64,000 bases of DNA from a virus. Below the pieces are notes generated by a model. That model did no database searches. It was not told where the DNA came from and saw only the letters and a list, made by a program, of their open reading frames with translations. Both the position numbers and the translations under genes were made by a program. Every line of letters starts with the position of its first letter. Within the stretch, counting starts at the first letter, position 1. Shown here one piece after another: positions 1-64,000 of the stretch. Location: the IMG/VR virus record IMGVR_UViG_3300002835_000094, positions 24,987-88,986 of that record; one strand, 5' to 3'.

Positions 1-2
1 AA

Positions 3-3000
3 ACAACATTTGATTTCTCTGATGACAATTACTTTGATAATGATACCATATTTGACAATAACACAACTCAATTCATAGAAGAATTTGACAATGCTGGCGC
101 CGTCTACATGTTTGACTATTTGCCTGTCTATGCTGAAAGTATTAATAATACAGGTAAGTATGTATATGCTCAAAGCGTAAATGCAAGAAACTTAGATTTT
201 GGTGCACAACCATTATACGGTCATGCTTTAGATTTCAATGATAACACCGTTGCAATCGGCACCCCAACATTCAGACCTGGATTTGATAATGGTCAAGTCA
301 TAGGTTATAACAACATCACAGGTAAACAAGATTGGAGTGTTTACAGAAGTTCAAGTGCTGTAGTAGATATTGATAAAATTAACAACGCACAAATTTACAG
401 CGCCCAAACTAATGAAACTTTAGTAAACCTAGATTACATTGACCCATTGCAGGGCAAAATATTAGGTGCTGTTAGACAGAATATTGATTTTGTTTCTAAC
501 AATGATCCTGCAAGATACAACAATCAGGGTAATATAGAAACTAGCATCACATGGGGACCAGTACAAGTTGGACAGATTTGGCTTAACACTTCAACATTAA
601 GATTCGTTAACTACCATCAAGATGATGCAGTATATAATAGCCAATATTGGGGCACATTATTCCCTGGTAGCACAGTTCAAGCGTTTACTTGGGTTGAAAG
701 CACACAACTACCAGTAGATTATGCAGGACCCGGAACCCCATTTGATATAACTCAATTTGTAATTAATTACAATCTCAACGATGCGGGCAATTTAATACCT
801 ACATATTATTACTGGGTCAGAAATACAAACACTGTTTATACACTAGCTGGAAAGAGTTTAGCAGATTCTGTGATAGAGTCTTATATTGCTAATCCTGAAG
901 ATTCAGGCATCAGCTATTTTGTTCCATTGTTACCAAATGCATTTGGCTTGTATAACATCCAAGAATATCTAAACGCTAATGACAGCGTGTTCCATATTGG
1001 ATTTGCTACAGGAACAAATCAGGATGTGGCACATAATCAGTTTAGCTTGATCAGAGCAAATTATGCTGATGATTTCTTGCCAGGTATACCTACTAACTTA
1101 AGCAATCAAAGTGTAAACAGCGATTATAATTTTAGTGTTAATCCTCAAGGTTTATATGACAGATTGCTAGACAGCTTATCTGGTGTTGACGAAACCGGTC
1201 AAGTGGTTCCTAATCCATACTTACCAAAGGCAGTTCAAACAGGTATCTTGGCTCGTCCTAGACAGAGTTTCTTCTTAAACCGTTTTATGGCACTTAAGAA
1301 TTATTTGCTATATGCAAATGAAATTCTTTCGCAATTCCCGATAGCTGAGATTAGAGAAAACATAACTTTCTTAAATGAAAAGAATCCTACAATTTATGAT
1401 CCAAATGATCCTACTGTAGTCTTATTTGAAGAAGGTGAAAAGTATGATGTAAGCGATGGCAGATATTGGGAATTCACAAACTGGTGGGCAGATGGATATA
1501 GTGACAGTACAAAGTCTGCACTACAAGTTCCATTGTACTCAGACTTGTCTACATTATCTGTACCTAACGGCACCATCGTTACTGTAAAACAGAATTCACG
1601 TGGTTTCAGCGAAACATACATCAAAGATGTAACCGGTTGGACAAGAATTGGTTTGCAGAATGGTACTATTAAATTTAATTCTGCATTATGGGATTATGCA
1701 TCTGCTAGATTGGGTTTTGGTGATAATTTCTATGACACGACCCCTTATGATGAGTATCCAAGTGAAGAAACACGCTTTATTATTCGTGCGTTGAATGAGC
1801 AAATCTACACTAATGAACTATTAATTTATAGAAATAGGTCATTAATACTGTTGTTTGAATACATTCAAAGTGAAACTATAGAAAATCAAAATTATTTACC
1901 TTGGTTGAATAAAACATCATTTGTTGATGTTGCACATAAGATTCGTGAATTAAGACCTATTGAAGTATTCCAAAGTGACAATCAAGATTTCTTGTCAGGC
2001 TACTTAAATGAAGTTAAACCATATCATGTGGTAATTAAAGAATTCTTATTTGAATATACTGGATCTGACACATTTGAGGGTGATGTAACTGACTTTGATT
2101 TACCAGCTCAATATAGTTCAACAAGCCGAGAATTTATTACACCTGAATTAGTGTATATAAATCCAAATACTGATAACCAGTTTACTCCTGATAATAGTAT
2201 TTGGAGCAATCCGAACTATACGCAATGGAAACAAAACTATGGCGTTAAAATTGGTCAAGCTGTTCAACAAGGTGATTCAACACAATTGTTTGGACAATTA
2301 AATTATCCAATGTCCCGTTTAACTTCCTATGTTACATTGAATTCAACTTCTTTAACTGTGAACAATGCATATGGTTTCCCTATTAATGGTGTTATAAAAA
2401 TTGGAAATGAAGAAATCGGTTATTCTAGTGTTGACTCTGCAACAGGAAGCTTACTTGGACTAACACGCGGCGTTAATGAAACTACTGTTACTGCACATTT
2501 GCCCGGTGAAGAAATATTTATGGATTTGCCTCCTGTAGTGGTAGTTGATGCAGGACGAGGATATGTGAATCCGCCAAAAATTACAGCTTATGTTGATCCG
2601 CAGATTACTAAAACTGCCGAATATTATGGATCTATAACAGGAAGCACATTAACAATTACAACCATTGTCAATGGACAAGTAAATGTAGGTGATTACTTAG
2701 ACGCACCAGGCATAATACCTCAAACTATAATTGTTTCACAATTAACAACTAACACATACCAAATAAATGTAGCGCAAGAATTAACAACAGAGGTACTATT
2801 TACTCAGTACAGCGGCCCAGTAATTCCTGCGCAATTGCAAGCAGTTATGGCATTGGACTCAGTGCTTAGAATTGATGTAATTAATTCAGGCAGTGGTTAT
2901 GCAGCAACCCCTCAAATAATTATTGAGCCTGCAACTGTAATTACATTCTCTAGTGATGATGTTATCATAAGCACTGATTCAGTTAGATTATATGCACCTC

Positions 3001-6000
3001 TACTACAAACAGGAGATCTGGTTCAGTATGTAGTCGGAGCTGATAGCACCCGCATACCGGGATTAGTCAACAACCAATGGTATTATGTTAATGTTTTAGA
3101 AAATAACCCAACTGTTATTATAGCATTTTATAACAACTATGCTAATGCTATTAATGATCATGACCGAGTACCTCTACATGGTATTGGAACAGGTAATAAC
3201 CAAAATCTAAACTTAGGTGCAAGAGCATATACTATTGGCACAAGCTCACCAGTTCGTGAAAATAATATCACATTGAGGTTTGATAGAACAACTTACGATT
3301 CGCAGATTATAGATTGGCAAGCTGGCAATTTCTATGGTGCATACTACGCAGGTCAGTATAATAATAGTGAATCTGTTTCAAGTTCTTCTATACTATTGCA
3401 AAGCACTCAACCACCAATTGAAAGCATTTTAGCTAGCGGGCAAGGTGTAGCATTTGAAATTGTAAACGTAACAAATGACCAACAAGTTACATTCTCAAGC
3501 CTCGCTAGAAATGTTGTAGCTACTCATGCTGGAACTGACATTATTGACTTAGCGCCTCTAGGTGGCGGAATCGGCGATACCGCCTCAGGTACTACAATTG
3601 GTTTCTATATTGGAATGCCTGTTAAATTTATCGGGGCAGTCGGAGCTAGCAATATAGTTTATGGTGAAGTTTATTATGTTACAGAAATTGTAAGTTCTAC
3701 AGAGTTTAAGATTAACAACACTTTAGGAAATCAAACTATCTCTGCTGCCGGATTAAATTGTTTTGTAGGAGAAGTAGTTAATACTGCTGTCTTAACTATC
3801 AACTATCCCGGAATTTACAGTTGCACAGCAACAAATAAAACAACCAATACTATTACTGCACCATTGTCATTATTGGGCACAGGCGGAACAATAGGATTCT
3901 ATACTGGTTTACCAGTATTCTTTACCGGTGATGTGTTCAGTGGCGTAATAGAAAATGATGTATATTACATTACTTCGGTATGTGACAAACAAACATTTAC
4001 TGTTTCAAGAAATCCTGACCCGTTAATTGTATCAGTACAGGGAACTCAAAGTCCAAATATTGTTTTATTAGCTGAAGAAACAACAAAACTACAGGTTAAC
4101 AATCCAATAATTTTCAACGAATCGGTCGGTGGCATTGTTGCAGGTACTGTATACTATGTTGCTACTGTATTGGGTTTAGATCAAATACAAATCTCTACAC
4201 AAGTTAATGGGGCAATCTTGTCACTAAGTACAGCGTCTGCTTCATCAAGTGCGACATTGACTAGTCAAGTAGATGTGTTACAAATTACTGAAACTTTAAC
4301 CGGTAACATGACAATAAATGTCAATCTACCAGTAAGTCCAGGGCAAATCAATGGTCAAAAGTTCACTCTTTACCCAACTAGTGGTATATTCTCAGGACCA
4401 TTTACCGGCGAGACAACTAACGACTTAATTGAAAGAAGTATTAGTGCGACTATTACTACTGTTAATAGAGTAGCGTTATCTACTAGTAGCGGCGGATTAA
4501 CTAATGTTTATGTAAACATGCCATTTACAATAGACACAAACATAGGCGGATTAACCACCGGTACAACATACTATGTTTTAGACACTGGTGTAATATCAAT
4601 CGCAGCTACAAGCACTAGTTCATCTACAAATGAAATAACATGTGACACTACCGAATCCTTGTATGTAGATATGCCTATCACATTCTCTGGATTTGGATTA
4701 GGTGGAATACAGATAGATCAAACTTATTATGTTGAATCTATCATAGATAGCACGCACTTCAAAATTACTGATTTTCCTGGCGGCGTTGTAGTAACATTGA
4801 CTACTCAGAATGGCTCAATGACCGGTACTGGAGAACCATACATTACAGTAAGTACCTCAGCTGGTGGTGCCGAAGTATCATTATCTAGTGCAACAGCAAC
4901 AGCAACAGTAACATTGACACAAGAAATAACCACTTCAGCTACTTATGACATAAGCTGGATATTAGGTGGATATAAAGTTACTATCATCAATGCGGGCGAA
5001 GGTTATGCATTAGAAAATACTATCAACATACCCGGTACAAACTTTGGTGGAACAACTCCTGCTAATGATGTAAACTTAATTGTAAATAGCATTGATGCAA
5101 ACGGAGAAGTCACATCATTTATTGTAAATGGAACAATTCCAGCAACATCATCAGACTACTACTTAAAGGTAATTAGTGAAAATGAATTAGAAGTTTACTC
5201 TAACTCATTGATGACTATTCCAGTTAGTGGCATAGGATTTGGATACAATGGTATAACTTCTACTGGGGTTACTGCATGTACAGCGTCAACTGATAGATTT
5301 ACTGTAACCAGTTCTAGTGATTTTGACTTGAATGACCCTGTAGTATTTACCGGCACTGTATTTGGTGGAGTAACTTTAGGGCAGACTTATTATATCAAGT
5401 CAAAGCCAACATCTACTACAATTACAGTATCAGAGATCCCAGGAGGCACTACATTTAATGTTTCTGCTGATGCAACAGGATCCATGACTGTTGCTAAATC
5501 AGGAGATTATGCATTACTTCCGGAACCCTTCTACTTCAATCAAAGTATTGTTAAGTTCAACAATCAAGTATATGTTTGTGTTGTAAGTAACAATGACACT
5601 GAATTTGTTTTAGGAAAATGGGAACTACTAGACTCAGGTGACCGTAGATTGAATGCGCTTGACAGAATTATGGGTTACTATCAACCTACTGTTAACATGC
5701 CGGGCTTAGATTTAACTCAGCTAGTTACTGGTATTACTTACCCAAACAGTACATATTTGGGTAATGCGTTTGCGCCGGACGATCAATATTCATTAGATGT
5801 TATACTACCTTCAACCAGTTTTACACAAACTGATGTAGATTCAACCAGTGCAGTATATGGCTTAGATAAATTCTATGTAACTTTCAATACCGCTGATTAC
5901 TCTGCAATTGCGACAGAAGCAAATAGTTGGATATCTACTAAGTTAGCTGGAAGTAATGTAAATCTTACAGATAGTTTATATCACGATGGCGAGTATTTAG

Positions 6001-9000
6001 TAACATCTACAAATTATGCAACTCCAATATTTAAGAGCACAGATGGAGAAATTTGGACTGTAAAAGGTACTGCAGGAAACTATAATATTAATAGTATCGG
6101 TGTATATAATACTGGCAGTCAAAATTATTATGCAGCTGGCGGTACAAACGCAATATTAATTAGCTCGGATACAAATAATTGGTCAGCAATTAATCCTTAT
6201 TATTTACCCTCATTAAGTTATACTGTTTATGGTTTAACAGGGGTCAATATAAATTCAGGCTTCAACGGACTAATAGCAGTAGGATCCGGAGAACAACAAA
6301 TAGGCGGAAATATATATCCAAGAGGCACTTTTATTGCTGCATTAAATGGTTCTAACTGGACACAGTTTAACCCTATAAATTATAAAGGATTAAGAGCAGT
6401 TACCAGTGGCACTTTCACAAGTACTGGTGTTGGAAACATTATTGCAGTAGGTGAAGATGGTATAATTTATAAATCATTTGATGGCAATAATTGGAATGGT
6501 TTAAATGAAGCAGTAGTTTTAAACTCTTATGGAACTACAAACAAAGTTCAAATTGTTCCAGGAACTACATTTACAGTGGGACAAAAAGTAAAATTCACCG
6601 GCTCTAGCTTTGGTGGTATAACTACTGGCACAAATTATTGGGTCAAGTCAGTTGACACGGGCGATAATACAATTGTTTTAAGTTCTGCCTCATCATTAAT
6701 ACCTACTGTAGCATTAACTACCGCATCTCCTGTATTCTTGACTACAGTTACAGTAGCAGATGAAGAAACACTTAATGATGTTAAATTTGTTTCTTCTATT
6801 ATTACTGCTGGTAACTTTATCATTGGACAAGTTTATATTATTGAAACCGCAGGTACTACAGACTTTATTTCACTTGGTGCTGCAAATAATAACCCGGGTA
6901 CAATCTTTGTGGCTTTGGGCACAGGATCGGGAACTGGAACAGCCACTTTTGAAACTTTAATAGCAGTTGGAAATAATGGTACTATCGTAACAAGTACTGA
7001 CTTTGCCACATGGACAACTCAAGTTTCTAATACAACTAACAATTTAAAAGGTATTGCAGTTGATGAAACCAATGGAAGAATATTAGTTGTTGGTGAAAAC
7101 AATACAGCACTAATTAGTTATGACGGCGGCGTAACTTGGGTAGACGATGCCATCATTATTCAGTTGGAATCAACTTACGATATTCAAGGTGGTGAATTTA
7201 CTGATGGTTATGGACCAGAAGAACTAGTACCTGGTGTAGTTACGGACACATTAATGATGACTGTTGCTACCCGGCCCGGCACAACTTGGGAAGCAACAGA
7301 ATATCAACATGTTGGATTTAATGTAATATCGTTAGAATTGACTCCTTCATTTGAACTTCAAACTGAATATGTATTCCATAATGTTGCTCAAACACCCGCA
7401 CAAATAAGTGTATATCAAACTAGTGGAGTAACAGGATTGTCTACCCGCTTATATGAAACTATTGATTATACCGTTAATTGGATTGATTCTATCATTACTC
7501 TGAACAACGCACTCCCATTCAGTCCAATTACAGATTCATTGCGTGTAGATATATACGAAACAGGCAACGGTAATCAGTTAGTAAAGGCTGATACACAGAC
7601 TGATCCTATCAGATACAATGAAACTACTGGATTTAATGAGATATTTGTAAATTGTAATTACTCTGCACCTTCTTTTAATGGCAGTGGGGTAATTCAACCC
7701 AATACTAATCCAGTTTCGGTTCAAGCTACTGAAACAATAAGTCTATCAAATTCTATTGTATGCGAAAGTGTACGAGAATTTAACTTGAACGATCCAATTA
7801 GATTCCAAGGTATTACTTTTGGTGGACTATTAGAGGATACAAATTATTATGTAAAAACAATAAGTTTGGCAAGTTCAAGCATTACAGTTTCTACTAGTAT
7901 TGACTTATCTACTGGCGTAGCCGGACCAACATTTGCCGTAACAGATGACACAGGGTCCATGTATGCTATTATACAGGTTGGATCAGGTGTTACTTGGACA
8001 GATCCTTTAATCTATCATAATGGTACAAAGTTAGTACATGGAACAACAGGGACTGTTACAAAAACTAACGGGGCAACCAATACAGTTACTTGCAACACAA
8101 CAAGTGCTATGGTAGTTGGAGATAAGATTGTATTCAGTAATACAATTTTTGGTGGAGTAATTCAACCCTTAACAACTTACTATATTGAATCTATTGTAGA
8201 CAACAATGAGTTTACAATTAGTTTAACTCAAGGTGGTCCTGCTATTGCTCTAACAACAGATACTGGTGGTGCTCAACTAATAACCCGTGATTATGCGTTT
8301 GGATTACAGCCAAACGGAATTCAAGCTAAGATTATTTTTAGCGCCCCATATGTAAATGGTATTGACTTCTTAAGTTATACATTGTTTGGAGAAACTAACC
8401 CTCAACAATATGGATATTCTATACCTGAACTTCAAATGTTTGTTGGTGATGGAGTTACAAGTACATTTAACTTAACCAACTTTGTTGACTTGAACAATGC
8501 AGCAAATGCAGTAGTGGAAATAAATGGATTGCGTCTTGATAATACGGACTACACTATCAACTCTAGTGCCGAGACAATTACCTTTACTACTATTCCTTCT
8601 TTAAATGATAACATTGCTGTCACTACTTTTAATGATACAAGTAGACAGTATTTGAATAGTCAATTCGGTATTACTGGTGAAACTGTAGCAAATATTGTTT
8701 CTATTAACAATAATATTTCTTCACCTTCTGCATCTACTCAAGCAACAGCAACAACTTCGGCGACAGATTATATAACTGTGATTAGTACAACTAATTTCAC
8801 TGTTAATGATATAGTAATATTCCAAGGTACTAGCTTTGGTGGAGTATTAACAGATGGTACTGTATATTTTGTAAGAAGTGTTGATAGTCTAACCGAATTT
8901 ACTATTAAAGACAGTACTGGAACACTAGTCCCGGTATCAGACGCTGTAGGTACGATGAATGTAATTGTTGGTGGAAATCCTGCAGTAAGAATAACAACAG

Positions 9001-10472
9001 GAATAAATCATAACTTTGTTACAAACGATATAGTTAGAATTGACGGCACGACTGGTTCTACGCAGTTAAACAACAATCTATATTATGTTCAGGTTATTAA
9101 TGATACATCATTCTGGATTTATCAAACTGAATACGATCCTGCATTTAATGCTGTCAACAGCCCAATAACTCAGATTACTGCTTACACTGGTGCTGGATAT
9201 GTATGGGTTTCTGACACATTTACATTGCAGACTAGCACAGTAACATCGACCAGTTCAACTGGAAATATAATTACTGTAGCCGATGGTTCTAGTTTAGTTG
9301 CAGGAACACCAATAGTATTTACTCAGATTGGTGATCCACTTGGTACAACTATCATTGGTGGTTTGGTTACAGGAACTGTTTATTATATTAAGACCAGAGC
9401 AAGTAACAATATCACTATAAGTGAAACATATGATGGTACAGTTAAGACTTTAACAAGTGGTACTGCAGCACCTAACACTATTACTATTTCTCAATGGGAA
9501 CAAGTAAATGTAGATAGACTTTGGGTAACTGTCAACGGCTACAGAGTACCGTCATCAAGCTTGCGCATCAATGCTGGTAATCAGATTAGCATCTTAGAAA
9601 CAATAATTACTACCGATGTTGTGATTATTACAAGTATGATGCCAAGCGCAACACCGAACGAAGAAGTTTATGTATTGACTGTAAATTCAGTAAATGAAGC
9701 AACTGTGTATCGTGCTAACTCATTATCTAGAACTTGGATGACACAGGATCTTTACAATACAGATAACATTATATATGTAAACGATATTGTTCATTTGACC
9801 GATAATGTAATTCAAAATGTTACAACTCCTTCATTATTGAATGGTGTTTATGATATTGGATTGACCGCAGATAAGAGAATTATTACAGGAATTTCAGTCT
9901 ACAATAATACAACATCACAACTCATTGGAAGCTCAAATTATGAAATTGTCGTTGAAGAATTGTCTCCGATATTGAGAATTAATCAGGGAAATTACATAAC
10001 CGCAGGGGATAGTTTAACGATTGTGGTTCTAGAAGGTAATTTGGTATCTATCAATGGTGAGCAAATTAGATTTAGAACTGTTAATCCGGTGATCACTGCA
10101 GGTGAAATTGTATATGGTCAAAAATATACAATAGAAACAGTAGGATCTACCGATTTTACACTATATGGGGCTAGCTCAAATACTGTTGGGGTCACATTTA
10201 CTGCGACCAATAACAATACCATTATTCCTGGATCAGGGACAGTAATAGCGTTAAATGCGTTATATAACTTGCAACGCGGTGCTAATGGTACCGGAGAACA
10301 GGTAATTATTCCTAAATACTCTGAGGTATACAGCTATTTGTCTAATAACCGTATGACAAACATACAGTATAACCAGACTTGGAATAGTTATACCTTTAAT
10401 ACAACATTGGGCGATCCATTACAGATAAGCACAACTGCAAGTGCAATTTTCTTAAACCAAGACCAAACTTGA
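3..10472 (+). CDS. Giant modular tail/adhesin-like structural protein (5' end outside window)
   Basis: The frame is open to the left edge, so the start lies outside the window; about 3,490 residues are visible. It is probably an extracellular virion protein of the fibre or baseplate type. It is rich in Ser, Thr, Asn, Gly and Val, nearly lacks Cys, and is built of beta modules. The first visible part resembles FG-GAP propeller blades. Between about 3,590 and 9,450 there are some twelve copies of a 50-70 residue module with a core like FGGhxxGTxYYVxSh followed by an FTIS-type strand. A second module, with core GTTDFTxxGA, occurs near 6,800-6,950 and 10,100-10,250. SxDGxxW motifs at about 6,000-7,150 suggest a BNR-like propeller that is interrupted by these modules. 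No enzymatic motif was recognised. The structural role is inferred from composition and from the neighbouring fibre genes. Confidence 0.85.
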   Translation, partial: TTFDFSDDNYFDNDTIFDNNTTQFIEEFDNAGAVYMFDYLPVYAESINNTGKYVYAQSVNARNLDFGAQPLYGHALDFNDNTVAIGTPTFRPGFDNGQVIGYNNITGKQDWSVYRSSSAVVDIDKINNAQIYSAQTNETLVNLDYIDPLQGKILGAVRQNIDFVSNNDPARYNNQGNIETSITWGPVQVGQIWLNTSTLRFVNYHQDDAVYNSQYWGTLFPGSTVQAFTWVESTQLPVDYAGPGTPFDITQFVINYNLNDAGNLIPTYYYWVRNTNTVYTLAGKSLADSVIESYIANPEDSGISYFVPLLPNAFGLYNIQEYLNANDSVFHIGFATGTNQDVAHNQFSLIRANYADDFLPGIPTNLSNQSVNSDYNFSVNPQGLYDRLLDSLSGVDETGQVVPNPYLPKAVQTGILARPRQSFFLNRFMALKNYLLYANEILSQFPIAEIRENITFLNEKNPTIYDPNDPTVVLFEEGEKYDVSDGRYWEFTNWWADGYSDSTKSALQVPLYSDLSTLSVPNGTIVTVKQNSRGFSETYIKDVTGWTRIGLQNGTIKFNSALWDYASARLGFGDNFYDTTPYDEYPSEETRFIIRALNEQIYTNELLIYRNRSLILLFEYIQSETIENQNYLPWLNKTSFVDVAHKIRELRPIEVFQSDNQDFLSGYLNEVKPYHVVIKEFLFEYTGSDTFEGDVTDFDLPAQYSSTSREFITPELVYINPNTDNQFTPDNSIWSNPNYTQWKQNYGVKIGQAVQQGDSTQLFGQLNYPMSRLTSYVTLNSTSLTVNNAYGFPINGVIKIGNEEIGYSSVDSATGSLLGLTRGVNETTVTAHLPGEEIFMDLPPVVVVDAGRGYVNPPKITAYVDPQITKTAEYYGSITGSTLTITTIVNGQVNVGDYLDAPGIIPQTIIVSQLTTNTYQINVAQELTTEVLFTQYSGPVIPAQLQAVMALDSVLRIDVINSGSGYAATPQIIIEPATVITFSSDDVIISTDSVRLYAPLLQTGDLVQYVVGADSTRIPGLVNNQWYYVNVLENNPTVIIAFYNNYANAINDHDRVPLHGIGTGNNQNLNLGARAYTIGTSSPVRENNITLRFDRTTYDSQIIDWQAGNFYGAYYAGQYNNSESVSSSSILLQSTQPPIESILASGQGVAFEIVNVTNDQQVTFSSLARNVVATHAGTDIIDLAPLGGGIGDTASGTTIGFYIGMPVKFIGAVGASNIVYGEVYYVTEIVSSTEFKINNTLGNQTISAAGLNCFVGEVVNTAVLTINYPGIYSCTATNKTTNTITAPLSLLGTGGTIGFYTGLPVFFTGDVFSGVIENDVYYITSVCDKQTFTVSRNPDPLIVSVQGTQSPNIVLLAEETTKLQVNNPIIFNESVGGIVAGTVYYVATVLGLDQIQISTQVNGAILSLSTASASSSATLTSQVDVLQITETLTGNMTINVNLPVSPGQINGQKFTLYPTSGIFSGPFTGETTNDLIERSISATITTVNRVALSTSSGGLTNVYVNMPFTIDTNIGGLTTGTTYYVLDTGVISIAATSTSSSTNEITCDTTESLYVDMPITFSGFGLGGIQIDQTYYVESIIDSTHFKITDFPGGVVVTLTTQNGSMTGTGEPYITVSTSAGGAEVSLSSATATATVTLTQEITTSATYDISWILGGYKVTIINAGEGYALENTINIPGTNFGGTTPANDVNLIVNSIDANGEVTSFIVNGTIPATSSDYYLKVISENELEVYSNSLMTIPVSGIGFGYNGITSTGVTACTASTDRFTVTSSSDFDLNDPVVFTGTVFGGVTLGQTYYIKSKPTSTTITVSEIPGGTTFNVSADATGSMTVAKSGDYALLPEPFYFNQSIVKFNNQVYVCVVSNNDTEFVLGKWELLDSGDRRLNALDRIMGYYQPTVNMPGLDLTQLVTGITYPNSTYLGNAFAPDDQYSLDVILPSTSFTQTDVDSTSAVYGLDKFYVTFNTADYSAIATEANSWISTKLAGSNVNLTDSLYHDGEYLVTSTNYATPIFKSTDGEIWTVKGTAGNYNINSIGVYNTGSQNYYAAGGTNAILISSDTNNWSAINPYYLPSLSYTVYGLTGVNINSGFNGLIAVGSGEQQIGGNIYPRGTFIAALNGSNWTQFNPINYKGLRAVTSGTFTSTGVGNIIAVGEDGIIYKSFDGNNWNGLNEAVVLNSYGTTNKVQIVPGTTFTVGQKVKFTGSSFGGITTGTNYWVKSVDTGDNTIVLSSASSLIPTVALTTASPVFLTTVTVADEETLNDVKFVSSIITAGNFIIGQVYIIETAGTTDFISLGAANNNPGTIFVALGTGSGTGTATFETLIAVGNNGTIVTSTDFATWTTQVSNTTNNLKGIAVDETNGRILVVGENNTALISYDGGVTWVDDAIIIQLESTYDIQGGEFTDGYGPEELVPGVVTDTLMMTVATRPGTTWEATEYQHVGFNVISLELTPSFELQTEYVFHNVAQTPAQISVYQTSGVTGLSTRLYETIDYTVNWIDSIITLNNALPFSPITDSLRVDIYETGNGNQLVKADTQTDPIRYNETTGFNEIFVNCNYSAPSFNGSGVIQPNTNPVSVQATETISLSNSIVCESVREFNLNDPIRFQGITFGGLLEDTNYYVKTISLASSSITVSTSIDLSTGVAGPTFAVTDDTGSMYAIIQVGSGVTWTDPLIYHNGTKLVHGTTGTVTKTNGATNTVTCNTTSAMVVGDKIVFSNTIFGGVIQPLTTYYIESIVDNNEFTISLTQGGPAIALTTDTGGAQLITRDYAFGLQPNGIQAKIIFSAPYVNGIDFLSYTLFGETNPQQYGYSIPELQMFVGDGVTSTFNLTNFVDLNNAANAVVEINGLRLDNTDYTINSSAETITFTTIPSLNDNIAVTTFNDTSRQYLNSQFGITGETVANIVSINNNISSPSASTQATATTSATDYITVISTTNFTVNDIVIFQGTSFGGVLTDGTVYFVRSVDSLTEFTIKDSTGTLVPVSDAVGTMNVIVGGNPAVRITTGINHNFVTNDIVRIDGTTGSTQLNNNLYYVQVINDTSFWIYQTEYDPAFNAVNSPITQITAYTGAGYVWVSDTFTLQTSTVTSTSSTGNIITVADGSSLVAGTPIVFTQIGDPLGTTIIGGLVTGTVYYIKTRASNNITISETYDGTVKTLTSGTAAPNTITISQWEQVNVDRLWVTVNGYRVPSSSLRINAGNQISILETIITTDVVIITSMMPSATPNEEVYVLTVNSVNEATVYRANSLSRTWMTQDLYNTDNIIYVNDIVHLTDNVIQNVTTPSLLNGVYDIGLTADKRIITGISVYNNTTSQLIGSSNYEIVVEELSPILRINQGNYITAGDSLTIVVLEGNLVSINGEQIRFRTVNPVITAGEIVYGQKYTIETVGSTDFTLYGASSNTVGVTFTATNNNTIIPGSGTVIALNALYNLQRGANGTGEQVIIPKYSEVYSYLSNNRMTNIQYNQTWNSYTFNTTLGDPLQISTTASAIFLNQDQT

Positions 10473-10474
10473 AT

Positions 10475-10483
10475 GATAAATAA
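10475..10483 (+). promoter_or_regulatory. T4-like late promoter box
   Basis: GATAAATAA. With T4 late-promoter geometry, +1 would be about 10488, one base before the ATG at 10489. No Shine-Dalgarno sequence fits between them. Confidence 0.6.
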
Positions 10484-10488
10484 ATATT

Positions 10489-10641
10489 ATGAGTAAAATT
10501 ATCCCAAATTCACAGCAGAAACCTGAAAAAATTGCTGAAAAGAAACCCAACGAAGTTGGTGGGTTTTATTTTTCCTCACACATCAAAATATTTGATCCCA
10601 ATACAAAGCAAGTTTTAGTTCAAAAAAGAGGCGATAACTAA
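10489..10641 (+). CDS. 50-residue protein resembling the N-terminus of the next gene
   Basis: The small ORF runs from ATG at 10489 to TAA at 10639-10641 and shares TAATG with the next gene, so the two are probably translationally coupled. Its C-terminal half (HIKIFDPNTKQVLVQK) resembles the N-terminus of the following protein (LKIYDPNNGEIFVDKK). It therefore looks like a duplicated short domain with a Lys/Glu-rich leader. A late box lies directly upstream. The function is unknown; a small virion or assembly partner of the next protein is a guess. Confidence 0.7.
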   Translation: MSKIIPNSQQKPEKIAEKKPNEVGGFYFSSHIKIFDPNTKQVLVQKRGDN

Positions 10642-11261
10642 TGTCAGTCATTACTTTATCATATAAAATAGAAGGTTTTCTAAAAATCTATGACCCCAAT
10701 AATGGGGAAATCTTTGTAGATAAAAAGAATGCCATCAACTATGAAAATATGTCAGAAGCGATTGCTGACACACTAAGTAGTCGTGGTTACGGTGAAATCT
10801 ATCAAATGGCTTTTGGAAACGGTGGCGCAAGCGTAGACGAAACAGGTGTTATCACATACCTACCCCCAAATACAACGGGGCAAAATGCTGCTCTTTATAA
10901 TCAAACCTACGCTAAAATTGTTGACGATACCAGCGTTTTCAACCTAGATCCAACAAGAAACAAGATGACAGTTTCTCACACTACTGGTAAGGTTTACACA
11001 GATATCTTAGTTCAGTGTTTACTTGATTATGGTGAGCCTGCAGGCCAAGCTGCATTTGACAACAGCACCCAAACTGATTCTAGCTTCATTTTTGATGAAT
11101 TGGGACTTTTGGCAAATTACGGTACAGACAACGAAGGTAATGTAATTACCAGACTTTTGACCCATGTGATTTTTCACCCGGTTCAGAAGTCTTTAAACAG
11201 ACAAATTCAAATAGATTACACAGTTAGAATTCAAAGCTTGACTAACCTGGTAACGATTTAA
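10641..11261 (+). CDS. Putative virion protein, 206 aa
   Basis: Complete ORF starting at the A of a TAATG overlap with the 50-residue gene. It has no signal peptide or membrane segment. The N-terminal KIYDPNNGEIFVDKKNAINYENM stretch is followed by a Gly/Asn-rich central part, and the last residues (VRIQSLTNLV) look like a beta strand. I do not recognise a named family. Its position between the giant tail gene and two fibre-like genes, behind a late promoter, suggests a tail or fibre-associated structural protein. Confidence 0.8.
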   Translation: MSVITLSYKIEGFLKIYDPNNGEIFVDKKNAINYENMSEAIADTLSSRGYGEIYQMAFGNGGASVDETGVITYLPPNTTGQNAALYNQTYAKIVDDTSVFNLDPTRNKMTVSHTTGKVYTDILVQCLLDYGEPAGQAAFDNSTQTDSSFIFDELGLLANYGTDNEGNVITRLLTHVIFHPVQKSLNRQIQIDYTVRIQSLTNLVTI

Positions 11262-11264
11262 ATA

Positions 11265-11273
11265 GATAAATAT
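11265..11273 (+). promoter_or_regulatory. T4-like late promoter box
   Basis: GATAAATAT, predicted +1 about 11278. The short leader then contains CGGAG (11278-11282) as a ribosome site for the ATG at 11292. Confidence 0.6.
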
Positions 11274-11291
11274 ATAGCGGAGCATTAAAAC

Positions 11292-12536
11292 ATGGCATAT
11301 ACAATTGTTAAGAGCGACGGTACAGTTCTAACAACAATACCCGATGGTACTATTAACACTACAAGTACTCCATTAGGCCTACCAGGTCGTAATTATGCTG
11401 GTTATGGTCAATCGTTAGACACTAACTTTACACACATGGTAGAAAACTTCGCAGATTCTACCCCTCCAGCGAACCCACTGCGTGGTCAACTTTGGTATGA
11501 TACTAACAATAACGCATTAAAAGTTTGTCCATCAGACGGTGAAACTAATGCAAGTGCATGGTCTACATTGACCTCAACATCAAGCGGTGGTGCAACAACC
11601 TTTAGTGCAGTAACAGTAACTGGCAATTTAACTGCTAATAATATTACAGCAACTAATAATAGTAATGCCAATGCAGCGTCATTTAACTACTTAACCGTTT
11701 CTGCAAGTGCAAACATTGCTGATGGCAACATAACCACTGCAAATATCGGCACATTGAGAACTCAGGCAATTACTACTGGCGGAACAACGACTGCAGGTAC
11801 GTTAACTGGAACTTGGACTGCAACCGGTACCGGAACAGCAAACGGTGTTGCTGGAACCACAGTGTGGATGAATACCGGTAATTTAGTTATTTCAGGTGCA
11901 GGGACTTTAGGTATTAAAGTTGCAAATGCTAACTGTATCATGGATTTAACTGGTAACCCAATTACATACGCTGGAACATATAACGACAGTAATGTTCAAG
12001 CTTATTTACCAACATACACTGGTAATTTAGGCGTTGTAGGTGGAAGCTCAGTGTTTAATGGTAGAACAATTTCTACCGGAGCTAATACAACAACAGGTAG
12101 CATTACCGGTAACTGGACATTAACATCTGGATCAAGACTTAATGCAACATACGCTGACTTGGCAGAACGATTTGAAGCAGACCGCTACTATGATGCCGGA
12201 ACCGTTGTTGAGCTAGGTGGCGAAAAAGAAATTACTGCTGTCCAATACGAATTAAGCGATGATGTGTTTGGTGTTGTATCTGAAACCGCCGGATATTTGA
12301 TGAATGCAGGCGCCGGCGACAATAATACACATCCCCCAATCGCCGTGGGCGGAAGAGTAAAAGTAAAAGTAACCGGTAAAGTTAAGAAGGGCCAACGATT
12401 AGTTAGTGCAGGTAATGGTATGGCCCGTGCAGCAGAACAAGGTGAAGCTACAGCATTTAATATAATTGGACGATCATTAGAAAATAAAAATTCAAATGAC
12501 ATTGGCACAGTTGAAGCATTTGTTAAAATAAATTAA
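11292..12536 (+). CDS. Tail fibre-like structural protein, 414 aa
   Basis: The N-terminal third contains a phage-fibre pattern (NFADSTPPANPLRGQLWYDT). The middle is low-complexity beta-helical sequence rich in Thr, Gly, Asn and Ala. The C-terminal quarter changes character: YADLAERFEADRYYDAGTVV and the Gly/Val-rich sequence after it resemble the C-terminal domain seen on many phage fibres, some of which carry a peptidase_G2-like intramolecular chaperone; I see no certain catalytic residues. It follows a late promoter and precedes another fibre-like gene. A receptor-binding or fibre role is inferred. Confidence 0.8.
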   Translation: MAYTIVKSDGTVLTTIPDGTINTTSTPLGLPGRNYAGYGQSLDTNFTHMVENFADSTPPANPLRGQLWYDTNNNALKVCPSDGETNASAWSTLTSTSSGGATTFSAVTVTGNLTANNITATNNSNANAASFNYLTVSASANIADGNITTANIGTLRTQAITTGGTTTAGTLTGTWTATGTGTANGVAGTTVWMNTGNLVISGAGTLGIKVANANCIMDLTGNPITYAGTYNDSNVQAYLPTYTGNLGVVGGSSVFNGRTISTGANTTTGSITGNWTLTSGSRLNATYADLAERFEADRYYDAGTVVELGGEKEITAVQYELSDDVFGVVSETAGYLMNAGAGDNNTHPPIAVGGRVKVKVTGKVKKGQRLVSAGNGMARAAEQGEATAFNIIGRSLENKNSNDIGTVEAFVKIN

Positions 12537-12545
12537 GGATAAAAG

Positions 12546-13496
12546 ATGAGTTACGCACAATATGGTTTAATTGAAGCCGCAGACTTCAACAATCTTGTTG
12601 GTGGTAACCCAGTCACCACAGCCAACAAACTTAATACAGTATGGGCTACAGGAGGCACAAATGCTGGCTATGGACAATCCGCAGTTGCAAACGTAGCAAT
12701 AGGAACCACAGTAACTGCTACCAATTGGGCATCATTAGTTAACAATACATCTAGCGCGGCACAACACCAAGGATCGTCAATTACATCTGTTACAGCTCCG
12801 GCAACTGGTAACACTATTGCTTTTTTAAGTGCTGTTCCGACCAATTTGTCTACAATATACACAAACAGATTAAATGCAGCTAGTCAAGGCTCAACCAGTT
12901 CAAATACTGCAACATTTGGTTCTGCATGGAGTTCAGCAATAACTTTCACTCATACTGTTACTTTTAGTTCAGGTGATGCTGCTAGATATTTCTTTAACGC
13001 AGGCGGCCAGTTAGCAGTTACTTGCTCGCATCCATCGGGTACTGGAATAAATTTATTGTTTAACGGTTTGGCTAGTAATGTGGGAACAATTGTTTTAAGT
13101 AGCCCAACATCAGGTGCTGTTACAATAGCCGGGACTAGTTACAATGGCGTAACTAAGATCGGCGGCGGCGGAAATTCCCCCACAATATCAACTAATTCAG
13201 GTTATTTTGGATTGTCTACGGCCAATACAACATTGTTTACGCAAACAGCAAGTACAGGTCCATCTGGATACCTAAGCACTTTCATACGAGTAATTGCCGC
13301 GACTAACGGAACACAGGGTTCAAATGGTGACGCCGGCTCTGTAATTACATTGTACACTCTTTGGGATGAAATTCCCAATGGACTGTCAGTATCTTCGGGT
13401 TCAGCTACAACTGTAACTATAAGACCTCCGAGCACTACTTATATTTCAAGTACTTGGGGGTCTCCTACAGTGTCTGGTACTGTATCCGGTTCATAA
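12546..13496 (+). CDS. Fibre-like structural protein, 316 aa
   Basis: Starts ten bases after the previous gene behind an AAGGATAAAAG ribosome site. The N-terminus (SYAQYGLIEAADFNNLVG) is followed by about 300 residues of Ser/Thr/Gly/Asn-rich beta sequence without Cys-rich, signal or membrane segments. One Gly-rich loop (KIGGGGNSP) lies at about residue 205. The composition matches phage fibre or decoration proteins. I recognise no specific family. It is probably part of the same late structural operon as the preceding gene. Confidence 0.75.
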   Translation: MSYAQYGLIEAADFNNLVGGNPVTTANKLNTVWATGGTNAGYGQSAVANVAIGTTVTATNWASLVNNTSSAAQHQGSSITSVTAPATGNTIAFLSAVPTNLSTIYTNRLNAASQGSTSSNTATFGSAWSSAITFTHTVTFSSGDAARYFFNAGGQLAVTCSHPSGTGINLLFNGLASNVGTIVLSSPTSGAVTIAGTSYNGVTKIGGGGNSPTISTNSGYFGLSTANTTLFTQTASTGPSGYLSTFIRVIAATNGTQGSNGDAGSVITLYTLWDEIPNGLSVSSGSATTVTIRPPSTTYISSTWGSPTVSGTVSGS

Positions 13497-13519
13497 ATTT
13501 TATCTCGCATACTCATCCA

Positions 13520-13528
13520 TCTAAATAC
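13520..13528 (+). promoter_or_regulatory. T4-like late promoter box
   Basis: TCTAAATAC, predicted +1 about 13533. That is the first base of AGGAG, the ribosome site for the ATG at 13544. Confidence 0.5.
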
Positions 13529-13543
13529 TTTTAGGAGTTTTAG

Positions 13544-13849
13544 ATGGATACCACAACCTTAATTTTAGAGGCAAAAGCTAGATTTAATCACAACGCAACC
13601 AAGGCATACCTAAAAGAAAAATACGAAAGTAAATTAATAATAGCAGAACAGGGTGGGTTGTGGAAGGCAGACAATATTACCATTACATTACTATCAGCAT
13701 TAACTAATGAAAAGGTAGTTTTAATTGACACTTTTGGCAATCCAGTTGAAGTTAACCGCCAAGAATTATTTGATTCTTTGTCTAACACATATAACTCTGT
13801 GATGCAAGAATGGCATGCAGAATGGAAAAATTTAGAAGGCAATAGATGA
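13544..13849 (+). CDS. Conserved-looking phage protein, 101 aa, unknown function
   Basis: Soluble, charged protein with helical ends (TLILEAKARFNHNATKAYLK; VMQEWHAEWKNLE) and a beta centre. It begins after a clear AGGAG and overlaps the next gene by four bases (ATGA). It sits at the junction between virion genes and the glycan cluster. I do not recognise a named family. Proteins of this size next to fibre genes can be fibre chaperones, but nothing in the sequence proves that. Confidence 0.75.
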   Translation: MDTTTLILEAKARFNHNATKAYLKEKYESKLIIAEQGGLWKADNITITLLSALTNEKVVLIDTFGNPVEVNRQELFDSLSNTYNSVMQEWHAEWKNLEGNR

Positions 13850-14649
13850 TACGGGGAGCCTTATTATTTGCATTTAACAGTGGCCGTTACGATTATTATA
13901 GAATGGCAGAAGAGACTGCAAAAAGAATCAATCACTTCTTAGACTTACCAGTCACTATTGTCACAGATGAAGAATCACGGACATCATCTACCGGATATAA
14001 CTTTGACAAAATAATTATTACAGAACCGGACAAAAATAATTTGAGAGATTGGGGCGTATGGATTAATAAGGGTAGATACCAAGCCTTTGAATTAAGCCCA
14101 TATGATGAAACAATCTTAGTTGATACAGACTACATGATTAATTCAAACAAGTTATTAAAAACCTTTGATGTATCAATTGACTTTTGTTGTCATGACACTA
14201 CAAGTTTTTTAATGTATCCCGATGCACCTCAAGAAATTTTAAGCGCCTACAGTTTTAAGACACTATGGGCAACTGTTGTTACTTTCAGAAAAACCAAAAG
14301 AGCAAAACAAATATTTGAATGTTTAGAAATGGTTCAGAAAAACTATGACCATTATGCAAATATTCATAGTTTTGTGGGCGGTGTATATAGAAATGATTAT
14401 GCACTGACACTAGCACTTAGAATTGCTAATGGTCATACTGTTTTACCCGGGGATATTATTCCTTGGAATTTAGTTCATGTTGGTAAAAAAACATCAGTTT
14501 ATAAAAATTCTGATCTACCATTTAATACAGAATATACTGTACTATTTGATAATTGGCGCCGTGGCAAAATCCGTAAAGAATATGCGATCATAAAAGATAT
14601 GGACTTCCATGTCATGAATAAAGATAACTTTATGGAGCTTATTCTATGA
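13846..14649 (+). CDS. Glycosyltransferase-like protein (GT-A type), 267 aa
   Basis: The N-terminus (GALLFAFNSGRYDYYRMAEE) and the following beta/alpha pattern resemble nucleotide-sugar transferases of the GT-A fold. A DxD-like motif (ILVDTDYM) at about residue 92 would bind the metal and sugar nucleotide. There is no signal peptide, so it would act in the cytoplasm. It overlaps both neighbours by four bases, and the next gene encodes a shorter relative. A role in making the phage-directed glycan is inferred from the cluster. The exact GT family is uncertain (GT8-like is possible). Confidence 0.7.
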   Translation: MIRGALLFAFNSGRYDYYRMAEETAKRINHFLDLPVTIVTDEESRTSSTGYNFDKIIITEPDKNNLRDWGVWINKGRYQAFELSPYDETILVDTDYMINSNKLLKTFDVSIDFCCHDTTSFLMYPDAPQEILSAYSFKTLWATVVTFRKTKRAKQIFECLEMVQKNYDHYANIHSFVGGVYRNDYALTLALRIANGHTVLPGDIIPWNLVHVGKKTSVYKNSDLPFNTEYTVLFDNWRRGKIRKEYAIIKDMDFHVMNKDNFMELIL

Positions 14650-15392
14650 ACAAAGGATTTGTAATACTTGCACAAAATACGGCAACAACAGATTATGTTA
14701 AGTGCGCGGAAGTTCTAGAGGCTAGCATCAAAAAAGTTATGCCCGAGTCTAATGTTACAATCATCACAAAGTTGCCATATGGCGATTTGGCACCTAATAG
14801 TGACTGGAAACTAATCAACGATTGGCAAGTTTATGAGGCAAGTCCATATGAATATACAATCAAGCTAGAAGCTGATATGTATGTGCCCACTTCTATTGAG
14901 TATTGGTGGGATATTCTTAAAAATCATGATTTAGTTGTAAGCACTACAATAAGAAATTTTAAACAAGAAATATCATCGTCTAGGGCGTACCGTAAGTTTA
15001 TAGATGAAAATAAATTACCTGATGTTTATAACGCTATCACATATTTTAGAAAGAGCGAAAAGTCTAAAAAGTTTTTTAGTTTGGTTAGAAATATTTTTGA
15101 AAATTGGGACGAATACAAGAAAGTATTAAAGTGTAATGTTGATGAAGAAGCAACTACCGATTGGGTATATGCATTGGCATGTCATATTATGGGCGAAGAA
15201 AATACAACATTACCAGCATTCACTCAAATGGGCATGGTGCATATGAAACAGTTCATAAATGATTTGCCTACGGAAAACTGGACAGATACTTTAGTGTATG
15301 AAATTTTATCTGATCAATTTCGGATCAATACAGTTCCGCAAATGTATCCGGTACACTATCATGTTAAATCTTTTGCAAATAAATTTATATGA
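14646..15392 (+). CDS. Glycosyltransferase-like protein, paralogue of preceding gene, 248 aa
   Basis: Same plan as the preceding protein: an N-terminal strand (GFVILAQNTATTDYVKCAE), a DWQVYEASPYEYTIKLEADM block aligning with AFELSPYDETILVDTD, and a central ITYFRKSEKSKKFF segment. The DxD position reads EAD, so metal-binding chemistry may differ or be lost. It starts in an ATGA overlap. Probably a duplicated, diverged glycosyltransferase-fold protein of the glycan cluster; acceptor and donor cannot be told. Confidence 0.65.
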   Translation: MNKGFVILAQNTATTDYVKCAEVLEASIKKVMPESNVTIITKLPYGDLAPNSDWKLINDWQVYEASPYEYTIKLEADMYVPTSIEYWWDILKNHDLVVSTTIRNFKQEISSSRAYRKFIDENKLPDVYNAITYFRKSEKSKKFFSLVRNIFENWDEYKKVLKCNVDEEATTDWVYALACHIMGEENTTLPAFTQMGMVHMKQFINDLPTENWTDTLVYEILSDQFRINTVPQMYPVHYHVKSFANKFI

Positions 15393-15730
15393 ATAACGAT
15401 GAAATGATTGTTATTTGGGAAGCTCCCCAGATTCAGCCTCCCGAATTCAGACTATATTATGATGACACAGGTAAAGTAGTGTGCTATACTTGTGAAAAGT
15501 TACCTGGTAATTTTATTGTTATTGATGCTCAAACATTTGCACAAGCAAGACCTGATGTTCGTGTTATTGATGGGAAAATTTCTACAGTAAATCCCAATGC
15601 AATAATATCCAAATTAATGCCCAACATAGTGGGACAAAAATGTGCAAAAGAAGATATAAGCATTGTAGTTGATGATAGTTATTCGGGTGATGTAACCCAC
15701 TGGAAGCTGCAAACATATGAATACAGATGA
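15389..15730 (+). CDS. Unknown phage protein, 113 aa
   Basis: Soluble, beta-rich protein (EFRLYYDDTGKVVCYTCEKL, then IVIDAQTFAQARPDVRVIDG). It overlaps the preceding gene by four bases and the following one by fourteen, so it belongs to the same translation unit. I recognise no family. Its constant-looking short form and placement between glycosyltransferase-like genes suggest an accessory role in the cluster. Confidence 0.7.
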   Translation: MNNDEMIVIWEAPQIQPPEFRLYYDDTGKVVCYTCEKLPGNFIVIDAQTFAQARPDVRVIDGKISTVNPNAIISKLMPNIVGQKCAKEDISIVVDDSYSGDVTHWKLQTYEYR

Positions 15731-16676
15731 TGACATTGTTGATATCGTAGATTTGGATTGCATTTATCTTAGCTACGATGAACCGCAAAAAGAAGAATTT
15801 TGGCTCAAGATTAAAAACATGGTGCCTTGGGCAAAAAGAGTTGATGGGGTCAAAGGAAGTGATGCAGCACACAAAGCTGCCGGGGAAGCAAGCGACACAG
15901 AAAGGTTTATTCTTATTGACGGCGACAACATGCCGGATGAATCATTCTTTAACTTGCAACTTGACTTTACTGACAAAGATCCTAACTATAAACTTGCGCA
16001 ATATCGTTGGAAAGCTATCAACGCAATCAATGGTCTACGATATGGCAATGGTGGCATGAGTAGTTGGACAAAAACTTATGTTGCTAACATGAAAACTCAT
16101 GAGGCTCAAACTGAGGGTGATGTAACACGCATTGCAGACTTTTGTTTAGATAGCACTGACAATTTGTATTGGGCCATGTATGATTGCTATTCAACTACGT
16201 ATCCTAACTATACTCCATTTCAAGCTTGGCGTGCGGGCTTCAGGGAAGGCGTCAAGATGTGCCTAGATCGTGGCGCAGTACCCACAGTAGAACACTTTAA
16301 AGAAACAGTTTCAAGTAGAAATCTTAATAACTTGACAATATGGCAGAATGTTGGCAGTGATGTAGATAATGGATATTGGGCAATATACGGCGCGCGATTA
16401 GGTACATTCTTAACGATGTTAAGTGACTGGGATCATACTAATGTGCAATGGTTTGATAATTACCCTGAACTATGGAAAGAATATGGTGAAGGCAAAGATC
16501 CTAAAGATGCAGCCGAGCAAATTGGATCACAATTAGAAAATAAACTAGGGCTACCTATCTGTACATTAAGCCCCGAGCAAAGCAAATTCTTTAAACGACA
16601 CTATGGTGCCGATAAGTATAACAGAGGTCTGTTAGTTAAAGAAATGGATGTTGTTCGCCAAATTGAAGGATGGTAA
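15717..16676 (+). CDS. Glycosyltransferase-like domain protein, 319 aa
   Basis: The central motif RVDGVKGSDAAHKAAGEA followed by FILIDGDNMPDESF looks like a nucleotide-sugar transferase core with a DGD in the DxD place. The same block (RVDGVNGRVNAYHAAANVS) forms the C-terminal domain of the 1,885-residue repeat protein encoded at 33416-39073, where DGD is replaced by KVDD. The C-terminal part carries FQAWRAGFREGVKMCLDRG, also matched there by STWRTAFREVIKLCND. No signal peptide. Enzyme activity is inferred, not proven. Confidence 0.7.
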   Translation: MNTDDDIVDIVDLDCIYLSYDEPQKEEFWLKIKNMVPWAKRVDGVKGSDAAHKAAGEASDTERFILIDGDNMPDESFFNLQLDFTDKDPNYKLAQYRWKAINAINGLRYGNGGMSSWTKTYVANMKTHEAQTEGDVTRIADFCLDSTDNLYWAMYDCYSTTYPNYTPFQAWRAGFREGVKMCLDRGAVPTVEHFKETVSSRNLNNLTIWQNVGSDVDNGYWAIYGARLGTFLTMLSDWDHTNVQWFDNYPELWKEYGEGKDPKDAAEQIGSQLENKLGLPICTLSPEQSKFFKRHYGADKYNRGLLVKEMDVVRQIEGW

Positions 16677-18247
16677 TGAGTAAGAAAAAATTAAATGATG
16701 TTATTTGGATTAGAAATAAAAGTAACTATATTGATTCAAGTAATGAAAATCTAGATAAAGTAAAAGATTTACTAGGTGAGACTGGTAAAGGATTTTGTCT
16801 AGCCAAATTCACTCAAGTTACAATGCATTTGGGAACAGGGATGACGCATTCTTGTCACCATCCTAGCCCACATAAAATTCCATTAGAAGAAATTGAAAAA
16901 AATCCTGCTGCATTATTCAATACGAACCGCCTTAAAAAGGCCCGTAGAGAAATGTTTGAAAATGAAAGACCAAGCGAATGTGATTACTGTTGGAGAGTTG
17001 AAGATACCAATGGATATAGTGACAGATTCTTTAAAAGCCTAGAGCCTTGGGCGTTAAATGAGCATGACAGAATTGTTAATACTGATCCAGAAGATAATAT
17101 AGTACCAACCTACTTAGAAGTTGATTTCAGTAATGTTTGTAATTTTGCCTGCACATATTGTGGACCTGAATATAGTTCAAAATGGGTGGAGAATTTAAAG
17201 CAACATGGGCCTATTAAGTTATTAGACAATACAAAGTATTCTCAATGGAGTCATGGCTGGCAAGATTTAGATAGCCTCACCTATAAGAGTAGTGAGTTTA
17301 ATCCGTATGTAGATGCGTTTTGGAAATGGTTCCCTGAAGTTTACAAGCAATTAAAGGTATATCGCATTACTGGCGGCGAACCTTTGCTAAGTAAAGAAAC
17401 CTTTCGCAGTATAGATTGGTTTATTGATAATCCTAATCCTGAGCTTGAATTTAGTATTAACAGTAATCTGGGTGCCCCACAAAAATTGTGGGATCAGTTT
17501 ATAGAAAAGATTCAAATACTCACAAACAACAAGTGTGTTAAAAGATTTACGGTATTTACTAGTGTAGACGGTTGGGGTGAAAGAGCCGAATATGCGCGTC
17601 CTGGATTAAATTTTGAACTGTTTAAAACTAGATACGAGCAATTGCTTAAAATTGGAAATATTCGTGCAACCATTATGTGTACTTACAATATTTTCAGTGT
17701 CACAAGCATGAAGCAATTATTAGAGTGGCAAGCTAATTTGAAATCAATTTATAATCCAGACATGGCATTGATTGACTTGGAAGAGCAATTTGGGTACAGA
17801 TTAGCAGATGGTGACTATACGCAACGACAGCGCAAAGAACGGTGTCAAAATCATCATGGTCTAGTTGGTTTAGATGTTCCTTATTTAAGAAGTCCGGGCT
17901 TTTTAGATGCCCACTATATTGACAAAAATTTGATACAAGATTACATGATTCCTAGCTTTAATTATATGATAAGATTTGCTAGTGGAAATGTTAATGGTAT
18001 GGGCCTACATCAGGGCTTTGAAGATTATGAAATAGAAAAATTCAAACGCATTGTTATTGAGGCAATGAATTTTAACAAAATTCATGAAGAAGATCATGAA
18101 ACCATTCTATTACACAGAGCAAGATTTTTTGATTTCGTAAATGAAATTGACAAGAGACACAACAGAAACTTTGTTAAAACTTTCCCTGAAATGGCAGAGT
18201 TCTATAATAAGTGTAAAATGGCAAAAGAAAAACTAATACCCAATTAA
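16676..18247 (+). CDS. Radical SAM protein 1 (twitch/SPASM-like), about 523 aa
   Basis: A CNFACTYC motif (CxxxCxxC, Cys at about 155, 159 and 162) binds the radical SAM [4Fe-4S] cluster. YRITGGEPLL matches the GGE motif that binds SAM. An N-terminal Cys-rich segment (CHHPSPHKIP; CDYCWRVED) precedes the core and may hold a second cluster. I chose ATG 16676, inside a TAATG overlap with the upstream stop; an in-frame ATG also exists at 16670. The next gene is a clear paralogue. Substrate unknown: peptide or sugar modification are both possible. The family is sometimes seen in large phages. Confidence 0.85.
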   Translation: MSKKKLNDVIWIRNKSNYIDSSNENLDKVKDLLGETGKGFCLAKFTQVTMHLGTGMTHSCHHPSPHKIPLEEIEKNPAALFNTNRLKKARREMFENERPSECDYCWRVEDTNGYSDRFFKSLEPWALNEHDRIVNTDPEDNIVPTYLEVDFSNVCNFACTYCGPEYSSKWVENLKQHGPIKLLDNTKYSQWSHGWQDLDSLTYKSSEFNPYVDAFWKWFPEVYKQLKVYRITGGEPLLSKETFRSIDWFIDNPNPELEFSINSNLGAPQKLWDQFIEKIQILTNNKCVKRFTVFTSVDGWGERAEYARPGLNFELFKTRYEQLLKIGNIRATIMCTYNIFSVTSMKQLLEWQANLKSIYNPDMALIDLEEQFGYRLADGDYTQRQRKERCQNHHGLVGLDVPYLRSPGFLDAHYIDKNLIQDYMIPSFNYMIRFASGNVNGMGLHQGFEDYEIEKFKRIVIEAMNFNKIHEEDHETILLHRARFFDFVNEIDKRHNRNFVKTFPEMAEFYNKCKMAKEKLIPN

Positions 18248-18248
18248 T

Positions 18249-19685
18249 ATGTCAACAAATTTGATCCAATGGCGCAAAAATGTTTTAGACGCTATCAGCC
18301 CTAGCTTTTGCGCAGCTAAGTGGTATAATGCTTCTATTTTCTTAGGATCAGGTTACACTGGGTCTTGTCACCTGCCCTTACCACATTTAATGGACAAAGA
18401 TCAGGTAGCACAGAATCCATCAGCATTGCACAACACAGATCATAAGAAAAATGTAAGAAAAATGATGCTAGAAGGTGTACGACCTGCAGAATGTAACTAC
18501 TGCTGGAAAGTTGAAGGCATACAAAGAGATAATGTCAGTGACCGAGTTTATAAAAGCATATTTTACAATTACGAAGATATTGTAAAGTTAAAAGACCTGC
18601 CTTGGGATCAAGATGTTTTGTTAAAGACTTTGGAGATAAGTTTTGACAGACAATGCAACTTTGCATGCAGTTATTGTAATGCGGGTTACAGCACGACTTG
18701 GGCACAAGATTTAGAAAAGAACGGTGCATACCAAAACTTTATCGCGCCAGGCGGCGGGGGTGGAGCATATCAAACAGATGGAAGTTGGGCTGAAGCATAC
18801 GGCAAACATTTAGATGAAAATCCATATGTAGATGCCTTTTTTAAATGGTGGCCTGAATTGTCGCAATCCTTAATGGAATTAAGAATTACAGGCGGTGAAG
18901 CAACTGTAAGTCAGAACTTTTGGCGATTTGTTGATAAAATGCATGAGTTCGCATCACCTAACATGAACTTTGCGGTAAACACCAATTTGGGAATGTCAGA
19001 GAAGGCATTGCAAAAGTTGATAGATGTTACAAAAACTTTACCTGTTAAAGAAGTAAGAATATTTACAAGCAATGAAAGTTACGGCAAACATGCCGAGTAT
19101 ATACGAGATGGTTTAGATTATGTAAAGTGGCGAGAGAACATGGTTAAGTTGCTTGATAATGCCAATTTAAGCATGCTAACAATTATGATGACCATTAATA
19201 ATTTGTGCTTATTCAGCATCACAGAATTTATGGATGACATGCTTAAATTAAAGGCAAAATATGGTACAGTTAAACCATTGTTAGATTTAAACATTTTAAG
19301 ATGGCCTGGCATGATGAGTCCTGTAACTCTACCGGATGATATCAAAAGTACTTTACACGCAAAATTATTAAAATGGTTTAAAAAGCACAAACAAAGTAAA
19401 TTGCTATCTGAGGGAGAGAAGGCGCAAATTCAAAGATTACTTGATTATATTGAAGTAGTAAAAACCGGTCATACTTTTGTGACTGACGACAAAGCTTTAT
19501 TATTTCATGATTTTAAAAGTTTCTTTACTCAGTATGATGAAAGAAGAAATAAAAATTTAGTTGAAACCTTTCCTGAGTTAAAAGATTGGTACGAATCTAT
19601 AGAGTTAAATAAAACCTTTGAAATAAAACCACTACACAATATAGGTATAAGCCACCATGAAGAAGGGGAGTATAAAGACGAATGA
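18249..19685 (+). CDS. Radical SAM protein 2 (paralogue), 478 aa
   Basis: Carries CNFACSYC (Cys at about 136, 140 and 143) and the SAM-binding LRITGGEATV. It shares with the preceding gene the N-terminal SCHLPLPH and CNYCWKVEG segments, the NPYVDAFFKWWPEL block, and the C-terminal FPELKDWY ending. A Gly-rich insertion (APGGGGGAYQ) lies just after the cluster motif. It is one base downstream of its paralogue and overlaps the next gene by four bases. The two probably act on related substrates or as a pair. Confidence 0.85.
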   Translation: MSTNLIQWRKNVLDAISPSFCAAKWYNASIFLGSGYTGSCHLPLPHLMDKDQVAQNPSALHNTDHKKNVRKMMLEGVRPAECNYCWKVEGIQRDNVSDRVYKSIFYNYEDIVKLKDLPWDQDVLLKTLEISFDRQCNFACSYCNAGYSTTWAQDLEKNGAYQNFIAPGGGGGAYQTDGSWAEAYGKHLDENPYVDAFFKWWPELSQSLMELRITGGEATVSQNFWRFVDKMHEFASPNMNFAVNTNLGMSEKALQKLIDVTKTLPVKEVRIFTSNESYGKHAEYIRDGLDYVKWRENMVKLLDNANLSMLTIMMTINNLCLFSITEFMDDMLKLKAKYGTVKPLLDLNILRWPGMMSPVTLPDDIKSTLHAKLLKWFKKHKQSKLLSEGEKAQIQRLLDYIEVVKTGHTFVTDDKALLFHDFKSFFTQYDERRNKNLVETFPELKDWYESIELNKTFEIKPLHNIGISHHEEGEYKDE

Positions 19686-20356
19686 TTTCAGAGATTTATG
19701 CGTATGGCTGTAGTTTTGTGTACGGTGATGGTGTCAAACAAGAGGACGCCTGGCCACAGCTTTTAGGTAATAAATTTAATGTTCCCGTCTTTAATCGCGG
19801 GGAAAGAGGTGGCTCTAACAAATTTTCTTTAATTCGCTTCTTTGAAGATTTAAAAAAATTTACACCAGACACCTTCATTATTTTTTCTTGGACAGGGTTC
19901 ACCCGAACTATGTTCTATTCTAGAAAATTTAATAATTGGAATATGTACCTACCAGGACATGTACCATTAAATGAAGATAACACAATTTCTGAAGATGGCG
20001 AAAATATGAAGTATTTTTATGCCAATATATATTCTGATTACGATTCTCTAACTACTCTTTATCAACAGCAATTGTTGTTGCAAAACTTTTTAGAAAATAA
20101 TAAATTAAATTATGCTTTTATGAATGCAGTAGATGATAATTTATTATTAAGGTATAGATTTTGGGAAAATGATTCATTAACTAAAAACCTGCACAGTGGA
20201 ATAAAGAAAGAAAAGTATTTTTTAGGATACAACAATTCACTTAATAAAGTTGTATGTAAAGAATTGAAGTTACTTGCTAATGATGGATACCACCCTAGTG
20301 AAACCGGTCATATTTGGATAGCTGATAATTTATATAATTGGATACTTAAAAAATGA
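19682..20356 (+). CDS. SGNH/GDSL-family hydrolase-like protein, 224 aa
   Basis: Begins with the block-I pattern YAYGCSFVYGDG, where Ser would be the nucleophile, and ends with the block-V pattern DGYHPSETGH carrying the Asp and His. These are the marks of SGNH esterases and acyltransferases. There is no signal peptide, so a cytoplasmic substrate such as an acylated sugar or lipid-linked intermediate is likely. One of four such proteins in the cluster. Confidence 0.75.
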   Translation: MISEIYAYGCSFVYGDGVKQEDAWPQLLGNKFNVPVFNRGERGGSNKFSLIRFFEDLKKFTPDTFIIFSWTGFTRTMFYSRKFNNWNMYLPGHVPLNEDNTISEDGENMKYFYANIYSDYDSLTTLYQQQLLLQNFLENNKLNYAFMNAVDDNLLLRYRFWENDSLTKNLHSGIKKEKYFLGYNNSLNKVVCKELKLLANDGYHPSETGHIWIADNLYNWILKK

Positions 20357-21162
20357 AAAAAAGATTGTTTGCATTTGGTTGCAGCATGACCAAATATGTA
20401 TATGGCACCTGGGCTGACTTTTTATCAGCAAATTTTGACGAATACTATAACTATGGTAGATCTGGATCAGATATGCGACTTATTAGCAATCGTCTAATAG
20501 AAGCAGACACTAAATTGAATTTTAATTCAGAAACAGATTATGTAGTTGTAATGCTTACAGGCATTGGTAGATTTTCTTATATGAAATCCGATAGCCTACA
20601 AACTCACGGGGATTTGGTAGTACATGCAGCAAGTAATCCAAGTAACAAAGATGTAGTTTGGATTGTTGATAATATTTGGTCTGAAAAATGGCAAGTATAT
20701 AATGCCTGGGTAGCCGCACGCACAATTAAAAAGATTTTAGATTTAAAGAAAATTAAACATAAAATTTTATTAGGACTTGACTATGACTGGTATTTAACTA
20801 ACACAAAAGAATTATCTGATGAAGATATATTCAAAGTTAGTGACATGATTTATAGCATTGCGGATGATCCATTGTCACTAACGACTTTTTTTTCAGATTT
20901 AGATCAAATTGAAAATAAAGAAAAAACTCAACAGTTTTGGAAAGATAAAAATAATTTTGACGGACATCCCTCACAATATGTGCATTATCAATATATGAAA
21001 AAGATGTTTCCAGAATTTAATACACCATTGTCTGAAAAATTATTTTACTATTGTGAACAAATTAACATTAAAGATAGTCAACGAGAACAGGGTATAAAAT
21101 TTTATGATCTTTTTAGTAAAAAATATGACAAATCAGTCTACTTTAGGCCATTTGGGGAATAA
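20353..21162 (+). CDS. SGNH-family hydrolase-like protein, 269 aa
   Basis: Block I reads LFAFGCSMTKYVYGTWADFL with the predicted Ser after GC. A later Gly/Arg segment (NYGRSGSDMRLIS) resembles block II, and DGHPSQYVHYQYM supplies Asp and His near the C-terminus. It overlaps the preceding hydrolase gene by four bases. No signal peptide. The fold assignment is from motifs only; substrate unknown. Confidence 0.7.
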   Translation: MKKRLFAFGCSMTKYVYGTWADFLSANFDEYYNYGRSGSDMRLISNRLIEADTKLNFNSETDYVVVMLTGIGRFSYMKSDSLQTHGDLVVHAASNPSNKDVVWIVDNIWSEKWQVYNAWVAARTIKKILDLKKIKHKILLGLDYDWYLTNTKELSDEDIFKVSDMIYSIADDPLSLTTFFSDLDQIENKEKTQQFWKDKNNFDGHPSQYVHYQYMKKMFPEFNTPLSEKLFYYCEQINIKDSQREQGIKFYDLFSKKYDKSVYFRPFGE

Positions 21163-21164
21163 TC

Positions 21165-22580
21165 ATGAGAGTTAAAATTCCCCTATTTTACGATTATGTA
21201 TTTCCGGCTTATGTTATTCCTAATTGTATGAAAATGGATTTTGTTTTGATCAATTATATTCACAGTCAGCATAGTAACAGAAGTAACGGAAATGATTTGT
21301 TTATGTCAAATCAAAGTAGCGATTTATTTCAAAAAATATTCGGCGATAGTTTAGGGAATGGTCATTGGCCAGCATGCTGGAATTCCGACTCACAACTTAG
21401 AACAGGAAGCCTACAAGACTATATTGAAATTGATTCAACATCCTTGTTTATGGGTAAAAAACAATATAATAAGTATTTGTATCCTGTTAGTATGACGCCA
21501 TACATTGATGATTTTACCGGGGACACATGCACTGGTAGCAAACTCAATGGTGAGTATTTTTGGAAATATATGTCACATGAAGCTCTTACTGACGCCAGAC
21601 AAGGTAGGGCTTTTATTGTTCTTGACTACTTACAAGAAAACGAAGTTCCAAAATACATTTATGAAAATTTACACCGTGGTTTACGAAAAAGCGGTATTTC
21701 TCCATCGCAAGTGTTTTTATTGTTTAACACATTTAATGGTGCAGATGTTTATAAAGAATGGTTTTCTGAAGAGGAGAGAATGTTAAATGTAGTTAATTTT
21801 CCCTACATGATTTTAAATTCGTCATTTCATTACGGTGAAAATAAACATATAAAAACATTGAATAGAGAGGATTTTCTATCTTCTAAAAATCAGCTAAGAC
21901 CTAAACATTTCTTATTCAAGATTCGTAGACCCAGAGATCATAGACAAGTATTATTAGCTCAATTATATAATGATGGGTATTTAAATAAGGGCAATTGGTC
22001 TTGCCTACAAAAATTAAACCATGATATTAATCATTTGAACCTAACCCTAACAAATTTTGGATTCAATAAAATTGAACCAGAAAAAATAATGGAATTACAT
22101 AACGAGCTTCCTAAAACCTTAAGTGATGAGGCTAATGAAGATTTTTACTCATTAGGTGGCTGGGCAGATGTACCTAACAGTTATCTTAGTAGTTATTTGT
22201 ATATCGCCACCGAAACATACATGGATTTATCCAACAAATCCTTAACTGAAAAAGTATTCAAGCCCATCGCACATTTTATGCCCTTTGTGTTTGCATCGTG
22301 GCCGGGTTCGCTAAAATTGTTACGAGAACTGGGTTTTAAAACTTTTTCTCCGTTCATTGATGAAAGCTATGATAATGAATCAAATAACAGTATTAGACTG
22401 CAAAAGATATACCAAGAAATAAAACGTTTGTGTGATATGCCTATCCAAGAACTACATAACTGGTATTGGTCTATGGAAGATATATTGATTCACAATCAGA
22501 ACCATTTAGTTAATTTTTACAAAAATAATTCATACTCAAAAAATCTTACAGACACTCTTAGAGATAAATTATATTCATGA
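21165..22580 (+). CDS. Putative GT-B-like glycosyltransferase paralogue A, 471 aa
   Basis: I do not recognise a named family. The C-terminal half contains LTEKVFKPIAHFMPFVFASW, then LRELGFKTFSPFIDESYD, then a helical ending with DILIHNQNHL. An STEK/EK-type segment before a hydrophobic PFV strand is typical of sugar-nucleotide sites in some GT-B enzymes (fucosyltransferase-like), so a glycosyltransferase is plausible. The protein at 23730-25169 shares the whole C-terminal block. It lies between SGNH and RmlC-like genes. Confidence 0.6.
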   Translation: MRVKIPLFYDYVFPAYVIPNCMKMDFVLINYIHSQHSNRSNGNDLFMSNQSSDLFQKIFGDSLGNGHWPACWNSDSQLRTGSLQDYIEIDSTSLFMGKKQYNKYLYPVSMTPYIDDFTGDTCTGSKLNGEYFWKYMSHEALTDARQGRAFIVLDYLQENEVPKYIYENLHRGLRKSGISPSQVFLLFNTFNGADVYKEWFSEEERMLNVVNFPYMILNSSFHYGENKHIKTLNREDFLSSKNQLRPKHFLFKIRRPRDHRQVLLAQLYNDGYLNKGNWSCLQKLNHDINHLNLTLTNFGFNKIEPEKIMELHNELPKTLSDEANEDFYSLGGWADVPNSYLSSYLYIATETYMDLSNKSLTEKVFKPIAHFMPFVFASWPGSLKLLRELGFKTFSPFIDESYDNESNNSIRLQKIYQEIKRLCDMPIQELHNWYWSMEDILIHNQNHLVNFYKNNSYSKNLTDTLRDKLYS

Positions 22581-23122
22581 ACTACAAATTAAAGAAATGG
22601 CAAGATTTTGAAACTTCGTACTTAACTACATTTGGTAACGAAGTTCCTATCTTTGCCCCTTCTGTTTTTCATGAACATCGTGGAGAGATTTTTACCACAT
22701 ATCATGACGAGTTGCATCCCGTAAACTCAGTCTTACCTAAAGATTTACATTTTCACAGCAGATTCAGTAAGTCTTATAAAAATGTGCTTAGAGGCTTGCA
22801 CTACGATACTAAAACATATAAGTTGGTACAAGCATTAGTTGGTGACATATATTTGGTAGTGTTGGATGTAAGAGAAGGATCAGAGACATATGGCAAATAT
22901 GAATCTTATATCTTATCTGAAAAGCACAGGCATCAAGTTTTAATACCGCCGGGGTTCGCTAATGGTCATTATGCATTGACTGATTGCATCTTTCATTATT
23001 ACCTATTCTATAAAGGCGAGTACTATGATGTGAAGGATCAGGGAGTCATAAAATTTAATGATCCTAGATTTAATTTAGAGTGGCCCACCACAACGCCCTT
23101 ATTACAAGAACGAGACAAATAA
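22577..23122 (+). CDS. RmlC-like dTDP-sugar 3,5-epimerase, 181 aa
   Basis: Double-stranded beta-helix sugar epimerase. Recognisable blocks are HEHRGEIFTTY, VLRGLHYDT (with the catalytic-type His), VQALVGDIYLVVLDVREGS and VLIPPGFANGHYAL, in the order and spacing of dTDP-4-dehydrorhamnose 3,5-epimerases and at their usual length. It would epimerise a 4-keto nucleotide sugar in the cytoplasm. It overlaps the preceding gene by four bases. No RmlA or RmlB gene is visible here, so it probably acts on a host or other phage-made 4-keto sugar. Confidence 0.85.
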   Translation: MNYKLKKWQDFETSYLTTFGNEVPIFAPSVFHEHRGEIFTTYHDELHPVNSVLPKDLHFHSRFSKSYKNVLRGLHYDTKTYKLVQALVGDIYLVVLDVREGSETYGKYESYILSEKHRHQVLIPPGFANGHYALTDCIFHYYLFYKGEYYDVKDQGVIKFNDPRFNLEWPTTTPLLQERDK

Positions 23123-23128
23123 ACATCT

Positions 23129-23758
23129 ATGATTAAAAACTTGCAAAATTATCCAATAGTTAGAGATATTGGATTTACTGAAAATGACCTTATTGATTTT
23201 GAACTTAAGATCATAGACCATTGGGAAAATGCCAAAATCAGAGGCCCGGTACATTTGAGTAATGGTAATGAGAATCCATTAATTGAAATTTTTAAAAGAA
23301 TAGATAAAAATGATTGGGTTTTTAGTACATGGAGATCCCATTATCACGCACTTTTAAAAGGTCTTGATACTAGTTGGCTTGAAGAAGAAATACTTAAAGG
23401 AAAATCAATTACAATATGCAATCATGAAGAAAAGTTTTATTCGTCTGCTATCGTGGCATCAACATTATCTATAGCATTGGGTGTAGCTCAATCAATTAAA
23501 TTAGATAATAAACAAGAAAAGGTCTGGTGTTTCATCGGTGATATGTGTTTTGAAACTGGTGCATTTTATGAGGTGCACAAGTACGCTAGAAATTTTGATT
23601 TACCTTTATACTTTGTCGTTGAAGATAATGGAATTTCAACTTACACACCGACAGTTAAAACATGGAATGTGCAACGTGACATACCCGATGATGTAATTTA
23701 CTACACATACAAATCAAAATACCCGCATTATGGCTCTGGTAAATGGATCGCATTTTAA
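23129..23758 (+). CDS. TPP-dependent dehydrogenase E1-alpha-like subunit, 209 aa
   Basis: Contains the thiamine-diphosphate/Mg-binding region of E1-alpha proteins: FIGDMCFETGAFYEVHKYA, a GDG-type motif in which GDM replaces GDG, followed about 30 residues later by FVVEDNGIST. Upstream STWRSHYHALLKG matches the E1-alpha substrate and phosphorylation-loop area. It is shorter than usual (families are about 320 aa). The matching E1-beta pyrimidine domain is encoded 5.6 kb downstream at 29319-29858. In the sugar cluster it may transfer a two-carbon unit to make a branched sugar; that is inference. Confidence 0.8.
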   Translation: MIKNLQNYPIVRDIGFTENDLIDFELKIIDHWENAKIRGPVHLSNGNENPLIEIFKRIDKNDWVFSTWRSHYHALLKGLDTSWLEEEILKGKSITICNHEEKFYSSAIVASTLSIALGVAQSIKLDNKQEKVWCFIGDMCFETGAFYEVHKYARNFDLPLYFVVEDNGISTYTPTVKTWNVQRDIPDDVIYYTYKSKYPHYGSGKWIAF

Positions 23759-25169
23759 GTTTGTATACACGCATTGGTTAAAAACACCGCGTGGCAATTT
23801 TCCTATAGCCAATGGTATACATCCCGAAGGTATTAAACAATACTATAAATTCTACAATGAAACAATTCAGGTAGGATTTGGAAGCCAAGAGAACCTAGAA
23901 AAAAAGATTCTTGAAAAATATCCTGAATATGAAAATTTTTTCATGCTTGGGCATTCTTTATTGATGACATATTTAAATGAGTTTTTTATAGACACTTGTT
24001 TTGTCAACGAAAATGAAATAAAAGACGATGACAATGTTTATTTCTACCCCATTGAAACTAACAAGGGTAATCATGTTCTGTACAATGATTATTGTGTTAA
24101 TGTTGATGGATCGGAAACCAAATGTTCCTTTACAGATAGCTTACCGAAAAAAATAGTTTCATTACTCAAAACGAACAAAGTAAGGCTATTGATTTGTGGA
24201 ATTCAAGATCCTTGCCATCATGATAGACACTTAGAATTTTTTATGTCAAATTTAGAAAAAGTTGGCATACCTAAAAATAATCCAATATTCATTGCTGGCA
24301 ATAAGCAACTTGATTCTGAATACAATACAGTCACTGGTATTTTGGCACTATATGAGGGTGGAAAATTATTCAGTCGGTACCCCCGACAGACACAATTGGG
24401 ATATATATCTGATTTAGTTAGAGAGCAAGAGCTAACCGGTATACCCAGAACTAAACGTTTTTTATGCTTTAATAGGCATTATGGAAAAAGCCACAGGATT
24501 TATTTGGCTTATCTATACTTGAAGCATAAACTATACGAAAACAGTTATTTTAGTTTTTTAGTTATCAATGATATCAATAACATTGCTAACAATTTTTACA
24601 ACATAAAAAACATTTTGAACGGTTTAGATCAACTTAATATTAACAAATATATTGATGACTTAAAATCTAGAGTTCCGATTCAATTGGATACCCAGCATTT
24701 GTCATATAAAGAATTATCTGGATTTGGTACAGTAGACAATTACAATAAAGATTTTTATAGTAGCACATATGTTCATATTGTAAGTGAAACATGTATGAAC
24801 AACGAAAAATTTACTCCTTTCTTTTCAGAAAAAACAGTAAGACCTTTTATGAATTTGCAGCCTTTCGTGTATTTCGGAGACTACCATGCATTAAAAACAT
24901 TGAAAGATTTGGGCTTTAAAACTTTTTCTCCTTTTATTGATGAGTCATACGATGAAGAACCTGATCCATTAAAGAGAATGAAATTAGCAGGAGATCAGGT
25001 TATACAACTAAATAATATGCCCATCAATCAACTTCACGAATGGTATTATTCAATTATTGATATTTTGGTTCACAACCAAAAACATCTTCAAACATTTTCT
25101 CATTATGAAGTTTTCAAACAGGTGATTAAGGACGCCGGAATAATATATAAAAATGAATTTACAAAATAA
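23730..25169 (+). CDS. Putative GT-B-like glycosyltransferase paralogue B, 479 aa
   Basis: Paralogue of the protein encoded at 21165-22580: both contain LGFKTFSPFIDESYD, an EK-type block before it (FSEKTVRPFMNLQPFVYFGD) and a DILVHNQKHL ending. It overlaps the E1-alpha gene by 29 bases, so the true start could be a later in-frame codon. The N-terminal 150 residues do not match the paralogue and are unassigned. Glycosyltransferase function is inferred from the fold-like C-terminal signature. Confidence 0.6.
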   Translation: MALVNGSHFKFVYTHWLKTPRGNFPIANGIHPEGIKQYYKFYNETIQVGFGSQENLEKKILEKYPEYENFFMLGHSLLMTYLNEFFIDTCFVNENEIKDDDNVYFYPIETNKGNHVLYNDYCVNVDGSETKCSFTDSLPKKIVSLLKTNKVRLLICGIQDPCHHDRHLEFFMSNLEKVGIPKNNPIFIAGNKQLDSEYNTVTGILALYEGGKLFSRYPRQTQLGYISDLVREQELTGIPRTKRFLCFNRHYGKSHRIYLAYLYLKHKLYENSYFSFLVINDINNIANNFYNIKNILNGLDQLNINKYIDDLKSRVPIQLDTQHLSYKELSGFGTVDNYNKDFYSSTYVHIVSETCMNNEKFTPFFSEKTVRPFMNLQPFVYFGDYHALKTLKDLGFKTFSPFIDESYDEEPDPLKRMKLAGDQVIQLNNMPINQLHEWYYSIIDILVHNQKHLQTFSHYEVFKQVIKDAGIIYKNEFTK

Positions 25170-26142
25170 AAATGTTGTTGTTACTGGAGCTAACGGATTA
25201 GTTGGACTACCGACCGTTGAAAAATTATTAAATGAAAATGTTAGCAAAATTTACGCAGTTGACTTACGGTTTAATCAAGAATTAATCGCATTACAACAGT
25301 TAAATCCTGACATTATTGAATTAGTTCAAACTGATTTGTGCTATTTGACCAACTGCGAGAACCTATTTAAAAATAAAAATATACATGTTGTTTTACACTT
25401 AGCAGGCATCAAGGGATCGCCCCAGAGAACAAAAACATCGCCGGCAGATTATATGTTTCCTATGCTAATGTTTAATACGAATATTTTTAAAGCAGCATTT
25501 GAAGCAAATGTTGAATGGCTAGTATACATGTCAAGTGTGGGCGTATATGCTCCGGCAGATGTGATGGTTGAAGATACTGTTTGGGAAACAATGCCTAGCA
25601 AAAATGATTGGCATCCGGGTTGGGCAAAACGCATAGGAGAGTTGGCGTTAGATGCTCTAAAGATTCAGTATAATTTTGATAGATATACTATCATTCGCCC
25701 CTCTAACATTTATGGAAAGAATGACAACTTCGCACAAGATGCCACAGTAATAAGTTCAAATATTTGGAAACTATTTAATACTGACAAAATGATTTGTTGG
25801 GGCGATGGGTCCGCGAAACGAGACTTCGTTTTCGGTGATGATGTAGCACAAGCTGCGATTGACACAGTTAAAAAAGAAGTAAAAGATACTATAAACTTTG
25901 GTTGTGGTAAAGCAGTATCAATAAAAGAAACAATTGAAACTATAGTAGAAGTCTATGAAAAATTAACCGGAACAAGAAAAGAAATTATTTGGGATACTAC
26001 TAAACCAAATGGTGATTTGCTTAGATGTTTGTCGGCTGACAAGCAAGTGCAGTATGGCATAGTGCCGAAAACATCCCTTAAGGATGGCATAGAACATACT
26101 GTAAAAAAGTATCAACAAAAACACTTAAATGAGGAATTATGA
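25153..26142 (+). CDS. SDR-family NAD-dependent sugar epimerase/dehydratase, 329 aa
   Basis: The Rossmann motif VVVTGANGLVGLPT near the N-terminus and VLHLAGIKGS mark an extended SDR. Ser of the triad is in VYMSSVGVYA. The YxxxK motif is not canonical: the segment reads HPGWAKRIGE, keeping the Lys but lacking Tyr four residues earlier. The C-terminal IRPSNIYGKND and WGDGSAKRDFVFGDDVAQA are typical of nucleotide-sugar epimerases and GDP-fucose-synthase-like enzymes. It overlaps its neighbours. Substrate not determinable. Confidence 0.8.
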   Translation: MNLQNKNVVVTGANGLVGLPTVEKLLNENVSKIYAVDLRFNQELIALQQLNPDIIELVQTDLCYLTNCENLFKNKNIHVVLHLAGIKGSPQRTKTSPADYMFPMLMFNTNIFKAAFEANVEWLVYMSSVGVYAPADVMVEDTVWETMPSKNDWHPGWAKRIGELALDALKIQYNFDRYTIIRPSNIYGKNDNFAQDATVISSNIWKLFNTDKMICWGDGSAKRDFVFGDDVAQAAIDTVKKEVKDTINFGCGKAVSIKETIETIVEVYEKLTGTRKEIIWDTTKPNGDLLRCLSADKQVQYGIVPKTSLKDGIEHTVKKYQQKHLNEEL

Positions 26143-27131
26143 ATAAAAACAGTAGAATATTATTAACAGGCGTGAGTGGTTTTATAGGCTCAAATATTTT
26201 AAAACTACTTCATCAAAAAGGCTACACTAATATTGTAACCACAACATTTTCTAGAGAACCAAAATTTGATTTTGATGGCTCTAAAAATATAACTAACCTT
26301 AAAGGTGATTTGCGAGATGCAGAATTTTGCAATGAAATCACTAAAGACATAGATGTGGTTATACATTGTTCAGCGAACACATCTAACGCATTGGATACAA
26401 AAGTAAATCCATTGTTACATGTAACACCCAATGTGGAAATGAATACAAATCTTTTGGAACAAAGTTGGAGAAACAAAGTTAAAAAGTTTGTGTTCATAAG
26501 TTCTAATACTACATATCCCGATTTGAAGGACGGCTATTGCGCTGAAGACCTTGATATTCACAAGACAGATTTAGTTCCCATATACAAAGCTGTAGGTGGA
26601 ATGAAAAGATATGGTGAGCAACTTTGCGAGTTCTTTTCCAATCAAATCCATGATCCAATGCAATGTGTCATCATTAGGCCTAGCAATGCGTTTGGTCCCA
26701 ATGATAAGTTTGATTATGAAAAGTGTCACGTTACTCCAGCTAATATAAGAAAAGTTGCAGACAATCTTAATCCTATACCAGTATGGGGCGACGGCACTGA
26801 AGTCCGTGATTTGTTGTATGTTGAAGATATGGCTGAAGGTATTATTTTTGTTGCTGAAAAAGTAGACAAATACGACATATACAATGTATGTTATGGTGAA
26901 GGGTATACCGTAAATGAAATATTAGATACCTTGAAAAAGATAGAAAACAACAATAATCCTGTTGAATATGTAAACAACAAGGCTCCTATGATACCGAAAA
27001 GATTGTTGTCATCTAAGAAAATCAATCAATTAGGCTGGACTCCCAAGTTCACAATTGAAGAGGGGTTGAAATTAACTCTAGATTGGTACAAAGCTAACAA
27101 AAATTTATTCAATCCAAACAGTAAGCCGTAA
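26139..27131 (+). CDS. SDR-family NAD-dependent sugar epimerase, 330 aa
   Basis: N-terminal ILLTGVSGFIGSNIL is the NAD(P)-binding Rossmann loop. VIHCSANTS, VFISSNTTYPD and VIIRPSNAFGPND follow in extended-SDR order. The active-site region reads YKAVGGMKRYGEQLCEFF, with the Tyr-Lys distance longer than YxxxK, as in some GDP-fucose-synthase-like proteins. The C-terminus has WGDGTEVRDLLYVEDMAEG. Likely a GDP- or UDP-sugar epimerase/reductase; starts in an ATGA overlap. Confidence 0.8.
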   Translation: MNKNSRILLTGVSGFIGSNILKLLHQKGYTNIVTTTFSREPKFDFDGSKNITNLKGDLRDAEFCNEITKDIDVVIHCSANTSNALDTKVNPLLHVTPNVEMNTNLLEQSWRNKVKKFVFISSNTTYPDLKDGYCAEDLDIHKTDLVPIYKAVGGMKRYGEQLCEFFSNQIHDPMQCVIIRPSNAFGPNDKFDYEKCHVTPANIRKVADNLNPIPVWGDGTEVRDLLYVEDMAEGIIFVAEKVDKYDIYNVCYGEGYTVNEILDTLKKIENNNNPVEYVNNKAPMIPKRLLSSKKINQLGWTPKFTIEEGLKLTLDWYKANKNLFNPNSKP

Positions 27132-27135
27132 ATAC
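27127..27135 (+). promoter_or_regulatory. T4-like late promoter box
   Basis: CGTAAATAC. Predicted +1 falls on the A of the ATG at 27140, with no ribosome site upstream. The first three bases of the box lie before, and the rest beyond, the stop-codon area of the preceding gene. Confidence 0.45.
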
Positions 27136-27139
27136 TGCT

Positions 27140-28075
27140 ATGAAGGTTTTAATTACAGGCGGCGCCGGCTATTTGGGCTCTACTATGGCCGAATACTTTT
27201 TACAGCAACAGTATGAAGTTACGGTTTTGGACAACTTAATGTACAAGCAACTTAGCTTGTTGCATCTATTCAAGCATGAAAAATTTAAGTTTGTTCAAGG
27301 TGATGTGCGTAATACCGAATTGCTAAAAGAACTGGTTACTACACATGATATAGTGATTCCGTTAGCAGCGATTGTTGGCATGCCTGCATGCAAATCCAAT
27401 CCAGAGCTTACGGTTGATGTTAATTATAAACAAATCAAAAACATCGTGGATTGGTTAAGTAACGATCAGAAATTGATAATACCCAATACAAACAGTCAAT
27501 ATGGATCTAGCGATTCAATTATTACTGAAGATAGCCCATTCAAGCCGTTAAGTCTATATGCGCAGACAAAGTGCGATGCTGAACAATATGTGCTAGATAA
27601 AAGTAATGGTATTGTATTGCGTTTGGCTACCGTATTTGGTGTTAGCCCTCGTATGAGACAGGATTTATTGGTCAATGACTTTGTTTATAAATCAGTCACA
27701 GATGGTTACCTAGTATTGTTTGAGGCAAACTTCAAAAGAAATTATATACATGTGCAAGACATAGCTCAAACATTTTTGTTCATGGTATCCAATTATAATA
27801 TTTGCAACCATAATGTATATAATGTTGGGTTGTCTGATGCTAACTTAAGCAAGTTAGAATTAGCAAATAAGATAAAAGAACATGTCCCGTCTTTGGTAAT
27901 CAAGCAGGATGAGTTCAAAGAAGATTTTGATAAGAGAAATTATATTGTTAGTAATCAAAAACTAGAAAGTTTGGGTTGGAGACCAAGTTTTAGTTTAGAT
28001 TATGGAATCCAACAATTAATTAGTGCATATCAAATGACGATAAATCACAATAATAGAAACTTTACAAACTTATGA
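27140..28075 (+). CDS. SDR-family UDP-glucose-4-epimerase-like protein, 311 aa
   Basis: Canonical extended SDR: VLITGGAGYLGS near the start, IPLAAIVGMP, NTNSQYGSSD, and the catalytic pair in YAQTKCDAEQ (YxxxK). The C-terminal NYIHVQDIAQTFLFM fits nucleotide-sugar epimerases and 4,6-dehydratases. A late-type box sits so that the transcript would begin at its ATG. It is the third consecutive SDR gene, so the cluster probably builds one or more unusual sugars. Confidence 0.85.
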   Translation: MKVLITGGAGYLGSTMAEYFLQQQYEVTVLDNLMYKQLSLLHLFKHEKFKFVQGDVRNTELLKELVTTHDIVIPLAAIVGMPACKSNPELTVDVNYKQIKNIVDWLSNDQKLIIPNTNSQYGSSDSIITEDSPFKPLSLYAQTKCDAEQYVLDKSNGIVLRLATVFGVSPRMRQDLLVNDFVYKSVTDGYLVLFEANFKRNYIHVQDIAQTFLFMVSNYNICNHNVYNVGLSDANLSKLELANKIKEHVPSLVIKQDEFKEDFDKRNYIVSNQKLESLGWRPSFSLDYGIQQLISAYQMTINHNNRNFTNL

Positions 28076-28497
28076 AACAGCGCCGATATCTACATTCACT
28101 TGGTGATTTAATTGACCGTTTAAGTATTGTTCAACTTAAAGAAGTGTTTATACCCGAACATAAAGAAGCATATTCTCAAGAAATTGCAGATATTGTACAC
28201 GATATACAAATGATTTTAGATGAGAATAATGGTGTAATTACTGCTGAAACAATACGAGCAGTAGTTGTTGTGTCTCAAATGAACTTGCATATTTGGCATA
28301 ATGAAAGTAATTATCGGCGTGGAATTAAAGATGGTAATAATCTAGAGTTAACTCATGGATTAAATGGTATACGAAATACAGCTAAAAATGTAATTCAAGA
28401 AGCGATTGGTGGCAGAAAAGATTACAAAGTAGATTGTTTAGCAGCCGAATTTAAAGACTGGGAAATCAGTTGGAGTCAACGAGATCAAAATGTTTAA
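28072..28497 (+). CDS. Unknown helical protein, 141 aa (DUF4254-like?)
   Basis: Predicted mostly helical. The opening HSLGDLIDRLSIVQLKEV resembles short proteins found beside glycosyltransferases in polysaccharide clusters (DUF4254-like), but I could not verify the match. It overlaps both neighbours by 4-8 bases. No signal or membrane segment. Likely an accessory protein of the glycan cluster. Confidence 0.65.
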   Translation: MKQRRYLHSLGDLIDRLSIVQLKEVFIPEHKEAYSQEIADIVHDIQMILDENNGVITAETIRAVVVVSQMNLHIWHNESNYRRGIKDGNNLELTHGLNGIRNTAKNVIQEAIGGRKDYKVDCLAAEFKDWEISWSQRDQNV

Positions 28498-29332
28498 AGT
28501 AAAACCAAATACTAATATTAGGAAAGGGATAGCATTTGCTGGCTGTTCATTTACTTGGGGTCAAGGACTATATTATTACAGTAACTTACCTACATTAGAT
28601 GAACCTGCACCGGATGCATACAATGAGTCATTGTTAACTCAAGCACAATTTAATTTCAAAGATTCTGTGCGAGGCGCGAGATTAGTTGCGAATCATTTTA
28701 ATACATTTGAAATAGTTCAGAAAAATAACGGCGGATCAAATGATTCAATTATGGGCTATTTTTATGAATTATTTCAGGGTGAAAAACCAATGGCTGACCG
28801 TAACTGTTACGGATACAATGAGGTAAAATACCTTGTGTACCAACTAACATACTGGACTCGGGATAAAAAACAAGTTATAGAAGATGGACATAACTTTACA
28901 TTTTCTTGGCAAGACTTATTGAACGACGGGTCGGTTGAGTCTATAAACTTTTTTAAATACATTAGAGATAAAAATTACACCTTTGATGAGTTATCAGCAA
29001 GATATATCCAACACAGTTTGATGAAAGTAAAAAAGTTTTTAATGCATTTTGAAAGCAAGGGAATAAAAACTATAATTTATTCTTGGCCTGTAGACTTTGT
29101 ACAGTATATCAAGCAAGATGAATGGTTGAACAAAAGATTTATGGAAATAAACTATAACAATCAAAAATACGATTGTATGGAAACGATGATGAAAGAAAAT
29201 AGGAATTTGGTTATTAATGGAGATACCGTTTTCTTTGAAGATCCTCCCAAAGATCATCATCCTTCATTAGAATGTCATCAAGTAATGGCAAAAAACATCA
29301 TAGAAAAGTTGGATCAATATGAGCGACAATAA
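28490..29332 (+). CDS. SGNH-family hydrolase-like protein, 280 aa
   Basis: Block I reads IAFAGCSFTWGQGLYYYSN with the predicted nucleophile Ser. KNNGGSNDSIMGYFYEL resembles block II with Gly and Asn, and DHHPSLECHQVMAKN near the C-terminus supplies Asp and His. It overlaps the E1-beta gene by 14 bases. Together with the other three SGNH proteins it may add or remove acyl groups on the cluster product. Confidence 0.75.
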   Translation: MFKVKPNTNIRKGIAFAGCSFTWGQGLYYYSNLPTLDEPAPDAYNESLLTQAQFNFKDSVRGARLVANHFNTFEIVQKNNGGSNDSIMGYFYELFQGEKPMADRNCYGYNEVKYLVYQLTYWTRDKKQVIEDGHNFTFSWQDLLNDGSVESINFFKYIRDKNYTFDELSARYIQHSLMKVKKFLMHFESKGIKTIIYSWPVDFVQYIKQDEWLNKRFMEINYNNQKYDCMETMMKENRNLVINGDTVFFEDPPKDHHPSLECHQVMAKNIIEKLDQYERQ

Positions 29333-29858
29333 TTCTGTATATAAAGATGCATTGTCGTCAGTAATGACAGAATTGGGCACCAAGGGGGATACAATTTTTA
29401 TTGGACAGCAGATATTGTACGCTGGCAATCCAATGAGCACAACACTTAATAATGTGCCAAAAGAAAAAATGATAGAGCTTCCCGTAATGGAAGAAACTCA
29501 AATGGGAATGAGTTTGGGCATTGCAATGACAGGCAAAACTGTTATTACTTTTTATCCAAGATGGGATTTTATTATTTGTGCAGCCAATCAATTGATTAAT
29601 CATGTAGACAAATACGAACTTATGACCGGCCATAAAATTAATTTAATAATTAGATTGGGTAAAGGGTCAGATAAGCCACTAGATCCGGGTCATCAACATA
29701 AGGGTAATTATATTAATGAATTCAAAAACATGTGTAAAAATATTTCTTTTTATGATTTGACTTCATATAATTTGATTGAAAAATCTTATCTAGAGGCATA
29801 TCAAAACGGCGGAGTGCATGTATTAGTAGAATACCCTGAATTATATTATGCATCATGA
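29319..29858 (+). CDS. TPP-dependent E1-beta/transketolase pyrimidine-binding domain, 179 aa
   Basis: Matches the pyrimidine-binding domain of E1-beta: ELPVMEETQMGMSLGIAMTG carries the catalytic-type Glu in an EE(T/S)QMG context, followed by VITFYPRWDFIICAANQLI. The C-terminal transketolase_C domain, usually another 130-150 residues, is absent. With the E1-alpha-like gene at 23129-23758 it could form a minimal heteromeric TPP enzyme. It overlaps SGNH genes on both sides. Confidence 0.8.
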   Translation: MSDNNSVYKDALSSVMTELGTKGDTIFIGQQILYAGNPMSTTLNNVPKEKMIELPVMEETQMGMSLGIAMTGKTVITFYPRWDFIICAANQLINHVDKYELMTGHKINLIIRLGKGSDKPLDPGHQHKGNYINEFKNMCKNISFYDLTSYNLIEKSYLEAYQNGGVHVLVEYPELYYAS

Positions 29859-30727
29859 GTTATAAAGGTTACGACTTATTTTACATCAATGGTAGCTCAT
29901 ATACTATGGGGGGCGGATTAGAAGATACCACTATCGCACCATGGAATGAAAAATGTTTAGAGGGCTACAAAACCTTGTATAATGTATCTTGGAGTGATAC
30001 ACGCACTGAAGCAAATTATGGAGCCATGCTATCTAAACTGATTAACATACAATGTGTCAATGAAGCCGAGTGTGGGGGAGGATTGGATAGAGTCATAAGA
30101 ATGACTTATGAATTTTTGGAAAAAAACTGGGATAATCGTCATAGATTATTTTTGTTTTTAGAAATGCCCGATCCCGGAAGAAGTGAACTGTATTACAATG
30201 ACTGGGGCAAATACTTTATTTGTAATTCAGAATTAAGCACACAAAAATTTGCATACGCTACTCCTTGCTATAATCCTCGCCCAGAAGGCGTAGATGATGT
30301 CCAAGAAGATTTTAAACACTACTTTGAAAAATTTCATAACACTTTTGAGTTTTGGAAAAAAATAAGCCGGGACATGATTGGATTATACTTGTTTTGTAAA
30401 TCTAACAATATTGCAATAAAACTTATGCACGGTTATATGTATAAATTTTATGATAAGTTTTTCAATAAAAACGATTTATTTTATAGTAATATATTGGCAT
30501 ATTCAAGAGATAATAATAAATTTGTTTGTGATGAAATTAAGGGATATTCTGATGATCCTCATCCAGGTTATTTTGCTCATCAAGAATATGCTAAAATGTT
30601 GAAAGATTGGCTTGATCAAAATCTTGAAAATAGTCCTACAATAGATCAGACCTCCGAAGAAAATTTCAAACAAATGATGGCTGAGTTACAGGCAAGAGAT
30701 CCCTTCCATTATGAAACAAGAAAATAA
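29855..30727 (+). CDS. SGNH-family hydrolase-like protein, 290 aa
   Basis: The N-terminal LFYINGSSYTMGGGLEDT has Ser in the block-I position (GSS instead of GCS). ECGGGLDRVIRMTYEFL resembles block II, and DDPHPGYFAHQEYAKML gives the Asp/His of block V. Starts in an ATGA overlap and runs 17 bases into the radical SAM 3 gene. Fourth SGNH protein of the cluster; activity is inferred from motifs. Confidence 0.7.
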   Translation: MSYKGYDLFYINGSSYTMGGGLEDTTIAPWNEKCLEGYKTLYNVSWSDTRTEANYGAMLSKLINIQCVNEAECGGGLDRVIRMTYEFLEKNWDNRHRLFLFLEMPDPGRSELYYNDWGKYFICNSELSTQKFAYATPCYNPRPEGVDDVQEDFKHYFEKFHNTFEFWKKISRDMIGLYLFCKSNNIAIKLMHGYMYKFYDKFFNKNDLFYSNILAYSRDNNKFVCDEIKGYSDDPHPGYFAHQEYAKMLKDWLDQNLENSPTIDQTSEENFKQMMAELQARDPFHYETRK

Positions 30728-31793
30728 AGACATACTTAAAAAGTATGTCTGTTTAAATCCTTTTAAGTACATTGATATACAGCAGGATACTCAGTGGGTG
30801 TGTTGCCCCAGCTGGTGTCCTACAAATATCAGACAAAATAACACAAACTTTAATGATACCGAAACACTAAAACAAAGTTGGTTTTCACAGACCGTAAAAG
30901 ATATTAGAGAGTCAGTAACTGATGGTACTTATAAGTTTTGTGACCATAAAGTATGCCCTCAGTTGTCACAACTTGTAAACACGGGTGTAAAGCCTAAGGA
31001 CTTTATAACGATTGAAGAATTTCAACAATCATATGATTTAGAAAATTATTCAGGATTTCCAGAACAAATATTATTTGGATTTGATAGAAGTTGCAACTTA
31101 AAATGTCCCTCATGCAGAAAAGATTTTGTTCCTAACGATGACCTTGAATCTGAAAGTCATAAAACAAAAAAATATTTACTAGATGCAGTAGATAACGAAT
31201 TTAGTGAATCTGCTAAGGTTATAATGATTACGGGAAGTGGTGATCCCTTTTATAGCAAGTTATACAGAGATTATCTTATAAATTTTGATGCTAGTAAGTA
31301 TCCCAATCTTGAAAGAATACACATTATTACCAATGGTGTATTGTTGACTGAAAAAATGTGGGATAAGTTAAAAGCCAAGCCCTTTATTAAAACAATGGAA
31401 ATAAGTATTGACGCTGGCACAAAACATACTTATGAAAATATTACCAGATTGAATGGTGATTGGGATGCACTAATTGAGAATTTAAAGTTTTTACGAACAC
31501 AAACTACGCTTGAACATCTAACATTGTCAATGGTTGTTTCTCAATACAATTATAAAGAAATGGAAATTTTTTATAATTTGATGTTGGAAATTTTTGAAAA
31601 GGCATCGTTTACTTTTAGTATCAATTATAGACAAATAGTACATTGGAATACCGGTGCGTATACGATTAAAGACATTAGTAATATTTCAATCTTTGATCCT
31701 GCACACCCACAGTTTAAAGATTTCCTAGCTGAATTATACAAGATAAATAACAAATCCGAACGGATCAATCACAATTTCCATCATTTGTTATGA
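30711..31793 (+). CDS. Radical SAM protein 3, 360 aa
   Basis: The cluster motif CNLKCPSC (CxxxCxxC, Cys at about 128, 132 and 135) and MITGSGDPFYS, in the place of GGEP, identify a radical SAM enzyme. The N-terminus has CLNPFKYIDIQQ and VCCPSWCP plus CDHKVCPQL, which may ligate an auxiliary cluster, as in SPASM/twitch proteins whose Cys sit at the other end. It is more distant from the first two radical SAM proteins. Substrate unknown. Confidence 0.85.
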   Translation: MKQENKDILKKYVCLNPFKYIDIQQDTQWVCCPSWCPTNIRQNNTNFNDTETLKQSWFSQTVKDIRESVTDGTYKFCDHKVCPQLSQLVNTGVKPKDFITIEEFQQSYDLENYSGFPEQILFGFDRSCNLKCPSCRKDFVPNDDLESESHKTKKYLLDAVDNEFSESAKVIMITGSGDPFYSKLYRDYLINFDASKYPNLERIHIITNGVLLTEKMWDKLKAKPFIKTMEISIDAGTKHTYENITRLNGDWDALIENLKFLRTQTTLEHLTLSMVVSQYNYKEMEIFYNLMLEIFEKASFTFSINYRQIVHWNTGAYTIKDISNISIFDPAHPQFKDFLAELYKINNKSERINHNFHHLL

Positions 31794-31803
31794 GGTTCAT
31801 CCC

Positions 31804-31926
31804 ATGAGTTTATTCAACAAGCTAAAAGAATTAGTATTCAATTACTATCATAAAGTTCACCGAGAAATTACTTACAGAAAAAAAATCAAAGAACTTAAAA
31901 AGCGCGATCCGTTTATTTACAAATGA
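31804..31926 (+). CDS. 40-residue basic protein
   Basis: Short ORF of Lys/Arg-rich helical character (FNKLKELVFNYYHKVHREIT, ending KKRDPFIYK). It lies in the gap between radical SAM 3 and the carbamoyltransferase and overlaps the latter by four bases (ATGA), the arrangement used throughout the cluster. That overlap is the main support for it being real. Function unknown. Confidence 0.55.
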   Translation: MSLFNKLKELVFNYYHKVHREITYRKKIKELKKRDPFIYK

Positions 31927-33407
31927 ACTATATAGGTATAAGCAACGGTTTTCATGATGCCGGATTAACTGTCATCTCTGGAACGGGTGATATACTTTTT
32001 GCCAGCCATAGTGAAAGATACAGCAAACACAAGCACGACAAAAATTTGTGTGCAAGTATTGTTCAAGATGCGTTGAATCATGCAACTGGTGATTTTGAAC
32101 TTCATTATTACGAAAGACCGTTTTATAAGATACTAAGACAACTCCGTGCCGGAGAAAAACCTTCTTTATTGAATTTGTTTGATTCTGAATTAGTAGGACC
32201 CAACATGTATAACATGTTGGGCAAAAAAAGTATTAAAAAACATAATCATCATTTAAGTCATGCCGCAGCTAGTTTTCAAACTAGTCCTTTTACTGATGCT
32301 ACAGTGGTTATTATAGATGCTATTGGAGAATTTGATACCATAACAATATGGGATGCATATTACGATAATAACGGTAATGCAAAATACATAAAACTATACA
32401 GCAAACAATATCCAAACAGTTTAGGTTTATTTTATAGTGCCATGACTCATAAAGTTGGTTTAAAGCCAATGGATGAAGAATATATTCTTATGGGAATGGC
32501 TGCATACGGAGAACCCAAGTATACTGATTTGATGCATTCGGAATTTATAGAGAATATGCATTCCATTGACTTTAAACAAAATCTGCACATTGGCGCTGAT
32601 GATGAGTTTTTAAAAGACGCAGATCCAATGGATATTGCAAGCTCTAGTCAAGTGTTCTTAGAACAATTATTGCGGGAAGTAATGTCAAAAGCCAGACTAA
32701 AAGGCGCGAGTCGCAATTTAGTGTATGGCGGCGGTGTTGCACTAAACTGTCTTGCTAACAGACTACTAGGAGAATATTTTGATCAAATATGGATTATGCC
32801 TAATCCTGGTGATTGCGGTTCTAGTTTGGGAGCCGCTGCGCTTGGTTATCGCAAGCACCTTAATTGGACTAGTGCTTTTCTCGGCCACAATATCCCTGGT
32901 CCTTATCCTACTAACCGTATACTTGATTGTCTTTTTACCGATCGTATTGTTGGTGTGGCTAGTGGTAAAGCAGAGTTTGGCCCAAGAGCCTTAGGCAACC
33001 GTAGTTTGTTAGCAGATCCTAGAGGGAACGAAATTAAAGACAAAGTAAATGAAATCAAACGCAGACAGAAATTCAGACCATTTGCCCCTATAATTCTAGA
33101 GGAGCATGTGCATAAGTATTTTGATATGCCTAAAAATTGGAACAACAGCAGATACATGCAAGTTATTGCAAAGTGCAAATTTCCAAACAAGTTCCCTGCT
33201 ATTGTTCATTATGATGGGACTAGTCGTGTACAAACTGTTCCGAAAGATGGATCAGGAATACGAGACTTACTAGAAAAGTGGTATGTAATGACCGAATGCC
33301 CTATATTACTGAACACTTCATTGAATATACGCGGCGAACCAATGGTCAATGATAGATTTGATGCCGACCGTTTTGAAAAACTATATAATGTAAAAGTTAT
33401 ATCATAA
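31923..33407 (+). CDS. Carbamoyltransferase (NodU/CmcH/TobZ family), 494 aa
   Basis: The family makes carbamoyl-adenylate from carbamoyl phosphate and ATP and transfers the carbamoyl group to a sugar or antibiotic hydroxyl. The N-terminal Kae1-like domain shows HHLSHAAASF (metal-binding His pair) and ERYSKHKHDK. The C-terminal domain has GKAEFGPRALGNRSLLADPR, RRQKFRPFAPIIL and LNTSLNIRGEPM, all hallmarks. Length is slightly below the usual 540-600. It probably decorates the glycan made by this cluster. Nine bases separate it from the repeat-protein gene. Confidence 0.92.
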   Translation: MNYIGISNGFHDAGLTVISGTGDILFASHSERYSKHKHDKNLCASIVQDALNHATGDFELHYYERPFYKILRQLRAGEKPSLLNLFDSELVGPNMYNMLGKKSIKKHNHHLSHAAASFQTSPFTDATVVIIDAIGEFDTITIWDAYYDNNGNAKYIKLYSKQYPNSLGLFYSAMTHKVGLKPMDEEYILMGMAAYGEPKYTDLMHSEFIENMHSIDFKQNLHIGADDEFLKDADPMDIASSSQVFLEQLLREVMSKARLKGASRNLVYGGGVALNCLANRLLGEYFDQIWIMPNPGDCGSSLGAAALGYRKHLNWTSAFLGHNIPGPYPTNRILDCLFTDRIVGVASGKAEFGPRALGNRSLLADPRGNEIKDKVNEIKRRQKFRPFAPIILEEHVHKYFDMPKNWNNSRYMQVIAKCKFPNKFPAIVHYDGTSRVQTVPKDGSGIRDLLEKWYVMTECPILLNTSLNIRGEPMVNDRFDADRFEKLYNVKVIS

Positions 33408-33415
33408 GTAATAAA

Positions 33416-36400
33416 ATGCTGAGAGATGTATTTTATTACGGTAAAAAACCAAACGTCCATCCTAGAGAAAAGTTTGCTAAAGATTTAGCAGATGCTAGAA
33501 ACCAATCTACTACAGAACATTTTTGGATAATCAACGAGTTTAGTGATTATCGCAATTTTGATTGGGATTTTGATTTTGATTTTCTACCTGACGAAGATGT
33601 GTGGGCAGAAGATCATATCAATGTTTGGCCCAGCCAGCATCAGAAAGATAGCGGGACTTGGTTAGTTAATACAGACAATCAAAATCCCTGTATCATTTAT
33701 AGAAATGATGTTGATTGTGTTAAAAGAACAAAATTAAAATCTGATAACTGGGTAATTCCATATCCTATAGATGAAAAGTTGTTTGATTTTAGCTGGCATC
33801 CTGATACAACTGATCCTCCTTTTATCTATCAGTTTAGTTCTCAGTGGCGCAAAACAGGTGGACCTAGATATATTGTACCCGGCGCAACCGTTATTAAATT
33901 TGTGGACACGCAATTAGCAACAGCAGTCCCTGATTGGGATAATTGGGTGATTCATAAACCAATAGATGAGAAACTGTTTGACTTTACTTGGATGCCAGAC
34001 GAGCATGAACCTCCTTATATCTATGTATGGGGTAACAAATGGGTTTCCGGGGCGATATCTCCTACAGTAGAGTACCGTGCACCCGGTGCGACAGAAAAAA
34101 AATATATGTCAGACACGGTTAGATTGATTCCCAAATATGACAAGTGGGTAATCAATGATCCAATAAATCTAGATTTATTTGACTTTAGTTGGATACCTGA
34201 TCCAACGAGTCCTGCATACATTTATGTATGGGGTAATAAGTGGGTTCCCGCTGAACTTCATTCAACCATTGAATATCATGTAGATGGTGCAATAGATAAA
34301 AAATACATGAATGATCCTGCCCCGGTCTTGCCCCAAACTGAGTTATGGAAAATATACAGTGAAGTTAAAAATTTTGACTTTACTTGGAGGCCTGATCCAA
34401 GAGAACCAGCATATATCTATACTTGGGGGAATAAGTTTGTATCTGCTGAAATATCACCAACTCTAGAATACCACACTCCTGGCGCTACTGAACGAAAGTA
34501 CATGGGAGATGTTGAGGTTGTGCCTGAATATAATAAATGGATCGTATATCAAAAGAACACCTTTGATTTGACATGGCGACCTGACCCAAGAGAACCTGCT
34601 TATGTTTATGTCTGGGGTAATAAATATATACCTGGAGAAATAAAACCAACCCTAGAATATCACACCCCCGGGGCTACTGAACGAAAGTACATGGGAGATG
34701 TTGAGGTTCTCCCGGAAACAGACAAATGGAAAATACATCATTTAGTAACTAATTTTGATCTAGCCTGGAGACCAGATCCTCGTGAACCCGCTTATGTCTA
34801 TGTTTGGGGTAACAAATATATACCCGGGGAAATACAGCCTACAATAGAATATTATGTAGAAGGTGCTACAGAAAGAAAGTACATGGGAGATGTTGATGTT
34901 GTCCCGGAACTTGAAAAATGGATAATGCACATTCCAGTTGATAAAACACAGTTTGACATGGCATGGCGCCCCGATCCAAGAGAACCAGCATATATCTATA
35001 CTTGGGGGAATAAGTATGTTTCTGCTGAATTAAAACCTACGCTTGAATATGTTGTGCCCGGTGCGACAGATAGAAAATACATGGGAGAGGTTCCAGTATT
35101 ACCAAATTGGGACAACTATAAAATACATGCATCCATACAAAATTTTGATTTTACTTGGATACCAGATCCAAGAGAACCTGCTTACATTTACACATGGGGT
35201 AATAAGCACGTGCCGGCTGAGGTTCACCCAACACTTGAATATTATGTAGATGGAGCAACTGAACGCAAGTATATGGGCAATGTTGAAGTATTACCCGAGC
35301 TAGATAAGTGGGAAATACATCAACAAATTGACAAAGAAAAATTTGACTTTAGTTGGAGACCCAATCCTACTAGTCCCCCGTATATTTACGTATGGGGTAA
35401 CAAATATATACCGGGAGAATTACGACCTACTGTTGAATATCACACCCCCGGTGCAACTGAATACAAATATATGGGAAATGTTGAAGTATTGCCCGAACAT
35501 GACCGTTGGGTTGAACATCAGCAAATAGATAAATCTAAATTTGATTTTGCTTGGAGACCAGATCCAAGAGAGCCTGCGTATATTTACACATGGGGAAATA
35601 AATGGATCAAGGCTGAATTGAAACCTACTTTAGAATATAAAGCGCCAAATGCCACTGAAAGAAAGTATATGGGTGATATTGAAGTGTTACCTGAACTGTC
35701 TAAGTGGAAAGAAATTCAACCAATTGATAAAGCAAAATTTGATTTAAGTTGGAGACCAGATCCAAGAGAACCTGCATATATCTATGTCTGGGGCAACAAG
35801 TGGATAAGACCTGAACTTAAATCCACATTAGAATATCACATGGAAGGGGCTACTGAGTACAAATATATTCAAGAACCTGTTGATATATTGCCCGAATATG
35901 ATAGATGGAAGGAAGTACAAAAGGTAACAAACTTTGACTTTACTTGGCGGCCAGACCCAAGAGAGCCAGCATACATCTATGTGTGGGGTAACAAGTGGAT
36001 ACCCGGTGAACTAAAATCTACAATTGAATATCATTGTGATGGCGCCACAGAAATTAAGTACATGGGCAATACTGACGTTCTACCCGAATATGATAGATAT
36101 AATATTCTTATACCTATAGACAAAGATAGTTTTGATTTCACATGGAGACCTGACCCAAGAGAACCAGCATATATCTATGTATGGGGTAATCAAAGTAACA
36201 ATGCTGAAACAGAACCAACTATTGAATATCACTGTGAAGGGGCATCTGAACGCAAATACATGAATGACAGATTTGCGAAAACATTGCCCGACATGGATAA
36301 TTGGAGTGTGTTGATTCCAGTAGAAGATTTTGATTTTAGTTGGAGACCCGAACCCGGCAGTCCTCCTTATATCTATGTGTTTGGCAATCAATGGCACGAT

Positions 36401-39073
36401 GCTATGACTGAGCCTACGGTACTGTACACAGTTCATGGGGCCACTGACAAAAAGTATATTACTAACATAATTGCTAAAGTTAGTAAAACACAACAGTATT
36501 GGAAAACATTAATAGACATAGAAAGTTTTGATTATAGCTGGAGACCTAATCCACATAGTCCTCCTTATATCTATGTGTTTGGTAATCAATGGAATGATGC
36601 ACTTCAAGAACCAACTGTTGAGTATCATTGTCCCGGAGCTACAGAATACACATACATTGATAACATCAAAGCATTAGTAAAATCTACTGCGACAGAAAAT
36701 CATTGGAAAAAATTACTACCAATTGAAAGTTTTGATTTTAGTTGGAGACCTGATCCCAAGTCACCTCCCTACATATATGTGTTTGGTAATAAATGGAATG
36801 ATGCATCTACTGAACCCACTGTTGAATATCATGTAGAGGGAGCAACAGATAAAAAATATATGTTAGAACCGGTAGCTGTTCCTGCTGCACAACTAAATTT
36901 GTGGAGCGTTAACAATACTGATGATTTAGAAACATTTGATTTTACATGGAGACCTAATCCTCATAGTCCGCCTCAAATATATCAGTGGGCTAACAATGGC
37001 CCTAGATACACAGTGCCTGGTGCTACGGAAGTTGTATTGATGGAACGTTCTAATGAAAGTAAAAAGACAACAGTAAACAAATATTATATTACGACTACAT
37101 TAGAAGATTTGATTAATCAACATCCTGAAGAAGTATTTTGGGCACTAAACCCTGATTTAAACTATGATAAGTTTGATTTTAGTTGGAGGCCAACTGAACA
37201 AAACTTTAGACACATAAATGTGTTCGGTAATGAATATAGTAAGAACACACAAACCTACTACATCAATGCTCCGTTGTATTTGTTGGGCTATAAAGAATAT
37301 AACTATGTTGAAGAACATCAAGTTCAAACAGATACTAATTTGAGTATGTTTTTTATTGATAAAGGTAACCTAGAAAGTAATATTCGTTTCAATAAACTTA
37401 AAGAGTTATATCCCAAGCTTCAAAAAACAAGATTCTTCAACAACTGGGTTGAAACAATCGCAAGATGCATTCGCAAAACAGAAACAAAATTATTTTGGGT
37501 ATTGAATAGCGAATTAGATTATTCTGATTTTACTTTTGATTTTTATCCAAGTCCATGGCAAATCAAAATGATTCATGTGTTTGGTACTCAATGGAATCAT
37601 TGGGGAAATACTTATGTCATTAATTCAGAAACCTTTTTAGAAGATACCAAGTATGTTAAAGTTATTGAGCACCTCAATACTATAAACTTAGTAAAAAGTA
37701 AAAGAGCAAAGGCTACTGATTGTCTATATGATGTATATTTGATAGATCACGGAAACTACGAATCGGTTGATATCATATACGACATTACAGAAAAAATTGG
37801 GAATAGAAAATTACATACTATTGATTTTGTAGACACCTATCATAAAACATTTGAAAAGATTCTTAATCTGTTAGAAGATAAAAAGGATCAGTTTATTTGG
37901 GTATGTAATTCAATATGTCATTACGATAAATTTGATTTCAGTTATATTTGCGATCCCTTTGCGCAGGAACAATTGCATGTGTTTCCTAGTGACAGACAAA
38001 AATATGGTGATACCTTTTTAGTAAATGTTGAATTATTGCGCAAGTTCATAAATGACATTTCTTCATTAGAAAATTATCCAAGTATCAATTTCAATGAGCA
38101 TCAATCAGTCACTAGAATCAATCCGCCTGAATTTATTACTAGTGACAGTCATGTTGGATCTATAGATAAAAACTTTAAGTTCCCTTATGCAGTTTTTAAA
38201 ACTAACGACCATAGAAATATTAATATCAAGGATGAGAAACCTATTAGTTTATGGTCTGAAAGTTCTAAAACTATTCTAGTAACTACTACAGGTGGAACAA
38301 GAATAATAGTTCCTAAAGATGCTATAAAATATGTAAAAGAAGAATTATATGATTATCCCTATATTAAAAAATCTTACAAGCCATTACAAAGCAATCCGTT
38401 AGACATTGTATTTTTAAGCAATGGTGAAAGTAACGCAGAAGAAAACTACGAACATCTATTAAAAGTAACCAAAGGTAAAAAGAACAAAGTTGTCCGCGTT
38501 GATGGGGTAAATGGAAGAGTAAATGCGTACCATGCCGCAGCAAATGTAAGCACTACGCCGTGGTTCTTTACGGTATTTGCTAAGTTAAAAGTAGACGACA
38601 ATTTTGATTGGAACTGGCAACCTGACAGGCTTCAAAAGTCAAAGCATTATATTTTTCACGCTACTAATCCTGTGAACGGGTTAGTATATGGTCACCAAGC
38701 TATGATTGCCTATAACAAGATAATGACATTGAATAACACCGGTAAAGGATTAGACTTTACACTTGATGACAACCATGAAGTAGTAGAAATCAATTCGGGA
38801 ACTGCAATGTTCAATACAGACCCATATAGCACTTGGAGAACTGCATTCAGAGAAGTAATTAAACTGTGTAATGATGAGCAAGACTATATGAGTCAAACAC
38901 GTTTGCATACTTGGTTAGCAAAGGCTGAGGGTGACTTTAGTGAGTATGCATTAATGGGTGCAAATGATGCTTATGAGTATTATGAAAACAATAAAGACGA
39001 TTTTGCCAAATTGAAATTAACATACGAATGGGAATGGTTAAATCAGTACTTTACAAATAAATACAAGTCATGA
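33416..39073 (+). CDS. 1,885-aa tandem-repeat protein with C-terminal glycosyltransferase-like domain
   Basis: From about residue 123 to 1,200 it consists of about 17 well-conserved modules of some 65 residues, with the core FDFTWRPDPREPAYIYVWGN and then EYHxxGATExKYM. Three or four diverged modules follow (FDFSWRPTEQNFRHINVFGN; FDFYPSPWQIKMIHVFG; FDFSYICDPF), and one precedes them. Residues from about 1,660 match the protein encoded at 15717-16676 (RVDGVNGRVNAYHAAANVS; STWRTAFREVIKLCND). DNA copies differ mostly at silent positions, so the repeats are old and kept by selection. No signal peptide. It may be a scaffold or glycan-binding enzyme; a virion role cannot be excluded. Confidence 0.8.
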   Translation: MLRDVFYYGKKPNVHPREKFAKDLADARNQSTTEHFWIINEFSDYRNFDWDFDFDFLPDEDVWAEDHINVWPSQHQKDSGTWLVNTDNQNPCIIYRNDVDCVKRTKLKSDNWVIPYPIDEKLFDFSWHPDTTDPPFIYQFSSQWRKTGGPRYIVPGATVIKFVDTQLATAVPDWDNWVIHKPIDEKLFDFTWMPDEHEPPYIYVWGNKWVSGAISPTVEYRAPGATEKKYMSDTVRLIPKYDKWVINDPINLDLFDFSWIPDPTSPAYIYVWGNKWVPAELHSTIEYHVDGAIDKKYMNDPAPVLPQTELWKIYSEVKNFDFTWRPDPREPAYIYTWGNKFVSAEISPTLEYHTPGATERKYMGDVEVVPEYNKWIVYQKNTFDLTWRPDPREPAYVYVWGNKYIPGEIKPTLEYHTPGATERKYMGDVEVLPETDKWKIHHLVTNFDLAWRPDPREPAYVYVWGNKYIPGEIQPTIEYYVEGATERKYMGDVDVVPELEKWIMHIPVDKTQFDMAWRPDPREPAYIYTWGNKYVSAELKPTLEYVVPGATDRKYMGEVPVLPNWDNYKIHASIQNFDFTWIPDPREPAYIYTWGNKHVPAEVHPTLEYYVDGATERKYMGNVEVLPELDKWEIHQQIDKEKFDFSWRPNPTSPPYIYVWGNKYIPGELRPTVEYHTPGATEYKYMGNVEVLPEHDRWVEHQQIDKSKFDFAWRPDPREPAYIYTWGNKWIKAELKPTLEYKAPNATERKYMGDIEVLPELSKWKEIQPIDKAKFDLSWRPDPREPAYIYVWGNKWIRPELKSTLEYHMEGATEYKYIQEPVDILPEYDRWKEVQKVTNFDFTWRPDPREPAYIYVWGNKWIPGELKSTIEYHCDGATEIKYMGNTDVLPEYDRYNILIPIDKDSFDFTWRPDPREPAYIYVWGNQSNNAETEPTIEYHCEGASERKYMNDRFAKTLPDMDNWSVLIPVEDFDFSWRPEPGSPPYIYVFGNQWHDAMTEPTVLYTVHGATDKKYITNIIAKVSKTQQYWKTLIDIESFDYSWRPNPHSPPYIYVFGNQWNDALQEPTVEYHCPGATEYTYIDNIKALVKSTATENHWKKLLPIESFDFSWRPDPKSPPYIYVFGNKWNDASTEPTVEYHVEGATDKKYMLEPVAVPAAQLNLWSVNNTDDLETFDFTWRPNPHSPPQIYQWANNGPRYTVPGATEVVLMERSNESKKTTVNKYYITTTLEDLINQHPEEVFWALNPDLNYDKFDFSWRPTEQNFRHINVFGNEYSKNTQTYYINAPLYLLGYKEYNYVEEHQVQTDTNLSMFFIDKGNLESNIRFNKLKELYPKLQKTRFFNNWVETIARCIRKTETKLFWVLNSELDYSDFTFDFYPSPWQIKMIHVFGTQWNHWGNTYVINSETFLEDTKYVKVIEHLNTINLVKSKRAKATDCLYDVYLIDHGNYESVDIIYDITEKIGNRKLHTIDFVDTYHKTFEKILNLLEDKKDQFIWVCNSICHYDKFDFSYICDPFAQEQLHVFPSDRQKYGDTFLVNVELLRKFINDISSLENYPSINFNEHQSVTRINPPEFITSDSHVGSIDKNFKFPYAVFKTNDHRNINIKDEKPISLWSESSKTILVTTTGGTRIIVPKDAIKYVKEELYDYPYIKKSYKPLQSNPLDIVFLSNGESNAEENYEHLLKVTKGKKNKVVRVDGVNGRVNAYHAAANVSTTPWFFTVFAKLKVDDNFDWNWQPDRLQKSKHYIFHATNPVNGLVYGHQAMIAYNKIMTLNNTGKGLDFTLDDNHEVVEINSGTAMFNTDPYSTWRTAFREVIKLCNDEQDYMSQTRLHTWLAKAEGDFSEYALMGANDAYEYYENNKDDFAKLKLTYEWEWLNQYFTNKYKS
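39056..39064 (+). promoter_or_regulatory. Late promoter box in front of the tmRNA
   Basis: AATAAATAC lies inside the last codons of the repeat-protein gene. Predicted +1 is about 39069, just before the stop codon, so a transcript would cover both tmRNA pieces and end at the terminator near 39427. Confidence 0.5.
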
Positions 39074-39084
39074 TAACATAAAGA

Positions 39085-39150
39085 TTATTGCTGTATGAAG
39101 CAAAGAGAAAAGTGTTCTGGACGCGGGTTCGACTCCCGCCTGGTCCACCA
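39085..39150 (+). ncRNA. ssrA: Acceptor piece of a permuted tmRNA
   Basis: Ends with the T arm and acceptor strand of tmRNA: a T stem GCGGG/CCCGC around the loop TTCGACT (39123-39139), then CTGGTCC (39140-39146), the discriminator A and an encoded CCA (39148-39150). CTGGTCC pairs with GGGCCAG at 39239-39245, the 5' end of the coding piece, over seven pairs including G3-U70, the alanine identity signal. TGCTGT (39090-39095) can pair with ACAGCA (39281-39286), a candidate for helix 2. The 5' boundary is approximate. Confidence 0.85.
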
Positions 39151-39162
39151 TAAAGGGATTAT

Positions 39163-39237
39163 ATGAACGACGAAGTAGTAAAATGGTTGTTTGGTATAAC
39201 TGTAGTTTTAGTAGTTTTTGCTATAGTCCTTTTATGA
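39163..39237 (+). CDS. 24-residue membrane peptide ORF between the tmRNA pieces
   Basis: ATG at 39163 with a possible AAAGGGA ribosome site at 39152-39158. The peptide has an acidic/polar start (MNDEVVKW) and then 16 hydrophobic residues (LFGITVVLVVFAIVLL) up to TGA, just one base before the coding piece. It fills almost all of the tmRNA intervening segment, which should be removed during maturation. It could be a real micropeptide or chance; the clean membrane-segment pattern favours the former weakly. Confidence 0.4.
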   Translation: MNDEVVKWLFGITVVLVVFAIVLL

Positions 39238-39238
39238 T

Positions 39239-39400
39239 GGGCCAGTCATGGTTTCGACAGGGCAAAGAGTAACAGAGTGGACAGCACGGTAGGCGATGAC
39301 CGTAAATCAAGCAAAACTTATACCTGCAAACGATGAGGTATTTGCTCTAGCCGCTTGAGCTTGAGACGGGGTAGGAAAGACCTTGTTACCAAACTAACCA
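39239..39400 (+). ncRNA. ssrA: Coding piece of a permuted tmRNA (tag ANDEVFALAA)
   Basis: Begins GGGCCAG and then TTTCGACAGGG, matching the conserved tmRNA 5' domain. The tag reading frame starts at the resume codon GCA (39326) and reads ANDEVFALAA with stop TGA (39356-39358); the LAA end is the signal read by ClpX. GCTC (39344-39347) pairs with GAGC (39357-39360) around the end of the tag, as helix 5 does. ACGGT/ACCGT (39286-39290, 39299-39303) is a stem in the pseudoknot-1 region. The piece is compact, so later pseudoknots are probably reduced. The 3' boundary is approximate. Confidence 0.9.
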
Positions 39401-39427
39401 AAAAGGGGGCTTAAGCCTCCTTTTTTT
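39401..39427 (+). terminator. Rho-independent terminator after the tmRNA
   Basis: Stem GGGGGC/GCCTCC with loop TTAA followed by seven T residues. Confidence 0.85.
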
Positions 39428-39471
39428 AAACTGATGGTCATGATCATATAAAAATCTACATTTACTAATAC

Positions 39472-39480
39472 TATAAATAC
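39472..39480 (+). promoter_or_regulatory. T4-like late promoter box
   Basis: TATAAATAC, an exact T4 late consensus. Predicted +1 about 39485; AGAGG (39488-39492) then serves the ATG at 39500. Confidence 0.75.
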
Positions 39481-39499
39481 ATATAATAGAGGATCAACG

Positions 39500-39754
39500 A
39501 TGCTAGAAAAGTTAAAGCAAAAACTCGCACAAACCGCACAAACTGTTGTTGATAATATAAAACTGCCCGAAGAACAAAGAAATCAACGTTTGGAAATTTG
39601 CAAGACTTGTGACCAGTTTCATTCTACTGATTTTTGCAAACTTTGCGGTTGTTATATGCCCGTGAAAACTTATATACCTAGTGTTTCCTGCCCACAAAAA
39701 AAGTGGTTACCGATTGCAGTCGTGAATTCGGATAAAACAGAAAATCTAGACTAA
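39500..39754 (+). CDS. Cys-rich zinc-ribbon-like protein, 84 aa
   Basis: A helical Gln/Lys-rich start is followed by EICKTCDQFHSTDFCKLCGC and a later Cys (VSCPQKKW). The six Cys in CxxC, CxxCxC and single arrangement suggest a small zinc-binding domain, a type common in tailed-phage genomes. It has its own consensus late promoter and ribosome site. Function unknown; a structural or assembly factor is possible. Confidence 0.75.
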   Translation: MLEKLKQKLAQTAQTVVDNIKLPEEQRNQRLEICKTCDQFHSTDFCKLCGCYMPVKTYIPSVSCPQKKWLPIAVVNSDKTENLD

Positions 39755-39758
39755 ATAA
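39750..39758 (+). promoter_or_regulatory. T4-like late promoter box (weak)
   Basis: ACTAAATAA over the stop codon of the Cys-rich gene, predicted +1 about 39763. GTGAGG (39761-39766) lies 8 bases before the ATG at 39775. Confidence 0.4.
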
Positions 39759-39774
39759 TAGTGAGGACATCCAG

Positions 39775-41418
39775 ATGAAATATATAATTGACTTTAAAGC
39801 CAACGTTACTCAAGAAGAAATAAATCACTATTTAGAATCTATTTCTGCAACTATAATCAAAGTTTTTAATAGATTTGAGGGTATCTATTTAGTAGAAACT
39901 ACAGCCATACCGACGATGGCTGACATTGTTGAACACTTAGTTGCTGATGAAGATAATCCGGTAAGTTTGCATTCTCATGTGGTTATTTTAGATGAAACAT
40001 ACGGAAAAAATACCTTAACAGGTGACATTTTAGAATTTGATAATACACTAGACCGAAACTGGTGGAAAGCCTATTCATTGGCCAATATCAATTTAGAAGA
40101 ACCTATTACGAGAATAGATCGCAGAGGTGCTAATAGTACAGTATATGTATTAGACAGTGGAATAGATACTACACATCCGGATTTTGTTGGCAGTGATGTA
40201 ACAAATCTTTGGAGCTTTGTCAACGATACATCTAGCAACAATGACACAAATGGTCACGGTACTGCTATTGCTAGCGTTATAGCCGGCCGCACATGCGGTA
40301 TTACTAATGCCAAAGTTAAGGGAGTAAAAATCTTCCAGAGTGGTGTTGCTACCAAGCAAAGTGACCTGCTTTCTGCATTAGATGCGATTTTTGATGATTT
40401 CGTTACAAATTTTCTAAATTCTAGTAACAATGGCGCTATTGTTAACTGTAGCTGGACCATTGATAAAAATTTACTAATTGAAAACAAAATACAGCAGATG
40501 ATAGATGCTGGTATACTATTTGTTTGCGCAGCCGGAAACAGTGGAATGCCTATAGATAATGCTACTCCTGCTTCAATGAATGACGTATTGACAATAGGAG
40601 CATATGACAGTGATTTCAGACCATGCTCATTCTCTAATTATACCGGAAGTAGCGCAATCTCATTAACGAATGGCGACACTAATCACGGTGCTTTAGATGG
40701 ATGGGCTCCTGGAAAAGACATTTTTGTAGCGATTCCAGGCGGCACAACAGGAAATGCTTCGGGTACTAGTATTGCAGCAGCATTACATTCGGCTGCATTG
40801 GCGTATAACATGACATGGCATTTTCCTGAGTTAATTGGAGTAATATCTCCTAATTACTATATGAGCAGCGGATCACTGAGCCGCCAAGATATGTTGGATT
40901 TAACTGATCCAAAATATGCAGGCAGTGTTAATAAAATAACTTCAATCTACTCAGAATTTCAATCAAGCACCTTATCATATTCACTTTTTACAAAAGCTGA
41001 AGAAGGTCAACCTCACATATTGAATATATTTTCTCCTTCAGTAGTAGAGAAATTTGAATATGACATTGATTTGCCAGCAGGATTAAAAATAACTTCTTCT
41101 GGAAAACTTTACGGAGTTGTACCCGCAATTACAAGCAATACCAGTGATTACGAATATGTCAAAATACCATTGAGAGCTACATTCAGAAATGGAACATTGC
41201 AAGATTATGATTTAGAAATCGTGACTTATCGTTCCGGTATTGATTTAAGCACATTAGCACAAAATGATCCTATTCTAAACATTAAATTACAATCTATCCA
41301 GTGTTCATTAGATCCTTGTGAGACTCTAGACGGGTGCTTTGACAACTGCGTCGGCGGAGGCTGTACTATATATTTTGATCCTGGCTGTGAATTGAAAGGC
41401 AGATGTAGTTGTTTCTGA
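39775..41418 (+). CDS. Subtilisin-like (S8) serine protease with Cys-rich tail, 547 aa
   Basis: The S8 catalytic triad is clear: Asp127 in VLDSGID, His161 in NGHGTAIASVIAG and Ser332 in ASGTSIAAA, with the oxyanion Asn255 in AAGNSG. The first ~100 residues look like an I9-type propeptide. After the protease domain come about 130 residues of beta sequence (LNIFSPSVVEKFEYDIDLPA) and a C-terminal tail with eight Cys in about 38 residues. No signal peptide is present, so it may be a virion protease or act inside the cell. Late promoter upstream. Confidence 0.9.
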   Translation: MKYIIDFKANVTQEEINHYLESISATIIKVFNRFEGIYLVETTAIPTMADIVEHLVADEDNPVSLHSHVVILDETYGKNTLTGDILEFDNTLDRNWWKAYSLANINLEEPITRIDRRGANSTVYVLDSGIDTTHPDFVGSDVTNLWSFVNDTSSNNDTNGHGTAIASVIAGRTCGITNAKVKGVKIFQSGVATKQSDLLSALDAIFDDFVTNFLNSSNNGAIVNCSWTIDKNLLIENKIQQMIDAGILFVCAAGNSGMPIDNATPASMNDVLTIGAYDSDFRPCSFSNYTGSSAISLTNGDTNHGALDGWAPGKDIFVAIPGGTTGNASGTSIAAALHSAALAYNMTWHFPELIGVISPNYYMSSGSLSRQDMLDLTDPKYAGSVNKITSIYSEFQSSTLSYSLFTKAEEGQPHILNIFSPSVVEKFEYDIDLPAGLKITSSGKLYGVVPAITSNTSDYEYVKIPLRATFRNGTLQDYDLEIVTYRSGIDLSTLAQNDPILNIKLQSIQCSLDPCETLDGCFDNCVGGGCTIYFDPGCELKGRCSCF

Positions 41419-41422
41419 TACA

Positions 41423-42268
41423 ATGTGGTTTAAAGTTTCAAGTGATACTATAGACTTTACAACTCCTGTAAACTATACAAACACCATTGATGCGCTTGAG
41501 TTAACAGTCAAGCAGATAATGGCTAATTATAAACCACCATACCATTTAATGGTCACTGGTGGTGTAGATAGCCAAACTGTTTTATTAGCCTGGAAATGGT
41601 TTGGTAAAAACTATATACCCACCAGCGTCCGATATAACACAGATTTAAACTCTCATGATTTAGAAACATTAGATGTTTTTTCAGCCAGAGAAAACATGGA
41701 AGTCCAGTATCTGGATTTTGATTTACTAGGTTTTTATGAACACGAATATTTCAGACTGGCAGACGTTTACAAAATAACTAGTCCGCACTTTGGTGCTCAC
41801 TTGGGTATGACTGAACATCTGGACGGAACTGTAATTTTTAGCGGGGATAGATTGACCAAAGCTAAAGCAGTTATTGGGTATAACAACATTTGTTTGTATA
41901 ATGCTAGTTTACAACGCTCAACTGTTCCTTACTTTTTATCACAAACGCCTGAAATTGCTTATAGTAATATATATGAACTTTCTCAGAATTTGTCAAGCGA
42001 GTATCATAAGGAAACAAATCAATATAACAAAAAGATAATATCATTGCAATCAGTTGGAATTCCGATTATACCGCAAATCACTAAATATACAGGTTTTGAA
42101 CGGGTAAAAGACTTTTACGACCAGTACGCCTATAAAATTTCAAATAGACTCAAACTTAAATATTCAAACAAACCCAGTAAAAGACCCTATGACCTATTGC
42201 TCAGATATCCACTAGAAGAAAAATTTGGTTGCAATAATTTTAAATATATCATAAACAAACTTCCGTAA
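41423..42268 (+). CDS. PP-loop ATPase (asparagine-synthetase/N-type fold), 281 aa
   Basis: LMVTGGVDSQTVLLAWKWFG at about residues 43-62 is the SGGxDS PP-loop that binds ATP pyrophosphate in N-type ATPases such as asparagine synthetase, QueC and NAD synthetase. SVRYNTDLNSHDLET follows, as in adenylating enzymes. There is no glutaminase domain. It would adenylate a carboxylate, carbonyl or base, target unknown. It sits four bases after the protease gene and is followed by a 145-base gap before the porin. Confidence 0.7.
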   Translation: MWFKVSSDTIDFTTPVNYTNTIDALELTVKQIMANYKPPYHLMVTGGVDSQTVLLAWKWFGKNYIPTSVRYNTDLNSHDLETLDVFSARENMEVQYLDFDLLGFYEHEYFRLADVYKITSPHFGAHLGMTEHLDGTVIFSGDRLTKAKAVIGYNNICLYNASLQRSTVPYFLSQTPEIAYSNIYELSQNLSSEYHKETNQYNKKIISLQSVGIPIIPQITKYTGFERVKDFYDQYAYKISNRLKLKYSNKPSKRPYDLLLRYPLEEKFGCNNFKYIINKLP

Positions 42269-42355
42269 TATATAACCATAAACTAAAAGCACTTATTACG
42301 CATAATAGTAAGATACTTGGTGTAAACTATAAAAGTATTTGGATTTTTTTGTCTC

Positions 42356-42364
42356 AATAAATAT
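42356..42364 (+). promoter_or_regulatory. T4-like late promoter box
   Basis: AATAAATAT, predicted +1 about 42369, three bases before a perfect 20-base palindrome that forms the start of the porin leader. Confidence 0.55.
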
Positions 42365-42371
42365 TAATCTA

Positions 42372-42391
42372 GCCTGTTAAATTTAACAGGC
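42372..42391 (+). promoter_or_regulatory. 5' hairpin in porin mRNA leader
   Basis: GCCTGTTAAATTTAACAGGC is a perfect inverted repeat just inside the predicted 5' end of the porin transcript. ATTTTT follows, so it could end transcription, but the ribosome site (AAGGA, 42403-42407) lies directly after, so a stability hairpin of the ompA-leader type is more likely. Confidence 0.5.
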
Positions 42392-42413
42392 ATTTTTACA
42401 TAAGGAAAAAAGC

Positions 42414-43325
42414 ATGAAGAAAATTATAATGGCAACTTTATTGATGGGGCTAGTTTCAGTTGCTAGTGCTCAGGTAACAATAAACGGAAAAGTCAGCGCA
42501 TTTGTTGATAACTCTAAAGTTGGTAATGGTTCTACCAGTACTCAACTTGTTACTGAACCAACCAGCAACTTTGCACTATCAGTTAAAGAAAAAATGGGCC
42601 GTGATTTGTTTGCCCGAGCCACTGTAGAAACATCATTGAAGGGTAACACCTTTGGAGGTGATGATACTAGAGTTGGTGATCGTCAAGCAACAGTCGGTCT
42701 TGCCAATAAGTTTGGTAGTGTTGACTTAGGTCGCAATGTACACAGCCACTTCTTAGCAATCACTAAAAATGATGTTTTCGGAACATTGTATGGTAGTGTT
42801 GCAGGTGATGTACACAATCTACGCGGATTGCGTTTAGCAGATGCTGTATATGCTACAATGGTTCCTGTTAAGGGTTCTGTAGTTGCGTATGAGCGTACAC
42901 TAAATGGTCCTGGCGCAGACGCTGAAGTTTTTGCCGGCTCAACTAAAATCGCAAGATTACATGTTGATGTTGCACGTTTCCAACAAGGAACAGAAAAGAG
43001 CACAGTATTCGGTGCTCAAACTAAATTGATGGGAACTACAGTAGCGTATGTATACAGCGACAACGAAGGTCTAGTAACTAGCAAAGGTCAAACGCTTGGT
43101 GTAGCACGTGATATGGGTCATATCACTGCAAAGGCAAGTTATGGCCGTACAAATACAGACACAACTGCTTACAATGTTGGTGCTGATTACAATTTAAGCA
43201 AGCGTACTGCTTTGCATGTTGTATATCGCAATGTTGATAGAAGTGCTGTAAGTTGTTTAGCTATTGGCTGTCCTGCAGCCAATGGTACTAGTGGATTTGG
43301 TGTTGGTGTAACACACAAGTTTTAA
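42414..43325 (+). CDS. Outer-membrane porin, 303 aa
   Basis: A signal peptide (MKKIIMATLLMGLVSVASA, cut before Gln) is followed by QVTINGKVSAFVDNS, the usual first strand of Gram-negative general porins, alternating beta strands throughout, and a C-terminal GVGVTHKF ending in Phe, the BAM assembly signal. It resembles trimeric porins of betaproteobacteria and is close to their usual length (330-380, slightly short). In a phage it would change the permeability of the host outer membrane. Its own late promoter, leader hairpin and terminator, and the next gene pstS, suggest a role in nutrient, perhaps phosphate, entry. Two Cys near the C-terminus (SCLAIGCP) could form a loop disulfide. Confidence 0.88.
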   Translation: MKKIIMATLLMGLVSVASAQVTINGKVSAFVDNSKVGNGSTSTQLVTEPTSNFALSVKEKMGRDLFARATVETSLKGNTFGGDDTRVGDRQATVGLANKFGSVDLGRNVHSHFLAITKNDVFGTLYGSVAGDVHNLRGLRLADAVYATMVPVKGSVVAYERTLNGPGADAEVFAGSTKIARLHVDVARFQQGTEKSTVFGAQTKLMGTTVAYVYSDNEGLVTSKGQTLGVARDMGHITAKASYGRTNTDTTAYNVGADYNLSKRTALHVVYRNVDRSAVSCLAIGCPAANGTSGFGVGVTHKF

Positions 43326-43344
43326 TTTTATCTTTGCCAAAATA

Positions 43345-43369
43345 CAAAAGGGGCCATTGGCCCCTTTTG
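43345..43369 (+). terminator. Hairpin terminator after porin
   Basis: CAAAAGGGGCC and GGCCCCTTTTG form an 11-pair stem with loop ATT. The T run is short (four). Its last bases overlap the first Pho half-site. Confidence 0.75.
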
Positions 43370-43405
43370 TCATAAACTGTCACAATTTTGTCATAATTTC
43401 TTAAC
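43367..43405 (+). promoter_or_regulatory. Pho box (PhoB half-sites) upstream of pstS
   Basis: Direct repeats TTGTCAT (43367-43373), CTGTCAC (43377-43383) and TTGTCAT (43388-43394), plus a weak TCTTAAC (43399-43405), spaced 10, 11 and 11 bases with AT-rich gaps. These match the PhoB CTGTCAT half-site. The next TAAATA (43416-43421) lies ten bases after the last unit, where the -10 of a PhoB-activated promoter belongs. Confidence 0.8.
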
Positions 43406-43413
43406 ACTTTTTT

Positions 43414-43422
43414 TGTAAATAC
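43414..43422 (+). promoter_or_regulatory. Late box / extended -10 of the pstS promoter
   Basis: TGTAAATAC can be read as a T4-type late box (+1 about 43427) or as an extended sigma70 -10 (TGTAAATA) served by the Pho box. AAGGAG (43438-43443) precedes the ATG at 43450. Confidence 0.6.
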
Positions 43423-43449
43423 AGTTGTTCAACACACAAGGAGACAAGT

Positions 43450-44439
43450 ATGAACAAAATAATTGCTATGGTATTAGCAGCCGTATCATTCACGGCACAC
43501 GCACAGACAATTAATGGAGCCGGGGCAACATTCCCGGCTCCGCTTTATGCTAAGTGGGCAGATGCCTATAATAAAGAAACTGGTATTAGATTAAATTATC
43601 AAAGTGTAGGATCAGGTGCAGGCATAAGACAAATTGAAGCCAAGACAGTAGCGTTCGGTGCAAGTGATATGCCATTAAAAGACGACAAATTATCTAGCAT
43701 GGGTGCAACACAGTTCCCTACAGTAATTGGTGGAGTAGTACCTGTCATTAATCTGAAAGAAGTCAAGCCTGGCGAAATGAAACTCACCGGACAAGTAATT
43801 GCAGATATCTATTTAGGTAAGATTAAAAAGTGGGATGATCCTGCTATTGCAAACCTTAATCCATCATTAAAACTACCCAATCAAGATATTGCTGTAGTTC
43901 GTCGTGCAGATGGTAGCGGCACGACATTCTTATGGACAAACTATCTAAGCAAAGTTAATAGCGAATTTAAAGAAACAATTGGAGAAGGTACTGCTGTTAA
44001 CTGGAAAGTTGGTGTAGGTGGCAAGGGTAATGAGGGCGTTAGTGCTATGGTTCGTCAACTACCCGGTGCACTAGGTTATGTTGAGTATGCTTATGTCAAA
44101 CAAACTAAAATGAATTGGGTGCAGATGCAGAATAAAGATGGTCAGTGGGTAGCTCCTGATGATTTAACATTCAAGGCTGCGGCAGCAAATGCTACATGGG
44201 AAAAAACATTTTTCCAAGTATTAACTGATCAACCTGGCAGGACTGCATGGCCTGTTACAGGTGCCACATTCATCATCATGTATCTAAAGAATGACAAACC
44301 ACAAGAAGCACAAGAAGCATTAAAATTCTTTAGATGGGCTTTTGCTAAGGGCGATAAGATGGCAGAAGAACTTGATTATGTTCCTCTACCAGACAGTGTT
44401 GTAGCGTTAGTAGAAAAAGAAATAAGTAAAATTAAATAA
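43450..44439 (+). CDS. pstS: Phosphate-binding protein PstS, 329 aa
   Basis: Periplasmic phosphate-binding component of the PstSCAB transporter. A signal peptide (MNKIIAMVLAAVSFTAHA) is followed by TINGAGATFPAPLYAKWADA, the PstS opening block. SVGSGAGIRQIEAKTVAFGA and RRADGSGTTFLWTNYLS carry the Ser, Arg, Asp and Thr residues that bind phosphate, and GVGGKGNEGVSA follows. Length fits. No pstC, A or B is visible, so it would feed the host transporter. The Pho box upstream means host PhoB can switch it on; the overlapping late box may allow expression without phosphate stress. A strong terminator follows. Confidence 0.97.
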   Translation: MNKIIAMVLAAVSFTAHAQTINGAGATFPAPLYAKWADAYNKETGIRLNYQSVGSGAGIRQIEAKTVAFGASDMPLKDDKLSSMGATQFPTVIGGVVPVINLKEVKPGEMKLTGQVIADIYLGKIKKWDDPAIANLNPSLKLPNQDIAVVRRADGSGTTFLWTNYLSKVNSEFKETIGEGTAVNWKVGVGGKGNEGVSAMVRQLPGALGYVEYAYVKQTKMNWVQMQNKDGQWVAPDDLTFKAAAANATWEKTFFQVLTDQPGRTAWPVTGATFIIMYLKNDKPQEAQEALKFFRWAFAKGDKMAEELDYVPLPDSVVALVEKEISKIK

Positions 44440-44482
44440 ACCGACCACAAGATAAGGTGGTGCTGGATATCCGTAACCAGCA

Positions 44483-44503
44483 GGCCCGAAAGGGCCTTTT
44501 TTT
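44483..44503 (+). terminator. Rho-independent terminator after pstS
   Basis: GGCCC GAAA GGGCC followed by seven T residues. A GCTGG/CCAGC hairpin lies just before it. Confidence 0.88.
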
Positions 44504-44528
44504 ATAATAGGTTTGTAATTAATAACAC

Positions 44529-44537
44529 GATAAATAT
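44529..44537 (+). promoter_or_regulatory. T4-like late promoter box
   Basis: GATAAATAT, predicted +1 exactly at the A of the ATG at 44542. No ribosome site is possible upstream, so the mRNA would be leaderless. Confidence 0.65.
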
Positions 44538-44541
44538 TCGT

Positions 44542-45390
44542 ATGACACCAAAGACTTATCGCGCCATTTTTGTCAGTGATGTTCATTTAGGCACTAGAGA
44601 TAGTAAAGCCGAACAACTAAATAATTTTCTCAAGCACAACACTTGTGAAACATTGTACTTAGTGGGTGATATTTTGGATGTTTGGCGTATACAGCAAAAC
44701 AAATGGCGCTGGAAGCAAAGCCATACTAATGTTGTCAGACGAATATTAGGTCATGCTAAACGTGGTACTCGCGTGATTTATGTGGCAGGCAATCATGATG
44801 AATTTTTACGACCACTCATGCCTTATAATATCGGCTTTGGTAATGTTGAAGTAACCAACCAAACTGAACACATAGGTGTAGATGGCAAACATTATCTTGT
44901 AATACACGGAGATTTATTTGATGGAATTACTAGATTAGCGCCGTGGTTAGCATTTTTAGGTGACAAAGCATACGATGTGGTATTATGGTTAAACAACAAG
45001 TTCAATTGGTGGCGTCATAAATTTGGATTTGGTTATTGGAGTTTGAGTCAATATTTGAAACAGCGAGTGAAAAAGGCTGTTGACTTTATATTTCAGTTTG
45101 AAAAAAATTTAGTTGCTTATTGTAAGAAGCGTGGTTTTGATGGTGTGATCTGTGGGCACATTCATCATGCTGAAATAAAAGAAATTGATGGCATTGTTTA
45201 TATGAATGATGGCGACTGGGTAGAATCTATGACTGCATTGGTTGAACACCACGATGGCCACTGGGAAATCGTAATTTGGACTAAGGAGAGTGACAATGTG
45301 GTTACTAATTTTGATAGCAGTACACATAAACAATCCCGCCGACGTGCCGGGCAAAGCAGTGATAAAATTTCAGACACAGACGGAGTGTGA
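44542..45390 (+). CDS. plcP: PlcP-type metallophosphoesterase (LpxH-like superfamily), 282 aa
   Basis: Calcineurin-like phosphoesterase with metal ligands SDVHLG (Asp13, His15), VGDILD (Asp43), GNHDE (83-87), VIHGD and CGHIHH (204-209). Automatic annotation would call it UDP-2,3-diacylglucosamine hydrolase. However, the pattern FVSDVHLGT, WRWKQSHTNVVR, GTRVIYVAGNHDEFLR, WLAFLGDKAYD and DGDWVESMTALVEH is that of the PlcP phospholipase C group, which removes phosphorylated headgroups to give diacylglycerol under phosphate starvation. A GT4 transferase follows, as in bacterial plcP-agt operons, and pstS precedes. No signal peptide. The last ~33 residues overlap the next gene and look unconserved. 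Confidence 0.82.
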   Translation: MTPKTYRAIFVSDVHLGTRDSKAEQLNNFLKHNTCETLYLVGDILDVWRIQQNKWRWKQSHTNVVRRILGHAKRGTRVIYVAGNHDEFLRPLMPYNIGFGNVEVTNQTEHIGVDGKHYLVIHGDLFDGITRLAPWLAFLGDKAYDVVLWLNNKFNWWRHKFGFGYWSLSQYLKQRVKKAVDFIFQFEKNLVAYCKKRGFDGVICGHIHHAEIKEIDGIVYMNDGDWVESMTALVEHHDGHWEIVIWTKESDNVVTNFDSSTHKQSRRRAGQSSDKISDTDGV

Positions 45391-45508
45391 ACAGGCATTA
45401 AAATCAGTAGAATACTGGTTAAAGTTTGATAGTTTTAAGATACAAGGAGGTTGTTATGAAAGTAAGAAAGTTGATCAAAAAACATTACAAGGCTTGCGTC
45501 CAGCATAA
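45296..45508 (+). CDS. Small secreted or membrane-anchored protein, 70 aa
   Basis: Start chosen at ATG 45296, eight bases after AAGGAG (45282-45287); a GTG at 45290 would be too close to it. The N-terminus (MWLLILIAVHI) is hydrophobic and could be a short anchor or signal, followed by a polar domain with two Cys (TQTECEQALK; IQGGCYES). It overlaps the end of the PlcP-type gene by 95 bases in another frame and the next small gene by 53. Small proteins of this plan are common in large phages. Function unknown. Confidence 0.65.
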   Translation: MWLLILIAVHINNPADVPGKAVIKFQTQTECEQALKSVEYWLKFDSFKIQGGCYESKKVDQKTLQGLRPA

Positions 45509-45587
45509 TCAAGCTCGGGAAAAAAAGACTTGGTTAAAACTTTTAAAGAAAAGTCTACATCATAAACATACAGAATCTATAAAGTGA
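45456..45587 (+). CDS. 43-residue basic protein
   Basis: Preceded by a strong AAGGAGG at 45444-45450, six bases before ATG 45456. The product is Lys/His-rich (KKHYKACVQHNQAREKK; LKKSLHHKHTESIK), with one Cys and a net positive charge. Its TGA overlaps the GTG start of the glycosyltransferase gene, so it may mainly couple translation to it. Function unknown. Confidence 0.6.
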   Translation: MKVRKLIKKHYKACVQHNQAREKKTWLKLLKKSLHHKHTESIK

Positions 45588-46582
45588 AAACTATACTGAT
45601 TATAACTGATAATTTACCAAATCAAATAAATGGTGTCGTTACAACCTACAAAAATATTGAGGCTATGGCGCTTCACGACAATTATCGTGTTGTTTTTATT
45701 GATCCCGGGAGGTTCCGCTATATTGGTTGCCCTGGCTACAACGAAGTCAAGATTGCCTTTCCCAGGAAGATCGGCCAGGCGATTGAGAAGATATCTCCGG
45801 ATCATATCCATATCGCCACCGAAGGTCCTGTGGGTTTGTGTGCTAGACAATATCTTGACAAACACGGTTATCGCTACAATACTGCTTATCATACTAAGTT
45901 TCCAGAAGGAATTAGAAAGTTATTTGGAATACCTGAAAGTATTACTTGGCCTTTAGTTAGATGGTTTCACAAACATTCAGGTAAAGTATTGACCACCACT
46001 GACAGTATGGTGAATGAACTGCGTGAGCATGGATTTGATGGAGAAATTGTTAGCTGGACTAGAGGCGTTGATAGAAAGGTTTTTAATTCTTCTCAAAGAA
46101 ATAGAAATGACGATGTTAAATTGTTGGTCTGTGTAAGCCGAGTTAGTAAAGAAAAAAATCTAGAAGATTTCTTTAAATTAGAATATCCTAACAGTTATAA
46201 AATAATGGTAGGGGATGGACCAATGTTGGAAACATATAAGAAGAAATACCCCGATATACAATTTGTAGGTTTTAAAACAGGTCATGAATTGGCATATTAC
46301 TATGCTAATGCTGATGTATTTGTTTTTCCAAGTCAATGGGAAACATTTGGTATTGTTATGATAGAAGCAATGGCATGCGGTACACCGGTGGCAGCATATA
46401 GATGTCAGGGACCAATGGATGTAATTGACGAGGGTATCACTGGCTATATGGAACAAGAGTTATCTATTGCAATCCAGCGTTGTTTGCATTTGGATAGGCA
46501 GATAGTTTTAAATGGAAGTCAACGATGGAGTTGGCAACAGGCTTGGGAAATATTTAAAAACAACTTAGTCCCTATCAAGTAA
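45584..46582 (+). CDS. GT4 glycosyltransferase, Agt-like (diacylglycerol glycosylation proposed), 332 aa
   Basis: GT-B fold family-4 enzyme. Its N-terminal DNLPNQINGVVTTYKN, HIATEGPVGLCAR and AYHTKFPEGIR are the blocks of the group found beside plcP, and ETFGIVMIE (Glu253 and Glu261) is the EX7E catalytic/donor motif. In alphaproteobacteria such Agt enzymes put a sugar on diacylglycerol to make glycolipids that replace phospholipids when phosphate is scarce. Start is GTG 45584, overlapping the TGA of the preceding mini-gene. The lipid acceptor is inferred from context; a mannosyl- or LPS-type transferase is the alternative. Confidence 0.8.
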   Translation: MKTILIITDNLPNQINGVVTTYKNIEAMALHDNYRVVFIDPGRFRYIGCPGYNEVKIAFPRKIGQAIEKISPDHIHIATEGPVGLCARQYLDKHGYRYNTAYHTKFPEGIRKLFGIPESITWPLVRWFHKHSGKVLTTTDSMVNELREHGFDGEIVSWTRGVDRKVFNSSQRNRNDDVKLLVCVSRVSKEKNLEDFFKLEYPNSYKIMVGDGPMLETYKKKYPDIQFVGFKTGHELAYYYANADVFVFPSQWETFGIVMIEAMACGTPVAAYRCQGPMDVIDEGITGYMEQELSIAIQRCLHLDRQIVLNGSQRWSWQQAWEIFKNNLVPIK

Positions 46583-46604
46583 TATACGACTATATTGAGA
46601 CGGA

Positions 46605-46613
46605 AATAAATAC
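46605..46613 (+). promoter_or_regulatory. T4-like late promoter box
   Basis: AATAAATAC, predicted +1 about 46618, three bases before the ATG at 46621, with no ribosome site. Confidence 0.6.
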
Positions 46614-46620
46614 CTCTACT

Positions 46621-47007
46621 ATGGTATTAGTGAACGGCACCTTTGATATTATACACTCTGGGCATTTGGCACTATTAAATTACGCTAAGTCTTTGACTGA
46701 TAATTTGGTCGTAGCGATTGATTCTGATCGTAGAGTTAAAGAATTAAAAGGATCATCAAGACCTATCAATTCACAAGACGAACGCAAATTACTGCTAGAA
46801 AATCTCAAAGCTGTTGACAAAGTTGTAATATTTGATTCGGACCAAGAATTGATAGCATTGGTAGAACAATGTGATATTATGGTAAAGGGTAGTGACTATA
46901 TCGGAAAACCCATTGTCGGTGAATATTTTTGTAGGGAAATTATTTTCTTTGATAGATTAGATGGATACTCAACAACAGAAAAAATTCACAGTATTATTAA
47001 TCGGTGA
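46621..47007 (+). CDS. HldE C-terminal-type nucleotidyltransferase, 128 aa
   Basis: VLVNGTFDIIHSGHLALL contains the HxGH motif of the cytidylyltransferase superfamily. SRPINSQDERKLLLENLKAVDKVV and DGYSTTEKIHSI follow, as in the ADP-forming domain of HldE (RfaE domain II). It would join heptose-1-phosphate and ATP to ADP-heptose, the donor for LPS inner core. The kinase domain that is normally fused in front is encoded as the next gene, so the bifunctional enzyme is split and its order reversed. Confidence 0.85.
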   Translation: MVLVNGTFDIIHSGHLALLNYAKSLTDNLVVAIDSDRRVKELKGSSRPINSQDERKLLLENLKAVDKVVIFDSDQELIALVEQCDIMVKGSDYIGKPIVGEYFCREIIFFDRLDGYSTTEKIHSIINR

Positions 47008-47713
47008 CAGTTGTATTGATGAGTACCACTTTGGTACTGTTGATAGAATTAGTCCTGAAGCACCTGTGCCTGTTTTCAAACTGACTAAAAAAATATCTAA
47101 GCCGGGCATGGCAGCAAATGTAAAAGAAAACTTATTGATGCTAGGATTAGATGTTTGCTTTGTGACCAAAGGTAATTCAACTAAGATAAGATTAATTGAC
47201 GCTAAAAGCAAGCAGCATATCGTTAGAGTTGACGATGATATAAAGTCTGATCCACTAACTATAAATGAAATTTCAATAGACTTACACAACATTGATGCCG
47301 TTGTCGTTAGTGATTACAACAAAGGATTAGTAACTTATGATTTGGTAAAATCTATCAGGAAGAAATATTTAGGTCCTATTTTTATAGATACCAAAAAACA
47401 TGACCTCAAAGAGTTTGAAGGTTGTGTTGTAAAGATAAACGAAACAGAATTTTCAAAAGCAAACAGCACAACCAGTTCACTTATAGTGACACAAGGAAAC
47501 AAAGGTTGTACATATAACGGTGTGCAGTTTCCTGCCCGTGAAACTGAAGTAGTAGATGTTACTGGGTGCGGAGATACTTTTTTGGCTGCGTTAGTGTTTA
47601 TGTTTTTAGAAACCAATGATATAGTTAAAGCAATTGAGTTTGCCAATAAAGCTGCAAGTGTAACAGTTCAACATTTGGGCGTGTATGCACCCAAATTAGA
47701 GGAAATAAAATGA
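46961..47713 (+). CDS. HldE N-terminal-type sugar kinase (PfkB family), 250 aa
   Basis: DRISPEAPVPVFKL and KPGMAANVKENLLML correspond to the RfaE kinase blocks (PGGAANV has become PGMAANV), and DVTGCGDTFLAALVF holds the catalytic Asp and anion hole of PfkB kinases. It is about 60 residues shorter than the HldE kinase domain; the loss falls in the middle. Expected reaction: phosphorylation of heptose-7-phosphate. It overlaps the nucleotidyltransferase gene by 47 bases and the cupin gene by four. Confidence 0.82.
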   Translation: MDTQQQKKFTVLLIGDSCIDEYHFGTVDRISPEAPVPVFKLTKKISKPGMAANVKENLLMLGLDVCFVTKGNSTKIRLIDAKSKQHIVRVDDDIKSDPLTINEISIDLHNIDAVVVSDYNKGLVTYDLVKSIRKKYLGPIFIDTKKHDLKEFEGCVVKINETEFSKANSTTSSLIVTQGNKGCTYNGVQFPARETEVVDVTGCGDTFLAALVFMFLETNDIVKAIEFANKAASVTVQHLGVYAPKLEEIK

Positions 47714-48066
47714 GACTAGAAGGATTCGTTGAGAAAGGTTGGGGGCATGAATTTATATTTGCTACCAATGAAAAGTATTGTGGTAAGCTTTTAAAGTTTA
47801 ACAAAGATGCTAAGTTTAGCATGCACTTTCATGCCGAGAAAGATGAATCGTGGTATATATTGAGTGGTAAATTTAAAATAGTTTTTATTGAAACAAAAGA
47901 TGCCAGCATACATGACATTATACTTGAACAGGGTGCAACATGGCGCAATAGACCTTTACAACCGCATCAGGTAATTTGTTTAGAAGAAGGTACAATCATT
48001 GAAGTAAGCACGCCTGATAGTGTTGAAGATAATTACCGAGTACTACCCGGAGATAGCCAAAAGTGA
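47710..48066 (+). CDS. Cupin-fold protein, sugar-phosphate isomerase/epimerase-like, 118 aa
   Basis: A single cupin: MHFHAEKDESWYILSGKFKI contains the HxH...E metal motif, and RPLQPHQVICLEEGTIIEVS the second His. It resembles the mannose-6-phosphate-isomerase type II cupin group that often accompanies sugar-nucleotide genes. The opening VEKGWGHEFIFATNEKYCGK supports this. It overlaps both neighbours by four bases. It may isomerise or epimerise the sugar phosphate used by the heptose enzymes. Confidence 0.75.
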   Translation: MRLEGFVEKGWGHEFIFATNEKYCGKLLKFNKDAKFSMHFHAEKDESWYILSGKFKIVFIETKDASIHDIILEQGATWRNRPLQPHQVICLEEGTIIEVSTPDSVEDNYRVLPGDSQK

Positions 48067-48554
48067 AAAAATTATACTTAGACATGGATGGGGTAGTTGC
48101 TGATTTTGACAGGTACGCACTAGAGACATTAGGCGTTCCACCATCCAATGGCGTTTATCCTTTTGAGATTTGGAATCAATTGATTCAAAATCCTCGGTTA
48201 TACAGAGACTTGCAAAAAACACCATATGCTGATATACTTGTTACCAAGTGTCAAAAGTTTGCCATAGACAACTATTATGAAATTATGTTCTTAACAGCAG
48301 TGCCAAAGGGCAATGATGTACATTGGGCATTCTATGACAAAGTACTTTGGGCACAAGCTTACTTCCCAAACATACCTGTACACTTTGGACCCTATAGTAA
48401 AGATAAGCATATACATTGCAACACGGGTGACATTCTAATAGACGATAGACAATCAAATATTGTAGAATGGCAACAAGCAGGTGGCATTGCAATACATCAT
48501 GTAGATATAACCACAACACTTAGTCAATTAAATGAATATTCAAACCGCCGTTGA
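48063..48554 (+). CDS. HAD-family phosphatase, 5'-deoxyribonucleotidase-like, 163 aa
   Basis: KLYLDMDGVVADFD is the HAD nucleophile motif (DxDGV), FLTAVPKG the second motif with Thr, and ILIDDRQSNI the last with paired Asp. Length and motif spacing fit the small 5'(3')-nucleotidase group common in phages, which balances nucleotide pools. Because it follows heptose genes, a GmhB-like sugar phosphatase was considered, but the metal-site Cys of GmhB is absent. Starts at GTG 48063 in a gTGA overlap. Confidence 0.75.
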   Translation: MKKLYLDMDGVVADFDRYALETLGVPPSNGVYPFEIWNQLIQNPRLYRDLQKTPYADILVTKCQKFAIDNYYEIMFLTAVPKGNDVHWAFYDKVLWAQAYFPNIPVHFGPYSKDKHIHCNTGDILIDDRQSNIVEWQQAGGIAIHHVDITTTLSQLNEYSNRR

Positions 48555-48786
48555 TTTTCAAAAAGTAAGTGACCAACTACGCCGAGATTTGCGTAGTATT
48601 GGGTACAACCCTGACCTTAATAAAATGTTTCTGAATATTGAAAAAATGGTTAGTGAGTTGAGTAAAATAGAAGTTCTAGCCAGGCGAAACCCCAAATCAA
48701 ACATGACCTTAGACAAGGTAAATGAAATCAACAAGGCTATTGACCATTTAGAAAAGCTCATATTAATGGCCAAGATCATGTCCTAA
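48532..48786 (+). CDS. Unknown helical protein, 84 aa
   Basis: Predicted all-helical and charged (RRDLRSIGYNPDLNKMFLNI; KVNEINKAIDHLEKLI). It overlaps the preceding gene by 23 bases and ends two bases before an early-type promoter. No family recognised. Confidence 0.65.
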   Translation: MNIQTAVDFQKVSDQLRRDLRSIGYNPDLNKMFLNIEKMVSELSKIEVLARRNPKSNMTLDKVNEINKAIDHLEKLILMAKIMS

Positions 48787-48788
48787 AT

Positions 48789-48817
48789 TTGACAATAAAT
48801 CAATTTGGGCGTATACT
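48789..48817 (+). promoter_or_regulatory. Sigma70 promoter (probably early) 1
   Basis: TTGACA (48789-48794), 17-base spacer, TATACT (48812-48817). The -35 extends to TTGACAATAAAT and the spacer has TTTGGG, both shared with promoter 2. Confidence 0.85.
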
Positions 48818-48849
48818 ACATGTATTGACAGTTAACTAACGGGGCAAAC

Positions 48850-49119
48850 ATGTACGCAATAATGACCGAGCAACAAAAGCGTGAAGTCCGCATGTATGGC
48901 TGTACTGAAGCCGAAATGCGTGAGGCAGTAGAGCAAAGTTTGACCTTTCGGTTCTCGGGCCCTGCTATGTACGCCGCTAGTCTTATGTCTGATTGTCAGG
49001 AACTGTTGTCCTCTGACAACGGCGGGTTCTACGATTTTATGGTCGTTGAGGATGTCCGTCAAATGCTCAACCGTGCTAAGTGGATCCTTTTTGAATACTG
49101 CGACACAGTCCGCGGTTGA
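48850..49119 (+). CDS. Unknown small phage protein, 89 aa
   Basis: Soluble, mixed-charge protein (MTEQQKREVRMYGCTEAEMR; VRQMLNRAKWILFEYCDT) with three Cys. It follows a consensus sigma70 promoter with a short leader. Its codons end in C or G more often than those of the glycan genes, as do the next five genes. Early expression is inferred; no function recognised. Confidence 0.7.
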   Translation: MYAIMTEQQKREVRMYGCTEAEMREAVEQSLTFRFSGPAMYAASLMSDCQELLSSDNGGFYDFMVVEDVRQMLNRAKWILFEYCDTVRG

Positions 49120-49144
49120 CAATAAATGGATTTGGGTATATAAT
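49116..49144 (+). promoter_or_regulatory. Sigma70 promoter (probably early) 2
   Basis: TTGACA (49116-49121), 17-base spacer, TATAAT (49139-49144), a perfect consensus. The flanks and the leader (TACAT..AT.GACAGTTA) match promoter 1. Confidence 0.9.
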
Positions 49145-49176
49145 ACATACATAGACAGTTAGATAAAGGACTCAAA

Positions 49177-49443
49177 ATGTTTGTCGTTTTTCACACCGAA
49201 TTCCCGCATCAGGATAAGCGTTATTTCAAGACCAAGGCAGGTGCCAAGCGTAGTGCAACCTGCAGTAATCGTAACGCAGGAAAGTTTGTTTACAACTTTG
49301 TTGAAGAATCCTGGTTCGAACTCAAGTATGGACCGGTTGGTACCAAGGTCGTCAAGAACCTGATGACTGGTCAGAATGTTGTGATCGCCGAGGATACGCC
49401 TTGGTGTTGCAACCCGGCTAGCGAAACTTACTGGAGCATGTAA
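49177..49443 (+). CDS. Unknown small phage protein, 88 aa
   Basis: Basic, aromatic-rich protein (VVFHTEFPHQDKRYFKTKAG; FVYNFVEESWFELKYG) with a CC pair near the end (DTPWCCNPAS). It has its own perfect sigma70 promoter and AAAGGA ribosome site, and is followed three bases later by another small gene. Probably early, function unknown; small early proteins often take over host functions. Confidence 0.7.
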   Translation: MFVVFHTEFPHQDKRYFKTKAGAKRSATCSNRNAGKFVYNFVEESWFELKYGPVGTKVVKNLMTGQNVVIAEDTPWCCNPASETYWSM

Positions 49444-49445
49444 TC

Positions 49446-49715
49446 ATGTCTAAAGAATTTACGATTAAATTTTACTCTGATCCTGGCCATGGCTGGGGTG
49501 CAGTAAAGCGCAAGGTTCTGTTTGACCTTGGCATCGCCGACAAGATTTCTCATTTCAGTTATCAAAAGGGTGATACTGTATACCTTGAGGAAGATTGTGA
49601 CCTTTCTACCTTGGTAACTACACTGGCTACCAAAGGCACTGTAATCAAGTATGTTGAAAAGCATACCGATAATCGTAGCCCAATTCGCTCCTATGAGTGC
49701 TTTCGGGCAATCTAA
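49446..49715 (+). CDS. Unknown small phage protein, 89 aa
   Basis: Starts two bases after the preceding stop and is co-transcribed with it. The N-terminal FTIKFYSDPGHGWGAVKRKV and central YQKGDTVYLEEDCDLSTLV suggest a small beta-rich fold. Ends ahead of promoter 3. No function recognised. Confidence 0.7.
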   Translation: MSKEFTIKFYSDPGHGWGAVKRKVLFDLGIADKISHFSYQKGDTVYLEEDCDLSTLVTTLATKGTVIKYVEKHTDNRSPIRSYECFRAI

Positions 49716-49719
49716 GCAG

Positions 49720-49748
49720 TTGACGATAAATCCTAGTTGATATATACT
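49720..49748 (+). promoter_or_regulatory. Sigma70 promoter (probably early) 3
   Basis: TTGACG (49720-49725), 17-base spacer, TATACT (49743-49748); shares the TTGACrATAAATC extension with promoter 1. It drives the AAA ATPase gene, whose leader has ACGGAG near 49771. Confidence 0.82.
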
Positions 49749-49781
49749 TCAAACATCAAAACTTTTTTAACGGAGTAAACA

Positions 49782-50879
49782 ATGGCTCAAGTATCTGACA
49801 ATCTCACTATCACTAGTGTTCAGGCCCGCAAGGCAATTCTCAAGGCATTCAATGCCAATCGTCCTGTTTTCTTGTGGGGTCCTCCCGGCATCGGTAAGAG
49901 TGAGGTAGTTGCTGAAGTCGCCGAAGAACTCGGTGGCTTGGTAATTGATTTGCGTATGGCTCAAATGGAGCCTACTGATATTCGTGGTATCCCTTACTTT
50001 AACCGCGATAATGGTAAGATGGACTGGGCTCCCCCAGTTGATCTTCCCGATGAGGAACTTGCTAGTCAGTATCCCATCGTTGTATTGTTCCTTGATGAAA
50101 TGAACAGTGCCCCGCCCGCAGTACAGGCAGCGGGTTATCAACTTATTCTTAACCGTCGTGTTGGCAAGTATAAGTTGCCCGACAATGTTCGTATTGTTGC
50201 GGCAGGTAACCGCGATAGTGACAAGGGTGTTACTTATCGCATGCCGATGCCCCTTGCTAACCGTTTCGTTCACATTGAAATGCGCCCCGATTTTGCTTCA
50301 TGGCAAAACTGGGCTGTGAACAAGGGCATTCACAAGGATGTGGTTGGTTACTTGTCCTTCGCAAAGCAGGACATTTATGACTTTGATAGCAAGTCTAGTA
50401 GCCGTGCATTCGCTACCCCCCGTAGTTGGGTTTTCGTTAGCGACCTGATCAAGGACGAGGATGTTGATAACGACACTTTGTTCAATCTGGTTGCAGGTGC
50501 TATCGGTGAAGGTCTTGCTGTTAAGTTTATGGCTCACCGCAAGATTGCAGGCAAGATGCCCGAGCCATCTGACATTCTCAGCGGTAAGGTCAAGGATCTC
50601 GCAGTCAAGGAAGTGTCCGCTATGTACTCACTGACCATTTCAATGTGCTATGAATTGAAGGATGCACTTGACAACAAGCGAGTGGACAACAAAGAGTTCC
50701 ACAAGATGGCAGACAACTTCTTTAACTACATCATGGCTAACTTTGAGACTGAGTTGGTTGTGATGGGTGCTAAGATCGCACTTAAGACTTACAAGCTTCC
50801 GATTGAACCTAGTCAGTTGAAGAATTTTGACGAGTTCCACAAGAAGTATGGTAAGTACATTGTTGAGGCAGGTAACTAA
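49782..50879 (+). CDS. MoxR-type AAA+ ATPase, 365 aa
   Basis: Walker A FLWGPPGIGKS (residues 33-40 core) and Walker B VVLFLDEMNSAPP at about 103-115, then RIVAAGNRDSDKGVTYRMP with sensor 1 and arginine-finger-like residues, define an AAA_5/MoxR ATPase. Such ATPases work with a VWA-domain partner to remodel protein or metal-cofactor complexes. The partner is encoded at 51269-52552. It has a strong sigma70 promoter, Lys codons almost all AAG, and a terminator after it, suggesting strong early expression. Confidence 0.9.
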   Translation: MAQVSDNLTITSVQARKAILKAFNANRPVFLWGPPGIGKSEVVAEVAEELGGLVIDLRMAQMEPTDIRGIPYFNRDNGKMDWAPPVDLPDEELASQYPIVVLFLDEMNSAPPAVQAAGYQLILNRRVGKYKLPDNVRIVAAGNRDSDKGVTYRMPMPLANRFVHIEMRPDFASWQNWAVNKGIHKDVVGYLSFAKQDIYDFDSKSSSRAFATPRSWVFVSDLIKDEDVDNDTLFNLVAGAIGEGLAVKFMAHRKIAGKMPEPSDILSGKVKDLAVKEVSAMYSLTISMCYELKDALDNKRVDNKEFHKMADNFFNYIMANFETELVVMGAKIALKTYKLPIEPSQLKNFDEFHKKYGKYIVEAGN

Positions 50880-50918
50880 GATTATCTGTTTACTCCCGGG
50901 GTAGCAATACCCTCTTTG

Positions 50919-50944
50919 GGGTGGGGTAACACCCACCCTTTTTT
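50919..50944 (+). terminator. Rho-independent terminator after AAA ATPase gene
   Basis: GGGTGGG/CCCACCC stem with six-base loop and six T residues. A GGGTA-GCAA-TACCC hairpin (50899-50912) just upstream can compete with it for pairing. Confidence 0.8.
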
Positions 50945-50959
50945 AATTTAGGAAATTCT

Positions 50960-51211
50960 ATGACTGATAAGAAACTTCCAAACGGTTTGAAACTTGTTTT
51001 TGCACCGGGTGCGTTTGATAATTTTGAGGGCACCCAAGAAGAATTGGATAACCTAATCAAAGAGATTGAAGATGGATTTGCTGACGGAAGTTTCCTTGAG
51101 AAGGCAACACCCGTTGATATTGAAGATGGTACATGGTCCGAAGAAGAAATTGAACAACTAGAAAATTTCATTGATCAAGTGGAAAACGGTGGCAACCGCA
51201 GTACACATTAA
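50960..51211 (+). CDS. Acidic unknown protein, 83 aa
   Basis: Strongly acidic (LDNLIKEIEDGFADGSFLEK; WSEEEIEQLENFIDQVE), soluble, probably helical. It lies between the AAA and VWA genes, after the terminator and before promoter 4, with ribosome site AGGA at 50951-50954. It could be an adaptor or inhibitor for the pair, but nothing proves that. Confidence 0.65.
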   Translation: MTDKKLPNGLKLVFAPGAFDNFEGTQEELDNLIKEIEDGFADGSFLEKATPVDIEDGTWSEEEIEQLENFIDQVENGGNRSTH

Positions 51212-51212
51212 T

Positions 51213-51241
51213 TTGACAAATATTCGGTTTTCCGCTAGAAT
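51213..51241 (+). promoter_or_regulatory. Sigma70 promoter (probably early) 4
   Basis: TTGACA (51213-51218), 17-base spacer, TAGAAT (51236-51241). TAGGAG (51257-51262) precedes the ATG at 51269. Confidence 0.82.
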
Positions 51242-51268
51242 ATGTGTATTATCTGATAGGAGTCCACA

Positions 51269-52552
51269 ATGAGTGATGTAATTGCCCCTGCTAAAAAGAA
51301 GCGTAAGAGTAGCAAAAAGTTTGAAAATCTGATCGGCCCCACTGATCCTAAAATTGATGCACAAGCCCGTGAGCGGCTGGTTACTGCCCGAATCGGTTTG
51401 TTGCTTCGGCACTCATTTTTCGGTAACCTTGCAACACGCCTTCAATTGACCAACGCCGATGAGTGGTGTGGTACAGCGGCTACTGACGGTCTGAAGTTTT
51501 ATTACAATAGCCGTTTCATTATGATGCTCAAGCCCAAAGAGGTTGAGTTTCTTGTAGGTCATGAAGTGTTGCATGTGGTTTATGATCACATGGATCGCCG
51601 TGGTACACGTGATCCGCAAATCTGGAACATTGCCGATGACTATGCTGTTAATGCTGACTTGAAGCGCCATAAGGTTGGCCAGTTCATTACTACTGTGCCT
51701 TGCTTGTATGAATCTAAGTATGATGGCAAGCCTGCTGAGGAAATCTATGATGACCTCATGAAGAATGCGCAAAAGATTTCCATTGATGATTTGGTTGATC
51801 AAATGATTGACGACCATATGGACAATGAGAGTGACGACGGCGACGGTGAAGATGAGAAGGACGGTAAGGGTAAGCGTCCCAAGATGAGTCCTGAGGAACG
51901 TGAACGTGTCCGTCAAGAGGTCAAGCAAGCAATTCTTAACGCCGCACAATCAGCCGAAGCAGGTAGTTTGCCCAAAGGTGTTGAACGCCTGATCAAGCAA
52001 CATACTAATCCTGTCATGCCGTGGCGTGAACTGATTCAGACTAACTTGACCAGTGCTATCCGTACTGACTTTAGTTGGATGCGTCCTTCACGCCGTGGTT
52101 GGCATATGGATGCAGTCATGCCCGGTATGACCCCCGGTGAAGAAATTGATGTTACAGTAGCCATTGATATGTCAGGTTCTATTTCTAACAAGCAGGCTCA
52201 GGCTTTCTTGGGTGAGATTGCGGGCATGATGGAAGCGTTTGATGGTTACAAGGTTCATGTATTCTGTTTTGATACGGAAATCTATAATCCTGCTGACTTC
52301 ACCAGTGAGAATATGGATACGATTGATGGCTATGAACCAATGGGTGGTGGTGGCACTGACTTTGATGCTATCTTCCGATATCTCAAGGAAAATGCAATTG
52401 AACCCAAGCGATTGATTGTGTTCACTGATGGATATCCTTGCGGTAGTTGGGGCGACCCTGACTATTGCGACACTACATGGATCATTCACGGAGACCCCGA
52501 TCCTAATCCCCCGTTCGGGACGTTTGCCCTCTATGATGATAAAGTCAACTGA
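51269..52552 (+). CDS. Metallopeptidase-like/VWA-domain partner of the AAA ATPase, 427 aa
   Basis: The N-terminal half has VGHEVLHVVYDHMDRRG, an HExxH zinc site (His98, Glu99, His102), then WNIADDYAVNADLK, as in the DUF2201 metallopeptidase-like domain. A very acidic linker follows (about 185-205). The C-terminal half is a VWA-like domain with a MIDAS site: DMSGS (Asp300, Ser302, Ser304), GGGTDFD and FTDGYPCG. Together with the MoxR-type ATPase it forms a chaperone-like pair as in RavA-ViaA. Target unknown. Own sigma70 promoter. Confidence 0.88.
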   Translation: MSDVIAPAKKKRKSSKKFENLIGPTDPKIDAQARERLVTARIGLLLRHSFFGNLATRLQLTNADEWCGTAATDGLKFYYNSRFIMMLKPKEVEFLVGHEVLHVVYDHMDRRGTRDPQIWNIADDYAVNADLKRHKVGQFITTVPCLYESKYDGKPAEEIYDDLMKNAQKISIDDLVDQMIDDHMDNESDDGDGEDEKDGKGKRPKMSPEERERVRQEVKQAILNAAQSAEAGSLPKGVERLIKQHTNPVMPWRELIQTNLTSAIRTDFSWMRPSRRGWHMDAVMPGMTPGEEIDVTVAIDMSGSISNKQAQAFLGEIAGMMEAFDGYKVHVFCFDTEIYNPADFTSENMDTIDGYEPMGGGGTDFDAIFRYLKENAIEPKRLIVFTDGYPCGSWGDPDYCDTTWIIHGDPDPNPPFGTFALYDDKVN

Positions 52553-52787
52553 GGAAATTATCATCTATGAAAGCCCCGACGGGGGCAAGACGGTCTACGC
52601 TAAAAAACCTGGCGAGACCGTTCGCCATCTACATAGTGTAGATCCTGTATGGCAAAAAGAACAAGAGTTGCAAATACGCTGGGTAAATTTAAAAGAAGCC
52701 GTGTTCATGGCTGACAGTGATCCAACATTAAACGATGCTATAAGTAAAGTGGAGATGTTATATGCTCTCAAGAAAAAAGAATGTTAA
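52533..52787 (+). CDS. Unknown small protein, about 84 aa
   Basis: Start set at ATG 52533 (52536 equally possible), overlapping the end of the VWA gene by 20 bases. An upstream extension of the frame lies inside the conserved VWA domain and is unlikely. Product: IIIYESPDGGKTVYAKKPGE, then a helix ending in KVEMLYALKKKEC. Function unknown. Confidence 0.6.
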   Translation: MMIKSTEEIIIYESPDGGKTVYAKKPGETVRHLHSVDPVWQKEQELQIRWVNLKEAVFMADSDPTLNDAISKVEMLYALKKKEC

Positions 52788-53133
52788 ACATTATTTGGCA
52801 ATGTGGGACATGCTGGGCCTTGAATGCATATTTGATGTGGGTCAGGCAAAAGCCGAAATTGAAAGATGGGAAAAGGAAGCGATATGGTCAAAATTAAAAG
52901 AACAATCACACCGTGAAAAACCAAATCCTATTCCTCTCAACATGATGATTTTGCGAGCCAAATTTAATAGCCAACGCAGTTATGAAATTTACGAATTCAA
53001 CAGCACCATGACTGAGAATCAATTACGGAAAGAGTTTGCTAAAAATCCGCAACCTCTTGTTGATTGGATTCGGGAAAACGGGCATAAAATTTATAGTGAT
53101 TACGAAAAGACTAAAAGGAAAATGATTGTATGA
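52762..53133 (+). CDS. Unknown protein, 123 aa
   Basis: Helical, charged protein (MWDMLGLECIFDVGQAKAEI; WDxxx-type start) overlapping the previous gene by 26 bases and the next by four. A GGAG near 52751 serves the start. The middle has MMILRAKFNSQRSYEIYEFN. No family recognised. Confidence 0.65.
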   Translation: MLSRKKNVKHYLAMWDMLGLECIFDVGQAKAEIERWEKEAIWSKLKEQSHREKPNPIPLNMMILRAKFNSQRSYEIYEFNSTMTENQLRKEFAKNPQPLVDWIRENGHKIYSDYEKTKRKMIV

Positions 53134-53543
53134 TGCTCATCGGTACAAGTTTTGGCGGGTGTCTTAAATCTATTCTTGCAGGCGAAGTGTCCGAGGAAGA
53201 TGTTTTATTGATAATCACACGCACACGAGCCAAAGACCTTGAGGGTGTGTTAAAGGTAGCTGAAGGATACTACCGTGACGGTAATAATTATGTCAGCCAC
53301 CCTTCTAATTATGTGTTCAGTAAAGATGTAAATTTAGAAGATGTTAAATCGCTTACAGCCAGACTTTACCTAGCCGGTAAAATTCATCAGCCTAGAAATT
53401 ATGGGCACGATACTGGATTTATACACGGTGATATGTCTAGAATGGCATTGTGGATGGAAGTTAATCCTATTGGTTTGAATGATAATCCCGCTGTCATTGA
53501 AGCCTACGAAAAATATAAAGTATTAGATAGTCTTACTAAATGA
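53130..53543 (+). CDS. Unknown protein, 137 aa
   Basis: Starts in an ATGATG overlap with the preceding stop. The N-terminus MLIGTSFGGCLKSILAGEV and the block EDVLLIITRTRAKDLEGVLK suggest an alpha/beta fold, and YGHDTGFIHGDMSRMALWME follows. Similar proteins are frequent in T4-like phages, but I cannot name the family. Function unknown. Confidence 0.65.
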   Translation: MMLIGTSFGGCLKSILAGEVSEEDVLLIITRTRAKDLEGVLKVAEGYYRDGNNYVSHPSNYVFSKDVNLEDVKSLTARLYLAGKIHQPRNYGHDTGFIHGDMSRMALWMEVNPIGLNDNPAVIEAYEKYKVLDSLTK

Positions 53544-53800
53544 TTGAATATTCTATAGATGAAATTACTTGGTTTACTGAGCGGCAGTTAGACTATAAGC
53601 CGATCCATTTTATTATAGCCAATGCTGCTATATACGACACATCATTGGATGAAATCGTAGAATGGATATATAATAACCTCTCAGGTAGATTTACTATTTT
53701 GGATGGTAATGAATTTATAAGTTTGTCCAAATCTCAGTATTATAAATTTGCATTTGAAGATCCGCAAGAAGCTACATACTTTACCTTGCGTTGGTCTTAA
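53540..53800 (+). CDS. Unknown protein, 86 aa
   Basis: Small acidic alpha/beta protein (SIDEITWFTERQLDYKPIHF; FAFEDPQEATYFTLRWS) starting in an ATGA overlap. The C-terminal FxFEDPxxATxFxLRW pattern recurs in phage proteins of unknown role. Last gene before a late promoter. Confidence 0.65.
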   Translation: MIEYSIDEITWFTERQLDYKPIHFIIANAAIYDTSLDEIVEWIYNNLSGRFTILDGNEFISLSKSQYYKFAFEDPQEATYFTLRWS

Positions 53801-53826
53801 CTTTTTTTCTGCATCTATCTTCTAAC

Positions 53827-53835
53827 TGTAAATAC
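53827..53835 (+). promoter_or_regulatory. T4-like late promoter box
   Basis: TGTAAATAC, identical to the pstS box but without Pho half-sites. Predicted +1 about 53840; AAGGAG (53843-53848) then serves the ATG at 53857. Confidence 0.6.
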
Positions 53836-53856
53836 AAGCTATAAGGAGAACACAGT

Positions 53857-54516
53857 ATGAGTTTTACACGACACGTTGGGAAACACGGTGACCGCAAAGT
53901 AGCAGTTATTTTCCGTGAAGTTCCCGGAGAACCTCATATGTGCTTGGTTACATATACTGAAACATTGAACCAACATATTCACGACCCAATGATGAAGTGC
54001 ATTGAAAGTGATATTGGTCAAAGTAGCGAGAATCTAGCCGACGCATTAAATCGCACTTTCACAAAAGATGGTAGACCCATGTTACAGGTATTGCACATGG
54101 AAGGACAGCTTAAGAAGGTCAACACAGAATTGATTGTTATGACACCGCAATCTAATACCAAGATCAAGCTCAACGAATTGAATAAGATTCTTGATGAGAT
54201 GAAACAAGGTGAAGATGCTGTGAAGCGTTTGGCTGAAATGGATAAGTCTATGGGCTTGCAGGATCCACAAGATGTTGTGCGCAGAATGCGTGGAAATCAA
54301 AACACTAATAATGTACCTTCTACCCAAGGATTAATGGGTGATATGGACTTGGCAAATAATTTGCGTCAACAGGCTGCTAAAATGGCTGCTGAGGCAAAAG
54401 GATTAATTGCTGAAAGTGAACGCCTCTTAAAAGAAGCTGCATCAATGGATCCTACTCCTGCTATTGAAACTAAAGTTACTAAAACTAGAAAGACAAAAAC
54501 CAAAGTTAGTGCATAA
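53857..54516 (+). CDS. Unknown phage protein, 219 aa
   Basis: N-terminal beta domain (RHVGKHGDRKVAVIFREVPG), a central charged helix (LNKILDEMKQGEDAVKRLAE) and a C-terminal coiled-coil-like Ala-rich helix (RQQAAKMAAEAKGLIAESER) ending in a Lys/Thr-rich basic tail. Late promoter and good ribosome site. It could be a T4-type structural or replication accessory protein, but no named family is recognised. Overlaps the next gene by one base (TAATG). Confidence 0.7.
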   Translation: MSFTRHVGKHGDRKVAVIFREVPGEPHMCLVTYTETLNQHIHDPMMKCIESDIGQSSENLADALNRTFTKDGRPMLQVLHMEGQLKKVNTELIVMTPQSNTKIKLNELNKILDEMKQGEDAVKRLAEMDKSMGLQDPQDVVRRMRGNQNTNNVPSTQGLMGDMDLANNLRQQAAKMAAEAKGLIAESERLLKEAASMDPTPAIETKVTKTRKTKTKVSA

Positions 54517-54812
54517 TGAGCCCAGAATTCGTATCTAAATGGGAACATATTCTTGAAGATATAGAGAAACAAAAAATACCAGTACAGTTTATCAAAAAAA
54601 TAATTGTTAAATTAGAAGGTAAAAGACAAACAACAATTAATGTTGAAAAGTTTCTAAATCAAGGACTTGAACCCGATCAAATTGAAGAAGCAGTTGGACG
54701 CAGATTGCATGAATTAGATGAGGAAATTGTTAGCGTAGAATTTGTGCTAAACGTTCAAAATATAGCAGACACAGTACAACCTGAGACAGACAAACTACTT
54801 AATAAACTATGA
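54516..54812 (+). CDS. Unknown acidic protein, 98 aa
   Basis: Helical, with FVSKWEHILEDIEKQKIPVQ and a C-terminal LDEEIVSVEFVLNVQNIADT. Coupled to its neighbours by TAATG and ATGA overlaps. A T4 gp33-like late-transcription co-activator was considered because the size and acidity fit, but no specific motif supports it. Function unknown. Confidence 0.65.
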   Translation: MSPEFVSKWEHILEDIEKQKIPVQFIKKIIVKLEGKRQTTINVEKFLNQGLEPDQIEEAVGRRLHELDEEIVSVEFVLNVQNIADTVQPETDKLLNKL

Positions 54813-55264
54813 AACTAATTGTAGCATGTGACCCAAACGGTGGAATAGGCTACAACAACAAATTGCCCTGGAGTAACATTCAGGGCGATTTGCCAAGATT
54901 TAAACATCTTACTAACAATGGTGTTGTAGTCATGGGTAGAAATACTTGGGAAAGTCTACCTAAGAAACCATTATCCGGCAGATTGAATTTAATTGTGTCA
55001 TCACAAGAATTGATTCTTCCGCCTGGCGCAATAAGAATAAGTGACTTATCGCATTTTACTCAATTTAAAAATGTTTGGATAATTGGTGGAGCAAAACTTA
55101 TTAATAGTTGTTGGGATTTAATAGATGAAATTTATTTAACAAGAACTATATCCGAATACACTTGTGATACTTTTATAGATTTAGTACAATTAAAAGAAAC
55201 ATTTTCTATGGTCTCAATGCAAGAACATCCAGACCATACATACGAAATTTGGAAAAAACGATGA
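54809..55264 (+). CDS. folA: Dihydrofolate reductase, 151 aa
   Basis: Reduces dihydrofolate with NADPH for thymidylate synthesis. The sequence shows LIVACDPNGGIGYNNKLPWS (Met20-loop region), GDLPRFKHLT with the substrate-binding Asp, GVVVMGRNTWESLP and WIIGGAKLINS, all in family order and at normal length. Its stop overlaps the start of thyA (ATGA), so reductase and synthase are translated together, as in T4 frd-td. Confidence 0.95.
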   Translation: MKLIVACDPNGGIGYNNKLPWSNIQGDLPRFKHLTNNGVVVMGRNTWESLPKKPLSGRLNLIVSSQELILPPGAIRISDLSHFTQFKNVWIIGGAKLINSCWDLIDEIYLTRTISEYTCDTFIDLVQLKETFSMVSMQEHPDHTYEIWKKR

Positions 55265-56166
55265 AGCAATATCACGAATTATTACAAGATATATTAGATA
55301 ATGGAGAACTAAAAGATGATAGAACTGGTGTTGGCACCTATAGTGTTTTTGGCCGTCATCTTCGCTTTGATTTGCGTAGAGGCTTTCCCGCTATCACTAC
55401 TAAAAAGCTTGCATGGAAAGCTTGTGTCGGTGAACTTCTCTGGTTTATTGAAGGGAGTGGTGACGAACGTAGATTGGCAGAACTCACCCACGGTAAGGAT
55501 AACACAGAAGGAAAGGTTACTATCTGGACGCCAAATGCGCTTGCACCCTATTGGAAGCCGAAAGCGAAATATGAAGGTGACCTCGGCAGGGTATACGGCG
55601 TACAGTGGCGCCATTGGCAAAAGAATACGGAGAGGTGGAACTTCGGTAAAGCGCACCTCGGCGGTGATCGGGTAGCAGTTGATAGAACTGAAGTAGATCA
55701 ATTAAAGAATTTGATTGAAGGATTGCAAAATGATCCCAACGGTCGTAGACATATTTTAAGTGCTTGGAATGTTGCCGAAATGGATCAAATGGCATTACCG
55801 CCCTGTCATGTCATGAGTCAATTCTATGTCAATAAAAATAAAGAATTGAGCTGCCACATGTATCAAAGAAGTCAGGATGTTTTTTTGGGTGCCCCATTTA
55901 ATTATGCGAGTTATGCGTTACTAACTCATTTGATTGCACATCATTGTGGATACAAAGTAGGTGAATTAGTTATTAGCACTGGCGATACGCATATTTACAA
56001 AGACCACGTTGAACAGGTCAAAGAGCAATTAACAAGAACAGAATTCCCATTGCCTACTCTATCTTTGAACAAGGATAAAACTAATATTTTTGATATATCA
56101 ATGGAAGATATTACACTAGAAGGATATCAATGTCATGGCCCACTTAAAGCCAAAATGGCTGTTTGA
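55261..56166 (+). CDS. thyA: Thymidylate synthase, 301 aa
   Basis: Makes dTMP from dUMP with methylene-tetrahydrofolate. Visible motifs are DDRTGVGTYSVFGRH, the catalytic Cys in MALPPCHVMSQFYV, RRHILSAWNVAEMDQ, CHMYQRSQDVFLGAPFN and GDTHIYKDHVEQ. Start chosen at ATG 55261 (MKQYHELL), which overlaps the folA stop; a TTG four codons upstream is less likely. The 50-residue insert before LGRVYGVQW is the long form of the family. Supplies thymidine for phage DNA. Confidence 0.96.
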   Translation: MKQYHELLQDILDNGELKDDRTGVGTYSVFGRHLRFDLRRGFPAITTKKLAWKACVGELLWFIEGSGDERRLAELTHGKDNTEGKVTIWTPNALAPYWKPKAKYEGDLGRVYGVQWRHWQKNTERWNFGKAHLGGDRVAVDRTEVDQLKNLIEGLQNDPNGRRHILSAWNVAEMDQMALPPCHVMSQFYVNKNKELSCHMYQRSQDVFLGAPFNYASYALLTHLIAHHCGYKVGELVISTGDTHIYKDHVEQVKEQLTRTEFPLPTLSLNKDKTNIFDISMEDITLEGYQCHGPLKAKMAV

Positions 56167-56167
56167 A

Positions 56168-56431
56168 ATGGATGAGTTTGCAACCTCAAAAAATTACAGA
56201 GTCCATGTACATACAATAACCATGGGTGATGTAGAAGATCCTGAAATTTATATTGCAGAACCAATTTATAAATGGCAACAAACTGAAAAAGGCAAGTGGG
56301 TAATGAGGCATTCTATGCCCAGTCCCACATATCACAAAAAAGTTGATTACAGAGCATATGGGTACGAATATCATATTTGTGCTTATCTAACTGAAAAAGA
56401 CTATACTTACTATAGGTTAAAATATGAGTAA
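56168..56431 (+). CDS. Unknown protein, 87 aa
   Basis: Start set at ATG 56168, just after the thyA stop; an earlier in-frame ATG at 56135 lies within thyA. The product is beta-rich (YRVHVHTITMGDVEDPEIYI; YHICAYLTEKDYTYYRLKYE), acidic then aromatic, without signal peptide. Overlaps the next gene by eight bases. No family recognised. Confidence 0.65.
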   Translation: MDEFATSKNYRVHVHTITMGDVEDPEIYIAEPIYKWQQTEKGKWVMRHSMPSPTYHKKVDYRAYGYEYHICAYLTEKDYTYYRLKYE

Positions 56432-57410
56432 AATATTAGTTACTGGTGGGTTAGGTTTAATAGGCCACCATGTAGTACACAAACTACAAAAATTAAATCA
56501 GAATGTAGTTGTAACAGATATCAAAACAAATTATGGAATTATTCCACAAGATGAAATTGATTATCTGATGACAGAACGGATGAAAAAGATTCCATATACT
56601 AATTTTTACAGATATGATATTTGTGATTATAGAAATATGGAATATCTTTTTGCTAGCAATAAGTTTGATACAATCATACACATGGCTAGCTTCCCTAGAC
56701 AAAAAGTAGTTAATGCTAATCCCATATGGGGTAGTCAAGTAATGAGTGAAGGCTTGCTTAATCTACTTGAATTAAGCAAAAAATTCAAAGTAAAGAAATT
56801 TATCTATATCAGTTCAAGTATGGTCTATGGTGACTTTACTGATGATGTAACTGAAGATTATAACTGCAAACCACAAGGACAATATGGAATACTCAAACTC
56901 GCCGGGGAACACCTGGTTAAAGATTACACTCGCAGAGGCTGTTTTGATCATGTTATCATTCGCCCTAGTGCTGTTTACGGCCCGCTTGATGTGGAAGATA
57001 GAGTTATTGCGAAATTCATGCTCACTGCAATGCGCGGTGGAGTGCTCAAGGTTAATGGAGCAACAGAGACCCTTGACTTCACCTATGTTGAAGACGCAGC
57101 CGAAGGAATCGTCAGAGCAAGCTTAAGTGAAAACACTAATAACAAAACTTACAATATAACAAAATCACATAGCCGTAGTTTACTGTATGCTGCTGAATTG
57201 GCAGTTAAAATTGCAGGTAAAGGAACGATTGAAGTTCAGGATAAAGATGTTGATTTTCCAAGTCGCGGAGCATTGAACATTGATAGTGCCCGCAAAGATT
57301 TTGATTATGATCCTAAGGTTGATGTAGAAGAAGGATTTCAACTATACTATGACTGGCTTAACAATAGCCCATTTTGGTCTTCAAAGACAAAGCAAGCAAC
57401 TGAGGGATGA
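56424..57410 (+). CDS. SDR-family nucleotide-sugar epimerase, 328 aa
   Basis: ILVTGGLGLIGHHVV is the NAD-binding loop. IIHMASFPRQKV, YISSSMVYGDF and YGILKLAGEH (YxxxK) give the active site, and VIIRPSAVYGPLD and LDFTYVEDAAEGIV complete the extended-SDR signature. Probably a UDP-glucose/glucuronate 4-epimerase or 4,6-dehydratase type. The next gene, a DegT aminotransferase, usually amidates the 4-keto or 3-keto product, so the pair likely makes an amino sugar away from the main glycan cluster. Confidence 0.87.
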   Translation: MSKILVTGGLGLIGHHVVHKLQKLNQNVVVTDIKTNYGIIPQDEIDYLMTERMKKIPYTNFYRYDICDYRNMEYLFASNKFDTIIHMASFPRQKVVNANPIWGSQVMSEGLLNLLELSKKFKVKKFIYISSSMVYGDFTDDVTEDYNCKPQGQYGILKLAGEHLVKDYTRRGCFDHVIIRPSAVYGPLDVEDRVIAKFMLTAMRGGVLKVNGATETLDFTYVEDAAEGIVRASLSENTNNKTYNITKSHSRSLLYAAELAVKIAGKGTIEVQDKDVDFPSRGALNIDSARKDFDYDPKVDVEEGFQLYYDWLNNSPFWSSKTKQATEG

Positions 57411-58428
57411 ATTACTAGATGCAACTGATCAGGTATTACAATCTGGTCAGTTCCTAGACGGGCCTTTTACTAGACAATTTGAGAATTGGCTTAGGTTTAA
57501 AACCGGCAGTGATTACGCCATTACCGTGCATAGTGGCACACAAGCGTTAGAAATTATTGCTGAATATATTAAAATTAAGCACTTATATTTTGGCAATTTT
57601 GAACCTCCAGTGGTCTTACCAAATATAAGCTATCCAGCTACATTAAATGCCTTTGTCAGTAAGGATATTAATATAGAACTAAGAGATACTGACAAATATG
57701 GCATTCTATCAGAGAAATCAATGACAGTAGCGGAAACATATTGTTTAGTTGGTTTGTATGGTAGAAGTCCGTGGCATGATTTAGAATTTACAGACGGTAA
57801 AAACATTATTGTTGATGGTGCGCAGCATTGGTTAGTAGCGGATGGCAATATTGGTTTAGCTATGTCTATAAGTTTTGACCCAACTAAAAATTTGCCTAGC
57901 ACTGGTAATGGAGGGGCTATCGTCACTAACGATCAAGATTTTTATAATTACGCCGTTAAACAAAGAAATAATGGCAAACCTAATTTTGATTTTGCTGGAA
58001 GTAACACAAAAATGAGTGAGCAAGATTGTGCTCAAATACTAGTTAGAACCAAATATTTAGATAGCTGGCAACACCGTAGAGAACAAATACGACAATTTTA
58101 TGTTAATGAATTGAGTAATTATGTTAAGTGTTTAAGTGACGATTTTGATATTCCGCATAGCAATCAAAAGTTTGTTATTTACACTCCTGAGCATAGAAAC
58201 AGTTTGCATACGCATTTATTAGTATCGGGTATAGACAGCAAAATACATTATGATTATACCCTAGCAGAACTAGAAATTGCATCTAACATTAAAATAAAAC
58301 CCAACATGTTAAGCACTAGTTTTATGCTTATGCGCGGTGTACTAAGTTTACCAATTTATCCTGAATTGACGGACAATGAAGTAGAATACATTGTTAATAA
58401 GGTAAAAGAGTTTTATAAACACGCATAA
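57349..58428 (+). CDS. DegT/DnrJ/EryC1-type sugar aminotransferase, 359 aa
   Basis: PLP-dependent aminotransferase of nucleotide sugars. QSGQFLDGPFTRQFEN, AITVHSGTQALEII, IIVDGAQHWL (cofactor Asp and Gln) and SFDPTKNLPSTGNGGAIV (PLP Lys in the T-K-N context) are all present. It overlaps the epimerase by 62 bases; no better in-frame start is seen. The expected product is an amino-deoxy sugar nucleotide from the ketosugar of the preceding enzyme. Confidence 0.87.
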   Translation: MTGLTIAHFGLQRQSKQLRDELLDATDQVLQSGQFLDGPFTRQFENWLRFKTGSDYAITVHSGTQALEIIAEYIKIKHLYFGNFEPPVVLPNISYPATLNAFVSKDINIELRDTDKYGILSEKSMTVAETYCLVGLYGRSPWHDLEFTDGKNIIVDGAQHWLVADGNIGLAMSISFDPTKNLPSTGNGGAIVTNDQDFYNYAVKQRNNGKPNFDFAGSNTKMSEQDCAQILVRTKYLDSWQHRREQIRQFYVNELSNYVKCLSDDFDIPHSNQKFVIYTPEHRNSLHTHLLVSGIDSKIHYDYTLAELEIASNIKIKPNMLSTSFMLMRGVLSLPIYPELTDNEVEYIVNKVKEFYKHA

Positions 58429-58432
58429 ATAA
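58424..58432 (+). promoter_or_regulatory. T4-like late promoter box
   Basis: CATAAATAA over the end of the aminotransferase gene. Predicted +1 falls exactly on the A of the ATG at 58437; an AAGGA is present but only two bases from the ATG. Confidence 0.5.
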
Positions 58433-58436
58433 GGAT

Positions 58437-58934
58437 ATGTTTATACTTTCTGTTTTACCTGAATTCATAATACACTTAATTTTTGCTATAGGCATATTGG
58501 GACTAATCGCTGGTTTCGTACTAGGATTTGTTCCCTTGATCGGTAAATACAAATTACCAGTTCAGATTATTAGTATTTTAGTTTTTTCATTAGGGCTTTA
58601 CCTTGAAGGGGGACTGGCTGACTACAAAGAATGGGAACTAAAAGTCAAAGAAATGGAAGCCAAAGTTGCAAAGGCTGAGGCTGAGTCTGCAAGACTAAAC
58701 ACAGAACTGCAAGCGTCAGTTGCAGACAAAGGGAAAGTAATCAAAGAAAAGGGCGAGACTATCATCAAGTATGTTGATAGATATAAAGACCGTACAGTCC
58801 TTCAAACAGTTGAGGGCCCTGAAAGAGTTCGCGTTGAAGAAGTTATCAAGTATGTAGAAAACTGTCCCGTGCCTAAAGAGTTGTTAGACATACATAATAA
58901 CGCAGCAAAATTGAATAAAGGGGATAAGAAATGA
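58437..58934 (+). CDS. Inner-membrane spanin-like protein (Rz-type), 165 aa
   Basis: Two hydrophobic segments (about residues 8-30 and 38-56) are followed by a long charged coiled coil (KVKEMEAKVAKAEAESARLN) and a periplasmic tail. Typical i-spanins have one membrane segment; two would place both ends in the periplasm. The next gene, overlapping by four bases, encodes a lipoprotein as expected for the o-spanin, so the pair probably fuses inner and outer membranes at lysis. Confidence 0.75.
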   Translation: MFILSVLPEFIIHLIFAIGILGLIAGFVLGFVPLIGKYKLPVQIISILVFSLGLYLEGGLADYKEWELKVKEMEAKVAKAEAESARLNTELQASVADKGKVIKEKGETIIKYVDRYKDRTVLQTVEGPERVRVEEVIKYVENCPVPKELLDIHNNAAKLNKGDKK

Positions 58935-59206
58935 AGTTACTAATTCTTATTCCTGTTTTTCTATTATCCGGCTGTGCAATGTTTAAAACAACAGTTCCAG
59001 TGGTACAGAAGTTTCCCGATTCAGTACCTGAGTTAATGAAAAAATGTGAAGATTTAAAAACTGTTGAAGGAACTTCAGTTCCTATTACTGATATGCTAAA
59101 AGTGATTGTTGAGAACTATTCATTGTATTACCAATGTTCTAATAAAGTAGATGGTTGGCAAGAATGGTATAATGAACAGAAAAAGATTTTTGACAGCGTA
59201 AAATAG
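58931..59206 (+). CDS. Outer-membrane spanin-like lipoprotein (Rz1-type), 91 aa
   Basis: A signal peptide ends in the lipobox LLSGC (Cys15), followed by Pro-containing VPVVQKFPDSVPELM and a helical tail. Size and position directly after the coiled-coil membrane protein match o-spanins. The two Cys around residues 38 and 69 may form a disulfide. Role: lysis partner of the preceding protein. Confidence 0.75.
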   Translation: MKLLILIPVFLLSGCAMFKTTVPVVQKFPDSVPELMKKCEDLKTVEGTSVPITDMLKVIVENYSLYYQCSNKVDGWQEWYNEQKKIFDSVK

Positions 59207-59225
59207 TCGTATATTAAGGAATACT

Positions 59226-59486
59226 ATGAAAAATTTAATTATTTTATCTATGGCCTCATTGTTTTCAGTTGGTTGTGCTACAAACCACAATCAATTGTAT
59301 TATGACGCAGCTAAAGCAATCAGCAAAGATAACACTATGAGCCAAACTGCATGTTGGTCAGCTATCAGCGAAATTGCAAAAAATGCAGACAATAGTGCTA
59401 AAGTTGGAGCCATAAGTCTAGCAGAAAAGTGTAAAAATAGCCCAATGGCTATTGAAGCCCCTAAGCGAAACATATTTGGATTCTGA
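59226..59486 (+). CDS. Small lipoprotein, 86 aa
   Basis: The signal peptide has lipobox FSVGC (Cys17), then a helical mature domain (YYDAAKAISKDNTMSQTACW). AAGGA precedes the ATG. It sits just after the spanin pair but resembles neither. It could be a second o-spanin, a superinfection-exclusion lipoprotein or a lysis regulator; the sequence does not decide. Confidence 0.65.
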   Translation: MKNLIILSMASLFSVGCATNHNQLYYDAAKAISKDNTMSQTACWSAISEIAKNADNSAKVGAISLAEKCKNSPMAIEAPKRNIFGF

Positions 59487-59493
59487 TAAATAC
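59485..59493 (+). promoter_or_regulatory. T4-like late promoter box
   Basis: GATAAATAC, overlapping the stop of the lipoprotein gene; predicted +1 about 59498, giving an 18-base leader before the ATG at 59516. Confidence 0.65.
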
Positions 59494-59515
59494 ATTATCA
59501 ATTTGGATTTTTAAT

Positions 59516-60055
59516 ATGTCAGCACAAGAAGTTATTTTAGTTGGTACATTACCCAATGACGGTACAGGTGACCCGTTACGAGTTGCCTTCCAGAAAATCA
59601 ACAACAATTTTAGTAACTTATTTGCTACGACAATAACTACATCAAATGCATATTCCATAGGAAATATTGCAGGCCAAGTGATTTTTGAAACCCCTGCAAA
59701 TGCATTTAGTCAGGGTATATTCAATATTCGCAGTAATGATCCTGGAACAGTTGACTCTCAAAACATTACACTAAAAGCTAGCATCAATAATGCTAACACC
59801 AATGTCAAGTGGACAGGATATGCAACAACATTTGATGGTACTCCTATTACTAGTTATGACATGGACATAGTAGGTGGGAATGTTAGAATTCTTGTTAATC
59901 CATTGCGTGACGCGGTATTGTTTCATTTTATATCTAGTGAAGTAACATTTGTTGGTATACCTGAACCGGGTTTATTAATTCAACTAGACGGGTACGCTCC
60001 CAATAATGTTATGTCTACTGAAAATCTGGTAGACATTGCTACAGAGAATGTCTAA
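59516..60055 (+). CDS. Virion fibre/neck-like protein, 179 aa
   Basis: VGTLPNDGTGDPLRVAFQKI is a short N-terminal pattern repeatedly seen at the start of T4-type fibre and neck (whisker-like) proteins. The rest is beta-rich and Asn/Thr-rich without Cys. Late promoter upstream. The protein is short for a fibre, so it may be a decoration or adaptor subunit. It overlaps the next gene by one base (TAATG). Confidence 0.75.
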   Translation: MSAQEVILVGTLPNDGTGDPLRVAFQKINNNFSNLFATTITTSNAYSIGNIAGQVIFETPANAFSQGIFNIRSNDPGTVDSQNITLKASINNANTNVKWTGYATTFDGTPITSYDMDIVGGNVRILVNPLRDAVLFHFISSEVTFVGIPEPGLLIQLDGYAPNNVMSTENLVDIATENV

Positions 60056-60450
60056 TGAGAGCTAGAGAATTTGTCACCGAATCAACGGGTAGCATTTTAC
60101 CTGAGGTTCAAAGAACCTTACCTGCTGCTTGGGTTATCAGTTCGTTACAAAATAATGACTTCTATAAACAATATAGATTTGGTGTTGCTTTAGCAGGTGC
60201 CAAAGGTGCTGAACAACGCAAAAAAGATAGTGTACCTGAATATGCAACTACAACCGTTTGGGGAGAAAATGAAGTAGTTGTATCATACGCAGGAGTTGAT
60301 TCTTTAGAAAAATATTTACATGATGCTCTTAGACAAATGAACATCCCCATTGGCGATGCAAAATTAGTAACTACTGAAAAAAGCGAAGAACCAGTAGGCA
60401 CTGGCATCAAAAGTACATTAAAACCTTTCAGTGGATATAAAAGAAAATGA
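60055..60450 (+). CDS. Putative capsid-targeted internal protein A, 131 aa
   Basis: Begins MRAREFVTES, like the capsid-targeting leaders of T4 internal proteins, and ends TLKPFSGYKRK. The next gene begins MRAQEFITIS and ends TLKPFKGYKKK, while the middles of the two proteins differ. The core here (PAAWVISSLQNNDFYKQYRF) has no recognised fold. It may be packaged in the head and trimmed by the head protease; this is inference from the N-terminal leader. Confidence 0.65.
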   Translation: MRAREFVTESTGSILPEVQRTLPAAWVISSLQNNDFYKQYRFGVALAGAKGAEQRKKDSVPEYATTTVWGENEVVVSYAGVDSLEKYLHDALRQMNIPIGDAKLVTTEKSEEPVGTGIKSTLKPFSGYKRK

Positions 60451-60830
60451 GAGCCCAAGAATTTATAACTATTTCTGAGTCCAAAAAAACAGGGCATTTG
60501 AAAAATTACCAAAGATATGCTACTAAAGGTCTGCATAAGTTCCGTGACGAAACATTAGCAGATAGGTTATATGAATTAAACCGTATTATGATGGCTGCAG
60601 CCGCAACAGATGGCACATTTGTACCAGACATGGATCATGAAAGTTGGGCCGGCAGATATGACATAGCAGCTCCATATACCGTTGAAGAAAACAACATGTT
60701 AAAAATGGCATACGCTGCGAATGGAACAGAATTTAAAGACTTGAATAATGGGGACTTGAGAAGTCAAGAACACCCCACAACTAATAAAACTAGTACATTA
60801 AAACCATTTAAGGGCTATAAGAAAAAATAA
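60447..60830 (+). CDS. Putative capsid-targeted internal protein B, 127 aa
   Basis: Shares its first ten and last twelve residues in pattern with the preceding protein, but its core (YATKGLHKFRDETLADRLYE; GTFVPDMDHESWAGRYD) is unrelated. It overlaps that gene by four bases. The shared ends suggest a common sorting or processing signal around exchangeable cores. Function unknown. Confidence 0.65.
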   Translation: MRAQEFITISESKKTGHLKNYQRYATKGLHKFRDETLADRLYELNRIMMAAAATDGTFVPDMDHESWAGRYDIAAPYTVEENNMLKMAYAANGTEFKDLNNGDLRSQEHPTTNKTSTLKPFKGYKKK

Positions 60831-60876
60831 TTGCGTGCTTGTGTTGAATAAGTAGATTCATAAAATAGGATTTTTA

Positions 60877-61575
60877 ATGAAGAACTTAATTGACATAAAC
60901 ACGACTTTGGACCTAATCAAATTAAAGTTTTATAATGAATGGTTGTACACCGCTCACATTTACGATGAAGGTGACAGTCAATTTCACAAAGATTTAACTA
61001 CTCAAGTAGTTCAAACTTACATAGACCCTCTGAATTTACCTAAAGATTCTAAAATCTTAGATTTAGGTTGTGGCCCGGGCTATTTCTTAGACGAAATGAA
61101 AAGTCGTGGATATACCGATCTGACCGGAGTCACACTAAGTCCCGGTGATATTGAATTATGCCAAAGTAAGGGTCATACTGTTAAGACCTATGACTTAAGT
61201 TTTATCCCTCAAAAAGACGGATATTATGATGAATCCGTGGACTTTATTTTCTTGCGTCATGCATTAGAACATAGCCCATATCCTATTTTTAGTTTGATGG
61301 AATACAACCGTATTCTTAAACAAGGTGGCAAGATTTATATTGAAGTTCCCCAGCCCGATTGTGATAGAAAGCATGAGTTCAACTTAAATCATTACAGCAT
61401 ATTAGGATCTACGCAATTAGCAGCATTGTTGCAGCGCACCGGGTTTGATATTAATCAGTTTAATAATTTAGAATTTGATTTAAACATGCAGGGTCAAGAC
61501 GGTCAACCCGTTCCTGTCAAAGAAAAATATTTCTGTATTGTTGCTACTAAAGCAAGACCATTAGATATTAAATAA
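60877..61575 (+). CDS. SAM-dependent methyltransferase, 232 aa
   Basis: Class I methyltransferase: motif I KILDLGCGPGYFLDEM, acidic loop GVTLSPGDIELCQ, motif IV-like DFIFLRHALEHSP, and LKQGGKIYIEVP, as in the Methyltransf_11/23 group. The EVPQPD ending and the AxxFNLNHYSI segment resemble sugar or lipid methyltransferases. No signal peptide. A spaced AT-rich box (TTCATAAAATAG) lies upstream but does not match the late consensus well. It may modify the phage-made glycan; target not proven. Confidence 0.82.
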   Translation: MKNLIDINTTLDLIKLKFYNEWLYTAHIYDEGDSQFHKDLTTQVVQTYIDPLNLPKDSKILDLGCGPGYFLDEMKSRGYTDLTGVTLSPGDIELCQSKGHTVKTYDLSFIPQKDGYYDESVDFIFLRHALEHSPYPIFSLMEYNRILKQGGKIYIEVPQPDCDRKHEFNLNHYSILGSTQLAALLQRTGFDINQFNNLEFDLNMQGQDGQPVPVKEKYFCIVATKARPLDIK

Positions 61576-61577
61576 AC

Positions 61578-61586
61578 GATAAATAC
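61578..61586 (+). promoter_or_regulatory. T4-like late promoter box
   Basis: GATAAATAC, predicted +1 about 61591. The leader contains AAGGTGAGAG before the ATG at 61610. Confidence 0.65.
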
Positions 61587-61609
61587 TCTCATAACAAGGT
61601 GAGAGTTAA

Positions 61610-63451
61610 ATGGAACCAAATCCCAGCAATGTAAGTCCCTGGTACTTACGAAACATCAACCAGGCACTAGCCTTAGATGAAGCCTCAGGTAATGTGTATG
61701 TTAGAACCGGGTTTACTGGCAATATTGTTATTGATGGAAACGTCAACATTCCTGGGAATGTTGACTCACATGTTTCACAAATTGGAACAAGTGGTGAATT
61801 AACAGTTCCTTGGATGCCGGTCAGTATAGACGGCAACAGCAATGTTACTATATCAGGTGGTAATGTCAATGCCATAGTAACAGGTACTGTAGCAGTTAGT
61901 AGTATTACAGGAAATATTGCGGGTATCACAGGTAATGTTACGGTAGTAGATGGTGGCGGTAGTCTTACTATTGACGGCAATGTCGGTGTGACAGGTAATG
62001 TTAATATCGGCACTATGCCTAATGTTAATGCCAGTGTGTCAGGAAATGTAGGTGTAACAAGTTTAGGTAATGTTGTTCTAACAGGTAATACTCTACCAGT
62101 AAGTGGTAATGTTGGTGTTACAGGTAATGTCAATATAGGCACGATGCCCAATGTCAACGCTAACATCACTGGTGGTAATGTAACAGTGCAGCAAGGTACT
62201 AGTCCTTGGGTAGTGTCAGGTAATGTCAACGCAACATTAGACAGTAATGCCAATGTTATTATTTCAGGATTTAGCGGAGCAACAAGTGACGCATTTGGTC
62301 GTTTGCGTGTAAGCAATCCCTATACACTATTTGATACCAACAGTCGTTATTACGACCATCAACAGTTTAGTAGTGCTATCAATGGTATAGCAAATGTTGT
62401 TTATGTAGCTAACCAAAGTAGTTTTCAACTCAATGTGGGGTCATCTGTGAACGATAGTGTGATAAGAGAAACAATGAAAGTATTTCCTTATCAGCCAGGT
62501 AAGAGCCAACTAACATTGCTTACATTCTGTATGAATACACCAAAAACAAATCTACGCCAGCGTGTGGGATTGTTTGGTGCTAATGATGGTGTATTCTTTG
62601 AAAACGATGGCACATATAACTATATGGTCATTCGTTCAGCATCTACTGGTGTAGAAGAAAGAGTAAGACAAGATGCTTGGAATGGTGATAGATTGAACGG
62701 TGCAGGTGGTGCTAACAATCCATCAGGTATTACATTATATCCAAATCGCACACAGATTTATTACGCTGATGTTGAGTGGTTGGGTGTAGGTAATGTACGT
62801 GTGGGATTTATCATTAACGGGCAGTATATTATATGCCACACATTCCAACACGCTAATCAAACTGGCAATACCAAAGTGTATATGACTACGGCTACATTGC
62901 CGATTCGTTATGAGATTACTAACACGGGTGCAACTGCCGGTGCTAGTCAAATGACACAAATTTGTAGCACTGTTATTAGTGAAGGTGGTTATAATAGTTT
63001 TGGTACTACTCAAAGCGCTGGTACAGGTACTACAGCAAAACGTCTGTCCAACGCCAACACTTATTATCCTATTGTTAGCATTAAATTAAACTCCAGCAGA
63101 TTGGACAGTATAGTATTTCCCCGACAGATTGACGTACTGAGTCCTAGTGTAAACTACTATCGTTGGGTATTGTTACAGAATCCAACACTGACTGGTGCTA
63201 CTTTTGCTTCTACTAGCCCCACTGGCACGGTAGACATTGACTTAGCGGCTACTGCTATATCAGGTGGAATAGAAATTCAGTCAGGCTACGCTGCCAGCAG
63301 AGAACTTGCACAACTCAGTGCTGTGGATTATTTTCAGTTTCAGTTAGGTAGAACTTTAGCCGGCGTCAGTGATGTTGTTACATTAGCGATTGCCGCTACC
63401 GCAAACAACGCTGATGTGTTGGCTGAACTAGGTTGGCAAGAATTAACTTAA
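61610..63451 (+). CDS. Structural protein with GNV-rich beta-helical N-terminus, 613 aa
   Basis: Residues about 40-230 are made of repeated GNVN(I/V)GTMPNVN and GNVGVTGNV units that should form a beta helix; the block GVTGNVNIGTMPNVNA occurs twice nearly unchanged. The C-terminal 380 residues are a globular domain (FDTNSRYYDHQQFSSAINGI; FPYQPGKSQLTLLTFCMNTP) seen as a stand-alone type in phage virion proteins. Probably a fibre, decoration or tail protein. Good ribosome site and late promoter; it directly precedes the terminase. Confidence 0.82.
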   Translation: MEPNPSNVSPWYLRNINQALALDEASGNVYVRTGFTGNIVIDGNVNIPGNVDSHVSQIGTSGELTVPWMPVSIDGNSNVTISGGNVNAIVTGTVAVSSITGNIAGITGNVTVVDGGGSLTIDGNVGVTGNVNIGTMPNVNASVSGNVGVTSLGNVVLTGNTLPVSGNVGVTGNVNIGTMPNVNANITGGNVTVQQGTSPWVVSGNVNATLDSNANVIISGFSGATSDAFGRLRVSNPYTLFDTNSRYYDHQQFSSAINGIANVVYVANQSSFQLNVGSSVNDSVIRETMKVFPYQPGKSQLTLLTFCMNTPKTNLRQRVGLFGANDGVFFENDGTYNYMVIRSASTGVEERVRQDAWNGDRLNGAGGANNPSGITLYPNRTQIYYADVEWLGVGNVRVGFIINGQYIICHTFQHANQTGNTKVYMTTATLPIRYEITNTGATAGASQMTQICSTVISEGGYNSFGTTQSAGTGTTAKRLSNANTYYPIVSIKLNSSRLDSIVFPRQIDVLSPSVNYYRWVLLQNPTLTGATFASTSPTGTVDIDLAATAISGGIEIQSGYAASRELAQLSAVDYFQFQLGRTLAGVSDVVTLAIAATANNADVLAELGWQELT

Positions 63452-63465
63452 TAGGTTAATGCCCA

Positions 63466-63474
63466 AATAAATAC
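63466..63474 (+). promoter_or_regulatory. T4-like late promoter box
   Basis: AATAAATAC, predicted +1 about 63479, one base before the terminase ATG at 63480; no ribosome site. Confidence 0.62.
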
Positions 63475-63479
63475 TCACT

Positions 63480-64000
63480 ATGAGTAACGCACCTTCCTTA
63501 GTTAAGGATCCATACACCAAAACTGTCTTTAAGACGGATAAAGAACTACAGGACTTTATCAAGTGTTGTGATCCTGATACCGGTTATCTATATTTTATGG
63601 ATAACTTCTTTTATATTCAACATCCTACTAAGGGCAGTATGTTGTATCACCCATGGGATTATCAAAAAAAGTTAATTCACACATATCACAATTATAGATA
63701 TTCTATTTCATTGATGCCACGACAGAGTGGTAAGTCAACAAGTGCAGCTGGATATCTATTGTGGTATGCTATGTTTGTACCAGACAGTACAATTCTTATT
63801 GCGGCACATAAGTACACCGGCGCACAGGAAATTATGCAGCGTATTCGCTATGCATATGAAAACTGTCCCGATCATATTAAGGCAGGCGTGACTACTTATA
63901 ATAAAGGGTCCCTCGATTTTGAGAATGGTTCTAGAATCGTGTCAGCAACCACGACAGAAAATACAGGTCGTGGTATGTCTATTTCATTGCTATACTTAGA
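63480..64000 (+). CDS. terL: Large terminase subunit, N-terminal part (3' end outside window)
   Basis: ATPase motor that cuts and packages phage DNA. The visible 173 residues contain ISLMPRQSGKST (79-87 core), the Walker A variant of T4 gp17-type terminases, preceded by HPWDYQKKLIHTYHNYR (Q-motif/adenine-binding area) and followed by ILIAAHKYTGAQEIM and SATTTENTGRGMSISLLYLD leading towards Walker B. The frame runs off the right edge. The start is the ATG directly behind a late box, with no Shine-Dalgarno sequence. Confidence 0.95.
   Translation, partial: MSNAPSLVKDPYTKTVFKTDKELQDFIKCCDPDTGYLYFMDNFFYIQHPTKGSMLYHPWDYQKKLIHTYHNYRYSISLMPRQSGKSTSAAGYLLWYAMFVPDSTILIAAHKYTGAQEIMQRIRYAYENCPDHIKAGVTTYNKGSLDFENGSRIVSATTTENTGRGMSISLLYL

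Follow-up and report, generated by a model that had tools for sequence, protein, structure and literature searches.

Phages are known to borrow the PhoB regulator of their hosts, and T4-like phages use a late sigma factor. PhoB contacts domain 4 of sigma70, a domain which the late sigma factor gp55 does not have. In host PhoB-dependent pstS promoters (E. coli, Burkholderiales) tandem half-sites are repeated every 11 bp, the last unit ends some 22-23 bp before the start, and the -10 hexamer is TA(G/C)AGT or TANNNT. PhoB activation is held to require strict spacing (PMC10294691). T4 late promoters carry TATAAATA, numbered -13 to -6 (PMC1524935), depend on gp55, gp33 and gp45 and have no known upstream element; the place of sigma domain 4 is filled by gp33, and the clamp adjoins the polymerase on its upstream side (PMC2988020). 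Variants at -12 are on record, such as CTAAATA in Aeh1 (PMC1524935). The jumbo phage CBB has gp55 and the late motif ATAAATA, while gp33 and gp45 were not detected in it (PMC5259590).

Two further groups of phages are relevant. In cyanophages P-SSM2 and S-PM2d pstS is a phage phosphate gene reported to be under the host PhoBR two-component system (cited in PMC10976474), and work on S-PM2d has shown predicted Pho boxes to be unreliable without binding assays (PMC10976474). In RB49 and S-PM2 early and late promoters overlap, so that one gene has both a host-type and a late promoter, but that paper describes no case in which one box is shared and stands at a fixed distance from a host activator site (PMC2984593). 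Phosphorus-starved bacteria possess the plcP-agt lipid-remodelling cluster, often with a Pho box (PMC4796936).

The locus described here lies in a 64,000-nucleotide stretch (the window; G000:C1:24987-88986) of the 88,986-bp virus record IMGVR_UViG_3300002835_000094, which belongs to a jumbo-type phage, a giant phage infecting freshwater bacteria. The phage encodes a permuted tmRNA of betaproteobacterial type (Rfam beta_tmRNA, RF01850, 138 bits), and its closest bacterial PstS proteins come from Burkholderiales, which makes a betaproteobacterium the probable host.

The composite promoter ahead of pstS shares with host Pho promoters the 11-bp tandem half-sites, the downstream gene and the position of the last-unit end, whereas its -10 is the late box TAAATA. 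With T4 late promoters and the ATAAATA motif of CBB and GAP32 it shares the TAAATA core, a gp55-family sigma and the location of such boxes ahead of structural genes. It differs from the T4 late promoters in having PhoB sites fixed upstream: the conserved upstream element at the pstS and plcP late boxes is the PhoB units. Cyanophage pstS was rejected as the same system. Cyanobacterial Pho boxes differ, and in 13 cyanophage records pstS is mostly close behind another gene, with no tandem TGTMAY/TAAATA composite beside it.

The composite promoter in the window

The first-pass annotation had described three PhoB half-sites and a weak fourth at 10-11 bp spacing, followed by TAAATA exactly ten bases past the last unit. 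Both are read directly from the letters (Table 1). The units, spread over 43367-43405, start 10, 11 and 11 bp apart, as fits a Pho box of 7-bp half-sites repeated every 11 bp, and the 10-bp spacer ACTTTTTTTG separates half-site 4 from TAAATA; in relatives this distance is 10 or 11 bp. Compared to three-unit relatives, in which TAAATA stands 10 bp past unit 3, the window promoter has one additional 11-bp turn. A sigma70-type -10 (TANNNT) is absent at the window Pho site, the hexamer there being TAAATA. Scoring with a PhoB weight matrix, proposed earlier as a check, was done with a half-site matrix derived from 77 bacterial pstS promoters. The three-unit site reaches 29.5 bits, the best value in all 88,986 bp; the next independent site scores 14.0, and the best site per simulated genome averages 14.7 (sd 2.9, maximum 22.3, n=60). 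The downstream gene had been rightly named: its product scores above the curated equivalog cut-offs of NCBIfam PRK10918 (437.7 bits, cut-off 339) and TIGR00975 (400.7, cut-off 205). The suggested overlap of half-site 1 with the porin terminator amounts to only two bases (TT, 43367-43368), the A/T extension of the hairpin, which is classed as terminator-like on the minus strand only.

TAAATA is contained in TGTAAATAC (43414-43422), which thus holds the core of a T4-type late box (TATAAATA or NATAAATA) with G at -12 in place of the usual A. The word occurs exactly twice in the window, its twin lacking Pho sites as had been noticed before. The view of it as a late-type box agrees with the upstream regions: TAAATA is the core of the top de novo word in 33 such regions (CGATAAATAC), TAAATAC occurs in them 9 times where dinucleotide shuffles give 0.68, and TAAATA is found 15 times on the coding strand and 3 times on the other. 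The phage also encodes a gp55-family late sigma. TAAATA boxes sit ahead of several structural genes, also without Pho sites. Enrichment is confined to upstream regions; over the whole window, TGTAAATAC with one mismatch is found 41 times versus 35 expected. By T4 late numbering (PMC1524935) the pstS transcription start (+1) is predicted at 43427. The full T4 consensus TATAAATA is strongly avoided, occurring once in the window (39472) versus 10.7 expected from shuffles.

Table 1. Features of the locus and related genes (window positions unless a record position is given).
Feature	Position	Strand	Basis or remark
gp55-family late sigma, 300 aa, left arm of the record	G000:C1:3494-4396 (L002:3494-4396)	-	phrog_12791, E 2.6e-73
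tmRNA, tag ANDEVFALAA	39038-39449		overlaps end of 1885-aa ORF
Porin gene (Porin_4), upstream of pstS	42414..43325	+	Pfam PF13609, E 2.7e-22
Terminator-like hairpin AAAAGGGGCC-ATT-GGCCCCTTTT, porin/pstS intergenic	43346..43368	.	
PhoB half-site 1, TTGTCAT	43367..43373	+	sequence and matrix
PhoB half-site 2, CTGTCAC	43377..43383	+	sequence and matrix
PhoB half-site 3, TTGTCAT	43388..43394	+	sequence and matrix
Weak half-site 4, TCTTAAC	43399..43405	+	
TAAATA late-promoter core	43416..43421	+	10 bp after half-site 4
Shine-Dalgarno AAGGAG of pstS	43438..43443	+	
pstS, phosphate-binding protein	43450..44439	+	curated profile scores
Terminator 3' of pstS	44482..44497	+	
Degenerate PhoB-like unit TTATAAT, second composite	44502..44508	+	
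PhoB-like unit TTGTAAT	44513..44519	+	11 bp downstream of TTATAAT
TAAATA late box, second composite	44531..44536	+	11 bp past last unit, 5 nt before ATG 44542
PlcP-type metallophosphoesterase	44542..45390	+	profile searches and homologue loci
Agt-like GT4 glycosyltransferase, next gene after plcP	45584..46582	+	profile searches and homologue loci
Second TGTAAATAC, late box without Pho sites, ahead of ORF 53857	53827..53835	+	

Two other loci of the window can be mentioned. The 1885-aa protein encoded at 33416-39073 contains many near-repeats of about 75-90 aa each (WRPDPREPAYIYVWGNKW...). At 46621-47713 HldE-like functions are split, with the heptose-phosphate adenylyltransferase and kinase domains encoded as two genes.

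Viral and bacterial promoters compared

About 70 distinct upstream regions of viral pstS genes were obtained from two viral-contig searches. Tandem strict half-sites are present in 43 distinct promoters, and TAAATA is in phase with the 11-bp repeat in 42 of them; the sequences are phylogenetically related, so these counts overstate independence. The offset of TAAATA from the last strict half-site is 11 (29 promoters), 10 (5), 21 (5) or 0 (3), where 21 corresponds to one degenerate extra unit, as in the window, and 0 to an extra unit-like match. None of the six TAAATA positions varies within the offset-10 or the offset-11 group, whereas most spacer positions do in the larger of the two. The control hexamers TATAAT, TAAAAT and TAATAA were never found in the phase position among the 43 promoters. 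One contig (L017, 62% GC) was omitted from the strict count, having a host-type TAAGAT -10 and being possibly bacterial or prophage DNA. The pstS of Campylobacter phage A11a (L122, MG065691), an unverified record with an E. coli-type pstS and promoter upstream, was rejected as a phage relative and is probably contaminating bacterial DNA.

Of 79 pstS promoters from Burkholderiales, none has TAAATA 10 bp past the last unit (0/79); the hexamer at this place resembles TA(G/C)AGT (T 65, A 66, final T 68). A Pho pair followed at 10/11 bp by TANNNT occurs in 70 of 185 genomes of the class and one followed by TAAATA in a single genome; most of the sampled hosts are higher in G+C than the phage, and the class sample contains AT-rich sites with TAAAAT or TAATAT. 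The TAAATA pattern matched 100 stretches of the viral collection, versus 19 for the permuted TAATAA. Among 81 viral composite sites that were read, 30 are located ahead of pstS, 16 ahead of a metallophosphoesterase homologous to that at 44542 and 4 ahead of a 215-aa protein, and certain contigs hold two composites. The 215-aa protein (L271, L304, L343) is alanine/valine-rich and begins with MRLEDLA. Viral contigs L277, L292, L302, L309, L316 and L324 share a conserved TGTCACATGTCTGTAACATTACTGTTATAAATACATATA ahead of an ORF of about 30 codons.

Chance co-occurrence of Pho sites and TAAATA is excluded by the matrix score, the phase counts and the viral/bacterial contrast, and an unchanged host-acquired promoter by the lack of TAAATA in the bacterial promoters. 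The predicted PhoB sites and the late box are coupled, and this architecture, as judged from the promoter sequences, is general across dozens of related phages. Beyond what the first-pass annotation had seen, the design is widespread, is repeated at a second gene of the window (44542) and is tied to one type of gp55.

The gp55 of this phage is of the long form, as in the jumbo phages PA5oct, Paride, GAP32, CBB, RaK2 and Atu_ph07. After its NYLNN start and ahead of the sigma-2 core it has about 150 additional residues, which PA5oct/RaK2-type jumbo phages share. All 13 records with the composite, pstS and a detected gp55 have the long form (285-327 aa), and the composite is found in none of the five pstS records with a short T4-type gp55, a contrast confounded by phage lineage, several near-duplicate records and possible incompleteness. 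Several short-gp55 records or their close relatives have TAAATA about 104 bp upstream of pstS, away from Pho-like units. The T4-type clamp gene (phrog_223) is clear in all three short-gp55 records tested. In contrast to the T4 late system, nine long-gp55 records, possibly incomplete, gave no or very weak clamp matches, and no gp45 clamp match was found in the window's own partial record.

The phosphoesterase gene and predicted leaderless starts

The second composite of the window (44502-44536) is weak and degenerate, and composite sites vary in strength. From homology and context we infer that the gene at 44542 codes for a PlcP-type phosphoesterase; LpxH was rejected as its identity, scoring far below the curated cut-offs. 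Of 30 bacterial loci with a homologue of the phosphoesterase, about half have an Agt-like gene directly behind it. The gene order, phosphoesterase and then Agt-like glycosyltransferase, is the same as in bacterial plcP-agt operons, often preceded by a Pho box (PMC4796936), but the phage pair is virus-encoded and stands under a late box. A limited literature search found no paper on phage plcP. Together, pstS, plcP and agt suggest phosphate uptake plus phosphate release from membrane lipids, that is, a putative phosphorus-sparing lipid module.

A search by the phosphoesterase protein, which is independent of the promoter pattern, matched at least 599 viral stretches. Among the matches listed there are 62 distinct phosphoesterase upstream regions, and most of those with a Pho pair have TAAATA at offset 11 or 21/22. 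The gap between TAAATA and ATG in the listed matches is 5 nt in 36 of 54 cases and 4-8 nt in 53 of 54, and none of these upstream regions has a Shine-Dalgarno sequence. In long-gp55 phages this distance is bimodal: 5 nt without a Shine-Dalgarno or about 17-24 nt, mostly with one. The window has TAAATA 5 nt before an ATG lacking a Shine-Dalgarno at 27140, 44542 and 58437, which are predicted to give leaderless late mRNAs. As the 5-nt gap makes the ATG +1 in T4 late numbering, a leaderless plcP mRNA is expected, and the constancy of the gap lends independent support to TAAATA as the element setting the start site.

Candidate mechanisms at the shared box

At the level of sequence, the comparison demonstrates that both elements are present, that they are locked in phase across dozens of phages, that the design precedes two phosphate-related genes and that it co-occurs with the long gp55. 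To explain this we propose, with belief and doubt about equally balanced, that host-type tandem PhoB sites in helical register with a T4-type late box serve sigma70 and PhoB early and gp55 afterwards. TAAATA (-11 to -6) would be read by the phage's own gp55-family sigma. In a phosphate-starved cell PhoB~P would recruit polymerase to the composite for early pstS expression, probably as the sigma70 holoenzyme of the host, for which these bases would be a poor -10; later, the gp55 holoenzyme would use this box and an unchanged start site, with or without phosphate starvation. PhoB would thereby add a phosphate-dependent layer onto a late phage promoter. Such a temporal split is a plausible one of three fitting mechanisms.

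Use by gp55 only predicts no fixed PhoB phase, and use by sigma70 only predicts no invariant TAAATA, which points to either shared use or direct action of PhoB on gp55. The last PhoB unit ends at -23 with offset 11 and at -22 in the window; host Pho promoters have 10 bp and then the hexamer at -12 to -7, so the -23 end matches theirs. The base before TAAATA in offset-11 pstS composites is T in 17 of 29 and A in none, whereas A precedes 33 of 49 ordinary late boxes. T at -12 produces TTAAAT, nearer to a sigma70 -10, and hints at selection by sigma70 too; shared use is slightly favoured on account of this avoidance of A and preference for T. The earlier proposal of one -10 read by sigma70 with PhoB early and by a late sigma afterwards thus retains the Pho box, the late box, their register and the sigma gene, but use of TAAATA by sigma70 is conjectural; its last base is A, where 68 of 79 hosts have T. 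With an approximate sigma70 matrix TAAATA scores about 0.4 bits versus about 5 for the host TAGAGT/TACAGT. It is weak as a sigma70 -10 because of A at -7 in the window register and T at -11 in the offset-11 register.

Alternatively, PhoB~P may directly activate the gp55 polymerase, replacing the sliding clamp, so that the promoter would be purely late and phosphate-boosted. We consider this possible but rather unlikely. It would explain why the invariant element is the late box rather than a sigma70 hexamer, yet is phase-locked to PhoB sites, and why the composites accompany the long gp55 and never the short one; the long-gp55 records also lack a clear clamp, as does CBB (PMC5259590). If no clamp is present, PhoB would have free access to the DNA on the upstream side of the polymerase, and, given the T4 arrangement of gp33 and clamp, PhoB and the clamp should be mutually exclusive. 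The lack of a clear clamp fits either reading, and the long/short contrast follows lineage. Furthermore, gp55 has no domain 4 for PhoB to contact, the -12 bias hints at sigma70, and the extra region of long gp55 was modelled with low confidence (mean pLDDT 60.7) and gave nothing significant in a fold search (best match T4 gp55, E 0.47). Equally tentative is the wider version, that in clamp-less jumbo phages host PhoB directly activates the gp55-type late holoenzyme and governs a phage-borne Pho regulon of pstS, plcP-agt and further genes.

An ordinary PhoB/sigma70 promoter, with TAAATA as an AT-rich -10 unused by gp55, is improbable: the window TAAATA does occupy the host -10 register (10-bp gap) and the -10 of host Pho promoters may vary somewhat, but TAAATA is invariant in phages against none of the 79 hosts, the more sigma70-like TATAAT and TAAAAT never take its place, and the same box precedes virion genes without Pho sites. 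Least probable is PhoB~P acting as a brake, either by obstructing the late polymerase in starved cells or by delaying pstS/plcP. PhoB both activates and represses (PMC10294691), and when bound next to the polymerase it could shut out factors that sit upstream of the late box, but repression needs no conserved activation-type geometry (last-unit end at -22/-23) and starvation should induce, not repress, a phosphate transporter.

Overall, what appears to be new is the fixed fusion of predicted PhoB sites with a late box in many environmental phages and ahead of two phosphorus genes. The design suggests that the late programme of these phages is coupled to the phosphate-starvation signal of the host. 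If true, the late phase of viral gene expression would itself respond to nutrient stress, which raises the question of whether gp55-type polymerase is open to activation by a response regulator of the host. The plcP-agt pair suggests that phages may swap phospholipids for glycolipids, freeing phosphate for DNA.
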